A DNA stretch of 64,000 nt from Scylla paramamosain. Taxonomy: Eukaryota; Arthropoda; Malacostraca; Decapoda; Portunidae. Each line of letters starts with the position of its first letter. Position 1 is the first letter of the stretch. The notes under the pieces are model-generated. The model had not been told where the DNA came from and did no database searches. It worked only from the letters and a program-made list of their open reading frames with translations. Below are positions 1 through 64,000 of this stretch, piece after piece. The DNA lies in assembly GCF_035594125.1 (NCBI RefSeq), contig NC_087197.1, positions 6,877,852 to 6,941,851 of the forward strand, given 5' to 3'. The translations under genes were made by a program, and so were the position numbers.

Positions 1-17
1 CGTCCCTTTCTAGTGTA

Positions 18-509
18 TTAACAAGGGAGTTCTTCCACACGGTTCTCAGATACATCATTAATACTACAGTGTAAATCGTTATATAATTCCAAGTCATGTA
101 ACCTTTGTATAGGCCTCAGAAAGGTGCCCTTTGCAGTTTTAACCTTTACACTTGTGATTAAGCCATCTTTACCTGGGAAGACTTCTAACACAATACCACA
201 GGGCCAAGACATCCTAAGAATATTGTCTTCCTTAATCAATACCATACAGCCTTCCCTTAAATTACATTTTGGTAGAAGTCCCTTAACAGTAGGAGGCAAA
301 TTCATAATGTAATCACAGCTCCATAACTTCCAGAATTTATCAAGTTGCTGTTGTCTTATTTGTTCCCTGAAACTCAAGTCCATAGCGGAAGATTGCACCT
401 TGCCTTCATCTCTATCCTCCACTTTAAACCCTGCAGTACGGCCAATAAGGAAATGTGAAGGAGTTAGGGGGAGGGTGCTGTCAAGTTCCTCACCGACATA
501 GGTCAATGG
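18..509 (-). pseudogene. pol: BEL/Pao pol C-terminal domain (DUF5641-like)
   Basis: Directly downstream of the nonsense codon and in the same frame as the integrase comes PLTYVGEELDS, then LTPSHFLIGR, then a small barrel-like region (CMVLIKEDNILRMSWPCGIV...VKTAKGTFLRPIQRL). This is the end domain typical of BEL/Pao polyproteins. It ends with a TAA at about 18-20. Confidence 0.88.
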
Positions 510-1772
510 TCATGAGTTGATGCAAGCTTCTATTTCATGCAAAGTTGTCTCCAATTCCTTCCTTAATAGACATTTAATTCCTAATGTCTTTCTGAGTGAA
601 ACCTTGATTGACCTTACTAAGCCCTCCCACCAGCCTCCCCACCATGGGGCACGTGGTAAAGCAAATCTCCAGTTTAGAGCATGAGGACCAAATATATGCT
701 TTAATTTATGTGAAACACCAACAAAGGTTTGGGCATTGTCAGAATAGAATATAGAAGGGAGACCCCTTCTAGCTGCAAACCTGCGCAAAGCCAAGGTGCA
801 ATCGCTCATTGACAGAGAATCTGTTAGTTCTAAATGAATAGCTCTGACAACAGCACAAGTAAATAGCAGTATGTAGAACCTACTGGAAGGCTTATCTACA
901 CAAAATAAAGGCCCAGCATAGTCTAAACCAGTAACTGTAAAGGGAGGTGAGGGTGTAACTCTTGATGCAGGAAGAGGGGCAACAGGCTGAGAACAAGCCT
1001 TATGGTGCCTACGGCACGGTATACATTTGTTACATATTGACTTTGCCATCCTTCTCAATCCTACAATCCAGTAAGTGCTTCTTAAAGTGGATACAAGGAC
1101 AGAAACACCAGCATGCTTAAGCAGTAAATGTTGAAACCTAATTAATAGTTGTGCAACATGTCCAGAAGGGATTATAATGGGATGCTTGCTTTCATACAAA
1201 ATGTCAGCCTGATCTAAGCATTCCTTTACCCTTAGCAAACCATCAAAATCTATAAATGGGTCAAGTTTGCCTAAGGAATAACTCTGTGGAATAGCTTTGC
1301 CTTGTGAAAGAGCCTCAAATTCCTTGCCATAAGCTTCACGTTGCACACACTGGAACAACTTCATCTTAGCCTTGCTTAACTCCCCATACATTAATGGACC
1401 TGTGCACCTTTCACCCCTGAGTTTACAGTTATGAATGAATCTAAGTACCCAAGCAACAACTCTGACTGCCTTGCAAAACTCACCCCAACGAACAAACTCA
1501 AACACAGAGGAATGTGAAACAGTTACTGTTAGGCAGGAAGTAGCCACCTCCTCTTCACTATTCTCCTTACTATTTAGCATATATTGTTCCTGCTGTGGGT
1601 GTTGAATGGGCAGAGACAACCAAGCTGGTCCATCAAACCACATCTCACTTGACACTAGATCCTCGGCCGGTGTACCCCTAGAAATAAGATCAGCTGGGTT
1701 ATCCTTTCCTGGACAATGATACCAAGTACTGGATGAAGTTAATTCCTGTATCTCCAAGACTGTTCTCCACAA
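510..1772 (-). pseudogene. pol: BEL/Pao integrase
   Basis: The frame begins in the RNase H tail (STWYHCPGKDNPADLISRG). The integrase N-terminal zinc-binding region follows (ICNKCIPCRRHH), then the DDE core: D in GLDYAGPL, D in YSDNAQTFVG, and E in APWWGGWWEGLVRS. All three catalytic acids look intact. The frame stops at TGA 510-512 immediately before the C-terminal domain. Because the same frame reads on in the next block, this is a single nonsense change, not a natural end. Confidence 0.92.
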
Positions 1773-3226
1773 AGCTTTTCCACCTGTGTGGTTCTCTCTT
1801 TATCCAGGATAATGTAACTGTGGAATCCGTCCAACAATGTAAAGGCATCTCAATGTGTAGAGCAGACTTGACATATGTTACCAGCCTTGCACATAGAAGA
1901 GCCCCAATTAACTCTTAGCGTGACAGGGTTAGATTCTTAAATGGAGTTACTCTTCCTCTGGATATAACAAAGGAGACACCAAATTTACCATCAGGTTGAA
2001 GAAATCTTAGATACACGCATACTCTGTAACCCTTTTCGGAGGCATCTCCAAAGGCGTGTAGTTCTGCTCCATTCATAAGTCTCCAAGAAACACCAGGGAA
2101 ATAACATCTCCTTATACACCATGTCTTAAACTGAGAAATGCTAATAAACCACTTCTGAAACTTGTACAATAACTGATCAGGAAGTACTTCATCCCACTCA
2201 ATACCTTCCTTCCATATCTCTTGAAATACTATCTTAATATACATAATGAAAGGACTTAGGAAACCAAGAGGGTCAAACAGTCTGGTTATACAGCTAAGAA
2301 CAGCTCTTTTGGTGGAAATTAGCTCTAAAGGAGTCTCTATGTTAAGTCTGGTAAACGAGAAACAGTCTTTATCTAATTTCCATTGCATGCCTAACACTTT
2401 AATAGCTTCTTTCTCGTCCAGACAGGTCTTATTACTGAAGTATTCCATCATATCTTTACTGTTTGAGATCCACTTAGCTAATATCATTCCAGCCTGAGCC
2501 AAAATAGAACATGATTCACCGAATCTCTCCTTGCCTTCTTCGATGCTGTCAGCGCCACATAGCCAGTCATCTACATAGAGATTTTCTTTTAATTCTTGCG
2601 CCACTTCTGAGCAAGGAAAGGACTTTAAATGATGTATGATGGTGGTATTTAGTAAAAAAGGGCTACTTTTGTTTCCAAAAAGGGACACGTAAGAATCTCA
2701 TGGTTCTTACGAATCTCATGGTTCTTACTTTATCTCCATACTGCCAAAGAAATCTGTGAACATCCTTATCCTCATCTCTTACATTTATCTGGAGAAAGGT
2801 CTTAGTGATATCTGCAGCGAAAGCTACCTGCCACCTCCTAAATCTCAAAAGGGTTTCAACAAGGTCAGGATTAAGAGAGGGTTCAGCCTCTAAGCAATCG
2901 TTCAAGGATTTACCGTTATAACTGGTTGCAGAAGCATCGAAAACAGGCCTTACTTTAGTAGAGGAGCTGCTCTCATGTACAACCGGATGATGGGGAAGGT
3001 AGTAAGTGGGATGAATACTTTTCAGTTGAGAAGGCGGGACTTCTTCACATATTCCTTCCTTCTCATACATTCGAAAGACAGTATCATATTCTTCCCTCAG
3101 GTGTGGATCCTTCTGGAATCTATGACACAAGTTAGACAACCTTTTTTCATCTATCTTTACATTGTCTTGCAACTGAGACCTAGCAGATTCTGACTTCCAG
3201 GGCCATGTCCACCACAAACTTTCCAT
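1760..3226 (-). pseudogene. pol: BEL/Pao reverse transcriptase and RNase H
   Basis: RT fingers and palm are visible: KVRPVFDASATSYNGKSLND, then AADITKTFLQINV, then the catalytic YVDDWLCG box. The palm is split by a frameshift near 2685. The Pao-type connection and RNase H follow (LHAFGDASEKGY, later CWTDSTVTLSWIK). An 18-bp in-frame tandem duplication at 2693-2728 inserts six extra residues just before the frameshift. A stop at 1915-1917 and a frameshift near 1758 break the RNase H. These domains would copy element RNA to DNA and remove the RNA strand; this copy cannot make them as one protein. Confidence 0.9.
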
Positions 3227-3439
3227 CTACAAATTTTACATGCTCATCAAACTTCTGCTGAACATAGTTACAATTCTCTGTTAATTCTTCCTTACTTGTT
3301 ACACCAATTGATTCTAAGTCCCAGAACTTACTCAGAGTGGATTCAGACACTGCATTGACACACAGAAGCTGTGTATTTGCCCCCATTGGGCTACTGGAAG
3401 TCCAAGAACCTGACAAAACCCACCCAAAAACGGATTCTT

Positions 3440-4770
3440 GGGCCTTCATGTAAACGAACTTGATTAGGAAGTATGAATTTCCAGTATGAGTCAACCCCCA
3501 CCAAAATATCTACATTAATGTGCTGGTCGTGTAAGTAATCATCAACTAAAGGTAATGATTCGTATCCCTTGAGTTTGTCTTTGGGTACCCTGGGACGTAT
3601 TAAAGGAACACATATGATATTAATTTCCACAGCCACTAAAGAATGAGCAATTCCCTTACAATCTTCTGATCTCAAATCATACAAGTCACTCATATAGCTA
3701 AGAGAGGAATTATTACCAAAGGCAGAGTAACAAATGGGTTCAGATTTCAACCATGTAGGCTTAATCCTTTTAACCAAGGAGCTTGATACATAGGACCTGT
3801 CAGAGCCTGTGTCAAAAAGTACTGTCACCTGAACACTATTACCTTTACCAGTACCAACTTTCACCTTGGCTGTCTGCAGAACACAGCACATGGAGTTCAA
3901 GGGTTCGTGGCCTTTCTGTGTATTGCATAGTGCAATTCCAACATGGTTTACTGAAGGAGTTATACTGCTCTCAGAACTCACCGTTGCACCTTCCCCAGCT
4001 GGCTTAACTGAATCATTTCTAGAAGTGACACCAGTGCTAGTCACTTTCGGCTGATCTTTAAGACAAAAGAGTGCGTTATGATTGCCTCTACACTTACTAC
4101 ACATATGTTTACACCCCTTGGAGATGTGTCCCCTAAAGCACAATTCCAAAGAGCGCACCTTTTCTTCTTGTTCAGCACGAGTAAGTTTACATACATTTAA
4201 GCACTTCTCACTTGGATGAGGCTTACCACAAAACGTACATCGGTTCATACCTGATGCTGAGAATGCAACAAGGGCAGAGATTACTTTCCTCCTTTCAGAT
4301 GCAATAGGGCCACTGCGTGTTTCCTCACTGCGGCAACCTTCCCTGTACAAGTCTGACCTCTCTCTCCGTTTTATTTCACTTTGGAGACAAGTCATTAACC
4401 AATCAAGATCACCATGTCCTGAACCATCTCTGGACCACTCCATACGAATCTCTTGAGGAAGACGGGACAGTATAACAGGAGTCAAAACAACGCCATACTG
4501 GTCTCCCTTAACTCCCAAAGCTTCCAAACTGCGTACGTGAGAGTTAAGCTGGTCCTGCATCTTCCACAGCGAAATGTACTTAGACCCCGACGACTTAACA
4601 GGCATGTCAATGTTCAACAGGGCTTGAATGTGTGCAAAGATGATGCGTTCAGGCTTCCCAAAGCGTTCCTTTAACATCTTACATGCTATGGGAAAGTTAG
4701 CAGCTGTAAGGGTTAGGCCTTGTAACACTCGCTTAGCCTCATCCTCAAGAGAAGAGTGTAGATAACCAAA
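3440..4770 (-). pseudogene. gag-pol: BEL/Pao gag C-terminal part, zinc knuckles and retropepsin
   Basis: This open frame on the minus strand (4728-3391) continues gag (LQGLTLTAANFPIACKML). It then has a Cys/His knuckle CTFCGKPHPSEKC (CX2CX3HX4C) and a second knuckle region (LCFRGHISKGC) that looks short by one cysteine. An aspartic protease follows, with active-site VLFDTGSDRSYVSS (D-T-G), then the DUF1758-like retropepsin body ending LVGVDSYWKF. The protease would cleave the polyprotein. The frame is lost near 3450; the following block (QESVFGWVLSGSW) is in another frame. Confidence 0.88.
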
Positions 4771-5270
4771 CAGAAGCCAAACTTGCTTATGGCAGGTATA
4801 TTTGCTTCTCCCACTAAGGCTTCAAACTGTTCCCAGAATGATAGCCAGTCAAGCACATTACCACTAAACTTGGTTAACTCTATACGTGGTAATCTAATGT
4901 TACTCATCACTGACTCGTCCGCTCCACTATCACTGCGCGAGGATGTACCAGCGCGTGGTACTGTCTGGGCTAACAGCTCAGCTAACTTTTCTGCTGCCTG
5001 CACTCTAGAGCACCTTACTTGACGGCGGAAGTGGTCGGCGGCCTCGATGTCCTCTTCCAACTTGTCAGACTCTGACATAGCCAGCTCCACAGCACTCTGG
5101 GCGTCATCCAGGGCAGCAAGACGCGTATCAAAGTCGTCTACCGCGTCTTCCAACTCTACTTTGGTAACCAAAGGCTTGGTAACCAAAGCAGTAAGGGGCT
5201 TTGCGCTGCGAGTTACCCAGCCACGGCATGTCGTCCGTCTCCTCTCCAGCTGTTGCTTGTCTTCTGCCAT
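4733..5270 (-). pseudogene. gag: BEL/Pao gag, N-terminal part
   Basis: The reading frame starts at the ATG 5270-5268 (MAEDKQQ...). It has a charged, helical N-terminal half. After about 150 residues comes the conserved BEL gag block LPRIELTKFSGNVLDWLSFW, characteristic of the DUF1759 family. Gag would form the particle that packages element RNA. Upstream in the same frame there is open sequence over the PBS, but the MAEDKQQ methionine is the natural start. Near 4770 an ~11-bp insertion, which repeats a TTTGG flank, throws the frame. The downstream gag continues in another frame, so this ORF ends in non-gag residues. Confidence 0.85.
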
Positions 5271-5301
5271 TCTGCCGAAAACTTGGGAATATCTTCCTTG
5301 T

Positions 5302-5321
5302 CCCGGGAATATATTCCCGGG
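5302..5321. repeat. 20-bp perfect palindrome overlapping the PBS
   Basis: CCCGGGAATATATTCCCGGG is its own reverse complement. It covers the inner part of the primer-binding site and the start of the BEL leader. In RNA it could form a hairpin or a self-complementary dimer contact. Confidence 0.8.
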
Positions 5322-5332
5322 TCTGGGCACCA
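5315..5332 (-). other. tRNA primer-binding site of the BEL/Pao element
   Basis: On the minus strand, two nucleotides after the LTR end, the sequence reads TGGTGCCCAGACCCGGGA. It starts with TGG, complementary to a tRNA 3' CCA, as expected where minus-strand DNA synthesis is primed. I cannot name the tRNA with certainty. Confidence 0.6.
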
Positions 5333-5334
5333 TA

Positions 5335-5664
5335 TGTTAGCCCCCAAAGCTTATCTAGGCAGGGCCAACATCGGCAGTTTCTCTTGATGAAGACAAAGCG
5401 TCCTTAGACGGAGGAGTAATGAATAGACCGGCGTACAAGCAGCGAATCCTTTATTTTCCCGAGGCAGCCCCGAGTACACCACTGGCAGGTGACGTGGTGA
5501 GTGCCTCACGTGGCAAACACCAGCATTGCATATTCATTTCAAATTGGATGTACAAAGGCATCAAAATCATATTACAAAAAATCATATTACAAACAAAGAC
5601 TAAACATATTAAATGAACAAAGGAAATATATGGTAATTATTAAATACACCCGTCCTAGGTAACA
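5335..5664 (-). repeat. 5' LTR of the BEL/Pao element
   Basis: Seen directly: on the minus strand the segment begins TGTTAC and ends CTAACA, an LTR-like TG...CA with 5-bp inverted termini. It is 330 bp long. It is followed after 2 nt by a TGG-starting primer-binding site, and it contains an AATAAA signal. The second LTR is not in the window, so the left boundary rests on the terminal inverted repeat alone. Confidence 0.72.
5450..5455 (-). promoter_or_regulatory. polyadenylation signal in BEL LTR
   Basis: AATAAA on the minus strand lies inside the LTR, about 115 nt before its 3' end. This is the expected place for the R-region poly(A) signal. Confidence 0.5.
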
Positions 5665-6206
5665 AAGAAAATGGTCCCACCACCAATCCGCCTTTTCAGG
5701 GGAAGCTCACACAAATCATAAATGAAATCCAACAAATGCCATTCAAAGTATCATATATGGGAAAACAAAAGACATTGTGAGAAACGTGCATTACACTATG
5801 CAACAAAATTTCACTTTTGTCCCAAAACATAATTTTCCAATTATTTCTATCTAAAACAAAATAGAAAAAAAAAGTCATTTTGATCCTAAAACTTTACTTT
5901 TGTGGTTAGAACAATTAATTTACATTTTTGCTTTATTTCATTATAGTATGGGTTACTATTGATTTTCATGTCAGGGAAAGACCTTTTGCAAAATTTCAAT
6001 TGTTTATATAATTGCTTCTGAAATTTTGCAAATAAGTTAAATCAATGAAAGAAATTATAAAGTGTTTTAGAGATTTTTAATTTCAATAAGATCATTCTTG
6101 AACTCACCAGATCTAGCAAGAAATTTTTCATATTTAGAAGAATTTGCTTACATTTCAGAAATCTTCTCACATCTTCCAGATTGTTCTACCAGACACTTTT
6201 AGAAGT

Positions 6207-6407
6207 TTCTAGAACGTTTTAGAACATTCTATTCAATGTAAACATTTCCAGAATATTCTAGAACTTTCTAGAATACAGTTGAAATATGTAAAATTATCAA
6301 TAATTTTATAAAAACTGCAAGAATTTTCTAGAACGATTGAGAATATTATAAAGTAGTTTGAAGAATATTATAAACAAATTGAGAACATTCTGGAACGCAT
6401 TCTAGAA
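6207..6407 (+). promoter_or_regulatory. Cluster of heat-shock elements
   Basis: The HSF-binding core is inverted nTTCnnGAAn. TTCTAGAA occurs at 6207-6214, 6256-6263, 6266-6273, 6326-6333 and 6400-6407, and TTCTGGAA at 6388-6395. Several have further in-phase GAA or TTC pentamers: AGAAG-TTTCT-AGAAC around 6201-6215, AGAAT-ATTCT-AGAAC-TTTCT-AGAAT around 6250-6274, and GAACATTCTGGAACGCATTCTAGAAGGAAC around 6383-6411. This makes extended, trimer-ready HSEs. The last lies about 34 bp upstream of a TATA box, the normal hsp-promoter distance. Binding is inferred. Confidence 0.78.
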
Positions 6408-6440
6408 GGAACAAGAATATTATAGAGTACTGCTTGACAA

Positions 6441-6475
6441 TATAAAAGCAGAGGCCTGCAGACCAACAATCACTT
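6441..6475 (+). promoter_or_regulatory. Core promoter: TATA box and Inr-like start
   Basis: TATAAAAG at 6441-6448 is followed by TCACTT at 6470-6475, one base off the arthropod initiator TCA(G/T)T(C/T). The A at 6472 is 31 bp from the first T of the TATA box, the canonical spacing. Predicted transcription is rightward from about 6472, through the small ORF at 6516 and towards the satellite. Confidence 0.72.
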
Positions 6476-6515
6476 TTGCTTTGGCTGCCTGAGAAGACAC
6501 ATCACAGGAGGTGAA

Positions 6516-6572
6516 ATGGCATCAAGAGGCTGCAATCATTCTCCAGATGCATTCTATTACATATGTGGTTAA
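6516..6572 (+). pseudogene. Short ORF behind the heat-shock promoter; truncated N-terminus of a transposon protein
   Basis: ATG at 6516 is 44 nt after the predicted start site and opens an 18-codon frame, MASRGCNHSPDAFYYICG, then TAA at 6570. The Cys-Asn-His...Tyr-Ile-Cys-Gly pattern resembles the N-terminus of a Cys/His-rich protein family repeated in animal genomes (from memory, not named). The same frame past the stop reads basic residues (LFKRRAKKF), suggesting the stop is secondary and the rest of the ORF was lost. It may encode nothing functional, or it may act as a short upstream ORF of a heat-induced transcript. Function unknown. Confidence 0.5.
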
Positions 6573-8143
6573 TTATTTAAGAGAAGAGCAAAGAAGTTCT
6601 GTGACAACCTCTGGAAAAAGGGTGAAATTTTGCTATTTTTGGGCAAAAAATAGTTTTATAAGATAGAAAAGCAAAGTTTGACAGGAGTAATGGACATTTT
6701 CTATTGTTTTGCAATGAAAAGAGTTGGAAAATAACACCTGCTTTTCAAAGAGAAAAATCGTGTTACATAGTGTTATGAGTGTTTCAGAGGTTCTTAGGTA
6801 TCAAAACGTAAAAACTCCATATAGCACTCTATATGGAGAAAGAGAACAACATAATGCATACAAAGCTCCTTATATAGGAAAACGAAACGGCATTACAAGA
6901 AAAAAAAATTGAGTTTTTTTTTTACTGCACCGAAACAATAGAAAACACCCAATACTGGAAGAGAAAACAACATTACCAAAAACATGTGTTTTGAGTCTTT
7001 TTCAGCTTCTTACGTACCAAAGCACTAAAAATCATACAAAACAGAATAACATTACTAAGAAAATATTATTTTGAATGTTTTTGTGTTTACAACGTAGAAA
7101 AATGCCCCCACCCAAAAAAAAAAGATAGAAAATACAAAATACAGGGAAAACGAAAACACAGTAAAAGAAACGTGTATTATGAGTGATTTTGAACTTTTTT
7201 GTTACCAAAGCTCAAAAATTTTAACAACTTTGCATATGGAGAAACACAGCAGCATTACCAAAAACGTGTATTTTATGATTTTTCACATTCTTAGGTACCA
7301 AAACACCTAAATGCATGCATAGCACCATATATAACGAAACGAACCAACTTGACAAAAAAAAAAAAAAAAAGACTTTTGAGAGTCTTTGAGCGTGTTAAGC
7401 ACCAAAACGATAAAAAGCATGAAAATCATCGTATATGGGTAGAAAAAAAAAAAAAAAAACGAGTTTCAATTTTTTTTTTTTTTTAGCTTCTTAACTACCA
7501 AAACGCTAAAACGCATGCAAAACACCCTTAATTAAGGAACAAAAAAACATTACCAAAAGCAAATATTTTGACTATTTTTTGAGCTTGTTACGTATAAAAA
7601 CACCAAAATGTAAGCAAAGTACACTATATTGGGAAACGAAAAGACAATACGAAAAACTTGTATTATGGCTGGTTTTGAGCTTCTTAGACACCAAAACGCG
7701 AAAACGCGTTAATAGCAGTCTATATGGAGAAACAGAACATTACCAAAAAACAGTATTTTGACTGTATCAAAATGCCAAAATGCAAGCATAGCTCCCCTAT
7801 ACTGGGAAACGAAACGACAATACCAAAAAATGTGTCTTTTGAGAGTTTTGAGCGTGTTAGGTACCAAAAGGTTAAAAAAGCATGGAAATCAACCTATACT
7901 GGAGTATATTGGAATACATGTATTGGAATTCTTAGGTACGCTAAAACGCATGAAAAGTATTTTATAAGGAGAAAGAGAAGAACTTCCAAAAAAACGTGTA
8001 TTTTTAATGTGTTTAACATTGTTTGGAACCAAAACGTGAAAATGCATGAAAAGCATCCTATATCGGGAAAGTAAATGAGATTTCAAGAAACTTTTTTTTT
8101 TTTTTTTTTGTGTTTATAAGCGTGATAGGCACCAAAACGATCG

Positions 8144-8315
<172 letters not shown>

Positions 8316-9401
8316 CACCTATGTGAGAAAACAAAACATTACCAAAAACTTGTCTTTTCAGTGTATTTGAGTTACTTACGTACCAAAACACTAAAACGCA
8401 TGCAAAACACCCTTAATGGAGAACCAGATCATCATTACCAAAAAAATGTATTTTTCAGTGTATTTCGCATTGTTAGGTATCTAAACGACAAAATGCATGG
8501 AAAGCACCCTATAGGGGGAAAATAAATAATATTTACTGATCCATGTCTTTTTTTTCTATGTTAAGCACCAAAGCGCTAAAAAAGCATGGAAAGCCCTTTA
8601 TCGGAATAAAAAAAAAAAAAGCATCATAAAAAACGTTGTCTTTTGAGTGTTTGTTTAACGTGTTAGACACGAAAAACGCTAAAAAGAATGGAAATAAGAG
8701 AATACAAAAAAACAAAACCATTACGAAATAAATGCCTTTTGAGTGTTCTTTGAACTTCTTACGTACCATAACGTTAAAACGCATGCAAAACAGCATTTAT
8801 GGAGAAACAGAATAACTAACAAAAAACACGTTTTTTTTTTGAGATTTTATTGATCTTACTACAAAAACGAAAAAATCCGTGCTAAGTACCCTATGTGGGG
8901 GAAAAAAAAGACATTACAAGAGACATCCATAATGAGCTTGTTAGGTTCCAAAATGCTTAAACGTATTAAGGAGAAACAGAACAACATTATCAAAAACGTG
9001 CATTTTGATTTTTTTTTTCACATTGTTAGGTACCAAAACGCCAAAATGAAGCAAATTACTGTCTAGGGGGAAAAGAAATGACATTTCCAAAAATATGTTT
9101 TTAGAGTGTTTATGAGCATATCAGGCACCAAAACGCTATAAAAGCATGTAAAGGATTTTTGTAGGAAAACAACATAACCAGAAACATCTCATTTCAGCGT
9201 TTTTCAGTTACTTACCTACCGAATCGCTAAAACTCATGCAAAAAACCCTTCAAGGAAAAAAAAATTCACTAAAAACGTGTTTTGAGGGTTTTTGAGCTTG
9301 TTATGTAGAAAATAGCAAAATGGCTGTAAAGTATTCTATATAAGGAAAAGAAAAGACATTACGAGAAACGTGTATTATAAGAGTTTTGAGCTACTTAAGT
9401 A

Positions 9402-9878
9402 CCATCTTGCTAAAACGCACGAATAACACTCTATATGGAGAAACAAAACTTTACCAAAATACTGTATTTTGAGTGTTTTAATTTCATTAGGAATCAAAAC
9501 GCCAAAATGTATGCAGAAGTCTCTACATGGTCAAATGAAACAAAATTACCAGAAATGTGTCTTTTGATTGTTTTTGAGCATGTTAGGCACCAAAACGCTA
9601 AAAAGCATGGAAACCACCCAATGTGAGAAAAAAAGTAAATATTGAGAAAAACGTGTCTGTTGAATGTTTTTGAACTTTTTACATACGAAAAAGGTAAAAT
9701 CCATGGAAAATACCCTTTATAAAGAAACAGAATAATATTACCAAAAAAACAAGTATTTTGATTGCTTTTGAGCTTCTTATGTAGAAAACGACAAAATACA
9801 TGCAAAGTACGCTTTATGGGGAATCGAAAAGACATTACGAGAAACGCTTATTATGATTGTTTTTAAGATTCTTTGATA
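9402..9878 (+). repeat. Representative higher-order repeat unit (C-D-E-A-B), 477 bp
   Basis: Monomer borders, set at the CCAAAACGC-equivalent, are: C 9402-9493 (92 bp), D 9494-9589 (96), E 9590-9685 (96), A 9686-9783 (98), B 9784-9878 (95). The next unit runs 9879-10352 (474 bp) in the same order. The subtype marks are GAATAGCACTCTATATGGAG in C, a GGGAAACGAAACGACATT-like block in D, AAAAAGCATGGAAA in E, GCAAAACACCCTTTATGGAG in A, and GGAAACGAAAAGACATTACG in B, with copy-specific variants. Confidence 0.88.
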
Positions 9879-12007
9879 CCAAAACGCGAAAACGCGTTAA
9901 TAGCACTCTGTATGGAGAAACAGAACAACATTATATAAATCTGTTTCGAGTGTATTTCACATTGTTAGAAACCAAAACGTCAAATGTTTACAAAAAGATC
10001 ATTATATGGAGAAATGAAGCGACATTACTAGAAACGTGTCTTTTGAGTGTTTTTAAGCGTATTAAGGAAAAAAACGCTAAAAAGACATATATATCATCCT
10101 ATATGGAGATACAAAACATCACAAAAAACGTGTCATTTGAGTGTTTTTGAACTTTTTACGTACCAAAACGCTAAAATCGTATGCAAAACCTCATTTATGA
10201 AGAAAGAGAATAACATCACCAAAAATAAGTATTTTACATTCTTTTTATTTTGTTATGTAGAAAGCCCTAAATGCATTCAAAGTACTCTAAATGGGAAACA
10301 AAAAGACATAACGAGAAATGTGTCTTATGAGTGTTTTTGAGCTTCTTAGTTACCAGATTGTGAAAAGGCGCTAAAAGCACTCTATATGGAGAAACAGTAC
10401 AACATTACTATAAAAGTGTATTTCGAGTGTTTTTAACATTGTTGGGTACCAAAACGCCATAATGTATTCGAATCCCCTTATACTCGTATTTCACACTGTT
10501 AGATACCAAAACGCCAAAATGAATGGAAAGCACCCTATATGTGGAAAAGAAACGACATGTATTTGTCTTTTGATTTTCTGAGTGTTAGCCATCAAAACGC
10601 TAAAAAAGCATGGAAAGCACCCTATATGGGAAACAAAACAACATTACCAAAAACGTCTGTTTTTAAGGTACTTACATATCAAAACACTAAAATGCATGTA
10701 AAACACCTTTACAGGGAAATAAAATAACTTTACCAAAAACAAGTATTTTCAGTATTTTTGAGCTTTTTACGTAGAAAAACGAAAAAATGTTTGGGAAGTA
10801 TCATATAAGGGGAAACGAAAAGACATTACGAGGAAAGTGTACTGTGTATTTTGAGCTTCCTAAGTACCAAAACGGTAAAACGCATCAGTAGCAACCTATA
10901 TGGAAAAACAGAACAACATTAACAAAAACGTGTATTCTGAGTGATTTTCAAATTGTTATGTAGCAATACGCCGAAATGCATCTGAAGCCATTTATATATG
11001 GAAATGAAACGAAATTACAAGAAACGTATCTTTTATTTTATTTATTTATTTTTTTTTTAAGCGTTGCAGATACCAAACCGGTAAACTCTGTGATCACCCT
11101 ATAAGGAAATATAAAACAACATTATGAAAAAAAAGTGTCCTTTGAGTGTTTTTAAACTTCTTTTTTTACCAAAACGCTAAAACGCATAGAAAACTCTTTT
11201 TATGGTGAAAAAATAATATTTCCAAAAACAAACATTTTGAGTGTTTTTTAACTTGTTACGTAAGAAAACACCAAAATGCATGGAAAGTACCCTATATCGG
11301 GAAACAAAAATTCATTTAGAGAAACGAGTATTATGAGTCTTTTTCAGATTCTTAAATACCAAATCGCGGAAACACTTTAATAGATATTCATAGGGAGAAA
11401 CAGAACAACATTAACAAAAACCTGTATTGTGAGTGTTTTCCAGATTGGTAGATACCATAACGCTAAAATGCATGGAAAGTCTTTTATATAGAAAAGGAAA
11501 CGAAACTTCAAGTAACGTGTTGAGTTTTAATGAGCGTGCTTAGCACCAAAACGCTAAAAAGTATAGAAAGCACCTTATATGAAAAAACAAATCAATATTA
11601 CCAAAAACGTCTCTTTACAGTGTTTTGAGCTACATAATTATGAGTATGTACCAAATCGCTAAAACGTATGAAAAACACTCTTTATAAATAAAATTACATT
11701 ACCAAAAACAACTATTTTAAGTTATTTATTTATTTATTTATTTTTTTTTTTGTAGCCTGTTATTGACGAAAACGCTTAAAAGCATGGAAAGCACTTTATA
11801 TGGGAAAACAAAACATTACAAAAAAGCGTCTTTTGACTTTTTTGAGCTACTTACGTACCAAAAAGCTAAAACGCACAGAAAATAACGTTTATAGGTTTTA
11901 AAACGGTAAAATGCACGAATAGAACTATATGAAGAAACAGCACATTACCAAAATTGTGTATTATGAGTGTTTTTCACGTTGTTAGGTATCAAAACGCCAA
12001 AATATAT

Positions 12008-12727
<720 letters not shown>

Positions 12728-12986
12728 GAAGCGAAACGAAATTACAAGAAACGTATATTTTGAGTGTTTTTGTGCATGTTAGAGACGAAAATGCTTTAAA
12801 GGACCTCATATGGGAACATGAAATATTACCAAAAACATCTCTTTTCAATGTTTTTCTACTAACGTACCAAGACGTTAAAACGTATGCAAGACACCTTTTA
12901 CGGAGAATAATATTACCAAAAAGAAGTATTTCGATTTTTTTTTTTTTTTAGCTTATGTACATTAACGCAAAATGTATGGAAAGTAC

Positions 12987-13091
12987 GTAACAGAAGTGAA
13001 GTAGAACATGAATCAATTCACTATATATCTCATCAGAAACACATAAGCCACATCAGAAAATCATTGGTTGGGTGAAACTGAAAAATTGTCC
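12987..13091. mobile_element. 105-bp insertion with 8-bp target duplication
   Basis: A non-satellite segment within a monomer is flanked by GAAAGTAC at 12979-12986 and 13092-13099. An 8-bp duplication suits the hAT superfamily, but I see no convincing terminal inverted repeat. The interior has the word CATCAGAAA twice. Confidence 0.55.
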
Positions 13092-14222
13092 GAAAGTACT
13101 CTATATGAAGAAAGGAAATGATATTACGAAAGACGTACATTATGATTATTTTTGGGCTTCTTAGGCATCAAAACGCTAAAACGCATGAATAGTAATCTAT
13201 ATGGAGAAACAGAACATTACCAAAAAACGTTTTCATATTGTTAGGCACCAAAACTCCAAAATTAATGGAAAGCGCTCTATAAAGCGAAAAAAAATTTATT
13301 TATTTATTTTTTTCTGAAATGTGTCTTTTGAGTGTTTTTCAGCGAGTTAGCACAATAATGGTAAAAATCATGTAAAGCACTTTATCTAGGAAATTAAACA
13401 TGACTTGAAACTAGTATTTTCAGTGTTTTTTGAGCTACTATTTACTAAAACGGTAAAACGCATACAAAATACCCTTTATGGAAAAACACAGTAACTTTAG
13501 CAAAAACGTGTATTTTATGTGTTTTGAGCGTGTTACGTACAAACACCCAAAATGCATGGACAGTACCCTATATGAAAAAGGAAATTATATTATGAGACAT
13601 ATATTATGAGTGTTTTTGAACTTCTTACGTACCAAAACGACAAAATGCTTGAATAGCACTCCATATAAAGAAACAGGACAACATTACGAAAAACGTTTAT
13701 TTTGAGTTTTTTTTTTCACATTGTTAGGTGTGAAAACAACAAAATGCAAGCAAATCACCCTCTACCGAAAACGGAACGACATATTCAGAAACATGTATTT
13801 AGTGTGTTTATGGATGTGATAGGCACCAAAGCGCTAAAAAACATGGAAACTCCCTTTATGAGAAAACAAAATAATTTTATAAAAAACGTGTATTTTGAGT
13901 GTTTTTGAGCTTCGTACGTACAAAAACGCTAAGATGCATAAAAAAATCTTTTATGGAGAAACAATATAACATTTCCAAAACAAGCATTTTGATTTTTTTT
14001 TTTAGTTTATGTAGAAAAAAGTAAAAATGCATTCAAAATACCCTATATAGGAAAACGATAAGACATTACGAGAAACGTGTATTAGGTTTTTGAGCTTTGT
14101 ACCAAAACGACAAAAAGCATGAATGACATTCTATATGGAAAAACAGAACAACACTACCAAAAACATGAATTTTTAATGTGTTGCATATTGTTAGGTACCC
14201 AAACGCAAAAATGCATCCAAAG

Positions 14223-14613
14223 TGTTCCTCCCACACAAGTCCCATAGGAGGAGAAACCGGTGAAAATAACTCGCGAGGTGGAGCAACACATGGGGGCTAT
14301 CAAACAGCTCGAGTCTCCTGGTGTACTGAGTTTAATAACAGCGGTGAACCCAAACATCTGTTTCGCCTGCCGACGTGGCAAAGCCGCAGGCAACAATGAC
14401 GTGTCAGGCACAGCTTATTTGTGCACCGACCTATGAACAAACATATAATTTATACCCAAATTAATGTAAATTCATATATAATAGTAAATCAAATATCAAC
14501 ACCCTTTAAAGTCTCAATACAAATAATCTTGGTAATCCCATTCTCCCTCACAAACCGAGTGAACCAAGTTCGAACCCCTGGCGTCAACATCATTCAAACC
14601 CCTGGCGCCAACA
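14223..14613. mobile_element. Solo LTR in the satellite
   Basis: A 391-bp insert begins TGTTCC and ends CCAACA (TG...CA with TGTT/AACA inverted termini). It is flanked by a 5-bp target duplication CAAAG at 14218-14222 and 14614-14618. Its removal restores the satellite monomer. There is no coding sequence, as expected of a recombined solo LTR. Two copies of AACCCCTGGCG-CAACA-like sequence lie near its end. The family is not identified. Confidence 0.72.
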
Positions 14614-17600
14614 CAAAGAACCATATATTGGGAAATGTAACGAAATTTACTGAAACGTGTTTTGAGTGTAGGTGAGCGTGCTAGGTACCAAAACGCCAAA
14701 AAGTATGGAAAGCACCTTGTATTGGAATATAAAATATTAATAAAAACTTTTTTTTTCCTTTTCTTTTCAGCTTTTTACCTACCAAAACGTTAAAATACAT
14801 GAAAAGCACTCTTTATAGAGAAACAGAATAACATTACAAATAACAAGTTTTTAAGTGTTTTTGAGCTTGGTACGTACAAAAACCGCACAAAGCATGCAAA
14901 ATTCTCTAAATGTTTAAACGAAAGGACATTGCGAGATAAGTGTATTATTGGTGTTTTTGACCTTCTTAGGTTAAAAAACGCTAAAACGCATGTGTAACAC
15001 TTTATACGGAGAAACAGAGCAACATTACCAAAATCGTGTATTTTGAGTGTATTTCAAAATCTTAGGTAACAAAAAGGCAAAAATGCAAGGAAAACTCCCT
15101 TTATGCGGAGTGTCTTGAACTTGTTACGTAAAAAAACGCCAAAATGAATGGAAAGAACCTTATATGGGAAAACGAAAGAACATTACGAGAAACGTGTAAT
15201 GTGATCGTTTTTGAGATTCTTAGGTACCAAAACGCTAAAACCCATGCATATCACTCTATATGGGAAAATAGAACATTACCAAAACGTGTATTTTCAGTGT
15301 ATTTCACATTGTTAGGTACCAAAACGCCAAAATGCAAGGAAAGCAGCCTATATGTGGAAAAGGAACAACATTTCCAGAAACGTGACTTTTGAGGGTATAT
15401 GAGCCTGTTAGGTACCAAAATGTTAAAAAGCATGGAAAGAACTTTATGTGGGAAAATAAAACATTTCCAAAAACATGTCTTCTGAGAGTTTTTGATCTAC
15501 TTACATCCGAAAACGGTAAAACGCATGCAAAACACTCTTTACGAAGAAGCACAATAACTTTACCAAAGACGAGTATTATTTTATTATTATTATTTTATTT
15601 GTTATTTTATTTTATTTTATTATTTTTATTATTTTTATTATTGAAATTGTTAGGTACGAAAAGCCCAAAGTGCATGCAAAGCCTCCTATTTCGGAAAAAA
15701 AAAAAAAAATAATTGACATCACCCGAAACGTGTCTTTTCAGTGTTTCTGACCGTGTTAGGCACCAAAACGCTAAAACGAATTTAATTCACTCTATATATA
15801 CAATATCACGAAAAACGTGTTTTTAAGGGTTTTTTAACTTGTTTCGTAGGAAAATGCTCAAAATCATACAAAACACACTTAAAGGAAAAACAGAAGAAAA
15901 AAACATTGCTAAAAATGTGTATTTTTAATGTTTTTAATATTGTTAGACATCAAAACGCAAAAATATGGGAAGAGGGAACGGCATTACCAGAAACGTGTAT
16001 GTTGAGTGTTTTGAGAATATTAGGCACCAACACGCCAAAAGTTATGGAAATCATCCTATATGGAAATATAAACCAACATTACCATAAACGTGTCTTTTAA
16101 GTGTCTTGAATTTCTTATGTACCAAGACGTTAAACTAGATGGAAAACACCCTTTTATAAACATAATAAAATTACTAAAAACAAGCATTTTGAGTGTTTTT
16201 GAGCTAGTTACGTACAAAAACGTCAAAATGCATGCAAAATATGGAGAAACGCAAAGATATTAAGAGAAACGAGTATTATTATTAATGTTTTTGAGCTTCT
16301 TTTGTACCAAAACGTTAAAACGCCTGAATAGCACTATATATAGAGAAACATAATAATATTACCAAAACGTGAATCATCAGTGTATTTTACATTGTTAGAT
16401 ACCAAAATGCCAAACATATGCGAATCACCATATATTAGAAAAGAAATGACATTTAAACGTGTCCAATGAGTATTTATGAGGGTATTAGACACCAAAACAC
16501 TAAAAAGGCATGGAAAGCATCCTATAGGGGAAAATATTAACATTAAAGTAACATTACTAAAAAATGTCTCTTTTCAGTCTTTTCGAACTACTTACTTTCC
16601 AAGATGCCAAAACGGATGCAAAACACACTTTATGGATAAAGTGAATAATATTACCAAAAAAAAAAACAATTTTCAATTTGTTTAGCTTCATACGTACAAA
16701 AACACCAAATACATGGAAAGTACACTATATGGGGAAGCGAAAGAACTTTACGAGAAACGTGTATTATGAGTTTTTTTTTTTTTTTTTAGCTTCTCAGGTA
16801 CCAAAACGCTAAAAAACATAAACAAATTCTATATGGAGAAATAAAACATTATTAAAAACGTGTATTTTCATTATATTTCATAGTTAGGCACCAAAATACG
16901 CCAAAATGCATGGAATACGCTATATATGGGGAAAGGAAACGAGATTTCCAGAAACATATATTTTGAATGTTTATGAGCGTCCTAGTCTCCAAAACGCTAA
17001 AAAAAAAAAAAAAAAAAACATAGAAAGCATCTGTTTGGGAGTAGAAAACAACTTTACGAAAAACACATTTTTTGAGTGTTTTCATCTACTTATGTAATAA
17101 AACGCTAAAACGTATGCACTGCTTTCTTTATAGAAAACAGAATAACTAAAAAAAAAGAGTGTTTTTCAGCTTCATACGTAGAAAAACTTCATAATGTATG
17201 GAAAGTACAATGTATGGGGGAACGAAAAGGCATTACGAAAAATGTATATTAAGCTTTTTTTTTTTTTTTTAGCTTCTTAGGTACTGAAACGTTAACACAA
17301 ATGAATAGAACTCCATATGGAAAAACAGAACAACATTATCAAAAACATGTATTTTGAGTATTTCACATTGTTACGTGCCATAACGCTAGAATGCATGCAA
17401 AACACCCTCTACTGGGAGTGGAAACATTTCCCAAAATACTTCTTTTAAGTGTTTATCAGCGTGATAGGAATCGAATCGCTTAAAAGCACGGAAAAAAAAA
17501 AAATTTATACGGGAAAGAAAAAAAAAATCAAATTACTGAAAAAGGGTCCTTTGAATGTTTTTGATTTACCTACGTACCAAAAAGCTAAAATGCACGCAAA

Positions 17601-17747
17601 ATACACATCATGGAGAAACACAATCACCTTACCAAAAAACTTTTTTTTTTTTTTAGAGTTTTGAGCTTGTTACGTAGAAAAACGCCAAAATGTATGAAAA
17701 GTACCCTATTTAGGGAAACGAAAGAACATTACTATAAACATGTATTT

Positions 17748-17937
<190 letters not shown>

Positions 17938-19511
17938 CTCCTTCTTATGTATCAAAACGTTAAAACGAATGAATAGCACTCTATATGGAGAAATAGAACA
18001 ACATTAACAAAAATGTTTATTTTGCATGCATTCAAAGCACCCTGGATGGGGAACGGAAAAGAAATTTTCAAAAATCATGTCTTTTGATTGTTGTTATGCA
18101 CCAAAACACCAAAAGGCATCGAAAAAGCCCTTTATGAAAAAAAAAAAAAAAACATTACGAAAAACGTCTCTTTTCAGTGTTTTGAGCTAATTACGTACTA
18201 AAACGAAAAAATAAAAAAAATCGCATGCAAACCAACTCTTATGGAGAAACAGGTTAACATTACCTAAAAACAAGTATTTTGAGTGTTTTTGAGGTTGTTA
18301 CGTAAAAAAACGCCGAAATGCATGCAAAGTACCCTATATAGGGAAAGGAAACAAGGTTTCCAGAAACCTGTCTAATGAGTTTTTATAAGCGTGTTAGGGA
18401 CCAAAGTGCTGAATAGCATGAAAATCTCCCTTTGGGGGAATGTAAAACAACATTACGAAAAAACGTTACAACGAAAACGCTACAATGAATGCACAGCATG
18501 TTTTATGGAAAGTAGAATAACATTACGAGAAACTAATACTTTTAGTGTTTTGATGCTGTTACGTACAAAACCGTCAAAATTCATGAAAAGTACTCCATAT
18601 GGGGAAACAAAAAGACATTACGAGAAACTTTTATTATGTGTTTTTTTTTTTAAGCTTCTTAGATACCAACACGCTAAAACGCATGAATAAAAATCTATAT
18701 GGAGAAACAGAACAATATCAGCAAAAATCGAGTATCTTCTGTGTATTTCACAATATTAGGTGCCAAAACGCCAAAATGCACGCAAAGCACCCTATATGGG
18801 GAAAGGTTTCCAGAAACGTGTTTTTTCAGTGCAAATTTTAAATTTACACTATAAATATATAAAAAAAACGTGTATTTTAAGTGTTTTTGAGCTTGTTGCG
18901 TAGAAAATGCCAAAATGCATGCAAAGTACTCTACATGGGGAAAAGAAAAGACATTACGAGAAACGGGTATTATATCAGTTTTTGAGCTTAGGTGCAAAAA
19001 TGCTAAAACGCATGAATAGCACTCTATATCGAGAAACAGAACATCATTATCAAAGACATGTCTTTTGAGTGTTTTGCGTGACATACGTACCAAAACGCTA
19101 AAACACATACAAAACACCAGTTAATGGGAAACTGAATAACATTACCAAAAACGTTTATTTTTTCAGTGTTTTTGACCTTGTTACATACAAAAACGCCAAA
19201 AAAAAAGGAAAAAAAAGTACACTATATGGAAAACGAACCGTTATTATAAGAAACGTGTATTATAAGTGATTCTGAGCTTCTTAGGTACTTGAAAATTCTA
19301 TATGGAGAAACAGAACAATATTACCAAAAACGTGTGTTTTGAGTATTTTTCAACTTGTTAGGTACCAAAACTCAAAAATGTCTGGAAAAGCACGCTCATT
19401 GATGAAAGCGAACAAACTTATTAAAAACGTCTATTGTGAGTGTCTTTGACCTCAACTGGTACCAGAACATCAAAATCCATGCAAATAACCCAATATAAGG
19501 AAACGAAAACC

Positions 19512-19652
<141 letters not shown>

Positions 19653-22333
19653 AGCATAACCAAAAACGTATATTTTGAGTTCACATTGTTAGCTACAATT
19701 ACCAAAACGCATGAAAAGCATTTTATATGGGAAAAATTGTCTTTTGAATGTTTTTGAGCTTCGTACGTAGAGAAACACTAAAACGCATCCAAAATATACT
19801 TTATGGAAAAACAGAATAATATCAGCAAAAAACGTGTATTGTGAGTGCTTATTAATTACAAAAACGGCAAAATGTATGCAAAGAACTGTATATAGTGAAA
19901 CAAAACGTATTTACCAGACGCGTGTATGAATTTAGGTAACTAAACACTAAAATACTTGAATAGTACTCTATATGTTGTAAGTGAACAGCTCCACAAAAAA
20001 AATTGTCTTTTGAGTGTTTTCACATTCTTAGGTACCAGAACGCGAAAATGAATGAAAATAACTTTTTATAGAGAAACGAATTAGCACTGCCTGAAACGTG
20101 CTTTTTCATCTTTTTTAAAGCATTTTAGGCATCAAAACGCTAAAGAAGCAAAGAAACCATTTTTTATTGGAAGACAAAAACAACATTACCTTTTTAGTCT
20201 TTTTTTTTTAGTTTCCTGTGTACCATAACGCTAAAATGAATGCAAAAAAAAACCTTTATGGCGAAACAAAATAACATTAAGTGTTATTGAGGTTTTTACG
20301 TACAAAACCGGCAAATTGCATGAAAAATACCCTGTATGGGAAAAGATACGATATTGCAAGAAACATGTATTACAAGTGTTTCTGAACTTCTTAAATAAAA
20401 CGCGTGAATAGCATTTTCTATGGAGAGAAAAGAGCAACATTGACAAATACGTTTTTTTTTTTTTTCATTTTTTTTACAATGTTATGTATCAAAACGACAA
20501 AATGCATGCAAAACGCTCTTTATGGGAAAACAAGAGGACATTACGAAAAACGTGTGCTATGAGTGTTTTGAGTTAATTAACTGCCAAAACTCTAAGATTC
20601 GTCAATAGTACCCTATATGGAGGAACAAAACAACATTATCAAAAACGTTTATCTTAAGTGTTTCTTTTTCCACATTGTTAGGTACCAAAGGAATAAAATG
20701 CATTCAAAGCACTCTATATGAGGAAACGAAACGACATTACTGGAGAGTGTTTATGAGCCTGTTAGGCATCAAAATACTATAATGCATGGAAAGCACTCTA
20801 TATTGGAATACAAAAGCACATTACGAAAAGCGTGATTTTGGAGTAGTTTTGAGCTTCTTACGTAACAAATCGCTAAAATGCATGCTAAACATCCATTCTG
20901 GAGAAACAGAGTAACATTACCAAAAATGTGTATTTATATGTTGAAACAAAATATTACAGGAAACGTGTATTTTTAAGTGTTTTTGACCTCAGGTATTAAT
21001 ATCCTCAAACGCGTTAATAGCACTCCATATATAGAAACTGAACAACATTACCAGAAAACGTGTGTTTTGGGTATTTTTCACAATGCTAAAATACCTACAA
21101 ACCACTTAATATGGAGAAAGATAACATTACCAGAGAAGTGTCTTCTCAGTGATTTAGGCAATAAAAAGCTAAAATTCATAGAAAGCACCCTATATTGCAA
21201 TACAAAACAACATTACGAAAAATGCGTCTTTTGAGTGTTTTGTATTTATGAGCTTCCTACGTATTAAAACCCAGAAAAAGAACGCAAAATCTATACAAAG
21301 CAAACAAAAAGACATTACGTAAAACGTGTATTATTATTATTATTATTATTTATTTTATTTTATTTTTTTAGATATTTAGGTGCAAAAATTCTAAAACGCA
21401 TGAATAACACACTATGTGAAGAAACAGAACAACTTTACTAAAAATGTTTATTTTGAGTGTTTTTTTTTCACTTTATTAGGTAAATCGCCAAAATACATAC
21501 AAAGCAAATGATTTGAAGAAGTAGGAAAATGCCCAAAAACGTGTATTGTGTGTTTGAGCTCGTTAGGTATTAAAACACCAAAATGCATGCAAAACCACTC
21601 TATATGGGGAAACGAAAAGACATTATGAGAGACGTGCATAATGAGTTTTTCTGAGCTTCTCAGGTTCCAAAACACAAAACACACTTGAATATCACTCTAC
21701 ATTGAAAAGCAGAACATTACAAAAAAAGTGCATTTTTTTATTTTTTTTCACATTTTTAAGTACCAAAACGTTAAAAAGCAAGCGAAATATTCTATAAAGT
21801 GAAAAAAAAGCGGCATTACCAGAAATGTGTCTTTTCAGGGTTTTGAGCTTGTTACGTACAAAAACGCCAATATTCATGTAAACAACCCTATATAAGAAAC
21901 GAAATGACATTACCAGAAACGTGTCTCTTGAGTTTCTTTGAGTGTGTTATGCACGAAAACATTTAAAGCACCCTACATTAAGATACAAATCATAACCAAA
22001 AACGTTTTTTTGTGTGTGTGTTTTTGAGTTTCCTACGTATTACAACACTAAAACGCATGCAAAAGAACCTTTTGTGGGAAACGGAATAACATTAGTAAAA
22101 ATGTGTGTTTTCAAGATTTTTGAGCTTATTAGGTAGAGAAACATCAAAATGCATGGATATTATGATGAAATAAACGATATTATCAGAAACGTGTATTATG
22201 AGTGTTTTTGAGATTTTTTGGTACCAAGAGTGAAAAAACGCGAGAATAGTATTCTATATGGTAAAAAAGAACAACTACCAAAAACGTGCATTTTGAGTTT
22301 TTTTTTTTTTTTACATTGTTAAATATCGAAAAT

Positions 22334-22456
22334 TCATCAATTTTTGACCACTGCTTTGACCCTTTTATGGGACTGGCATTTCAGTGGGCAAGTTTTTTTT
22401 TTTATTGGATTTTTGTTGCCCTTGGCCAGTGTCCTTCCTACATAAAAAAAAAAAAA
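22334..22456 (+). mobile_element. LINE 3' tail, 5'-truncated to ~120 bp
   Basis: It matches the last part of the 12008-12568 copy: TTTTTGACCACTGCTTTGAC, ACTGGCATTTCAGTGGGC, TTGCCCTTGGCCAGTGTCC. It ends in a 13-A tail and lies entirely within the satellite. Confidence 0.82.
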
Positions 22457-25400
22457 TAGATCACTGTATATAAGGAAAACGAAACGATATTATCAGAGAC
22501 GTCTTTTTAGCTTTTTCTTTTATTTTTTTTGTAGCGTTTTAGGCAACAAAACATTAAAATCCATGGAAAGCACCCTATATTAGAATACAAAACAATATTT
22601 CCAAAAAGTGTCTTTCCATTAATTGGGAGCTTCTTTCGTATCAAAATGCTAAAACGCATGTAAAAAAAAAAAGAAAAAAGAAAACACTTTATGAAAAAAC
22701 AATAACATTACCAAAAATGTTTATTTTGAGTGTTTTGAGCTTATTAGGTACAAAAGCGACAAAATGCATGCATAGTACCCTATATGGTGAAAAAACGTAA
22801 TTACCAAACGTGTGTATTATGAATATTATTGACCTTAAGTAACTAAACTCTAAAAACCGTAACGAGCACTCTGAACACTGAACACACAAAGAACGTGATT
22901 TGAATAAAATGAACAAAGTTACCAGAAAACGTGTATTGTGAGTGTGTTTGAGCACATAAGGTACTAAAACGCCAAAATGCACGCAAACCATCTTATATGG
23001 GGAAACGAAGGGACATTATGAGAAACGTATATAACGAGTGTTTTTTTGAGCTTCTCAGACACCAAAACGCTAAAACACATGAATAGCTCTCTATAACGAG
23101 AAACAGAAGATCACCAAAAACGTTATTTTTTTTTTTTTGTGTGTGTAATTCATATTGTTAGGTATCAAAACGCCAACATGCTTGTAAAGCCTCCTATATG
23201 GGAAACGAAAAGACATCACCACAAACGAGTCTTTTATGCATTTAAGAGCGAGCTCAGCAACAAAACGATAAAAAGCATGGAGAGCACACTTATTGGGAAA
23301 ACAAAACAGTATTACCAAAAACGTCTCCTTTTAGTGTTTTTAAAATGCATGAAAAAAAATCACTATGGAGAAACAGTATAAACACCAAAAAACGTGTATT
23401 TTCAGTATTTTTGAACTAGTTATGTACAGAATCGCCAAAATCAATCCAAATAGCCCTATATGGAGAAAAAAAAAAAAAAAAAAACGAGAAACGTGTATTA
23501 TGAGAGTGTGAGCTTCTTAGGTGCTAAAATGCTAAAACGAATTAATAGCACTTCATGTCGAGAAACAAAACAACATTAACAAAAAAATGTATTTTGAGTG
23601 TTTTCACACTATTATTTATCAAAACACCAAAATACATGCAAAGCTCCCTAAATGAGCAATGAAAAATTACAATTGTATTACAACGTTGTAGCCATCAAAA
23701 CCCTAAAAACCATGGAAATCGCAGCATATGTGAATACAAAACATTACGAAAAAAAAGTCTTTTGAGTGTTTTTCAACTTATTACTTACCAAAACGCTAAA
23801 ACTGATGTAAAACATCCTTTATGAAGAAAATACAATAACATTACCAAAAACAAGTATATTTAGTGTTTTGCGCTTTGTACGAACAAAAGCACTAAAATGC
23901 ATGCAAAGTACCCTGAATGGGAAAACGAGAAAACATTACAAGAAACATGTATTATGAGTGTTTCTGAGCTTCTTACAAACCGAAACGCTAAAACGTATGG
24001 ATAGCACTCTATATGGAGAAAAACAACATTAACAAAAACGTGTATTTTGAGATTGTTTCATATTGTTAGGTCATATAACGCAAAAATGCATGGAAAGCAA
24101 CCTATAAGGGGAAAAAATACATTTCCAGAAACGTTTCTTTTGAGGGCGTATGAGCGTTTTAGGCACCAAAAACACTAAAAAAAACATCAAAAGCACCCTA
24201 AATGGGAAAAGAAAACAATATTACTAAAAACTTGTCTTTTGAGTGTTTTTCAGCTACTCACGTACTAAAACGCTAAAAACGCATGCAAAAAAAAAAACAT
24301 TTATGGAGAAACATAATAACATTAAAAAAAAAAAAAGCTTTTTCAGAGTTTTTAAGCTTATTAGATACTAAAACTCAAAATCTTTATATGTAGAATGAGA
24401 ACAACATTACCAAAAACGTGTATTTTGAGTGTATTTCACATTGTTAGGAAACAAAAAGCCATAATGCATGAAAAGCACGTTATATGAAGTAAGGAAACGA
24501 GGTTTCCAAAAAACTTCACTTTTGATTGTTTATGAGCGTGCTGGCACCAAAACGCTAAAAGGTATGGAAATCACCCTGCATGAGAAAAGAAAATATTCCC
24601 AAAATTGTTACGTTTTTTAATGCTTTTGAGTTACGGAAAAACGGAAAAAAACTCGTGCAAAACACCCATAATGCAAAAACAGAATAGAATTACCAAAAAC
24701 AAGGTTTCGAGGGTTTTTGAGCTTGTTACGTAGAAAAACAAAGTGCATGGAAATTACAACTATGGGGAAACGAAAAGACATTAGCTTAAACTTGTATTAT
24801 AAGTGTTTTGAGCTTCTTAGGTACCAAAAAGATAAAACTATGAATAGCACTCTATATGTAGAAACAGAATAACATTACAAAAAACGTTTTGATCTTAGAG
24901 ACTAAAACGCATGAATAGCTCTCCAAACAGAGAAACAGAACAATACCAAAACGTGTACTTTGAGTGTATTTCACATTGTTAAGTACCAAAACGCTAAAAT
25001 GCATTCAAAGCACCCTGTAAGAGGTAAGGAAACGAAATTTCCAGAAAAGTGTATTTTGAGTAGTTATAAGCGTGCTAGGCATCTAAACGATGAAAAAAAA
25101 AAAAAGGAAAGACCTCTATATGGGAAAACAAAATATTTTAAGAAAAAAATATTCTGACCTACTTATGTATCAAAACGCAGAAAAACATGCAACTTTTTTT
25201 TTTTTTTTTGTTTCATGGGGAAACATTATGACTTTTCCAAAAATGTATATTTTGAATGTACAAAAATAACAAAATGCATAAAAACCAGTCTGTATGGGGA
25301 AACGAGAACAAGAAACGCGTATTATGAAAGCTTTTCAGCTTCTTAGTTACCAAAATGGTAAAGCGCATGAATAGCACTCTATGTTGAGAGACAACATTAC

Positions 25401-28400
25401 CAAAAACGGGTATTTTGTGTGTTTTTCCCTTTATTAGGTACCAAAACACCAAAATGCTTCCAAAGCCGACCAAATGAGGAGCCAAACAACTTTACAAAAA
25501 ACGTGTCTTTTGAGTGTTTTTGAGTTGCTTACCTACCAAAACGCTAAAAAAGCATGCAAAAAACACACCTTATGGAGAAACGGACTACAACACCAAAAAC
25601 AAGTATTTTTGAGTGTTTTTCAGCTTGTTACGTACAAAAAACGCCAAAATGCATCCAAAGTACCTTATAAGGCCAAACGAAAACACAATGAGAAACGTGT
25701 ATTATGGGTGTTTTTTGAGTTACATAGGTACCTAAACAATGAAAAGCATCAATATATGAAGAAACACAATATATTTCACTATATTTCACAGTTCCTCATA
25801 GAGTTCCCCTGTATGGGGAAAGGAAACGAGATTTATAGAAACGTGTCTTTAGAAAGGTTTTATGAGCGTTCTAGGCACCAAAACGATAAAAGGCATGAAA
25901 AGCACCATATATGGTAAAAGAAAACAATATTACCAAAAAAAACGTCTATTTTAGTGTTTTGTGCTAGATATGTACCAAAACGATGAAAACCATGTAAAAA
26001 AAATTTCAGGAAGAAACTTTACCAAAAACGTGTATTTCTAGTGTTTTGAGCTTGTTACTTAGAAAATGCATGGAAAGCTACTTATAAAGGGGAATGAAAC
26101 GACATTCCAAGAAACGTATCTGTTGCGTGTTTTATGCATGTTACGCATCAAAACGCTAAAAAAGCATGGAAATCACCTTATATGAGAATAAAGAATATTA
26201 CCAGAAAAAACGTGTCTTTTGAGGGTTTTTAGCTTACCTACCAAAACGCTAAAACGAATTTTAAAAAGACAATGTATGGAATAACATTACCAAAAAAAAA
26301 AGTATTTTGAGTGTTTTTGAGCGTGTTACGTACAAAAACGCTAAGGACCACATATGGGGAAACAAAAGGACATTACGAGAGATGTGTATTATGGGCGTTT
26401 TTTCAGCCTCTTAGGTACCAAAATCCTAAAACGCACATTATATCGAGGAACAGAATAGCATTACCAAAGACATGTATTTTGAGTGTTTTTCCAATAATTA
26501 GGTACCAAAACGCCAAAATGCATATAAAAACACACCAAATGGGAAAACAAAATTTACAAAAAAGTGTCTTTTCAGTGTTTTTCAGCTACTTACATACCAA
26601 AACGCTAAAATACATAGAAAAACACCCTTTATGGAGAAACAGAATAGCATTACCTAAATCAACTAAAAAACCTAAAACAAACAAAAAAAGCATGTGAAGT
26701 ACCTTATATGGGGGAAATGAAAAGGGGTTACGAGAAATGTGTATTATGGGTGTTTTTAAGTTTCTTTGGTACCAAACAATAAAAAGTAACAATACGACTC
26801 TATATGGAAAAAAAAAACATTTTATCATGACCAGAAACGTGTATTTTGAGTGTATTTCAGTTAGATTTCAAAACGCCAAAATACATGTAAAGTACTGTAC
26901 ATGGGGAAAGGAAACGAGATTTCCAAAAACGTGTCTTTTCAGTGTTTATAACCGTTCTAGGCACCAAAACGATAGAAAGCACGGAAATCACCGTATATGG
27001 GGGAAGAAAAATACTTTTCAGTGTTTTTCAGCTATTTATGTACCAAAACTCTAAAAAGCATGTAAAAAACCCTCTATTGAGAAACAGTATACCTTTACCA
27101 AAAACGTGTATTTTCAGTATTTTTTTAGCTTGTTACGTAGGAAAGTCCCAAAACGCAATGCAAACTACTCTATATAGGGAAACAAAAAGACATTACGAAA
27201 AACATGAATTATGAGAATTTTTGAGCTTATTAGATATTGGAACGCTAAAACACAAAAATATCACTGTATATGGAGAAACAGAATAAAATAAAGAAAAACG
27301 TGTATTATGAGTGTTTACACATTATTAGGTACCAAACGCCAAAATGTATCCAAAGCCTCCAATATTGGTAAAATAAATGACATTACCAGAAACATGTCTT
27401 TCGAGTATTTTTCAGCGTGTTAGGCACCAAAACGCTAAAAAAAGCATGGAAGTCACTCTGTATGCGAATACAAAACATTACGAAAAATGCATCTTTTGAG
27501 AGTTTTGGAACTTCTTACGTACCAAAACGACAAAAAGCATGGAAAAACACACTTCATAAAAAATTATAATAATATTACCAAAAGCAAGTATTTAGAGTGT
27601 TTTCAGCTTCTTACGTACAAAATTGCTGCAAAATACAAAATACTGTGTAGGGAGGGAAAAAAAAGCCATTACAATTATAATTATTATAAGTGTTCTTCAA
27701 TATCTTAGGTACCAAAACGAAAAAAAAGCGTTGATACCATCCTATATTCAGAAACAGAACAACATTGCCAAAAACATGTGAGTTTAGTTTTTTTTTTTCA
27801 CATTGTTACATACTAAAACAACAAAATCTATAAAAAAGCCAATTATATTGAAAAACGAAACATTTGAAGAAACATATCTTTTGCGTGTTTTTATGCATAT
27901 TAGGCATCAAAACGCTAAAAAGCATGGAAAGTGCCATATATGGAAGTAGAAAACAACATTACCAAAAAACGTGTCTTTCGAGTTTTCTCAGCTTCTTACG
28001 TACCAAAACGCTAAAACGCATGCAAAAACACCCTTTATGGGGAAACAGAATAACATTACGAGAAACAAGTATTTTGATTGTTTTTGAGGTTTTTACGTAT
28101 AAAAACGCCAAAATGAATGCAAAGTCCTGAAATAGGGAAGCGAAAAAGTCATTACGAGAAACGTGTATTATAAGTGTTTTTGAGATTCTTCGATACGAAA
28201 ACGCTAAAACTCTTGAAGAGCACTCTATATGAAGAAACACAATAACATTATCAAAAACGAGTATTTCCAGTGTGTTTCACATTGTTAGATTCGAAAACGC
28301 CAAGATGCAGCTAAAGCACCCTATACGGGTAAAAGAATCAACATTACTAGAGACGTGTCTTTTGAATGTTTATGAGCGCGGTAGGAACCAAAATGTTAAA

Positions 28401-30214
28401 AAGAAACGAAAGCAATCTGTATAGGGAAACAAAACAAGTTTACAAAAAAAACGTGCCTTTAATGTGTTTTTAGCTACTTACGTACTAAAATGCTAAAACA
28501 CATAAAAAAAAAAGTTTATGGAGAAAGAGAATAACATTACCAAAAACAAGTATTTTGGATATTTTGAACTCCTTACGTAAAGGAACTCCAAAATACTTGG
28601 AAATTACCCTTAATGGGAAACGAAAGAACATTACGAGAAACGTGCATTATGAGTGTTTTAAGCGTCTTAGGTACCAAAATGCTAAAAGTAATGAATAGCA
28701 CTTAGGTACCAAAATGCTAAAAGTAATGAATAGCACTCTCTAAAGAGAGACAGAACATTACCAAAAACGTGTATTTTGCGTGTATTTCACATTGTTAGGT
28801 ACCAAAACAGCAAAATGCATGCAAACCACTCTATATGGTGAAAGGAAAAGAGATTTCCAGAAAAGTGTCAGAGTGTACGAGGGTCAAAAACAATAAAAAG
28901 CAAGTAAGGCACCCAATATGAGAAAGAAGAACAATATTATCAAAAACGTCTCTTTTTATTGTTTTTGAGTTATTTACGTACCAAAACGTTGAAACATGCA
29001 AAAAAAAAAAAACAAATGAAGGAAGAGTATAACTTAATGAAAAATGCGTATTTTGATTGTTTTGAGCTCGTTACACAGAAAATGCCAAAATGGATCCGAA
29101 GTACTCTACATGATGAAACGAAAATACATTATGAGAAAAGTTTATTGTTAGAGATTTTGTACTTTTTAGTTATCAAAGTTCAAAAACGCATAAATAGTAC
29201 TATATATCGAGAAATAGAACAGCGTTATTAAAAACGTGTATTTGGAGTGTTTTTTTTTTACATTGTTGGGTACAAATAGGCCAAAATGCATACAAAGCAC
29301 TTTATATGAAAAAAAAAAAAATTTCCAGAAAATTGTCTTTTGAGAGTTTATGAGCGTTTTAGACACCAAAACCGTTGAAATACATGGAAATCAAGGGAAA
29401 TTAAGGAAATACAAAACAATATTACGAAAAACGTGTCTTTTGAGTGTTTCTGAACTTATTTCGTACCAAAAAAGGATAAAACGCATGCAAAACACCCTTT
29501 GTGAAGAAAGGGAATGAAATTCCCAAAAACATGTATTTTGAGTGTTTTTGAACATGTTACGTACAAAAACACTAAAAATGCATACTCTATATAAAGAGCC
29601 AAAATGAAATTACCAGAGACGTGCATTATAAGTATTTTCAGCTTCTTAGGCACCAAAACGCTAAAACACATGGATAGAACTTTATATGGAGGAACAGAGC
29701 AACTTTGCGAAAAACGCTTATTTTGAGTGTACCTCACATGGTTAAGTACCAAAACCCCAAAGTGCAGGAAAATGAGGAAAAGAAACAAATTTTCCAGAAA
29801 TTTTCAGTGTTTTGATCGTTAAAAGCATGGAGATCAAACTATATGGTAAAACAAAACTTTAGGAAAAAAAGTCTCGAGTGTCTTTGAACTTCATACGTAT
29901 TAAATCACTAAAACACTTACAAAATAACCTTCACAAGAAACAGAATAATATTACCAAAAATAAGTATTTTGAGTGTTTTGAGGTTATCATTAAGAAAAAA
30001 AAATGACAAAATGCATGCAAAAAACCCTACATAGGGAAAGGATAGGGCATTACCAGAGACGTGTATTATGATGTTATCTTGAGTACCAAAACTCTAAAAT
30101 ACATTAATAGCACTCTATATGGAAAACCAGACCATTACCGAAAATGTGTATTTTGAATGTTTTTTCACATCGGTAGCTACCAAAACGCAAAAATACATGG
30201 AAAGCCTCCTATAT

Positions 30215-30236
30215 GGGGAAAGGTTTTCCCCATCCC
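30215..30236. repeat. Inversion junction of the satellite
   Basis: To the left, a D-type monomer runs forward as far as ATATGGGGAAAGG. To the right, the reverse complement starts with TTTTCCCCATCCC. The joint ATGGGGAAA-GG-TTTTCCCCAT is itself a near-palindrome. All monomers left of it are forward and all right of it are reversed. Confidence 0.85.
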
Positions 30237-30340
30237 ATGATTCCCATGCTTTTTAGGAATATAATTCGTAACACGCTCAAAAACATTCAAATGACACGTT
30301 TCTGGAAAATTTGTTTCCTTTCCTCATGTAGGGTATATTA

Positions 30341-30755
<415 letters not shown>

Positions 30756-31257
30756 CCTTTTTTTGTTAATGTTTTTGTGTTTCTTCACATATAGGGCTAT
30801 TTATGTTTTAACGTTTTGGTATCAAAGAAGCTGAAAAAAAAAACTGTTAACGCACGTTCTACGTTATGTCCTTTCGTTTGCCGAAATAGAGTACTTTCCA
30901 TGCATATTTGCCTTTTTTTACGAAATAACCTCAAAACACTCAAAAAAATTGTTTTTTTGTCATCTTATTATGTTTCTCCATGATGGGTGTTTTGCATTCG
31001 ATTTAGCATTTTCGTAAAAAAGCTATAAAAAAAAACACACAATAGATACGTTTTTAGTAATGTTGTTTTCTGTACCCATATGTTTTACTTGCTTTTTAGG
31101 GTTTTGTTGCCTAATATGCACAAAGCATCCAAATATGCTTCTTGTTATATCTTTTCGTTTCACCATATAAGGGTCTTTGCATGCATTTTGGTGTTTTGGT
31201 ACTTAACAATGTGAAAAACACTAATAATACACGTTTTTGGTGGTATTATTCTGTTTT

Positions 31258-31533
<276 letters not shown>

Positions 31534-34447
31534 CTATTAACGCATTTTTTGCGTTTTGGTACGTAAGGAACTCAAAAACACTTATACGTTTCTCGTAATG
31601 TCTTTTCGTTTCCCCGTAGTTTGTATGCGTTTTGGCATTTTTGAGAGTAATAAGCTCAAAAAACACTCAAAATACTTGTTTCTTGGTAATGTTATTCTGT
31701 TTCTCCATAAAGGGTGTTTTACATGCGTTTTAGGATTTTCGTACGTAAGAAGTTAAAATGCATTTAAAAGACAGGGTTTTTTTTTTCTTAACTTTGTTTT
31801 GTATTCCCATTGCGTTTTATCCCCTCTTATCAATACTCAAAAGACACATTCCTGTAATTTTTTTTTCTCATATAGGGTGATTTGTATACATTTTCCCGTT
31901 TTGGTACTTAACAATGTAAAATACACTCAAAATACATACTTTTATTAGTGTTGTTCTGTTTCTCCATACAGAGTACTATTCATGCGTTTCAGCGCTTCGG
32001 TACCTAAAAAGCTCAAAAGCGATCATAATATATGTTTCTCGTAAAGTCCTTTCCTTTAGTCATATTACTTTTTTTTTTTATTCATCTATTTTTTCGTTTT
32101 TGTACATAAGCTCAAAAACACACAAAATACTTGTTTTTGGTAATGTTATGGTGTTTTCAAATAAAAGCTGTTTTACATAATTTTTGTGTTTTTCTACGGA
32201 ATTAGCTCAAAAAACCCTCAAAAACTTTTTTTTTAATAATGTTTTTTTTCCCCACATATGGTTTTTCGCATGCATTTTAGTGTTTTGGTATCTATTATGC
32301 TCATGAATACTCAAAAAACATGTTTCTGGAAATGTCGTGTCTTTTCCCCATATAGGGTGCTATGCATACATTTTTGCTGTTTTGGTACCTAACAATGTGA
32401 AATACACTGAAAAACGTATTTGGTAATGTTGTGGTTCTCTATATAATTTTGCGTTTAAGCGTTTTGGTACCTAATTAGCTTAAAAACACTCATAATACAC
32501 CTTTCTCGTAATGTCTTTTCGTTTTCCCATATAGGGTACTTTGCATGAATTTTGATGTTTTTGTACGTAACATGCTCAAAAACATTCAAAATACTCTTTT
32601 TTTGGGATTGTTATTCTTTTGTCTCCATTAAGGTAGTTTTGCATGTATTTTAGCGTTTCTGTAAGTAAGTAGCTCAAAACACTCAAAAGACACACTTTTG
32701 ATAATATTGTTTTGTTTTCCCATATATTGGTCATTCCACTTTTTTAAGCGTTTTGGTGCCTAGCAAGCTCATAAACATTCAAAGGCACGTTTCTGAAAAT
32801 CTCGTTTCATTTTCCAATATAGTGTGCATTGCAAGCATTTTGGCGTTTTGGTACCTAATACTGTAAAATACGCTCAAAATTCACGTTTTTGGGTAATTTT
32901 TTGTGTTCCTATATAGTTTGATTTCCATGTTTTTTTGTTTTTTTTTTGCGTTTTAGTGCCTAAAAATTCAAAAACACACAGACAAAAAACTCTTTTCTGG
33001 TAATGTCGTTTCGTTTCTTCTTATAGAAGGCTTTGTATGTATTTTCGTATTTTGGTACCTAACAAGGTGAAAAACACTCAAAATGCACGTTTTCTTTTTT
33101 TTTCGTAAAGTTGTACTGTTTCTGCATGTAGAGTACTATTCATGCGTTTACGTGTTTGCGTACCTATCATAATACACGATTTTCGTAATGCGCTTTTCGT
33201 TTCTAAATAAGGGTTATTATCCATGCGTTTTTTTTTTTTTTTAACGTTTTTGTACATAAGCTAAAAAATACCCGAAATACTTATTTTTGGTAATGGGTTT
33301 TTTTTCTGTTTTCCTATAAAAGGTCTTCTTTATGCATTTTAGCATGCTGGTACATAAAAAGCTAAAAACACTCGTGACACGTTTTTGGTAAAGTTCTCTA
33401 TTCAAATATATGATGCTTTTTAATGCTTTTTTTTTTAGCGTTTTGGTGTCTAATATACACAAAAAAACACTCAAAATTGTAATGCCGTTTCGTTTCCATA
33501 AATAAAGGGCTTTGCATGCATTTTGGCGTTTTGGTGCATAACAATGTGAAAAACACTCAAAACACATGTTTTTGGTAGTGTAGTTGTTTCTTTTTATAGA
33601 GTGCTATTAATTTGTTTACGCGTTTTAGTTACCAAAAAGCTCAAAAACATTCATAATACACGATTTTCATAATATCTTTTCGTTTCTCCATGTATGGTAG
33701 TTTACATTCACTTTAGAGTTTTCTACATGACAAGCTAAAAAAAAAACACTCAAAATACGTTTTTTTTTTTTTTTTAAGAAGCTCAAAACACTTAAAAGAC
33801 ACGTTTTTCGTTATGATATATATATTCCTTTGGTACCTAATACACCCATAAACATTGAAAAGACATGTTTCTGGAAATATCGTTTTGTTTCCCAATAAAG
33901 GGTGCATTGTATGCATTTTGGCATTTTAGTAATTAAAAATGTGAGAAAAAACAAAATACACGTTTTTGGTAATGTTTTTCTGTTTCTCGATATAGAGTGC
34001 TATTAACACGTTTCCCCGTTTGGTACCTAAGAATCTCGAAATCACTCATAATATACGTTTTTCGTAAAGTCTTTTCGTTTCACAATATAGTGCACTTTGC
34101 ATTCATATTGGTATTTTTTTTCTAAATAACAAGCTCAAAAGCACTCTAAATACTTGTTTTTGTTAATGTTATTCTCTTTCTTTTTCCATGAAGGGTGTTT
34201 TTGCATGCGTTTTAGCGTTTTGGTATGTAAGTGTCCCAAAAACACAAAAAAGAGACGTTTTTAGCAATATTATTTTGTTTTCCAATATAGAGTGCTTTCC
34301 ATGCTTTTTAGTGTTTTGATGTGTAGGATGCTCATATACTCTCAAAAAACACGTTTCTGGAAGTCTCGTTTTCTTTCCCCATATAGTGTGCTTTGCATGT
34401 ATTTTGGCGTTTTGTTAACTAACAATGTAAAATACACTCAAAATACA

Positions 34448-34503
34448 TTTTTTTTATTAGATTTTTGTTGCCCTTGGCCAGTATCCTTCCTACATAAAAA
34501 AAA
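34448..34503 (+). mobile_element. Very short LINE 3' tail (~55 bp)
   Basis: Contains TTTTTGTTGCCCTTGGCCAG, TATCCTTCCTACAT and an A tail, identical in layout to the ends of the copies at 12540 and 22420. It is inserted on the plus strand within the inverted satellite arm. Confidence 0.78.
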
Positions 34504-35781
34504 CACTAAAAAAACAATGGAATTGTCGTTTATTTTCACCTTACATTGTGTTCTGCATAATTTTTGACGTTTTGTTACCTAAGAACGTGAAATACACTCA
34601 AAATACACGTTTTTTTTATTTATTTATTTTTTTTTGTTTCTTCATAAAGAGTGTTTTGCATGCTTTTTAGCGTTTTTTTTTACGTAAATAGGTTTTTCTT
34701 TTTTTTTTAATTCCCATATAGGGTGCTTTCCATGCTTTTTTAGCGTGTTTTTGCCTAAGACGATCATGAAAACTCAAAAGACACTTTTCTAAATATATCG
34801 TTTCTTTTCGCCATAAAGGATGCTTTTAATGCATTTTTGCGTTCTAGTACCTCAGAATGTGAAATACATTAAGAATACTTGTTTTTAGTAATGTTCTGTT
34901 TCTCAATATACAGTGGTATTTATGCATTTTAGCGTTTTGGTACCTAGGAAGCTCAAAAAACACTCATTAAACGTTTCTCGTATTGTCTTTTCTTCCCCCT
35001 TTATACGGTGCTTTACATCCATTTTGACGTTTTTCTACTTAAGAAGGTGAAAAACACTCGAAATGCTTGTTTTTGTTTAGGATATTCTGTTTTACCATAA
35101 AGGTTTTTTTTTTCCTGTTTCTTTTTTTTTCGTTTTGGTACATAATTACCGCAAAACACTGGAAAAAAAATTTTGTAATGCTGATTTCTTTTCCCATATA
35201 GGGTGCTTTTTATTCATCTTTTTTTTTCTTTTTAGCATTTTTGTGCTTAGTACGATCATAAACACTCAAATGACATTTCTGTAAATCTCGTTACCTTTCC
35301 CCTTATAGGGTTCTTTGCATTTTGGCGTTTTGGTACTTCACAATGTGAAATACATTTAAAATCCTCGTTTTTCCAAGTGGTATTCTGTTTCTACATATGG
35401 GGTGCTATTTACGACTTTTCGCGCTTTGGTACTAAGAAACTCAAAAACACTCATTATACACTTTTCTCGCAATTTCCTTTAGCTTCCTTATTTAGGGTAG
35501 TTTGTATACATTTTGGCGTTTTTTGTACGTAATAACCTCAAAAAATGCTCAAATACTGTTTTTTTTGGGGGGGTAATGTTTTTGGTAATGTTATTATTTT
35601 TCTCCATAGAGGGTGTTTTCCATGTGTTTTATCGTTTTGGTACGTAAGTAGTGTAAAAACTTTCAAAAGACACGTTTTTGGTTATGTCACTTTGTTTATC
35701 AACGTAGGGGCTTTGCATGCATTTTAGCGTTTTTTGTACCTAATAATGTGAAAACACTCAAAATACACGTTTTTGATAACG

Positions 35782-35942
<161 letters not shown>

Positions 35943-36306
35943 GAATGCCATTTATGCGTTTTAGGATTTTGGTACTTAAAAAGCTGAAAAACTCTTAAAA
36001 TACACTTTTCTTGAAATGTCATTTCCTTACCACATATAGAGTACTTTGCATGTATTTTGACATTTTTCTGCTTAAAGAATTACGGTTTTGGTAAAGTTAT
36101 ACTGTTTCTCCTTAAAGAGATTTTTGCATGTGTTTTAACATTTTAGTACGAAAGTATCTCAAAAACAATGAAAAGATATCTTTTTAGGAATGTTGTTTTC
36201 TTTTCCCGTATAGGGTGCTTTCCATGCTTTTGATCGTTTTGGTGCCTAGCACGCTCATAAATACTTAAAAGATATGTTTCTGGAAATATTTCGTTTACCC
36301 ACAGAG

Positions 36307-36839
36307 CAGAGGTTCCCAGCCTTTTAGTTCCTTTGTAGCCTTTAGACCTTCTTATAGGTTCCTATGTATACATAAATAAAGCAATAATAAAAAAGTTGGA
36401 ACTGCAATATTTTGATATTATTTTATTAAGAAAATTGTAGACAGCATAGGAATCTTAATGTGACAACATCAATAATTCAAACTTAAGTAGTTTATAAAAT
36501 ATCTTAATCCATCACATACATATCTTTTTTATAATTATCCATAATGATCATTACGTACCGTACCTGATCCTTTTAGGCCCAGGACAGATTGCGGCTACGG
36601 TTAGTTCCATAATAGTGAAAGCCAAATCACATTCACCCTACACATGATATAATTCAGATGAAAGTTTTGCTTACTAAAATGAGGAAATCTGAAAAACAAA
36701 ACACGACATTGTGCAACGTGACTGCAGATAACAACAACATGTGTTGTAGAGCAGTATTTATCCTCTGAGACCCAATTTACTCCCTGTGAAGTGCAAATGT
36801 ACCACTGAGAGTACTTGGACTCTAGGTTGGGAACCCCTG
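36307..36839. mobile_element. 533-bp non-autonomous hAT element (MITE) in the satellite
   Basis: Terminal inverted repeats are CAGAGGTTCCCAGCCT at the left and, reverse-complemented, CAGGGGTTCCCAACCT at the right (14/16). The target duplication is CCACAGAG (36299-36306) versus CCATAGAG (36840-36847), 7 of 8 bp and derived from the monomer's CCATAGAG. TIR type and 8-bp duplication are those of hAT elements. There is no transposase inside. Confidence 0.85.
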
Positions 36840-38592
36840 CCATAGAGGGTGTTTTGAATACATTTTTTTTTTTTTTGTAATGTTCTGTTTTTCCATATGC
36901 AGTGCTTTTAACGCGTTTTCGCGTTTTCCTAAGTAAAAAGCTCAAAACAGTCATTATGCATGTTTCTCGCAATGTCTTTTCGTTTCTTCATATAGGGTAC
37001 TTTGCATGCATTTTGGCGTTTTTCTACGTAACAGACAGAAAAACACTCAAAATATTTGTTTTTGTTATTGTGTTTCTCCATTAAGGATGCTTTGAATGCG
37101 TTTTAGAGTTTTCTACATAAGTAGCTCCAAAACACTCAAAAGACACGTTTTTGTTAGTTATTTTGTTTTCCTATCTAGGCTGATTTCCATGTTTTTTTTA
37201 GTGCCTAAGACGCTCATAAACACTTAAAACACATATTTTTGAAAATGCCGTTTCTTTTCTCCATATAAGGAGGTTTCCATGCCTTTTGGCGTTTTTTGTA
37301 CGTAACAAGTTCAAAAACACTCAAAATGCTTGTTTTGGTAATGTTATTGTTTCTCCACCAAAGTTATTTTGCAAGTATTTTAGCGTTTTCATAAGTAGCT
37401 CATAAACACTGAAAAGAGACGTTTATTGTTAAAGTTGTTCTATTTCTCAATATAGGGTGCTATTCATGCGTTTTAGCGTTTTGGTACGTAAGTAGCTCAA
37501 AAATATTGAAAAAGACCTTTTTTTTTTTCAAATAGGGTGCTTCCCATGGTTTTTAGAGATTTAGCGTCTGGTACGCTCATAAACATTCAAAAGACAGGTT
37601 TCTGAAAATGTCGTTTCCTTTCCCCATAGCTTTGCATGCATTTTTGGCGTTTTGATACCTAACAATGTGAAAAATACTCAAAACACACGTTATTCATAAA
37701 GATGTCCTGTTTCTCCATATACAGTGCTATTGATGCGTTTCAGCGTTTTGGTACATAAGAAGCTCAAAAACACTCAAAATACACATTTTTCGTAATGTCT
37801 TTAGTTTCTCTATATAGTGTACTTTGCAGACATTCTTATCATGAATGTTTTTCTAGGTCACAAGCTCAAAAACACTCAAAAGTCTTGTTTTTGGTAATAT
37901 TACCATATTTCTCCAAAAAAAAAATGGTGTTTTGCATGCGTTTTAGCGTTTATTACGTAAGTAGTTCAAAAACAGTCGAAAGACACGTTTTTGGTAATGT
38001 TTTCTTTTCTTCTATAGGGAGCTTACCATCCTTTTCAGCGTTTTGGTGCCTAACACGCTCATGAACACTAAAAACATATTTCTAGAAAAGTCGTTTCGTT
38101 TCCCTATAGAGGGTGTTTTACATGGATTTTGACGTTCTTGTACCTAAAAATTTGAAAAACAATCAAAATAAATGTTGCTCTGTTTCTCCATATAGTTGTT
38201 CATGTGTTTTAGCGTTTTCGTACCTAAGAAGCTCAAAAAAGTCTCATAATACACGTTTCTGGTAATGTTCTTTTATTCCCCATATAAGGTACGTTCTATG
38301 CAGTTTGGCGTTTTTGGCTGTAATAAGCTCAAAAACACTCAAAATATACGTTTTTGGTAAAGTTATTGTCTTTTCCCGTAAATGGTGTTTTGATGCGTGT
38401 TATCGGTTTAGTACGTAAGTAGTTCAAAACCACTCAAAAGACACGTTTTTGGTAATGTTGCTCCGTTTCCCATATAAAGTGCTTTCCGTGATTTTTAGCG
38501 TTTTGATGGCTAACACTCTCAGAAAATCAAAAGACAAAGACGTGCCATTTCTGTTCCACATACAGGGTGATTTCCATTCATTTTGGCGTTTT

Positions 38593-38930
38593 CACAGAAG
38601 CACTGTGGAGGTGACGTGACTCCCGCCGGCCGGCTTGTAATATCTTCACTGTCCACAAACTCCTTAATCACTGCGCCATCTGGGTTGAATTTCTGGGTTG
38701 ACTGCTTACTATGTCGTACGTAGAGGGGAAGGTAGTAGAGTAAACCTACAGGTTATTCTTTGCGTATATTGTGAAGCGATTACACAGCACAGCGAACGTT
38801 ACAAAGGGTTGCCTTCCCGTTCGCCGGGCACCAACTGGCGCGCTATGAGCCACACTGCAATGCGTGCGTGCTCTACTAAACTAACCCACAAGCATACGAT
38901 ACAACATAACATTACTTCTCCAGTAACGTT
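38593..38930. other. Unassigned non-satellite segment
   Basis: The satellite stops mid-monomer (GGCGTTTTC) and a more GC-rich stretch begins (ACAGAAGCACTGTGGAGG...). I see no domain, no tRNA and no repeat boundary. It may be an upstream part of the LINE that follows, or host DNA. Confidence 0.4.
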
Positions 38931-39681
38931 ACTTCTTCATCTTTGCCTCCTTTATTTCAACCTGATAGCACCACTGCCATCTCATCTTAAGATGAACTCT
39001 TTTCGCTCAAACTTTTGCTAAGAACGCTACTTTGGATGAGTCAGGGCTTATTCCCTCTCCTTCACTCTCTGACTACTTCATGCTACCCATTAAGATCCTT
39101 CGCAGTAATGTTTTCCATGGTCTCGCTGGCCTAAACCCTCGGAAGGCTTATTGACCTGTAGTTCTCTGAAACTGTACCTCCGTGCTTGCACCTTGCTTAG
39201 TCAAACTCTACCAACATCTGCCTTCCCTTCTTGCTGGAAGTTTACCTACATTCAGCCTCTTCCTAAAAAGAGTAACCATTCTAATACCTTAAACTACCGT
39301 CCTATTGTTTTAATTTCCTGCCTCTCTAAAGTTTTTTTTTTTATCTGTCATCATCAGAAAAATTCTAGAAAAATTTATCACTTCACAACCCTCTATCTGA
39401 TAGCCAGTATAGGTTTCGTCAAGGTCGCTCTGGTGGTGATCTGGCTTTCATCACTGAGTCTTGGTCATCCTCTTTTAGAAATTTTGGTGAAACCTATGCT
39501 GTTGTTTAGACACATCAAAAGCTTTTGATAGAGCCTGGCACAAAGCATTGATTTTCAAACTACCTTCCTACGCCTTCTATCCTTCTCTCTGTAACTTCGT
39601 CTCAAGATTCCTTTCTAATCATTCTATTGCTGCTGTAGTAGTCATTCACGGTTCTCCTAAATCTATTAACAGTGGTGTTCC
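38931..39681 (+). mobile_element. Jockey-like LINE fragment, RT N-terminal half
   Basis: Parallel to the copy at 60290. Recognisable RT blocks in shifting frames are PLPKKSNHSNTLNYRPIVLI, DLAFITESWSSSF, SKAFDRAWHKALIFKLPSY, and INSGVP. Several stops and frameshifts interrupt it (for example around 39145 and 39510). It ends abruptly at GGTGTTCC, exactly where the other copy continues TCAGGGTTCTG. An LTR element begins there, so the LINE was cut by that insertion or by a later rearrangement. Confidence 0.82.
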
Positions 39682-40156
39682 TGCCAACGGCAGGAACATT
39701 TGATTTAAAGTAGCGTGATATGAGTAGACTTGAAAGAAAGTTTGAATCAAGTCAATATATACAATTTATTTACACCAACAACAATCTCGTTACGAGATAT
39801 AGTGATATAGTAACGTGGTGGTGTTAGGTCCTGGATTACTGGAGAGGCTAGGAATACGTCACTGTGTTTTTATTATCAGTTAAACAGTGACGTCACTTCA
39901 CTTAGTTTTAGAGTTTGTACAAACACACATAACACTGAGTTCACCGGAGACACACCGGCAGGCTTGCTTGGTACCACTCCTCTTACCGCACGCCCAGCCC
40001 GCTGCTAACTACCTCGGGAAGGTGCCGCCGGCAACAGCCAGCGGACGTAGACATAGTATCACCACCTCGGGATCAGTCTATGTTAGGTGGCGACATCTCA
40101 ACAAGTGCAAAACAATGGAAGTTTCCACAGTGGGAGTTGCTTACACTACATGAACA
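39682..40156 (-). repeat. Probable 3' LTR of the env-bearing element
   Basis: On the minus strand it would start TGTTCATG after a purine-rich tract (about 40200-40163) and end GTTGGCA. It has AATAAA at 39770-39765. The left border coincides with the sharp end of the LINE. The terminus forms a hairpin with the flank (GTTCCTGCC/GGCAGGAAC). With no second LTR to compare, both borders are tentative. Confidence 0.45.
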
Positions 40157-40271
40157 AAAATCTTACCTATTCTTACCTTACCTTTCCTTACCTACCTATG
40201 GGTACATCGCTCGGTCACCTGCTTCAAACGTCCTCGCGAGAAACAAGTCCAGAGACATATACATATTCATG

Positions 40272-41924
40272 TCATACACTGGTGTCGTGGCCTATTTCCT
40301 GTAGAGAGACTCTGGCGTTAAGGAATTTATGCAAAACCGAAATCCGTCTAAGGAGCCAGTACAGGGGAATCATTAAGACCAACGTTATGACAAGTGGTAT
40401 GATGAAAGAAGGATAATGAGTATGAGGTTGTAAGTAGGAAGGTAAAGAATCATGGACAGCTGACCAACTCAGAGAAATTTGCAAAAGAGAGCTGAGAAAT
40501 AGAGATGCTGACATACTTTACAGTGGAATTATTAATTTTCCAGGTATATATTCTTTTGGAAATCTTTGGCATAAAACCCTGGTGTAGTGTTTCCGAATGA
40601 GTATTCACCTTGGAAGAAGTTAAAGGAACACACTTTTGGTATGGAAAACTGTCCTGACACTGTGGAAGAGTGACGACCCTTTGCACATTTCACAGAAACA
40701 GACATGGGTTCAGGAAAGAAGAAGTAATGACGTCCCATGAAACTCTTGTGAAAGTAAGGTGTTGGAGCTAAATGGGAATAATGGCACAGAGACAAACTCC
40801 TCGAAGCGACCTTATGTATAAGTGATAGCTCGCACACGGCAGTTTTCGTTAATAGTACAAAGGCAAAAAGTAAAGGCCTACTTGTTCTGTTTTGCAATCA
40901 AAAACATCGTGGGGATCCCTGACAGAGTATTGGGCACCGTCAGCGCCTTCAAGAACAAGTGACCGAGGGAGGTTTTAAAGTTAGGCTGGTGGTATTTACC
41001 TTAAAAGGGAATGGTTCAATGTGATAAGCGTTGTAGACCCTGTATGATCGAAAAGGAACATGGACCCCAAATGCATCTGAAACTAGCATGGAACTAAGGA
41101 GTGGGTAGTAATGAAGGACATTTGCTCCAGTAAATATAGGTAGAAGGGAGAAATTTCTAAGTGCCAAATAGATCCTTAACCGGCAAAAGCGAAGAAGTAA
41201 CTCTACCACGGGAAGCATCTACGATTAATTCATTTGTATGCATGACAGAGGTAACAGAGATTTCCAAACCAGAAAGTAATAAGGAAACTTTCTGAAAAGC
41301 ATACTGTTCGTGTAACCTAGCAAAAAGGATCATTAATGGAAGTCTGAAGTTGGTTGGTGTTATTGAGCAAGGTATGTACATTATGATTCAAGCATTCATT
41401 ATTTTTGCAATTTAATTGAACCATCTTATTTGTTGACATAGCTGCTGCAACCAGCTCGGTATAACGGTTCTGCAAGTCCTTTACATCGCTATCTCAAGCA
41501 GTTCCGAAAAGTATGTGAGATAATTGTCCGATTCCATCTACCACTCCTCTCTTGGAGCGCTCAATAGACGTAAGGGTCTCATAATTGTTCAGAGCATCCA
41601 GAACAGTATCTTTTACAAACTTTAGTCTGTCATCAAGTAACAGTTTGAGACTGTTAGGGTATTGGCTATTAGTGTTGGTTTCCCAAGTCATTTATGGCAA
41701 CTACCACTTCATCTCCTAATTCCGACAATTTTTTTTGGTATTTCAGTCAAGTCGGTGAATGGATATTTGACCCATAAGTAGTCTTCCACCAAGGACACTT
41801 GGTCAATATTGGCCGTAAGAGCCTCGGGCCCGAGGTGATCTGGGTCCCCGGCTCGGAGAGAGGGGAAGACGAAGAGAAGTAGGACAAACATCTGTGAAAC
41901 ATGGGAAAACAAATATTTAAGCAT
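40272..41924 (-). pseudogene. env: Env-like fusion glycoprotein gene, broken
   Basis: Read on the minus strand in several frames. From 41924 there is a hydrophobic leader (LFSHVSQMFVLLLFVFPSLR) resembling a signal peptide. At 41559-41548 lies a furin-type RSKR site followed by a glycine-rich hydrophobic stretch (GVVDGIGQLSHILFG), as in insect retrovirus and baculovirus F-type Env. Next is an ectodomain (YNAYHIEPFPF, CHYSHLAPTPYF). A membrane anchor (FIIPLVITLVLMIPLYWLL) and short cytoplasmic tail follow, ending at 40272. Frameshifts and stops separate the pieces (ends near 41709, 41494, 41157, 40949, 40532), so no full glycoprotein can be made. Family assignment is inferred from layout and motifs. 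Confidence 0.75.
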
Positions 41925-42168
41925 TTTGGTTATTACGATTTCGCAAATTGTAATTATGAGTATGTGTAGGAGAATCGAGACAGCTCGAGCAAGGGAAGTG
42001 ACTTCGGCTAAGGCTCACTTTCACCTTAGTGTTGGTCTGTTAAAGTCTGTCACTGTGCATCACTTCCACCACTGGGTCAAAAACTTCAGATTTATTACCA
42101 TGTAGGCGTTTAAGTACTAGACAAGGCCCTTCAAATTTAGGAGATAAATTAGAACGCCTCTCGGAGAC

Positions 42169-42856
42169 TTAGATCATTACTGAATCACAAGGCTGTAACA
42201 CTACTGAAGAAGCATGTTTATGTTGCTTCACAGCCATGGCCTTTTTTGACTCTTGAAGTCGTGTTTTTTGCCTCCATATGGACGTCTGAGAAAACCTGAA
42301 AATGAGCTTTTCCATAGTCACCCTTGTCAGCTCTTGTCCGTACACAATATAATGGGGAGTATGTCTCGTTGACTCACAAACACTTCCATTTATACAAGTA
42401 ACATGTGGTAACCAATCTTCCCAGGTGTCTAACAAATTTCCTACCACTGGTCGCAGCACTTCAAGGATTTTTTCCGTTGAACCATCTACTACTCCATTGC
42501 TCACAGGGTGGTAAATTGCTATATATGTGTGTGTTATGTTGTAATGATATACATATTTCTAATAGTAGTGAGGTGCGAAACTCAGTCCCATTATTACTTA
42601 GCAAAACTCGAGGTGTTGAGTAAACCAGGAATAACTTGCTAACAAGGGTGTGAGCAACGGCAGCTGCAGTCTTTTTTTTCAGGGACGCTAGTACGACGTA
42701 GCGAGAAAAATTACTAGCGCAGACTAGCAAATACTTAGAACCCCGATGGCTAAGAGGTAGTTGCAAAAGGTCTATCCATATCACATCCCAGGGCTTAGTT
42801 GGTGGATGAGTTAATTTAGTACACAGCTCAACACATTTTTCAATGTCAACACGCAT
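42169..42856 (-). pseudogene. pol: Integrase of the env-bearing element, catalytically altered
   Basis: A DDE integrase core in two frames. PWDVIWIDLLQLPLSHRGSK gives the first Asp. RVLLSNNGTEF has Asn where the second catalytic Asp is expected. SNGVVDGSTEKILEVLR has Asp where the catalytic Glu normally stands. The C-terminal part follows (HVTCINGSVCESTRHTPHYI, VYGQE). The frame changes around 42480. With two catalytic positions altered it would be inactive even without the frameshift. The RNase H and the integrase zinc finger upstream are largely missing. Confidence 0.82.
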
Positions 42857-42989
42857 AATTTGTCAATAATAATGTACACGCGCAGCAGCTAAGGTACAGT
42901 CCTTCCCCAGATGACCAGCAACAGAGGAACGGTGTACCAATTAGAAGATGGTAGGTACAAATCCCTCCAGAACTACCATTTGCGTTACT

Positions 42990-43701
42990 GGGTAGCCCTA
43001 AAAAGGAGATGGATTTACGCAGGCAATCACACTTAGATAATTTTGCCTTGAGGCCAGCTTTTCTCAACCTTAACAAGACCGAGTCAATATCTTTGTTGAA
43101 GATTATCAAGTCATCCAGGTAAGCATAAACATTTTCACCAATCATCGACACGAATAATGCCTCTGGAAAGTAATTGACGCAGATTTGAATCCGAAAGGCA
43201 TAGCAACCACTCCAAATGCCCGTTAGGTGTGTTGAATGCAGTTATTTCTCTGAACTCTGAATTCTGAGGTACCTATCCCTAGCCACTCAATAAGTCTAGG
43301 CTACTGAAAACACTGTTTTCAGTAGCCTCCTCCTAAAGGTATAATATCCTTCAGGACAGGAAGAGGATAACGATCATCCTCAGTGGCTTTATTTACCTGC
43401 CTAAAATCAATTACAGGTCGATAAGTGCCATCTTTTTTTGGGTACCAGAAAAAGAAAGGGCTGTTCCAAGGAGACTGGAAATGCTGAATTGTTTTAACAT
43501 TTATTTTATTTGTTTGTCTACAACTTCGTGCTGGCTATGAGGAAGACGATAAAGAGGGATATAGACCAGTTGGGTATTTGATTTGAGTTTGATGTAATGT
43601 TGAGTGCTCCCCAAGGATTCCCCAGGTACGGGGACGGGACGCGTGGCTTTTCCCGACTGGATAATCCCTGAAGCGCCGTTGGTCCTTTGTTGTGTCTGCA
43701 C
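42990..43701 (-). pseudogene. pol: Gypsy-type reverse transcriptase fragment
   Basis: From 43701 rightward-to-left: TQHYIKLKSNTQLVYIPLYR (the N-terminal block before Gypsy RT), then WNSPFFFWYPKKDGTYRPVI and DFRQVNKATEDDRYPLPVLK, then a break near 43330. After a frame change, VYAYLDDLIIF (43130-43100) holds the catalytic Y-x-D-D, and LRLRKAGLKAKLSKC follows. Downstream the frame runs into unrelated residues, pointing to a deletion of the thumb and RNase H. Confidence 0.82.
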
Positions 43702-43829
43702 CCTGTGTCACAAGTTTTCCACCGCGTTACACTCATCAGTAGAATGGGTGCTAGTGTTGTGCACACAGCAGTATTTAGCAGTTATACCAGAAGATGTGGA
43801 AGAATTTCATTGAGTGTTACTGCTGTTAG

Positions 43830-44970
43830 CTATTCGGTCAGCCACTGAGGCCTTCTTAGGACAATCAGCGGCATCACCCCTTGCACTTGAAGCTGGAACT
43901 GAACCAGATGCCAAGGGCTGAGGATTGACACTGGATTGTGGTACTTTCCTAAGTTTTTTCTTGTCCTTCTGTTTGCTGTGTGTCCAGGTTTATTACACGT
44001 TAGCACTACTGTGTTGTCTCTGACCGCAGCAGCATAAGACTCCACATCTGGGTCTTGTCCGGGAGATGCTGGTCGAGTGGCGGCAACGGTAGACGCAGTA
44101 TAACGAGCATTTGTCGCGCTTTCATCTAGTTTGGATTTTAGTTTTTTTTTTGGAAAACTCATGGAGAGTGTCACCAGGATTAAATTCTAGGGAAACCAGA
44201 TCCTTGCGTTCCCCACCCTTTAAAAATAGCAAGCAGGTAAAAATCTAAAAAAATTGTTGACAATCCTTGTCACAGAGAATGTCTTGATTAATCCACCCAT
44301 TGTCCCTTTGGATTCTTATAATGTCTGCAGCTGCTTGACTACAATGACTTATGCCTCGAGTCTTCCTTTCGCGAAAGCGGACTGAGCCAGGTGCTCACAA
44401 ACTGCATTTATACCCTGGACCACATAAGTTTTGGCATAATCATCAAAGGTTTTCAGGAAGTTATTTTTAAACATGCCATAATCCTGGTTCTCTGTTGGCA
44501 CTGTGAATGTACTTGAGTTCATTAAACAATGGGCCAGAGAACCAAGTTGAAGTTTTGATCTGAGAAAAGAAATTTCATCACCCTGCTTGGTGATACAAGC
44601 ATGAAACAAGACATCCTCGCACATAACAATGAATTTTCCGTCTGTGTACCCTGAATTTGATCCCGAAAAGGGACTATATCAATGATGGTAGATAGTATTT
44701 TAAAAGGAACTCTCGTTGCACCTTGCGTGATCTGTGGTCTAGTACCAGTACCATGGGAGGTAGTGTCTGTGTTAGTTGCGGTAGACATGATGTTAGTAGG
44801 TGATTTAGACATGGTTTCTTTAGGAAGTCGGCGGTGTCGAGTACCACTCCTTAGTTCACGGTGGTCAACACTTTCACTAGACTCATCTTCCATATTACTC
44901 GGCTCTAAAAGCTCACCATCTTTTAACGCGGGGTAAGCAGCCTGAGAAATACGAAATCGCTCAAATTCCT
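43830..44970 (-). pseudogene. gag: Gag-like region of the env-bearing element
   Basis: An open frame from about 44970 reads AYPALKDGELLEPSN then MEDESSESVDHRELRSGTR. It continues through frameshifts to a helical region (FDDYAKTYVVQGINAVCEHL, 44490-44360) and a degenerate knuckle (LTCNKPGHTANR near 44000) that lacks its first Cys. Position before RT and composition suggest gag. It is not similar enough to name a family. Confidence 0.55.
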
Positions 44971-45189
44971 AGGTAATTGCTCAAATATCTTCATTACCTG
45001 TCACTGTTATTTCATTTGCTATCCCTTTTTGGTCATACTCCTGTAATAATCCTGACATACGCATAGGGTGTATGGAATTTATCACTTAAGACAAATACTG
45101 GGTAATATTGAAATAACATTACCGTTTCCTTCAGTATGTAGTCCGTAGAGCAATCCATGATCATGGTGATAAAGTTTTATTACGCTGAG

Positions 45190-45877
45190 GTAGATATCAA
45201 GTCCGTGATAGATATTATGTTTTGACTTGTTTTCATTGTCAAAGGCATGGTCATACTTTGAAAAATTTTAATTTCATGGAAGATGATGATGTATTTGGTA
45301 TTTGTTGTGGCAATCATAAAACTAATGAATGTTCTTCAAATATGCAAAGGTGTATCAACTGTGTGAAGACAGAAGAGTCATTCAGTCACTGCTAGGTGTT
45401 GCAAGACTTTTGCTGCTGAGTTGACTAAATTGGCCTCCATTACTGATCATGAATTTTGGGTCTATTATTCACTATTCAAATTGTGGTTTTGTTAATACCC
45501 AATCAGTTGGCAATAAGATTACTCAAATAAGAGAAATATTAAATGAGCAATCGCTTGATATACTGGTCATTTCAGAGATTTGGTTTAATGAGTATGATAC
45601 ATGTAGAGTTAATGAGATGACCCCTCCTTCTCACACTTTCCTCCACAACCCCAGAAAGGGTAGATGATGGGATGGAGTTGGCTTATTTGTATATATATTT
45701 TTTTTTTTCTCTCATCATAAGGTGTTGACACGAGTGTAGGTATCAAGTTTTGAAAATACGGAAGCAACTTTTAAGGATCAGAATCAATAGTTACTATTTC
45801 TTGTTAATTATAGGCCACTTTGGTCAAGTATTAATCTCAAAATGAGGAATTTGGTTTTATGTTAGATTCGTTGATAT
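45190..45877 (+). mobile_element. CR1/L2-like LINE, 5' part (ORF1 knuckles and start of endonuclease)
   Basis: At 45228-45380 a frame contains CFHCQRHGHTLKNF (a CCHC knuckle whose last Cys is Phe), GICCGNHKTNEC, and RCINCVKTEES, the triple-knuckle layout of LINE ORF1 proteins. From 45449 the endonuclease domain of ORF2 begins (NTQSVGNKITQIREILNEQS, LDILVISEIWFNEY). It stops at 45667 and continues in shifted frames to 45877, where the Gypsy LTR is inserted. The other half is at 53256. Confidence 0.78.
45449..45667 (+). pseudogene. LINE ORF2 endonuclease, N-terminal fragment
   Basis: Seventy-two codons give the apurinic-type endonuclease opening: an NTQSVGNK block and LDILVISEIWF, whose Glu in the SEIWF motif is a catalytic metal ligand. 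A stop after NPRKGR interrupts it. Downstream pieces around 45735-45870 (EATFKDQ, FGFMLDSLI) show the domain continued. This enzyme would nick target DNA to prime reverse transcription. Confidence 0.75.
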
Positions 45878-46722
45878 TGTTGCGGCGGGAGGTGACGTTG
45901 GTAGCACTGTGCCACCGGTTAGTGAAGTTAGGCATTGGCAGTGATGCATGAGCTGCAAGCTGAGGCAGCCTGGAGAGACCGGAAGTGGCATGGAAGGTGA
46001 ATAGTCAGGAGAGCAACAGTGTGCTGGCCAATCACGGAGCGACCGACATTATATAAGGAGGTGTGGCGGCTCCCAAAAGAGAGAAAGTGCCCGTTTTCCG
46101 CCTACGCCTACGCAGTGCGCCCTCCCCCACTCCCTTTGTGTTACGCTACGACGTTAGTCGCCTGCCGTTGCCACTACGTGACTGCGTCCCGAAGCATGCT
46201 GTGAGGATTGTGTGCCCCGGCAGTCTGAGACAGTGAGTACCTGACACTGAGGTGTGTGTGTGTGACACCTGCGTGGTCTGTTACGGCGTGGACCACCGGA
46301 GAAGACAGCTGTGCGACGCTGCTGGCGAGTTGTGATTCGTGTGCTGTACAGTGCTGGTGTACTGTGAGGTGAGACACGCTACCCAGCGAGAGAGACGCTT
46401 AGCTGTGTGAGGTCCGGTGGTGCGAACCTTACTTGTACTGAAGCGTATTGGTGTGCCTCATGTCTTGTGGTACTGCTCTGTGCGGGCAATAAAGACAGGA
46501 GTGCCAGTGAGACAATGTTTTGTTATCCTTCCCTCTCTCAGTAGTCTGTTGAGCTCAGACAGGTGCCATGTGTGTGTGCCTCGCTTCCACTAGCCAAAGG
46601 AACCCAACAACGACAGCAGTTGTGGATCCCTCTTGTATGTGCTGACCGCCTTGGGATGCTGCACCTGCTGCACCTAAGTGTGTACCTGAAGGTGCCTGAA
46701 GGCTGAAGGGGCGTGCACAACG
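45878..46722 (+). repeat. Gypsy left LTR
   Basis: Starts TGTTGCGG and ends CACAACG (CACAACA in the right copy). It has a TATA-like TATATAAGG near 46051-46059 and AATAAA at 46488-46493. Compared with the right LTR it carries a small extra segment (about 46000) and lacks the long GA run. Confidence 0.88.
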
Positions 46723-46725
46723 GTT

Positions 46726-46741
46726 TGGTGTCAGGAGAGTG
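46726..46741 (+). other. Gypsy primer-binding site
   Basis: TGGTGTCAGGAGAGTG begins 3 nt after the LTR. A TGGTGTCAG start is common in Gypsy elements and pairs with a tRNA 3' end. Confidence 0.7.
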
Positions 46742-46744
46742 AGC

Positions 46745-48340
46745 ATGATGTCTGACTCAGAGGACAGAGGTGCTGAAGGGGTGAAGAAGGACAATGTCCA
46801 GCAGCTGCGAGAGGAACTGAAGAGCATGTTTGCTGCGATTTCACAGAGTGTAGCCGAGCAACTGGATGCGCAAACACAGAGCTAACATACAGGCACAGCA
46901 AATGAATGAGCAGGTACGGAGTGTAGCCGAGAAACTGGATGCGCAGGCACTGAAAACGAATAAGAAACTGGAAGCGGTGCAGGAAGGACTGCGTGCTGTG
47001 ACGCAGGAGGCGAAGCGGGTCATGACAGGACAATATGAACAGCTCCGGGAGAACCTGGCGCAACAACTGGTCGCAGTGAAGGTTGAGAGCGAGGAGCGTG
47101 CAGAAGCTGGTGAGGCAAAGTTGGAAGAGCTGAGGGAGGAAGTAGCAGGACTGCGGCGCTCTCTTGAGAAGCAGTCGAACCCCCAGCTGGCACTGGCGCA
47201 GGTTGTCAGCGTGGTGGGGCGACCTGAGTGTCCTGATTACACTGGACAGGGCCACTACTGTGCCTGGTCGGAGCCTGGGGACACAGGACTTTGTGCAGGT
47301 GAGAGGAGACAGCCTGGTGAGCGGGTGTGGCCGTCGCCACCTGCTAAGGGCCACTCGTGATACGCGCCACCCCAACCCATCACTGTCACCCCACTGTGCT
47401 CCCTGCCTCCACCTCCCTCAGTTGCGGCTTCCCCTCGGGCTGCTGATGGAGCTTCTGACCGGCACAAACCAGCAGAGTTTGACAGCCAAGTGGCTTGGGA
47501 AGCGTACCAGGCCCAGTTTGAGCGGCTTACCTAAGGACAGGGCTGGAGCGCCGAGGACAAGGCGCTACAGGTGGTGGCCTGTCTGCACGGGCCAGCGCTG
47601 GAGATCCTGGCACACCTGACGGCGGAGCAGCGGTCGTCCTACAAGAGGGTGGTGGAAGCGCTGAAGAGGCGTTTTGGCAGCGTTTTCCAGTCGGAAGTGT
47701 ACCGGGAACGACTGAAAGGCCGAGTACGTCAGCAGAGTTAAGTCACTGCCACAGTTGGTTCAGTCTGTGGAATTTCTGGTACAGCGCCCGTACCCAGCCG
47801 CCCCAGAGGACATGGTGGCGGTACAGGCCCACGATTCTTTCATAAATGCCCTGGGAATCAGCAGGCGCAAATCTATGTGAAGCAGGTATATCCAGAAGAC
47901 GTACAGGAGGCGCTGGCGAAGGCCATGGAGTCTGAGGCCTTCCTGTACATCACGGGGAGAGTGGCAGCGCCTGATTCCGGCCTGGCCACACCCCGCCGCC
48001 ACTTCCGCAGATGCAGCCAGCGACGTCACAGAAGAAGAGGTTCACCAGTCCTAGTGAGTTCCATGGCGCCTGCTGGAAGTGTGGTCGGCGCGGCCAATGT
48101 TGGAGTGAGTGCCGAAGTGGGCGGAAGACACACTTGCTGGATGACTTGCACACTCGCTCCCCACCCAGGGCATGCTGTTGGAACTGTGGACAGTCAGGCC
48201 ACCGCCGTAGTTCCTGCCAGCAGCTGAAGGACACTGTGTTGTGGAGGGAAACGCGGTCAGACTGGGGGCACAGGCAGCTCCTCAGCCGAGTCTTTCCATG
48301 CCCTCCTCTGTGTAAAGTGCCGCTGTGCCACTGCACCGGC
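46745..48340 (+). pseudogene. gag: Gypsy gag with two zinc knuckles, broken
   Basis: ATG at 46745 (MMSDSEDRGAEG) follows the PBS directly. An acidic, coiled-coil-rich N-terminal half follows (46750-47180; SVAEKLDAQALKTNKKLEAV), with a frameshift near 46885. The capsid-like core is spread over frames at 47460-47735 (AEFDSQVAWEAYQAQFERLT, VVEALKRRFGS). Knuckles lie near 48070-48113 (CWKCGRRGQCWSEC, with Gln in place of His) and 48174-48217 (CWNCGQSGHRRSSC, intact CCHC). Multiple frameshifts and a stop near 47738 disable it. Confidence 0.82.
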
Positions 48341-48347
48341 GGTCAGG

Positions 48348-51300
48348 GTGCCGGATGCAGTGGATGGCCGCCCTTGTCGTCTTATGGTGGACACAAGCGC
48401 TGAGAGGACGTTCGCCAGGGAGGTGGTGGCAGCTCAAGATCCTCCTGTGTCGGGCCAGCAGTCATGTGATGTTACTGGCCACTGTGTGGCTCTCCGCGGC
48501 TCTGTGACGTCCAAGATTGCAGTGGGTCGCGTCAAAGAGAAGTTGCCAGTCTACGTCGCCGACATGGAGGAACCCAGTTTGCTGGGGCTTTATTTCCTGG
48601 TTCAGAGTGCAGCCTGTATCGACTTCGGGAGTATGACGATGAAGGTGCGCGATGAAGAGGTACCTTTGGTCCCGATAGGCGCTGCTAAACAGGTGGAAGA
48701 TCCCGTAGTAGGTCATGTTGTCACCAAGGAAGCACTGGAGCTGCGATGCCGAGCCTCGAAGGAAGGAGAGAACAGAAACGTCACCATACCAACCCGAACA
48801 CGCGAGACAGCGGTGAACAGCGGCCCGAGTGGAGCGGGCAGCGGCGCGGATGAGGTGGAGCCCGCAGTGCCCAAGCACTTGGTGGATTTAGCAGCGAGAA
48901 GTGCCGCCAAGCTGACTCCTGTCCAGGTGAGGAAGATGGAGAAGTTGCTGGTGGAGTAGGCGTACATGTTTAGTCGAGGTGATCATGACCTCGGTCATAC
49001 ATCGCTGGTCCAGCACTCCATCAACACAGCCGACAGTCTGCTGATCAAGAAGCCTCCCCGACGTATTTCACTGACCAGGAGGGAAGAGATGCAATGCATA
49101 CTGGACGAGATGGCAGCGCAGGGAGTAATGGAGCATTCGGACAGTCCGTGGTCGTCGCCGGTGGTCCTGCAGGCTGGTGAGTAAGAAGAACGGCATCAGG
49201 CGCTTCTGTGTGGATTACAGGGCGCTGAACGACGTCACGGTGAAAGACTCCTTCCCTCTGGCCAGGAGTGATGACACCCTAGACGCCCTGGATGGCGTAC
49301 AATGGCTGTCTACCCTGGATCTCAACTCAGGGTACCACAAAGTCATGATGGCAGAGGCAGATAAGCAGAAAATGGCATTCTCCTTCGGCCAGGGATTGTG
49401 GCAATTCTGTGTGATGCAGTTCAAACTGTGCAACACCCCGGAGTGCTTCGAGCACCTTAGTCTACCTCGACGATGCCCTGGTGTTCGTAAGAACGTTCGA
49501 GCAGGAGCTGGAAAGACTGAAAGAGGTACTGCGCCGCCTGCGGGAAGCAAACCTGAAGCTGATCCTCAGGAAATGTACCTTCTTCCAGCATGAAGTCCTT
49601 CCCCTTCCTCGGGCACATAGTGGGGCGAGGCGATGTGCACACGGACCCTGCCAAGATGTCAGCTGTGGTGGAATGGTCCGTCCCAACGGTAGTGGCAGGT
49701 GTATGAAGTTTCCTCGGCCTCTGTAGCTATTATAGAAGCTTCATGGAAGGCTCCGTCACCCTCGCTGAATCAGCTGACTAGGAAGAGCGCCCGTTTCGTC
49801 TGGGATGAAGCGTGCCAGGGTGCCTGTGATGGCCAGAAGGCAGCGCTGATGAGTGTTCCGATGCTGCCGTTTCCTGACCCTATTTTTCCGTTCCTGCTAG
49901 ACACCGATGCTAATGCTGAGGGCATCGGAGAGGTGCTGTCGCAGGTAAAGGAAGGGAAGGAGTACTTCCTGGCTTACTACAGTGCCAAGTTCAGTAAGCC
50001 AGAAAGAAACTACCGTGTAGCCAGGAAGGAGTTACTGGCAGTAGTGCAGAGTCTGGCCCACTTCCACTCCTACCTCTACGGGACCCTACCTCTACGGGGT
50101 TCAGTTTGTCACCCGGACTGATCACGCTGCTCTCCAGTGGCTGAAAATTCTGTAGGACCCAGAAGGATAGCTGTCGAGATGGCTGGGCTACCTAGAGGAG
50201 TACAACTATCATGTGGTGCATCGGCCGTGGTGGATTCACGGCAATGCGGACAGCTTGAGCCGCCGACTTTGCGAGCTAGGGTGCTTGCACTGCTCCAGGC
50301 GTGAAGAAGCTGTTACCTGCCGCTGCCTGCGAGTGAAAGGTGGACTCAGAGAGGTCCGCCAGCAGCGGAGGGATGCGCAGCAAGCAGACCCTGACCTTGC
50401 CTCAGTGATGAGATGGCTGAGGGAGGGAGGGCGGGCGGCCAGGCAAGGAGGAATTGTCACTGGAGAGTCCTGCCACGAAGGCTCTAGTACAGCAGTGGGT
50501 GACACTGAGGCTGTAGGATGGCGTGTTGCAGTGATGATGGGAGGATGTGGCCATGGACAAGCGTGCCTGGTTGCTGGTGGCTCCCCTCTCCCTATGCGCC
50601 GAGCTGCTCAAGGAAACTCACAATGGTGTCTCTGTTGGGCACATGGGGGCAAAAGAAGACTGCCACCTTCGTCAGCATGAGACAGGATGTGGAGGAGTGG
50701 TGCAAGTTATGCTGCGCCTGTGCTGCCAAGAAAGGTCTCGCACGCCATACAGGCGCTCCATTCCAGCTTTATTAGTCCAGTGCAACCATGCAGCGGGTGG
50801 CGGTGGATATTGCTGGATCACTGCCTTTTACACCTCGAGGTAACCGGATCCCGGATCATGAGGCAGAGAGCGTGGCTGGTGTGCTGGTGAGAGTTTTTCA
50901 CCAGGTTTGGGATCCCAGAACTACACTCTGATTAAGACCAGGAGTTTGAGTTCCAGGTTTTCAAGCAGTGCTGTGAGTTGTTGGAGGTGCACAAGACTCG
51001 CACTACGCCTCTCCACCACCAAAGTGACGGCATGGTTGAACGATTCAAGAGGACACTGGCGGAGAAACTGACCAAGTACTGCAGTTCGGACCAGCAGGAT
51101 TGGGACCTGCGGCTGCCTTTCACCCTGATGGCGTACTGGTCGGCGCAACAAGAGGCCACTGACTACACTTCGGCCCGGATAATGTTTGGCCGGGAGATGC
51201 GTTTGCTGTTAGACTTGGCTACAGGACGACCACCGGGGGGAGGAGTTGCAAGGGACAGCGCCTGAGTTTGTAATAGAGTTGCAGCGACGGATGGACGCTA

Positions 51301-51458
51301 CACGGCGACAAGTGGTGGGTAATCTCTGGTTGGCAGGACAATCCATGTCCCGCTGGTATCAACATCACTCCAGGGACGCTCAGTATGCCGTGGGGGATCG
51401 CGTCTGGCTGTTTAACGCCTGGAGGAAGCGAGGCCTTGCCCCGAATCTCCAGAGTTAG
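48348..51458 (+). pseudogene. pol: Gypsy pol: protease, RT, RNase H, integrase, broken
   Basis: Protease: LMVDTSAERTFARE, with the active triad D-T-S instead of D-T-G (48390-48398). RT: LIKKPPRRISLTRREEMQ, then after a frameshift at 49177 the blocks KKNGIRRFCVDYRALNDVTV and LSTLDLNSGYHKV. A deletion of some 40-60 nt follows CNTPECFEH, then VYLDDALVFVRTFEQEL (49460-49510). RNase H: DTDANAEGIGEVLSQV and YSAKFSKPERNYRVARKELL. Integrase: a decayed zinc finger near 50700, VDIAGSLPFTPRGNR, LHSD followed by an in-frame stop (about 50930), then QSDGMVERFKRTLAEKLTKY with the catalytic Glu. A tail (YAVGDRVWLFNAWRKRGLAP) ends at 51458. Confidence 0.88.
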
Positions 51459-51479
51459 CAGTAACCTACAGGATCAGTG

Positions 51480-52072
51480 GCGGTGTCATGCCAGATCTCT
51501 CCCGGGTCCAAATATCTCCTGGGTGACGCCACTGCACATGCACACCATATCAAGACGACAGCATCAAAACATCACCCTGGTATTTCATATATTTTTACAT
51601 ATTATCAACTACTTTTTTTGAGGTTTTATTGACGGATCACTATTGCTTCATTGTATGTGGATATGTTAGGGTAGGAATGGAGCAAGTAAACAAGAGCAAG
51701 TGAGCATGAGGAATGGAGCAAGTAAACAAGTAAACAAGTTTAAAATATTCCACAGACATTAGTAATTCCATTTCGATGTTGATAATATGTAAAATATATA
51801 AATATAAAACATTGTGATATGGCTTGACATATGCAAAGGAGGAAGATTTTGGTGCTCTGTTATCACTCACTACTCTTGTTTACTGGCCCCATTCCTATAC
51901 TTACATACCCACATACAATAAGGCAATAGTAATTTGCCAATAAAACCTCAAAAGTAGTTGATAATACGTAAATATATATAAAATATCTGGATGATGTTTT
52001 GATGCTGTCGCCTTGATATGATGCGCATGCACAGGAGAAATTTATACTGGGGAGAGATTTGGCCGGACAGCG
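51480..52072. mobile_element. Fold-back (long inverted repeat) element inside Gypsy pol
   Basis: The arms are about 51480-51697 and 51871-52072. The left arm reads GATCTCTCCCGGG, ATATCAAGACGACAGCATC, ATTATCAACTAC, TTTTATTGACGGATCACTAT, GGAATGGAGCAAGTAAACAA. The reverse complement of the right arm gives the same words in the same order with ~15-20% differences. The spacer is about 170 bp and holds a second copy of GAATGGAGCAAGTAAACAAG. The left end CAGTGGCGGTGTC is hAT-like, but the right end is not clean and I could not fix a target duplication. It separates the integrase tail from the final pol residues (VVHVDNL near 52090). Confidence 0.75.
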
Positions 52073-52122
52073 GCGCACGTAAGCGGCCGCACGTGGTACA
52101 CGTGGACAATTTGTGAATAGCC

Positions 52123-52320
52123 ATGGAAGAAGGCCACTTTACGTGGGACACAAGAGGACCTGTCTCGCCGCCGGAGAGTGAGGAGGACAGCAGCGCTGAT
52201 GAGGAAGCGGCAGCCGACTCAGTGGGCAGTGATGCTGTTCTCCCGGCAGCCGAAGGAGTGAGTGACGAGGACGCTGTGGAGGTAGGCGTGTGCCATCACC
52301 GCGTCACCCTAGGAGGATGA
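52123..52320 (+). pseudogene. Gypsy acidic 3' ORF
   Basis: A 65-codon frame (MEEGHFTWDTRGPVSPPESE..., rich in Asp, Glu, Ser) lies between the end of pol and the polypurine tract. The acidic, low-complexity tail resembles extensions after the integrase in some Gypsy elements. I do not recognise a family, and it may be just the remnant of the pol C-terminus. Confidence 0.4.
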
Positions 52321-52392
52321 GGAAAAGACCGTTATGGTGGCAAGATTATCAGTGTGATGATAGTGACAGTGAATAGTCAGGATGACTATTTC

Positions 52393-52406
52393 GAAGGGGA
52401 GGATAG
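52393..52406 (+). other. Gypsy polypurine tract
   Basis: GAAGGGGAGGATAG lies directly before the right LTR, the priming site for plus-strand synthesis. Confidence 0.65.
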
Positions 52407-52584
52407 TGTTGCGATAGGGGGGGGAGGGGTGACGTTGGTAGCACTGTGCCGCCGGGTGGTAAAGTTAGGTATTGGCAATGATGCATGAGCTGCAAGCTGA
52501 GTCAGCCTGGAGAGACCGGAAGTGGCAGCAGTGTGCTGGCCAATCACGGAGGGACCGGCATTTTATAAGGAACTGTGGCAGCCA

Positions 52585-52625
<41 letters not shown>

Positions 52626-53255
52626 AAAGACCCCGTGTTCCGTCTACGCAACACCTGTGCCGACAGCCTGTAGTGCGCCCCTCCTTGTGTTACGTTATGG
52701 CTCTAGTCGCCTGCTGTTGCCACTACGTGACTGCGTCCCGGAGCATGCTGTGAGGATTGTGTACCCTAGCAGACTGAGACAGTGAGTACCTGACACTGAG
52801 GTGTGTGTGTGTGTGACACCTGCGTGGTCTGTGACGGCGTGGACCACCGGAGGAGACAGCTGTGCGACGCTGTTGGCAAGCTGTAGCTTTAGTGTGCTGT
52901 GCAGTGTTGCTGTACTGTGAGGTGGGACACTCTACCCAGCAAAAGAGACGCTTTGCTGTGTGAGATCCGGTGGTGCGAGCCTTACTTGTACTGTATGTAG
53001 CGTGTTAGTGTGCCTTGTGTCCTGTGGTACTGCTCTGTGCGGGGAATAAAGACAGGAGTGCCAGTGAGACTGTTTTGTTCCCCTTCTCTCTCTCAGTAGT
53101 CTGTTGAGTCTAGACAGGTGCCGTGTGGGTGTGCCTCTCCCCTACTAGGCAAACAAACAGCAGCTGCGGATCACTATTGTGTATGCTGACTGTCCTGGAC
53201 TGCTGCAATGGTGTGTACCTGAAGGCGTCTGAAGGCTGAAGGGGCGTGCACAACA
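52407..53255 (+). repeat. Gypsy right LTR
   Basis: Starts TGTTGCG and ends GTGCACAACA. It holds TTTATAAGG near 52562 and AATAAA at 53045-53050, in the same order as the left LTR. A GA microsatellite (about 52588-52620) has grown from the AAGAGAGAAAG of the left copy. Confidence 0.9.
52588..52624. repeat. (GA)n microsatellite in right LTR
   Basis: GA repeats with GGGAGGG at the end; present in the right LTR only. Confidence 0.95.
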
Positions 53256-55657
53256 ATATGGTTTCTTTTAATGTTTTTATTGTTGACGATTTCTAATACA
53301 TGGATGGAGGATCATGAAAACCAAAATGCAGTTTTCTTTTGTGAGCTTTTTTAATCTTATCTGCTATAAAAAAAATAAAATAAAATAAAAAGTTCCCCAA
53401 CTTTATCAACAGACCTTCTGTTGGACAATGTAAACAACCTCATTAGTGGGGTGGATGTTGAACATGAGTATACTATTTCCCCAGCTCACAAGTTCATTAC
53501 ATTTAAATTTCTACTAGCAAAAAAAAAGGTCACTAAAAATCTATTTAAGACATAAAGCTGGTTTCTCTGCAGTAACATTCCTCAGTGAAGTTGGTCAAAA
53601 GTTTGATGAAGATATAAATGCAGTGAGTGTTCATAAAAATCTGTCTATCAAATCTGTGTGGATTGCCTTATAGTTGCCTATAATTGGATGATTAGGCCTC
53701 GCTATGACAATCAGTGTCCTATCTTACGAAAGTGCATTACTGTTAAAGATAGATTTCCCTTGTTTAATGATGAAATCCTGTCAGTGAAAAGATAAAAAAC
53801 GACGCAAGGAACGTAAATGGTTCAACGAAGGGTCGTAGCCTGGGAGGATTACAAGAATGTTCTTAACTGATATAATAAATGGTTAAATACAAGTTAAAGA
53901 AACTATTATTATGCGAAAATTCAAGAGGCAGGATCAGACATGAATAAATTATATCAACTTTTTTATAGTCTTACTAATACTACTTTAAAAAAAAACTACC
54001 GGGTGTTTTATGTGACGCAGTTTTGGCGCATGCTTTTTGCATTATTTTCTAAAACAAAATTATGAATATTGTATCTAGACTTGTGAATAGTATGCCTCTT
54101 CTTTCTGTTGTTGATGTAGATGTTGATGTAGACAGCAAATTACAGTGTATCAAGACTATCAAGAAGAATTTTGTTTGACTTTTTAGTCGAAGGCTAAGAA
54201 AAGATATTGTGCCATAGGCCCAATGCATTTTTAAGAAATTGTGAATGCTGATGATTTCTCTAGTTTCATGAACTTCGTACATGAACTTCGATAGTCAATT
54301 CCAGTATTTCTTTGTGCAAATTTCTCGAATCTGAAAAGCAGGCTGTCATGAAACCGATCTTCAAAGGGATATTTGACCATCAAGATCTAAGTTCCCAGCC
54401 CTTGTTTAAGTTGCTGGAGTATGTAGTTATTGAACAGTTGATGGAACACTTAGAGAAGGTCCAGTCTTGCCTTATTGTTATTCTGCATACAGACCAGGAT
54501 TTTCTACCGAATCTGTCATTCTCTCTGTAATGAATGGCTTATTGGAAATGATAGATGAGGATAAATGTGCTATACTATTTCTTAAAGATCTTAGTGCAGC
54601 TTTTGATACTGTGGTCCATGATTTGCTTGAGAAAGATCTGAGGGGCACTAGAGTTGTAGATAATGATGCATTGAAATACCTAGGAAGCTTTTAACAAAAT
54701 AGGAGCTATTGTGTGCAAATTGAAAATTGCTTTTCTTCATATGAAGCTCTATTGAGAGGAGTTACACAAGGAAGTGTACTTGGCCCTGTCTTATTCTGTA
54801 TCTACACGATTGCCTAATCAAATCAATTACAACGACATTGTGTAGGATTTAAGTTATTTGCTGATGATACCCAGCTTTACTTTTCTGTCCCTAATATCGA
54901 GAACACTTGTGCAAAGATAAATTATGGTATTAAGTCAGTTAAAGACTGGATGAAGCAACTGAAATTAAATGAAAAGAAAACAGAATCCATGCTTGTGGAA
55001 AAGAAAGGCAGTTTAAGAAATTTTGGTACTATTAATATGGCTATAAATGGTAATGCAATTCATATTGTTAAAAGTGTTCGTGATTTGGAAATGTTGTTAG
55101 ATTCCTCTCTGAAATTCCAGATAAATTATGTTGTTAGGATTGGTAGACGTCATCTTAGAAACATTGCATTTATCAAGAGGTACCTGTATGAAGATTCAGT
55201 CAAGAAATTGGTGATTAACAATACTGTATCAAGGGTGGATTATTGCAATTCTATCATTATCTGTCAAAGCTCCAATTGAGGAAGTTACAGAAAATATTAA
55301 ACAGAGTTGCAAGATTAATTAAAGAAAACCCACTAAGAGAGACAATTACTCCTGTTTTGATGGAGCTCCACTGGCTGCCTGTAAAAGCAAGGAGTTGCTT
55401 TTACAGGAGGAATTTGAGTTGTGTCTTGACACATCAAGTCTTGATTACAGGCCACCCACCATATTTGAGAGAATTATTACATGCAATGCAACTAGGTGAA
55501 GTTATTAATACTCATAGAGCTACAACAGGAATTACAATTTATAAACCAAGATTTTCTTCACATACTGAATTGCGCGCCTTCAGTTCTGCTGCCCGAAGAT
55601 TATAATTATAGTAAACCAAGAATCTAAACCTGTAGAATCAAGACCAAGATCACTAGA
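53256..55657 (+). mobile_element. CR1/L2-like LINE, 3' part (endonuclease end, RT, C-terminus)
   Basis: The continuation after the Gypsy starts with the rest of the endonuclease (FNTWMEDHENQNAVFF near 53294-53350). RT blocks run to 55280, and the C-terminal block ITPVLMELHWLPV at 55347-55385, typical of CR1/L2-group LINEs, is followed by HPPYLRELL and FSSAARRL ending at 55605. Stops and frameshifts are scattered through it. The 3' end is cut by a hAT insertion at 55666. Confidence 0.85.
54312..55605 (+). pseudogene. LINE reverse transcriptase and C-terminal domain
   Basis: Pieces in order: KQAVMKPIFKGIFDHQDLSS (54330-54390), KLLEYVVIEQLMEHLEKVQ, YRPGFSTESVILSVMNGLLE (54482-54550), LFLKDLSAAFDTVVHDLL (54580), then after stops LLRGVTQGSVLGPVLFCIY (54750-54805). 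Next comes FADDTQLYF with the catalytic F-A-D-D (54855-54885), and MKQLKLNEKKTESMLVEK (54950). The protein would perform target-primed reverse transcription. A stop at 55277, a frameshift and other stops make it a pseudogene. Confidence 0.85.
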
Positions 55658-55665
55658 GTTTGGTA

Positions 55666-57807
55666 CACTGTCACCAAATTTAGCATAATTTTATGCTTTT
55701 AGTATAATTTAGACTCAAATTAAGTATCTAGCATTATTTCCAGCATAATTTTTCAGCATAATTCTAGCATAATTTTGCTATGTCTGAAATAAATTTTATC
55801 ATAATAACCGCTTTCAAAATCGGTTTCAGTATTTCAAATAATGAAATTGTTGAAAATGGCCTTGCATCAAAATTTAAAGGGGAAGTATTAGAAAAGATCA
55901 GAGAGTCCTGCTACTTCTCATTAATAATTGATGAGTTAACAGACATTTGGACAGAATTTATGATGGCAATAGTTGTTAAGTATTATGACTCAGTTGAGGG
56001 GAAGGTAGTAACCCGGTTTCTTGGTTTACCTGCACTGAAGGGCGAATCTGCTGAAGACTTGTCTAAATTATTTTGTGAACAGCTTCAGTTGTACAACATG
56101 GACTGGTTAAAGTGTACTAGGTTTGCCACAGACACGACGAATGTCATGTTCGGAGGCAATAACAGCAGTGTTAGTAGATTAAAGGAAAAGAACTCCAGCA
56201 TCATAACAATCAAATGTGTATGTTATTCACTATCTTTAGCAGTTAGTCATTCAACTAAACTTTTGCCAAAGCCACTTGAACAATTATTGCGAGAATGTAA
56301 CTCCTATTTCAGTCACTCCAGCAAGAGGCTTCGGGATTTTAAAGAATTTCAGGAATTTTTGTAAGCTCAGCAACACAGAATTCCGAAGTTAAATGACATT
56401 CGTTGGCTGTCACTAAGTGCATGTATTTCTAGGATTCTTGAACAGTGGAATGTTTTGCATATGTACTTTCAGCTAGCCCACACAGAAGACCGATTGCTTT
56501 CTTCGGAATTCCTCTACAGTCAGTTTTCAAACCCATATACCCATCTTTACTTTCAGTTCTTAGATTATGTTTTATAACTGATTGATAAATATAATACCAT
56601 CTTCTAAAGTTGTCGCTCTATAGTACATCGTGTAGTTAAGGACTCATCTCAGCTCTATGTTCAGATCCTCAGTTGTTTATTCAAACCCTGTACTCTCAAG
56701 GGACCAATCATTGAAGTGGTAAAACTAGATCCAAAGAACCAGGCCTACCAGCTAACAAAATCTATGGAGCCATCAAGTTTGCACGACTCTAGGAGACAAC
56801 AACCAGTAAGAGGGACTTGAGGAGTACCAATCAGATGTTAGAGCGGTTGCTTCAGTTTCTGGTACAACTGGCCATTCAGCTTCAGCAGCGCTTACCTCTG
56901 CAGTTCTTTCTGATATCTGTTCTGTGCTTGATCCTGAAGAGATAATGCGTGGAAATAATATGTCTGTTGCAAATATCAGTGCCAAGATTCCTGGAATTCT
57001 TAGAGATGAAGATGAACAAAAGTTGGATGATGAATGAAGGTTACCAATCCTAGGTGATGATGCAAAGAATATTCTCTCACAGAATGCTGCCACTGACATT
57101 GACAAATCTTTTGGTCTAAAATCTGTCACACGGGGAAATACCCAATAAATCATTATCAACCATACCAGTATCTAATGCAGACTGAGAGAATATCTTCAAT
57201 GGTTACTTTGAAAAAGTCAGAGAAAAGAAACAGACTCAAAACAACAGTCTGGCAATTTAAATCGTAAGTGGAGAGGGAATCAAAGTGAGTGTATAAAATT
57301 TGAGCCTTCAGAAGATCTGATCAAGTTGATGGGTAAGAATATATTCCCTCGGTGGCGTAATGATCAGTAAGTAATAATGAACTTGGCCAACTGAAGACCT
57401 TAAGTTTTATTTGGAGAAAAGTTTTCTTGAAACCCGACTTTAATGGGTAATTTTGCATAGAAGAAATTTTGCATAGAAGAAAAAAAAAAAAAAAGACATT
57501 TTCAATGTCTTTTTTTTTTTTTCTTCTTGGCATCATCTGTTTTGCGAAGCTGCTCTTCATTTATTTAACATTTGAGTTTTATTCAGTAGGCTATCTGGGT
57601 TATATCAGTTAGGCCTGTTTCCATTAAAATATGTTAAGTAGCATGCATTGTTGTTTTAATATATCTTTCGGTTTATTATATTTGGCTAATAATGAGTCAG
57701 CATAATTTTAGCATAATTTAATATTATATTTAGCACATTTTGGGTAGAGTTAGCATATTTTCACAGCACGTCTAGCACATTTTCGTCCTGAAAATTTGGT
57801 AACACTG
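55666..57807 (+). mobile_element. hAT DNA transposon, 2.1 kb, decayed
   Basis: The left terminus is CACTGTCACCAAATTT and the right terminus, reverse-complemented, is CAGTGTTACCAAATTT (14/16). Subterminal AGCATAATTT words repeat at both ends. The flanking 8-mers GTTTGGTA (55658-55665) and ATTTGGCG (57808-57815) share TTTGG in register, consistent with an old 8-bp duplication. Inside is a hAT-family transposase relic. Position: just after the end of the CR1/L2-like ORF. Confidence 0.82.
55780..57130 (+). pseudogene. hAT transposase (DUF4371/ZBED-type), degraded
   Basis: The open part (55780-56364, 194 codons) matches the middle of hAT transposases: SLIIDELTDIWTEFMMAIVV (with the DELTD block carrying a catalytic Asp), KVVTRFLGLPALKG, FATDTTNVMFGGNNSSVSRL (second Asp region), and IKCVCYSLSLAVSH. 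After TAA at 56362 the same frame continues with LNDIRWLSLSACISRILEQW and further blocks to about 57130, interrupted by many stops. The zinc-finger N-terminus is missing, and the visible M start may not be the original one. Confidence 0.85.
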
Positions 57808-57815
57808 ATTTGGCG

Positions 57816-58655
57816 TGCATGGGTTTGGGCTATAGCACGTGGCCACCACAAAATGAGCGAGATACCTGCCAGGAGGCGACCCAGACAGCAAAGCGAAGCT
57901 TCAAATGTAAGGAGTGGTGGTGGTGGCACTAGTGTGCATGGAGCATGTGACAAAGTTCGTGGATAATACAGGTTTGGTATGTGTCTCACAGAGTCACCGG
58001 CCATTACTGCGTGGCTGATTGACGCTAGTGCCTGCTTAGTGCCCTTCTCTGTGTCGTTTGCAATATGTCATCGCCACTTACTAGCAGGGAAGGCACAAAC
58101 AGTGATAGACTAGAAAACACGCATGACGTATTTCCTTCCGGTAGCGGTAGTGTGTGTGTTGTATGCTTCATCTCGTGCATAAGGCAGCACTGAGAGTGGC
58201 AGTGCTGGGCGAAGCAGGTATGCTGTATTGTTGAAGAATGGTGCTGTGAAGGTGATAATGCCAGGATTTGTACATTTCTGCATTTATTTTAGTAAACATC
58301 GGTGTATTAAATTTCATGGCTATAATGTAGTTCCTTAATTTGCATTTACCAATAAGATTATTTTAATTTTACCCCTCAGTCCACTACCAAGTTAGCCCCA
58401 CTAAATGACTTCCAACAAGGTTTCAGAATCAAGAAATCCTGCTTAACGGAGTGACACATAATATTATACTGGAATCCCTGGGAAGAGATCAAACATCTGG
58501 AACATTTATTCACAGCTAATAGTTATCCATTTATGAAATTAGATGTGCATATAATTGTTAGCACAAGTGGAAACTTAGAGCTAGCATTATATAAATCTAT
58601 GTAAACTTTTCAGGCAAAAGTGATTTGTAAATATCACGGAGAGTTTAATTGGGTG
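57816..58655. other. Unassigned sequence, no gene seen
   Basis: Moderately AT-rich unique-looking DNA. I see no supported ORF, RNA gene or repeat border. Contains (TG)- and (GGT)-rich short runs near 57918 and 58150. Confidence 0.5.
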
Positions 58656-58660
58656 GTAGC

Positions 58661-58695
<35 letters not shown>

Positions 58696-58742
58696 TAATA
58701 ATAATAGTAATAATGATAATGATAATCATAACAATAATAATA

Positions 58743-58789
<47 letters not shown>

Positions 58790-58852
58790 TTGTAACATTA
58801 ATAATAACAATTAATAATAATAATAATAACAATAATAATACTTTAAATCTTG
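58656..58852. repeat. (ATA)n microsatellite, interrupted
   Basis: AAT/ATA trinucleotide repeats with ATG and ATC variants, in several blocks. Confidence 0.95.
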
Positions 58853-59182
58853 GAAATCACAGTAAGGTAGAAAATTAATTACCAAGTGATCAGGATGTGA
58901 TTTTTTTTTTTTTTTTTTTTTACCTGCTGAGGGAGGGTGCGTCCTGAATTTGGGGAGGGGTAGAATTCTATGTGATAGACCCTAAGCAAATAGTTGTATT
59001 GAAACTTTGAAGGGTGGTGAGGAGGTAGACTTAAATTATTGAGATGACAGGTACTATAATCATGAGGTAGTTATGCATTTAATTTTTATTTATGTACATG
59101 AGTGTAGCTACTACAAGTTTAGTTATATAATTTAGTTTTATAAGTTTAGTCTGTTTGAAGAGTGGATTTGTATGCTCTAGAT

Positions 59183-59493
59183 CAGTGGTTCTCAACCTCA
59201 GGGTTGGGTCACTAAGTCATTTCAACGGGTCATCAAGGATATGTGCACAATTTGTTCCCCAACATAACTATTCAAAATATCAAAGTAATAATCCTGTGTA
59301 TAGAATACCTAAGTCACTAATTTCTAAGTCTAAGCAAATCATAGAGACATAGACAAGAAACAGCCTACATCTACTCTTGCCTCTTAAATCTAATATTAAT
59401 TTTAAATAAAAGTGTTTATAAAAGTATATGGGTTGCCATGATCAATCTGGACAGGATTTTGGGGTCACATCCAAATAAGGTTAAGAACCAGTG
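59183..59493. mobile_element. 311-bp hAT MITE
   Basis: The left end is CAGTGGTTCTCAACCT and the right end, reverse-complemented, is CACTGGTTCTTAACCT (14/16). The 8-bp target duplication is CTCTAGAT (59175-59182) versus TTCTAGAT (59494-59501). These ends are the classic hAT/Charlie type. It is non-coding. Confidence 0.88.
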
Positions 59494-59639
59494 TTCTAGA
59501 TAATTGCTCTTTAGTTAAACTCTTACAGTTTTTATTTATTTATTTTTTTTGGCAATGAATGAGTTAAATAATTAGGGAATGTTGTGCTCCATATAGGTTG
59601 TAGTAGATTAGTAGTGAATACATGTGAGTATAACAGAAG

Positions 59640-60060
59640 GATTTTTATTACATCTGGTGGCTTGAAATCCTTTATTTGATATTGATATAGTGAGGCAGTG
59701 GCATTATGTGCAAGTTGACCCAGGTTTGATCTTGTTCAGTATATTGTCATATCATCAGCAAACAAAATGCTTTCAGATTCAGAGAAAGTATTAGATGTGT
59801 CATTGATGTTTATTAGAAGTAGTATAGGTTGATACCTTGGGAAACACCAAGAATAACTGAGGTAAGAGATGATTTTTCACTGCTAAAGAAAATATGTTAA
59901 TGCCTATTTGTTAAGTAATCTTTAAACCAGGAAAGCAAAGGGCTGCAAATTCTATAGTGGTGCATTTTACTAATGAGGATGTTATGGTTACCTGTATCAA
60001 ATGCAGGGATGCCATTAAAAAAAAAAATCAAAATTTATTTCTATATCATATTGATAAATA
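59640..60060 (-). mobile_element. Third LINE family, RT C-terminal part (minus strand)
   Basis: Read on the minus strand: AFDTGNHNILISKMHHYRIC, LLSWFKDYLTNRH, SSLTSVILGVSQG, then in other frames NDTSNTFSESESILFADDMT (FADD catalytic block) near 59780-59740, and a degraded tail to 59640. The N-terminal part of this RT is at 62560-62072, the two being separated by a plus-strand LINE. Confidence 0.72.
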
Positions 60061-60164
60061 AGGTTTATATATGTTGATATGCATAAAAATGTAAAAGTAG
60101 TCAAGCCTGACCTGTTCATTTCCTGTGCAGTACACATTAACACAAGCTTTGACCAACCAAAACA

Positions 60165-62020
60165 ACCTGTATCAGTATGACCTAAACAAGTGACTGTTCT
60201 TCATTAATAGAAAGTGTCAAAATCTTCCAAGATCTAATTCCTCTCATGATTTCTGGCACCTAGCCAAAAACATCCCTAATAACTTTGCTTCTTCTTCTTT
60301 CCCTCCCTTATTTCAAACTGAAGCACCACTGCCATCTCATCTATTTCTAAAGCTGAGCTTCACTCAAACCTTTGCTAAAAACTCTACCTTGGATGACTCA
60401 GGGCTTGTTTCCCACTCCTCCACCCTCTTGACTACTCCATGCTACCCATTAAGATCCTTTGCAGTGGTGTTTTCCATGCCCTCGCTGGCCTAATCCCTTG
60501 AAAGGCTTATGGACCTAATGGGGTCTCTGCTATTGTTCTACGAAACTGTGCCTCCTTGCTTGCAGCTTACCTAGTCAAACTCTTGCAACTCTGTCAGGCA
60601 ACATCTACCTTTCCTTCTTGCCAGAAGTTTGCCTAAATTCAGCCCATTCCTAAAAAGGGTGACCATTCTAATCCTTCAAACTATTGCCCTACTGCTTTAA
60701 TTTCCTACCTCTCTAAAGTTTTGAATATGTCCTCAACAGGAAGATTGTTAAACATCTATCACTTCACAACCTTCTATTTGATTGCCAGTATGAGTTCCAT
60801 TGAGGCCAGCTATTGGTAATCTGGCTTTCCTTATTGAGTCTTGGTTCTCCTCTTTTAGGAATTTTGATGAAACTTTTGCTGTTGCCTTAGGCATATCAAA
60901 TGCTTTTAATAGAGTTTGGCACAAAGCTTTGATTTCCAAACTACCCTCCTACAGCTTCTATCCTTCTTTCTGTAACTTCACCTGAAGTTCCTTTTCAGAC
61001 CGTTCTGTTGCTGCTGTGGTAGACGGTCACTGTTCTTCTAAATCTATTAACAGTGGTGTTTCTCAGGGTTCTGTCTTTTCACCCCAGTCTCTTCCTATTA
61101 TTCATCAATGATCTTCTAAACCAAACTTCTTGTCCTATCCACTCCTACACAGATGATACCGGCCTGCACTTTTCCATGTCTTTTGTAGATGTCCAGCCCT
61201 TCAGGAAGTAAATAATTCTTGCAGGGAAGCCACAGAATGCCTGACTTCAGATCTCTCTCTAGAATTTCTGATTGGGACAGAGCAAACTTAGTATTGTTCA
61301 ATGCTTCAAAAACTCAGTTCTTCCATATATCAACTCATCACAACCTTCCAGATAATTATCCCTTCTTTTTCAATGACATTCAACTGTTCTACACTGAACA
61401 TCCTTGGTTTGTCCTTTACTTATAATCTAAACTGGAAACTTAACATCTTGTCACTAGCTGAAACACCTTCTGAGTCATCTCTGCCAGTTTTTCTCACCCC
61501 CACCAACTTTACAGTAGCCTACATGCTTCACATGTAGGCTGGGGGGGTTCCACTCATACCATTCTTTTACACAGGGTGGAATCAAAATTTTTTCATCTTA
61601 TAAACTCCTTTCCTCTAACTGACTGTCTTGCACCTCTCTCTCATTCCCACAATGTTGCATCTCTTGCTATCTTCTACTGCTATTTTCATGCTAACTGCTC
61701 TTCTGATATTGCTAACTGCAAGCCTCCCCTCCTCCTGTGGCCTTGCTGCACTAGACTTTCTTCTTTCTCTCAGCCCTACTCTGTTCACCTCTCTAATGTA
61801 AAGGTTAACCAATCCTTCATTGCTTTCTCTTGTAAACTCTGGAACTCCCTGTCTGCTTCTGGATTTCTTCCTTTCTGTGACCTGAACTATATCAAGAGAG
61901 AGGTTTCAACATACTTATCCTTTAATTTTGATGACTGCTTTTGACTCTGCCAGGGACTGGCACCTCAGTGATTTTTTTTTTTCCTGCTCTTGGCCAGTGT
62001 CTCTCCTATATGAAAAAAAA
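60165..62020 (+). mobile_element. Jockey-like LINE, longest copy in the window
   Basis: Frames give, in order: an N-terminal stretch parallel to 38931, PIPKKGDHSNPSNY (about 60640), LAFLIESWFSSFRNFDETFA (60822), SNAFNRVWHKALISKLPSY (60897), INSGVSQGSV (61045), HSYTDDTGLHFSM (catalytic Y-T-D-D, 61140-61180), and NASKTQFFHISTHHNLPD (61300). The C-terminal block shared with 12008 follows: FFHLINSFPLTDCLAP at 61590, RLSSFSQPYSVHLSNVKVNQ at 61760. The 3' UTR word CTTGGCCAGTGTCTCTCC at 61988-62005 and an A tail at about 62012 end it. Many stops and frameshifts make it inactive. Confidence 0.85.
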
Positions 62021-62071
62021 ACTTCAAAGCTTTTGTTTCACTCTAGATTACTTTTTAATTGCTTATTTAAG

Positions 62072-62560
62072 CTAATTTATATATAAATATGAAAAAAAAA
62101 TAAGATAAAACCCAAAAACACCCAATGGGTTGGGTGTATTTTTTAAACCCAGGTCTTTCCAAACTTGATCAAATGTTTCAGCAAGATTAATAAAGATTGA
62201 TAAAATAGAGGGTTTGTTATCAGTGGCAGAAAATTTATCCAGTGCCATAAAGGTGTAGTTGCATCTGAAACCATACTGAGAAAGATCATGAATATTTATA
62301 TACACAAGGTAACAAACTTTAACTTAATTAAAGTTTCAGATATTGTAGAGAATATGTACTATAAGTTGTGATATTCATCAAAAGTTTTTTGGGGTCATCA
62401 TTGGTGCCAGATTTGTGAATTTTTGCCGTCTTCAACATGGCAGGAAAAGTTCCATTTGCAACAGATTGATTAAATTATATAGCGGAAGAGACTAAGAATA
62501 GGTCAGAGTTTCTTTTGATAACAGAACCTGTTATATCATTTATATCTGATTTTTTTTTTG
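62072..62560 (-). mobile_element. Third LINE family, RT N-terminal part (minus strand)
   Basis: On the minus strand NGTFPAMLKTAKIHKSGTND (62450-62390) is the usual start of a LINE RT. It is followed by LSQYGFRCNYTFMALDKFSA and ILSIFINLAETFDQVWKDLG (62290-62140). It joins in order and strand with 60060-59640. Confidence 0.72.
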
Positions 62561-62676
62561 TTATTTAGTGACTACTGCATTCAGTTCATAATTAGCAGGG
62601 TTGGAAAAGACCATGATTTTTTTTTATTTAAAAATTGATTTATTTGATTTAAATAGAAAATATTTAATTAGATTTT

Positions 62677-62707
<31 letters not shown>

Positions 62708-63138
62708 TTTTATTTATTTATTTTTTTTGCATTAATCCTTGTTTGTTTGCATTGATTATTTGTTATAGTCTTAAGAGGCAATTTTTTTGTATTAAACCTG
62801 GCCAGTGTTAAATGAAATAGTTTAATATAAATTACCAAACAAGAGTTTTTCACATAAAAATTATAAGTAGGACTAAGAGTTTAATCATATCTGTTATGTT
62901 AAAGTAATTAACTTACTTTGCATTAAAAGAGAATGAAGCTTATTAAAATAATTACATTGATTGTTATTATCAACGAAAAGACCTTACTTTCTTTTTTTTT
63001 ATTTTATGCATTTGAATATATTTCTTGTAAGAGATGGCAGTGATTCACTGATGCCTGACTTGCTGCAGGACCAGTACAGGTAGTACAAGTAGACTTGATA
63101 CTTTTCCTTTACAACTGCTTTACATCTTCTTTCTTCCT
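62561..63138. other. AT-rich sequence with (TTTA)n, no gene seen
   Basis: Contains T-rich tracts and a TTTA/TTTAT repeat at about 62675-62728. No ORF, RNA or element border is supported. Confidence 0.6.
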
Positions 63139-63289
<151 letters not shown>

Positions 63290-63344
63290 CCTTAGCCAAG
63301 AGCAACAAAATTTGATACAAAAAAATGGCCCACTGAGGTGTCAT

Positions 63345-63655
63345 TAGATATTTTACTCTCAATATAACACTTAAATAATTATTTTTAATAGTTTATTTAT
63401 TTTTTTTATTTAAATCATGATTTTTAACTCAATATAACACTTATTAAAATAAATAGTAGATCACTTTTAATACAGTATATTTAATTTTTATTTAAATCAT
63501 TAGGTATTTTACTCTCAATATAACACTTACATAATTTTCAATACAGTATATTTATTATTTATTTATTTATTTATTTTATTTTATTTATTTGTAGTTTTTT
63601 CCATTCAACATGACACTTAAATAATTTTCAATAAAGTATATTTGATTTTTAATCT
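63345..63655. repeat. Degenerate tandem repeat of ~75-90 bp, four copies
   Basis: The word (C)TCAATATAACACTTA or a variant recurs near 63358, 63429, 63512 and 63606. Each is followed by ATAATT and TTTTAATA/TTCAATA, then (TTTA)n-rich DNA with ATTTAAATCAT. Confidence 0.7.
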
Positions 63656-63660
63656 GTATT

Positions 63661-63830
63661 CCCAATCATTCATCCCTTTCTTCTGATAAACTCTGGAATT
63701 CCCTGCCTGCTTCTGTATTTCTACTTATGATTTGAACTCTTTCAAGATGGAGGTTTCAAGACACTTATCCTGTAATTTCCAAGTACTACTTTTGACTCTG
63801 TTTGGAGACCAATACCTCAGTGGGCATTTA
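63661..63830 (+). mobile_element. Jockey-like LINE 3' fragment
   Basis: CCCAATCATTCATCCCTTTC, AAACTCTGGAATTCCCTGCC and TTTCAAGACACTTATCC match the copies at 12350-12470 and 61815-61920. It ends at CAGTGGGCATTT and runs into simple repeats. Confidence 0.8.
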
Positions 63831-63834
63831 TTTA

Positions 63835-63873
63835 TATATTTATTTATTTATTTATTTACTTATTTATTTATTA

Positions 63874-63944
<71 letters not shown>

Positions 63945-63957
63945 ATTATTATTATTA

Positions 63958-64000
<43 letters not shown>
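63835..64000. repeat. (TTTA)n/(TTA)n microsatellite to window end
   Basis: TTTA repeats to about 63870, then TTA repeats with rare variants to the last base. Confidence 0.95.

Follow-up and report, generated by a model that had tools for sequence, protein, structure and literature searches.

A deleted Chapaev3 transposon in Scylla paramamosain with a candidate heat-shock promoter shared by transposase-bearing relatives

Introduction

Stress-mobilised transposons include few cases in which a molecular link to the stress is visible in the element itself. Where the stress is heat, such a link may take the form of HSF target sites, which consist of alternating GAA/TTC units spaced 5 bp. ONSEN of Arabidopsis is a heat-responsive LTR retrotransposon, and the terminal repeats of DIRS-1 of Dictyostelium have been reported as heat-shock promoters. 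ONSEN is likewise a mobile element tied to heat; as an LTR retrotransposon it differs in class from the cut-and-paste family described here, as does DIRS-1, a tyrosine-recombinase retrotransposon. In Cryptococcus, which has the mobile CMC elements CNIRT6 and CNEST, some of the elements become more mobile under heat, and putative HSEs are named for TCN3 and TCN12, in the LTRs of these two (PMC12810828). TCN3 and TCN12 are heat-responsive mobile elements with putative HSEs, as we propose for the present family, but are LTR retrotransposons (PMC12810828).

In Caenorhabditis, HSEs carried by Helitrons drive the transposase of these elements and extend to host genes; Helitrons are reported to hold almost two-thirds of the HSEs of C. 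elegans, with HSF-1 binding and heat induction (PMC6927752). Like Helitron1_CE and Helitron7_CB, the family described here is a DNA transposon with HSE clusters before its transposase gene and with many non-autonomous HSE-bearing copies. Helitrons, however, are rolling-circle elements of nematodes in which binding and induction have been measured, whereas the present elements are cut-and-paste Chapaev3 transposons of a crustacean, known from sequence (PMC6927752). The Chapaev3 elements Merrow and Garfield encode a transposase of ~556-562 aa in two exons (78 + 484 aa in Merrow) (PMC4079192). They have in common with the present family CAC...GTG ends, a TWA target site duplication (TSD) between A and T, the motifs C(2)C, LH and H(4)H, deletion-derived MITEs and a two-exon transposase of like size; no description of an HSE or promoter was found for them in that report, from the main text of which the word “promoter” is absent (PMC4079192).

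Here we describe an element in a 64,000-nucleotide stretch of the Scylla paramamosain genome (GCF_035594125.1, NC_087197.1, positions 6,877,852 to 6,941,851, forward strand; hereafter the window), in which the candidate link is a transposase promoter common to transposase-bearing and deleted copies. The original prediction held that a CMC-like animal element with such a promoter had not been described, and this agrees with searches of one open-licence literature library, in which the titles and abstract openings listed did not mention HSEs for any Chapaev element or crustacean transposon. The family would be an HSE-driven transposon in another superfamily, and probably in another animal group.

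The Element and Its Insertion Site

The window copy (Table 1) is bounded by CACTATG.../...CATAGTG termini that align over 106-108 bp with a score of 74, against a maximum of 48 among 500 shuffles of one arm. That it is a TIR element with a clean TTA duplication, as had been claimed, is borne out by TTA on both sides with A and T as outer neighbors and by empty sites in satellite monomers. Empty sites are available within the window because the element sits in a satellite: when its flanks were joined over one TTA and compared with satellite monomers elsewhere in the window, the joint was spanned in 89 of 126 alignments, without gaps in 50 of these 89, many of the listed ones having a single TTA. 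The insertion target is a diverged satellite-like array that occupies 6800-38300 and beyond, and the 126 BLAST alignments of the joined site run in both orientations.

Table 1. Features of the window copy (positions in the window; a point marks features given without strand).
Feature	Position	Strand	Basis or remark
Non-autonomous Chapaev3 element, whole, 979 bp, in a satellite monomer	5794..6772	+	TIR alignment, genome matches
Left TSD, TTA, preceded by A	5791..5793	.	Sequence, empty sites
Right TSD, TTA, followed by T	6773..6775	.	Sequence
Left TIR region (CACTATGCAACA...), imperfect; comparison of the 120-bp arms only	5794..5901	+	Arm alignment
Right TIR region (...CATAGTG)	6667..6772	-	Arm alignment
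HSE array 1, GAA TTC GAA TTT GAA TTC, 5-bp phase, one imperfect slot	6202..6229	.	
HSE array 2, TTCCAGAATATTCTAGAACTTTCTAGAA, six perfect alternating units	6246..6273	.	
HSE array 3, GAATTTTCTAGAA	6321..6333	.	
HSE array 4, GAACATTCTGGAA, then an out-of-phase TTCTAGAA at 6400-6407 (-72 to -65 of the predicted start)	6383..6407	.	
TATA box, TATAAAAG	6441..6448	+	Exact in 19/23 other short copies
Predicted initiator, TCACTT, A at 6472, 31 bp past the T of TATA; family consensus TCAGTT	6470..6475	+	
Relic of transposase exon 1, MASRGCNHSPDAFYYICG*LFKRRAKKF, stop at codon 19	6516..6599	+	Profile scan, E 1.9e-4
Internal deletion junction; parental 5′ and 3′ parts with short AAAATG-type microhomology	6610..6634	+	By eye

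Duplication of a 3-bp TWA between A and T (here A-TTA...TTA-T) and 5′-CAC/GTG-3′ ends are features of Chapaev3, and the latter are also found in most other copies with both ends located. TSDs of other copies were mixed. Among 27 copies tried, ends were located in 24 (window copy included); 10 of these had an exact 3-bp repeat, which was TWA in seven, each between A and T, and ATT, AAT or TAT in three, while in 14 of the 24 the TSD was absent or imperfect.

Elsewhere in the window, remains of a BEL/Pao-type LTR retrotransposon occupy 18-5336 on the minus strand (Peptidase_A17, E 7e-35; integrase zinc-binding domain, E 4.7e-7), a reverse transcriptase match (RVT_1, E 2.1e-8) lies at 49129-49590 on the plus strand in another retrotransposon-like stretch, and a long TA microsatellite at 30277-30765 is open in several frames.

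Assignment to Chapaev3

The frame from 6516 is presumably the start of a widespread uncharacterized animal protein. When all six frames of the window were scanned with a profile built from 37 relatives, this relic was the only match below the HMMER inclusion threshold (E 1.9e-4), and 19 of its 28 residues are identical to those of the mantis shrimp protein P0004. A protein search with an approximate version of the family protein gave 1,847 proteins at E <= 0.001, and among the 120 relatives listed were named proteins of fish, mantis shrimp, prawn, wasp and sponge; the family was likewise retrieved with an open frame from the window’s own genome (1,849 proteins at E <= 1e-50). Full-length relatives of the transposase are mostly 553-570 aa long. 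In an alignment of 37 database relatives (A1), C327 is present in 36 of 37, and C330, L375, H376, H484, H489, D260, D308 and E503 are each present in all 37. The C(2)C, LH and H(4)H motifs of Chapaev3 and DDE-type acidic residues are therefore found in the relatives, the window copy itself retaining ~28 codons, and exon 1 (~70 codons) and exon 2 were matched separately in genome copies, as in a two-exon transposase. By its TWA TSD, CAC/GTG ends, motifs and two-exon transposase of ~560 aa, the family matches the description of Chapaev3 (CMC), and of Merrow and Garfield in particular. The earlier designation as CMC-like was right and can be narrowed accordingly by the ends, TSD and transposase motifs.

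Several other searches gave no assignment. The relic peptide had none in Pfam, and as a 44-aa query it found no useful match in a protein search; the approximate family protein had nothing above the curated Pfam cut-off. Nothing was found with the TIR pattern and the transposase alignment among viral contigs, with the transposase among prokaryote contigs, plasmids and phages, or with the element DNA among phages. The transposase had a single match among solved structures (E 0.81). Its N-terminus is weakly ZAD-like (zf-AD, E 0.006, under the curated cut-off; PDB chain LD30467p, E 0.81).

A Phased HSE Block Before a TATA Box

The six HSE cores that had been predicted to lie within 200 bp, five of one kind and one of another, were all located between 6207 and 6400: TTCTAGAA starts at 6207, 6256, 6266, 6326 and 6400, and TTCTGGAA at 6388. 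The window contains eight TTCTAGAA in total, against a mean of 1.63 and a maximum of 5 in 100 shuffles. Runs of at least three alternating GAA/TTC units at exactly 5 bp start at 6202 (3 units), 6246 (6), 6321 (3) and 6383 (3), and in the whole 64-kb window only one further such run was found, at 25034. The four runs place 15 phased units within a 200-bp block. Dinucleotide shuffling of the element never gave as many (0 of 2,000 shuffles, mean 0.10), nor did shuffling of the 240-bp block 6201-6440 (0 of 5,000), and when the window was shuffled block-wise 200 times, 250-bp clusters reached six phased units at most. Chance clustering of HSEs, which had been called small, can be rejected, since both the phased units and the TTCTAGAA count far exceed those of shuffled sequence.

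The core promoter was also confirmed in the order predicted, with TATAAAAG at 6441, an initiator A 31 bp on at 6472, and an ATG at 6516. TATA/initiator pairs with such spacing occur at two places in the window, both strands considered, among 683 TATA-like words on the plus strand and 673 on the minus strand. At least three contiguous inverted nGAAn units lie 5′ of the TATA box, as in a heat-shock promoter.

Short Copies in the Genome

A search of the 1.21-Gb genome with the element gave 1,267 first-look candidates, of which 40 were scored, most of them full length and with 84-87% identity. The 30 element loci used here (window copy included) are the best of these 40 and are therefore biased toward intact copies. 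Six near-identical copies (L017-L019, L021, L022 and L028) were excluded from the consensus and from copy counts, and the short-copy consensus was built from 22 independent copies, also without L001 and the fragment L020. HSE character is stronger in this 991-bp consensus than in the window copy: it has seven TTCTAGAA and seven runs that comprise 25 units, together with TATAAAAG, the initiator TCAGTT, which is a canonical one, and an open start MASRGCNHSPDAFCYICGQFIKTRAKKFSVTASGKM. Each of the 23 other short copies counted (the 22 consensus copies and L020) had three or more phased runs, with a mean of 18 units. Across the whole genome, long and short copies together, a 33-mer specific to the block matched at 549 places with at most three mismatches, and its reversed control at none.

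The same consensus bears on what the repeats are. In CMC relatives such as En/Spm, transposase binds repeated subterminal sites, and a GAA/TTC motif that is repeated and palindromic would suit such a role, so that the block might consist of transposase-binding repeats (as in CACTA/EnSpm) and not of HSF sites. All 25 phased units, however, fall within consensus positions 381-640, with none in the first 380 or beyond 640, and they lie 5′ of a TATA box, initiator and ATG; a like motif precedes the TATA box upstream of a host hsp70 gene. Given the position of the units, we rejected terminal transposase-binding repeats and regard this explanation as unlikely. A minisatellite-like expansion that resembles HSEs by chance is more improbable still, and we consider it barely credible. 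In the window copy, Tandem Repeats Finder did report two weak arrays with a 10-bp period and 2.9 copies. The spacers between arrays are irregular, however, and when 160 combinations of reverse-complement trinucleotide pair and spacing were scanned in the consensus, GAA/TTC at 5 bp was the only one strongly enriched (25 units; runner-up 6). Furthermore, the block lies upstream of the start in 25 of 27 transposase loci. A minisatellite artefact was rejected on the irregular spacers and on this specificity for GAA/TTC at 5 bp.

Downstream of the ATG, AATAAA and ATTAAA are absent from the short-copy consensus and present in 3 of 23 copies (the 22 consensus copies and L001; window copy included). 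Because the first AATAAA or ATTAAA downstream in the window is at 8521, within satellite, a transcript from 6472 would be expected to run into the satellite.

Some short copies have company. In seven 975-bp copies (L016-L019, L021, L022 and L028), the flanks are 98-99% identical over ~1.5 kb on the left and 120 bp on the right; a frame in the left flank looks reverse transcriptase-like by eye, and the short element seems to hitchhike in another repeat at these loci. In L020, a piece of the promoter region at 1501-2194 (consensus 115-812; 96% identity to the window copy) is truncated at either end and fused to other repeats, and a frame that by eye is non-LTR-like begins ~190 bp downstream of it.

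Transposase-Bearing Relatives

A genome search with P0004 gave 2,098 candidates, of which 78 were scored. In the first 30 transposase loci (L031-L060), the N-terminal exon was found in 11, and phased HSE runs lay 5′ of that exon in 10 of these 11, with one run each in L044 and L059; L050 has exon 1 without the block. Among a further 15 exon-1 loci (L061-L075, with matches from residue 1-24), the block was present in 14, the exception being L071, of a lineage with 52% identity. L079 (48% identity), chosen as a presumed outside control, carries the block as well. An HSE block thus lies 5′ of the transposase N-terminal exon in 25 of 27 loci (11, 15 and L079); L047, with an HSE-bearing 5′ end and no exon 1 match, stands outside this count, and L078, which stops short of the transposase start, was not used as a control. 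Over 760 positions, insertions ignored, the 25 long-copy promoters and the short copies have identical consensus sequences. In long copies in which both signals can be read, the TATA box is placed at -75 relative to the ATG, and the initiator A at -44.

The original prediction placed the parental transposase under this promoter and named full-length relatives lacking the block as evidence to the contrary. With the block in 25 of the 27 exon-1 loci and an identical promoter consensus, its reading of the parental arrangement is upheld for this family. L076 and L077, two loci of the genome that belong to a different Chapaev3 lineage, show no phased run across ~1 kb ahead of their start. Since these and L071 lack the block, it is a trait of this family and not of all Chapaev3 elements in the genome.

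The 3′ end of the short element also occurs in long copies. In seven of eight long copies that match both sides of the junction, the match on the 5′ side runs to consensus 839-850, and that on the 3′ side starts from 833-840 (from 864 in L033). The common 3′ end and the meeting of both matches at a microhomology therefore identify the short element as an internal deletion derivative. The window copy cannot mobilise itself, because it is internally deleted and has a stop at codon 19. Shortly past the coding end, six long copies have AATAAA (three), ATTAAA (one) or neither (two).

Six other transposase copies (L031, L034, L037, L038, L046 and L049) have neither an exon 1 match nor HSE runs, and in five of them (not L038) a terminal-repeat-like stretch adjoins the first matched residue (~95-115). 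Database proteins that begin with “MVDPSKRR” may represent the same form.

HSE Arrays Genome-Wide and at Host Heat-Shock Genes

The perfect five-unit HSE GAANNTTCNNGAANNTTCNNGAA has 562 matches genome-wide on both strands, against 15 for the reversed control. The 100 rows listed of these 562 correspond to 58 arrays, and 53 of the 58, assigned by sequence alone, are at most two mismatches from a family array, 37 of them exact. Judged by the perfect five-unit arrays in these 100 rows, one Chapaev3 family may supply most of the strongest HSE arrays of the genome.

The genome encodes an HSF DNA-binding domain (one exon matched), and its hsp70 genes, taken as a host control, gave a mixed picture. 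Five hsp70-family genes (L080-L084) were examined over the first 0.9-1.0 kb upstream, which contained a single run, of three units, in L084. What precedes the start codon in L080-L083 resembles an intron end, and the search was therefore extended further upstream at four of these genes, in three stretches (L085-L087) that we infer from their position to be hsp70 promoters. Upstream of one gene (L086), a perfect 4-unit HSE, TTCGGGAAGGTTCGGGAA, is followed by TATAAATG; between a divergent pair (L085), the signal is weak, with one HSE dimer, TTCNNGAA, on each side before TATAAATG; and upstream of a further gene (L087), no HSE was found.

Conservation of HSE Units

Selection on HSE units relative to their spacers was sought in short and long copies and was not found. 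Divergence was 0.036 in units and 0.041 in spacers of short copies (p=0.53), and 0.064 and 0.056, respectively, in long copies (one-sided p=0.70). Relative to the remainder of the element, units of short copies did diverge slightly less (0.036 vs. 0.053, p=0.012), but this does not single out HSF sites, because the spacers are likewise lower (0.041). Such a lack of difference between units and spacers would be expected of copies that decay with no selection acting on HSF sites.

It is quite conceivable, and we would put the chance not far below even, that genuine HSEs formerly drove the transposase in a family now extinct or silenced, so that heat would today have no measurable effect. Short copies lie ~5% from their consensus, with HSE units not specially conserved relative to spacers. 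Most long transposase matches of the family contain stops, L035, L036 and L055 being open over part of the protein only, and no transposase copy intact across both exons was established in this family, which may be dead. Many blocks are nevertheless intact (98 of the 100 listed rows of the 33-mer were exact), so that promoters could fire even with transposition dead.

Discussion

From the anatomy of the element, its sharing with transposase-bearing relatives, its copy number and the presence of its sequence in most of the five-unit HSE arrays listed, we consider it likely that the window element is a deleted copy of a Chapaev3 transposon whose HSE promoter would be driven by HSF on stress and would express a transposase that mobilises long and deleted copies. 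The long form is a ~2.7-kb Chapaev3 element consisting of a TIR, a leader of ~720-730 bp, exon 1 of ~70 codons, a short intron, exon 2 and the 3′ end, with the leader serving as a putative TATA/initiator promoter with seven HSE arrays (25 phased units in the consensus). Under heat or other proteotoxic stress, host HSF trimers would bind the arrays, transcription would be induced from a start 44 bp before the transposase ATG, and the enzyme produced by stressed cells would mobilise long and deleted copies alike. A deletion derivative that lost the transposase body and the parental poly(A) signal but retained the promoter, 36 initial codons and both ends has amplified, and each short copy would be a potential mobile heat-inducible promoter with read-out via its 3′ end.

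Merrow_PM, with 2,451 bp and 562 codons, has ~765 bp of non-coding sequence in total, while the 5′ leader of the present family alone takes up ~720-730 bp (PMC4079192). Because the leader is long relative to Merrow, the comparison suggests that the promoter was acquired in this lineage.

Under a further-reaching reading, the family would have captured the host heat-shock response: it would have moved under HSF control, and its deleted copies would now constitute most of the strongest HSF targets of the genome and act as outward heat-inducible promoters. We offer this tentatively and would sooner expect it to prove wrong than right. If true, heat shock would give rise to hundreds of dispersed transcripts, including, in the window, transcripts into the satellite array from 6.8 kb on; the short copies would compete with hsp genes for HSF; and the family would be a crustacean parallel to the Caenorhabditis Helitrons, independent of them. 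With a candidate link visible in the transposase promoter, heat-triggered transposition and the rewiring of a heat-shock response by transposons become directly testable, in a lineage whose thermal tolerance is relevant to aquaculture and climate.
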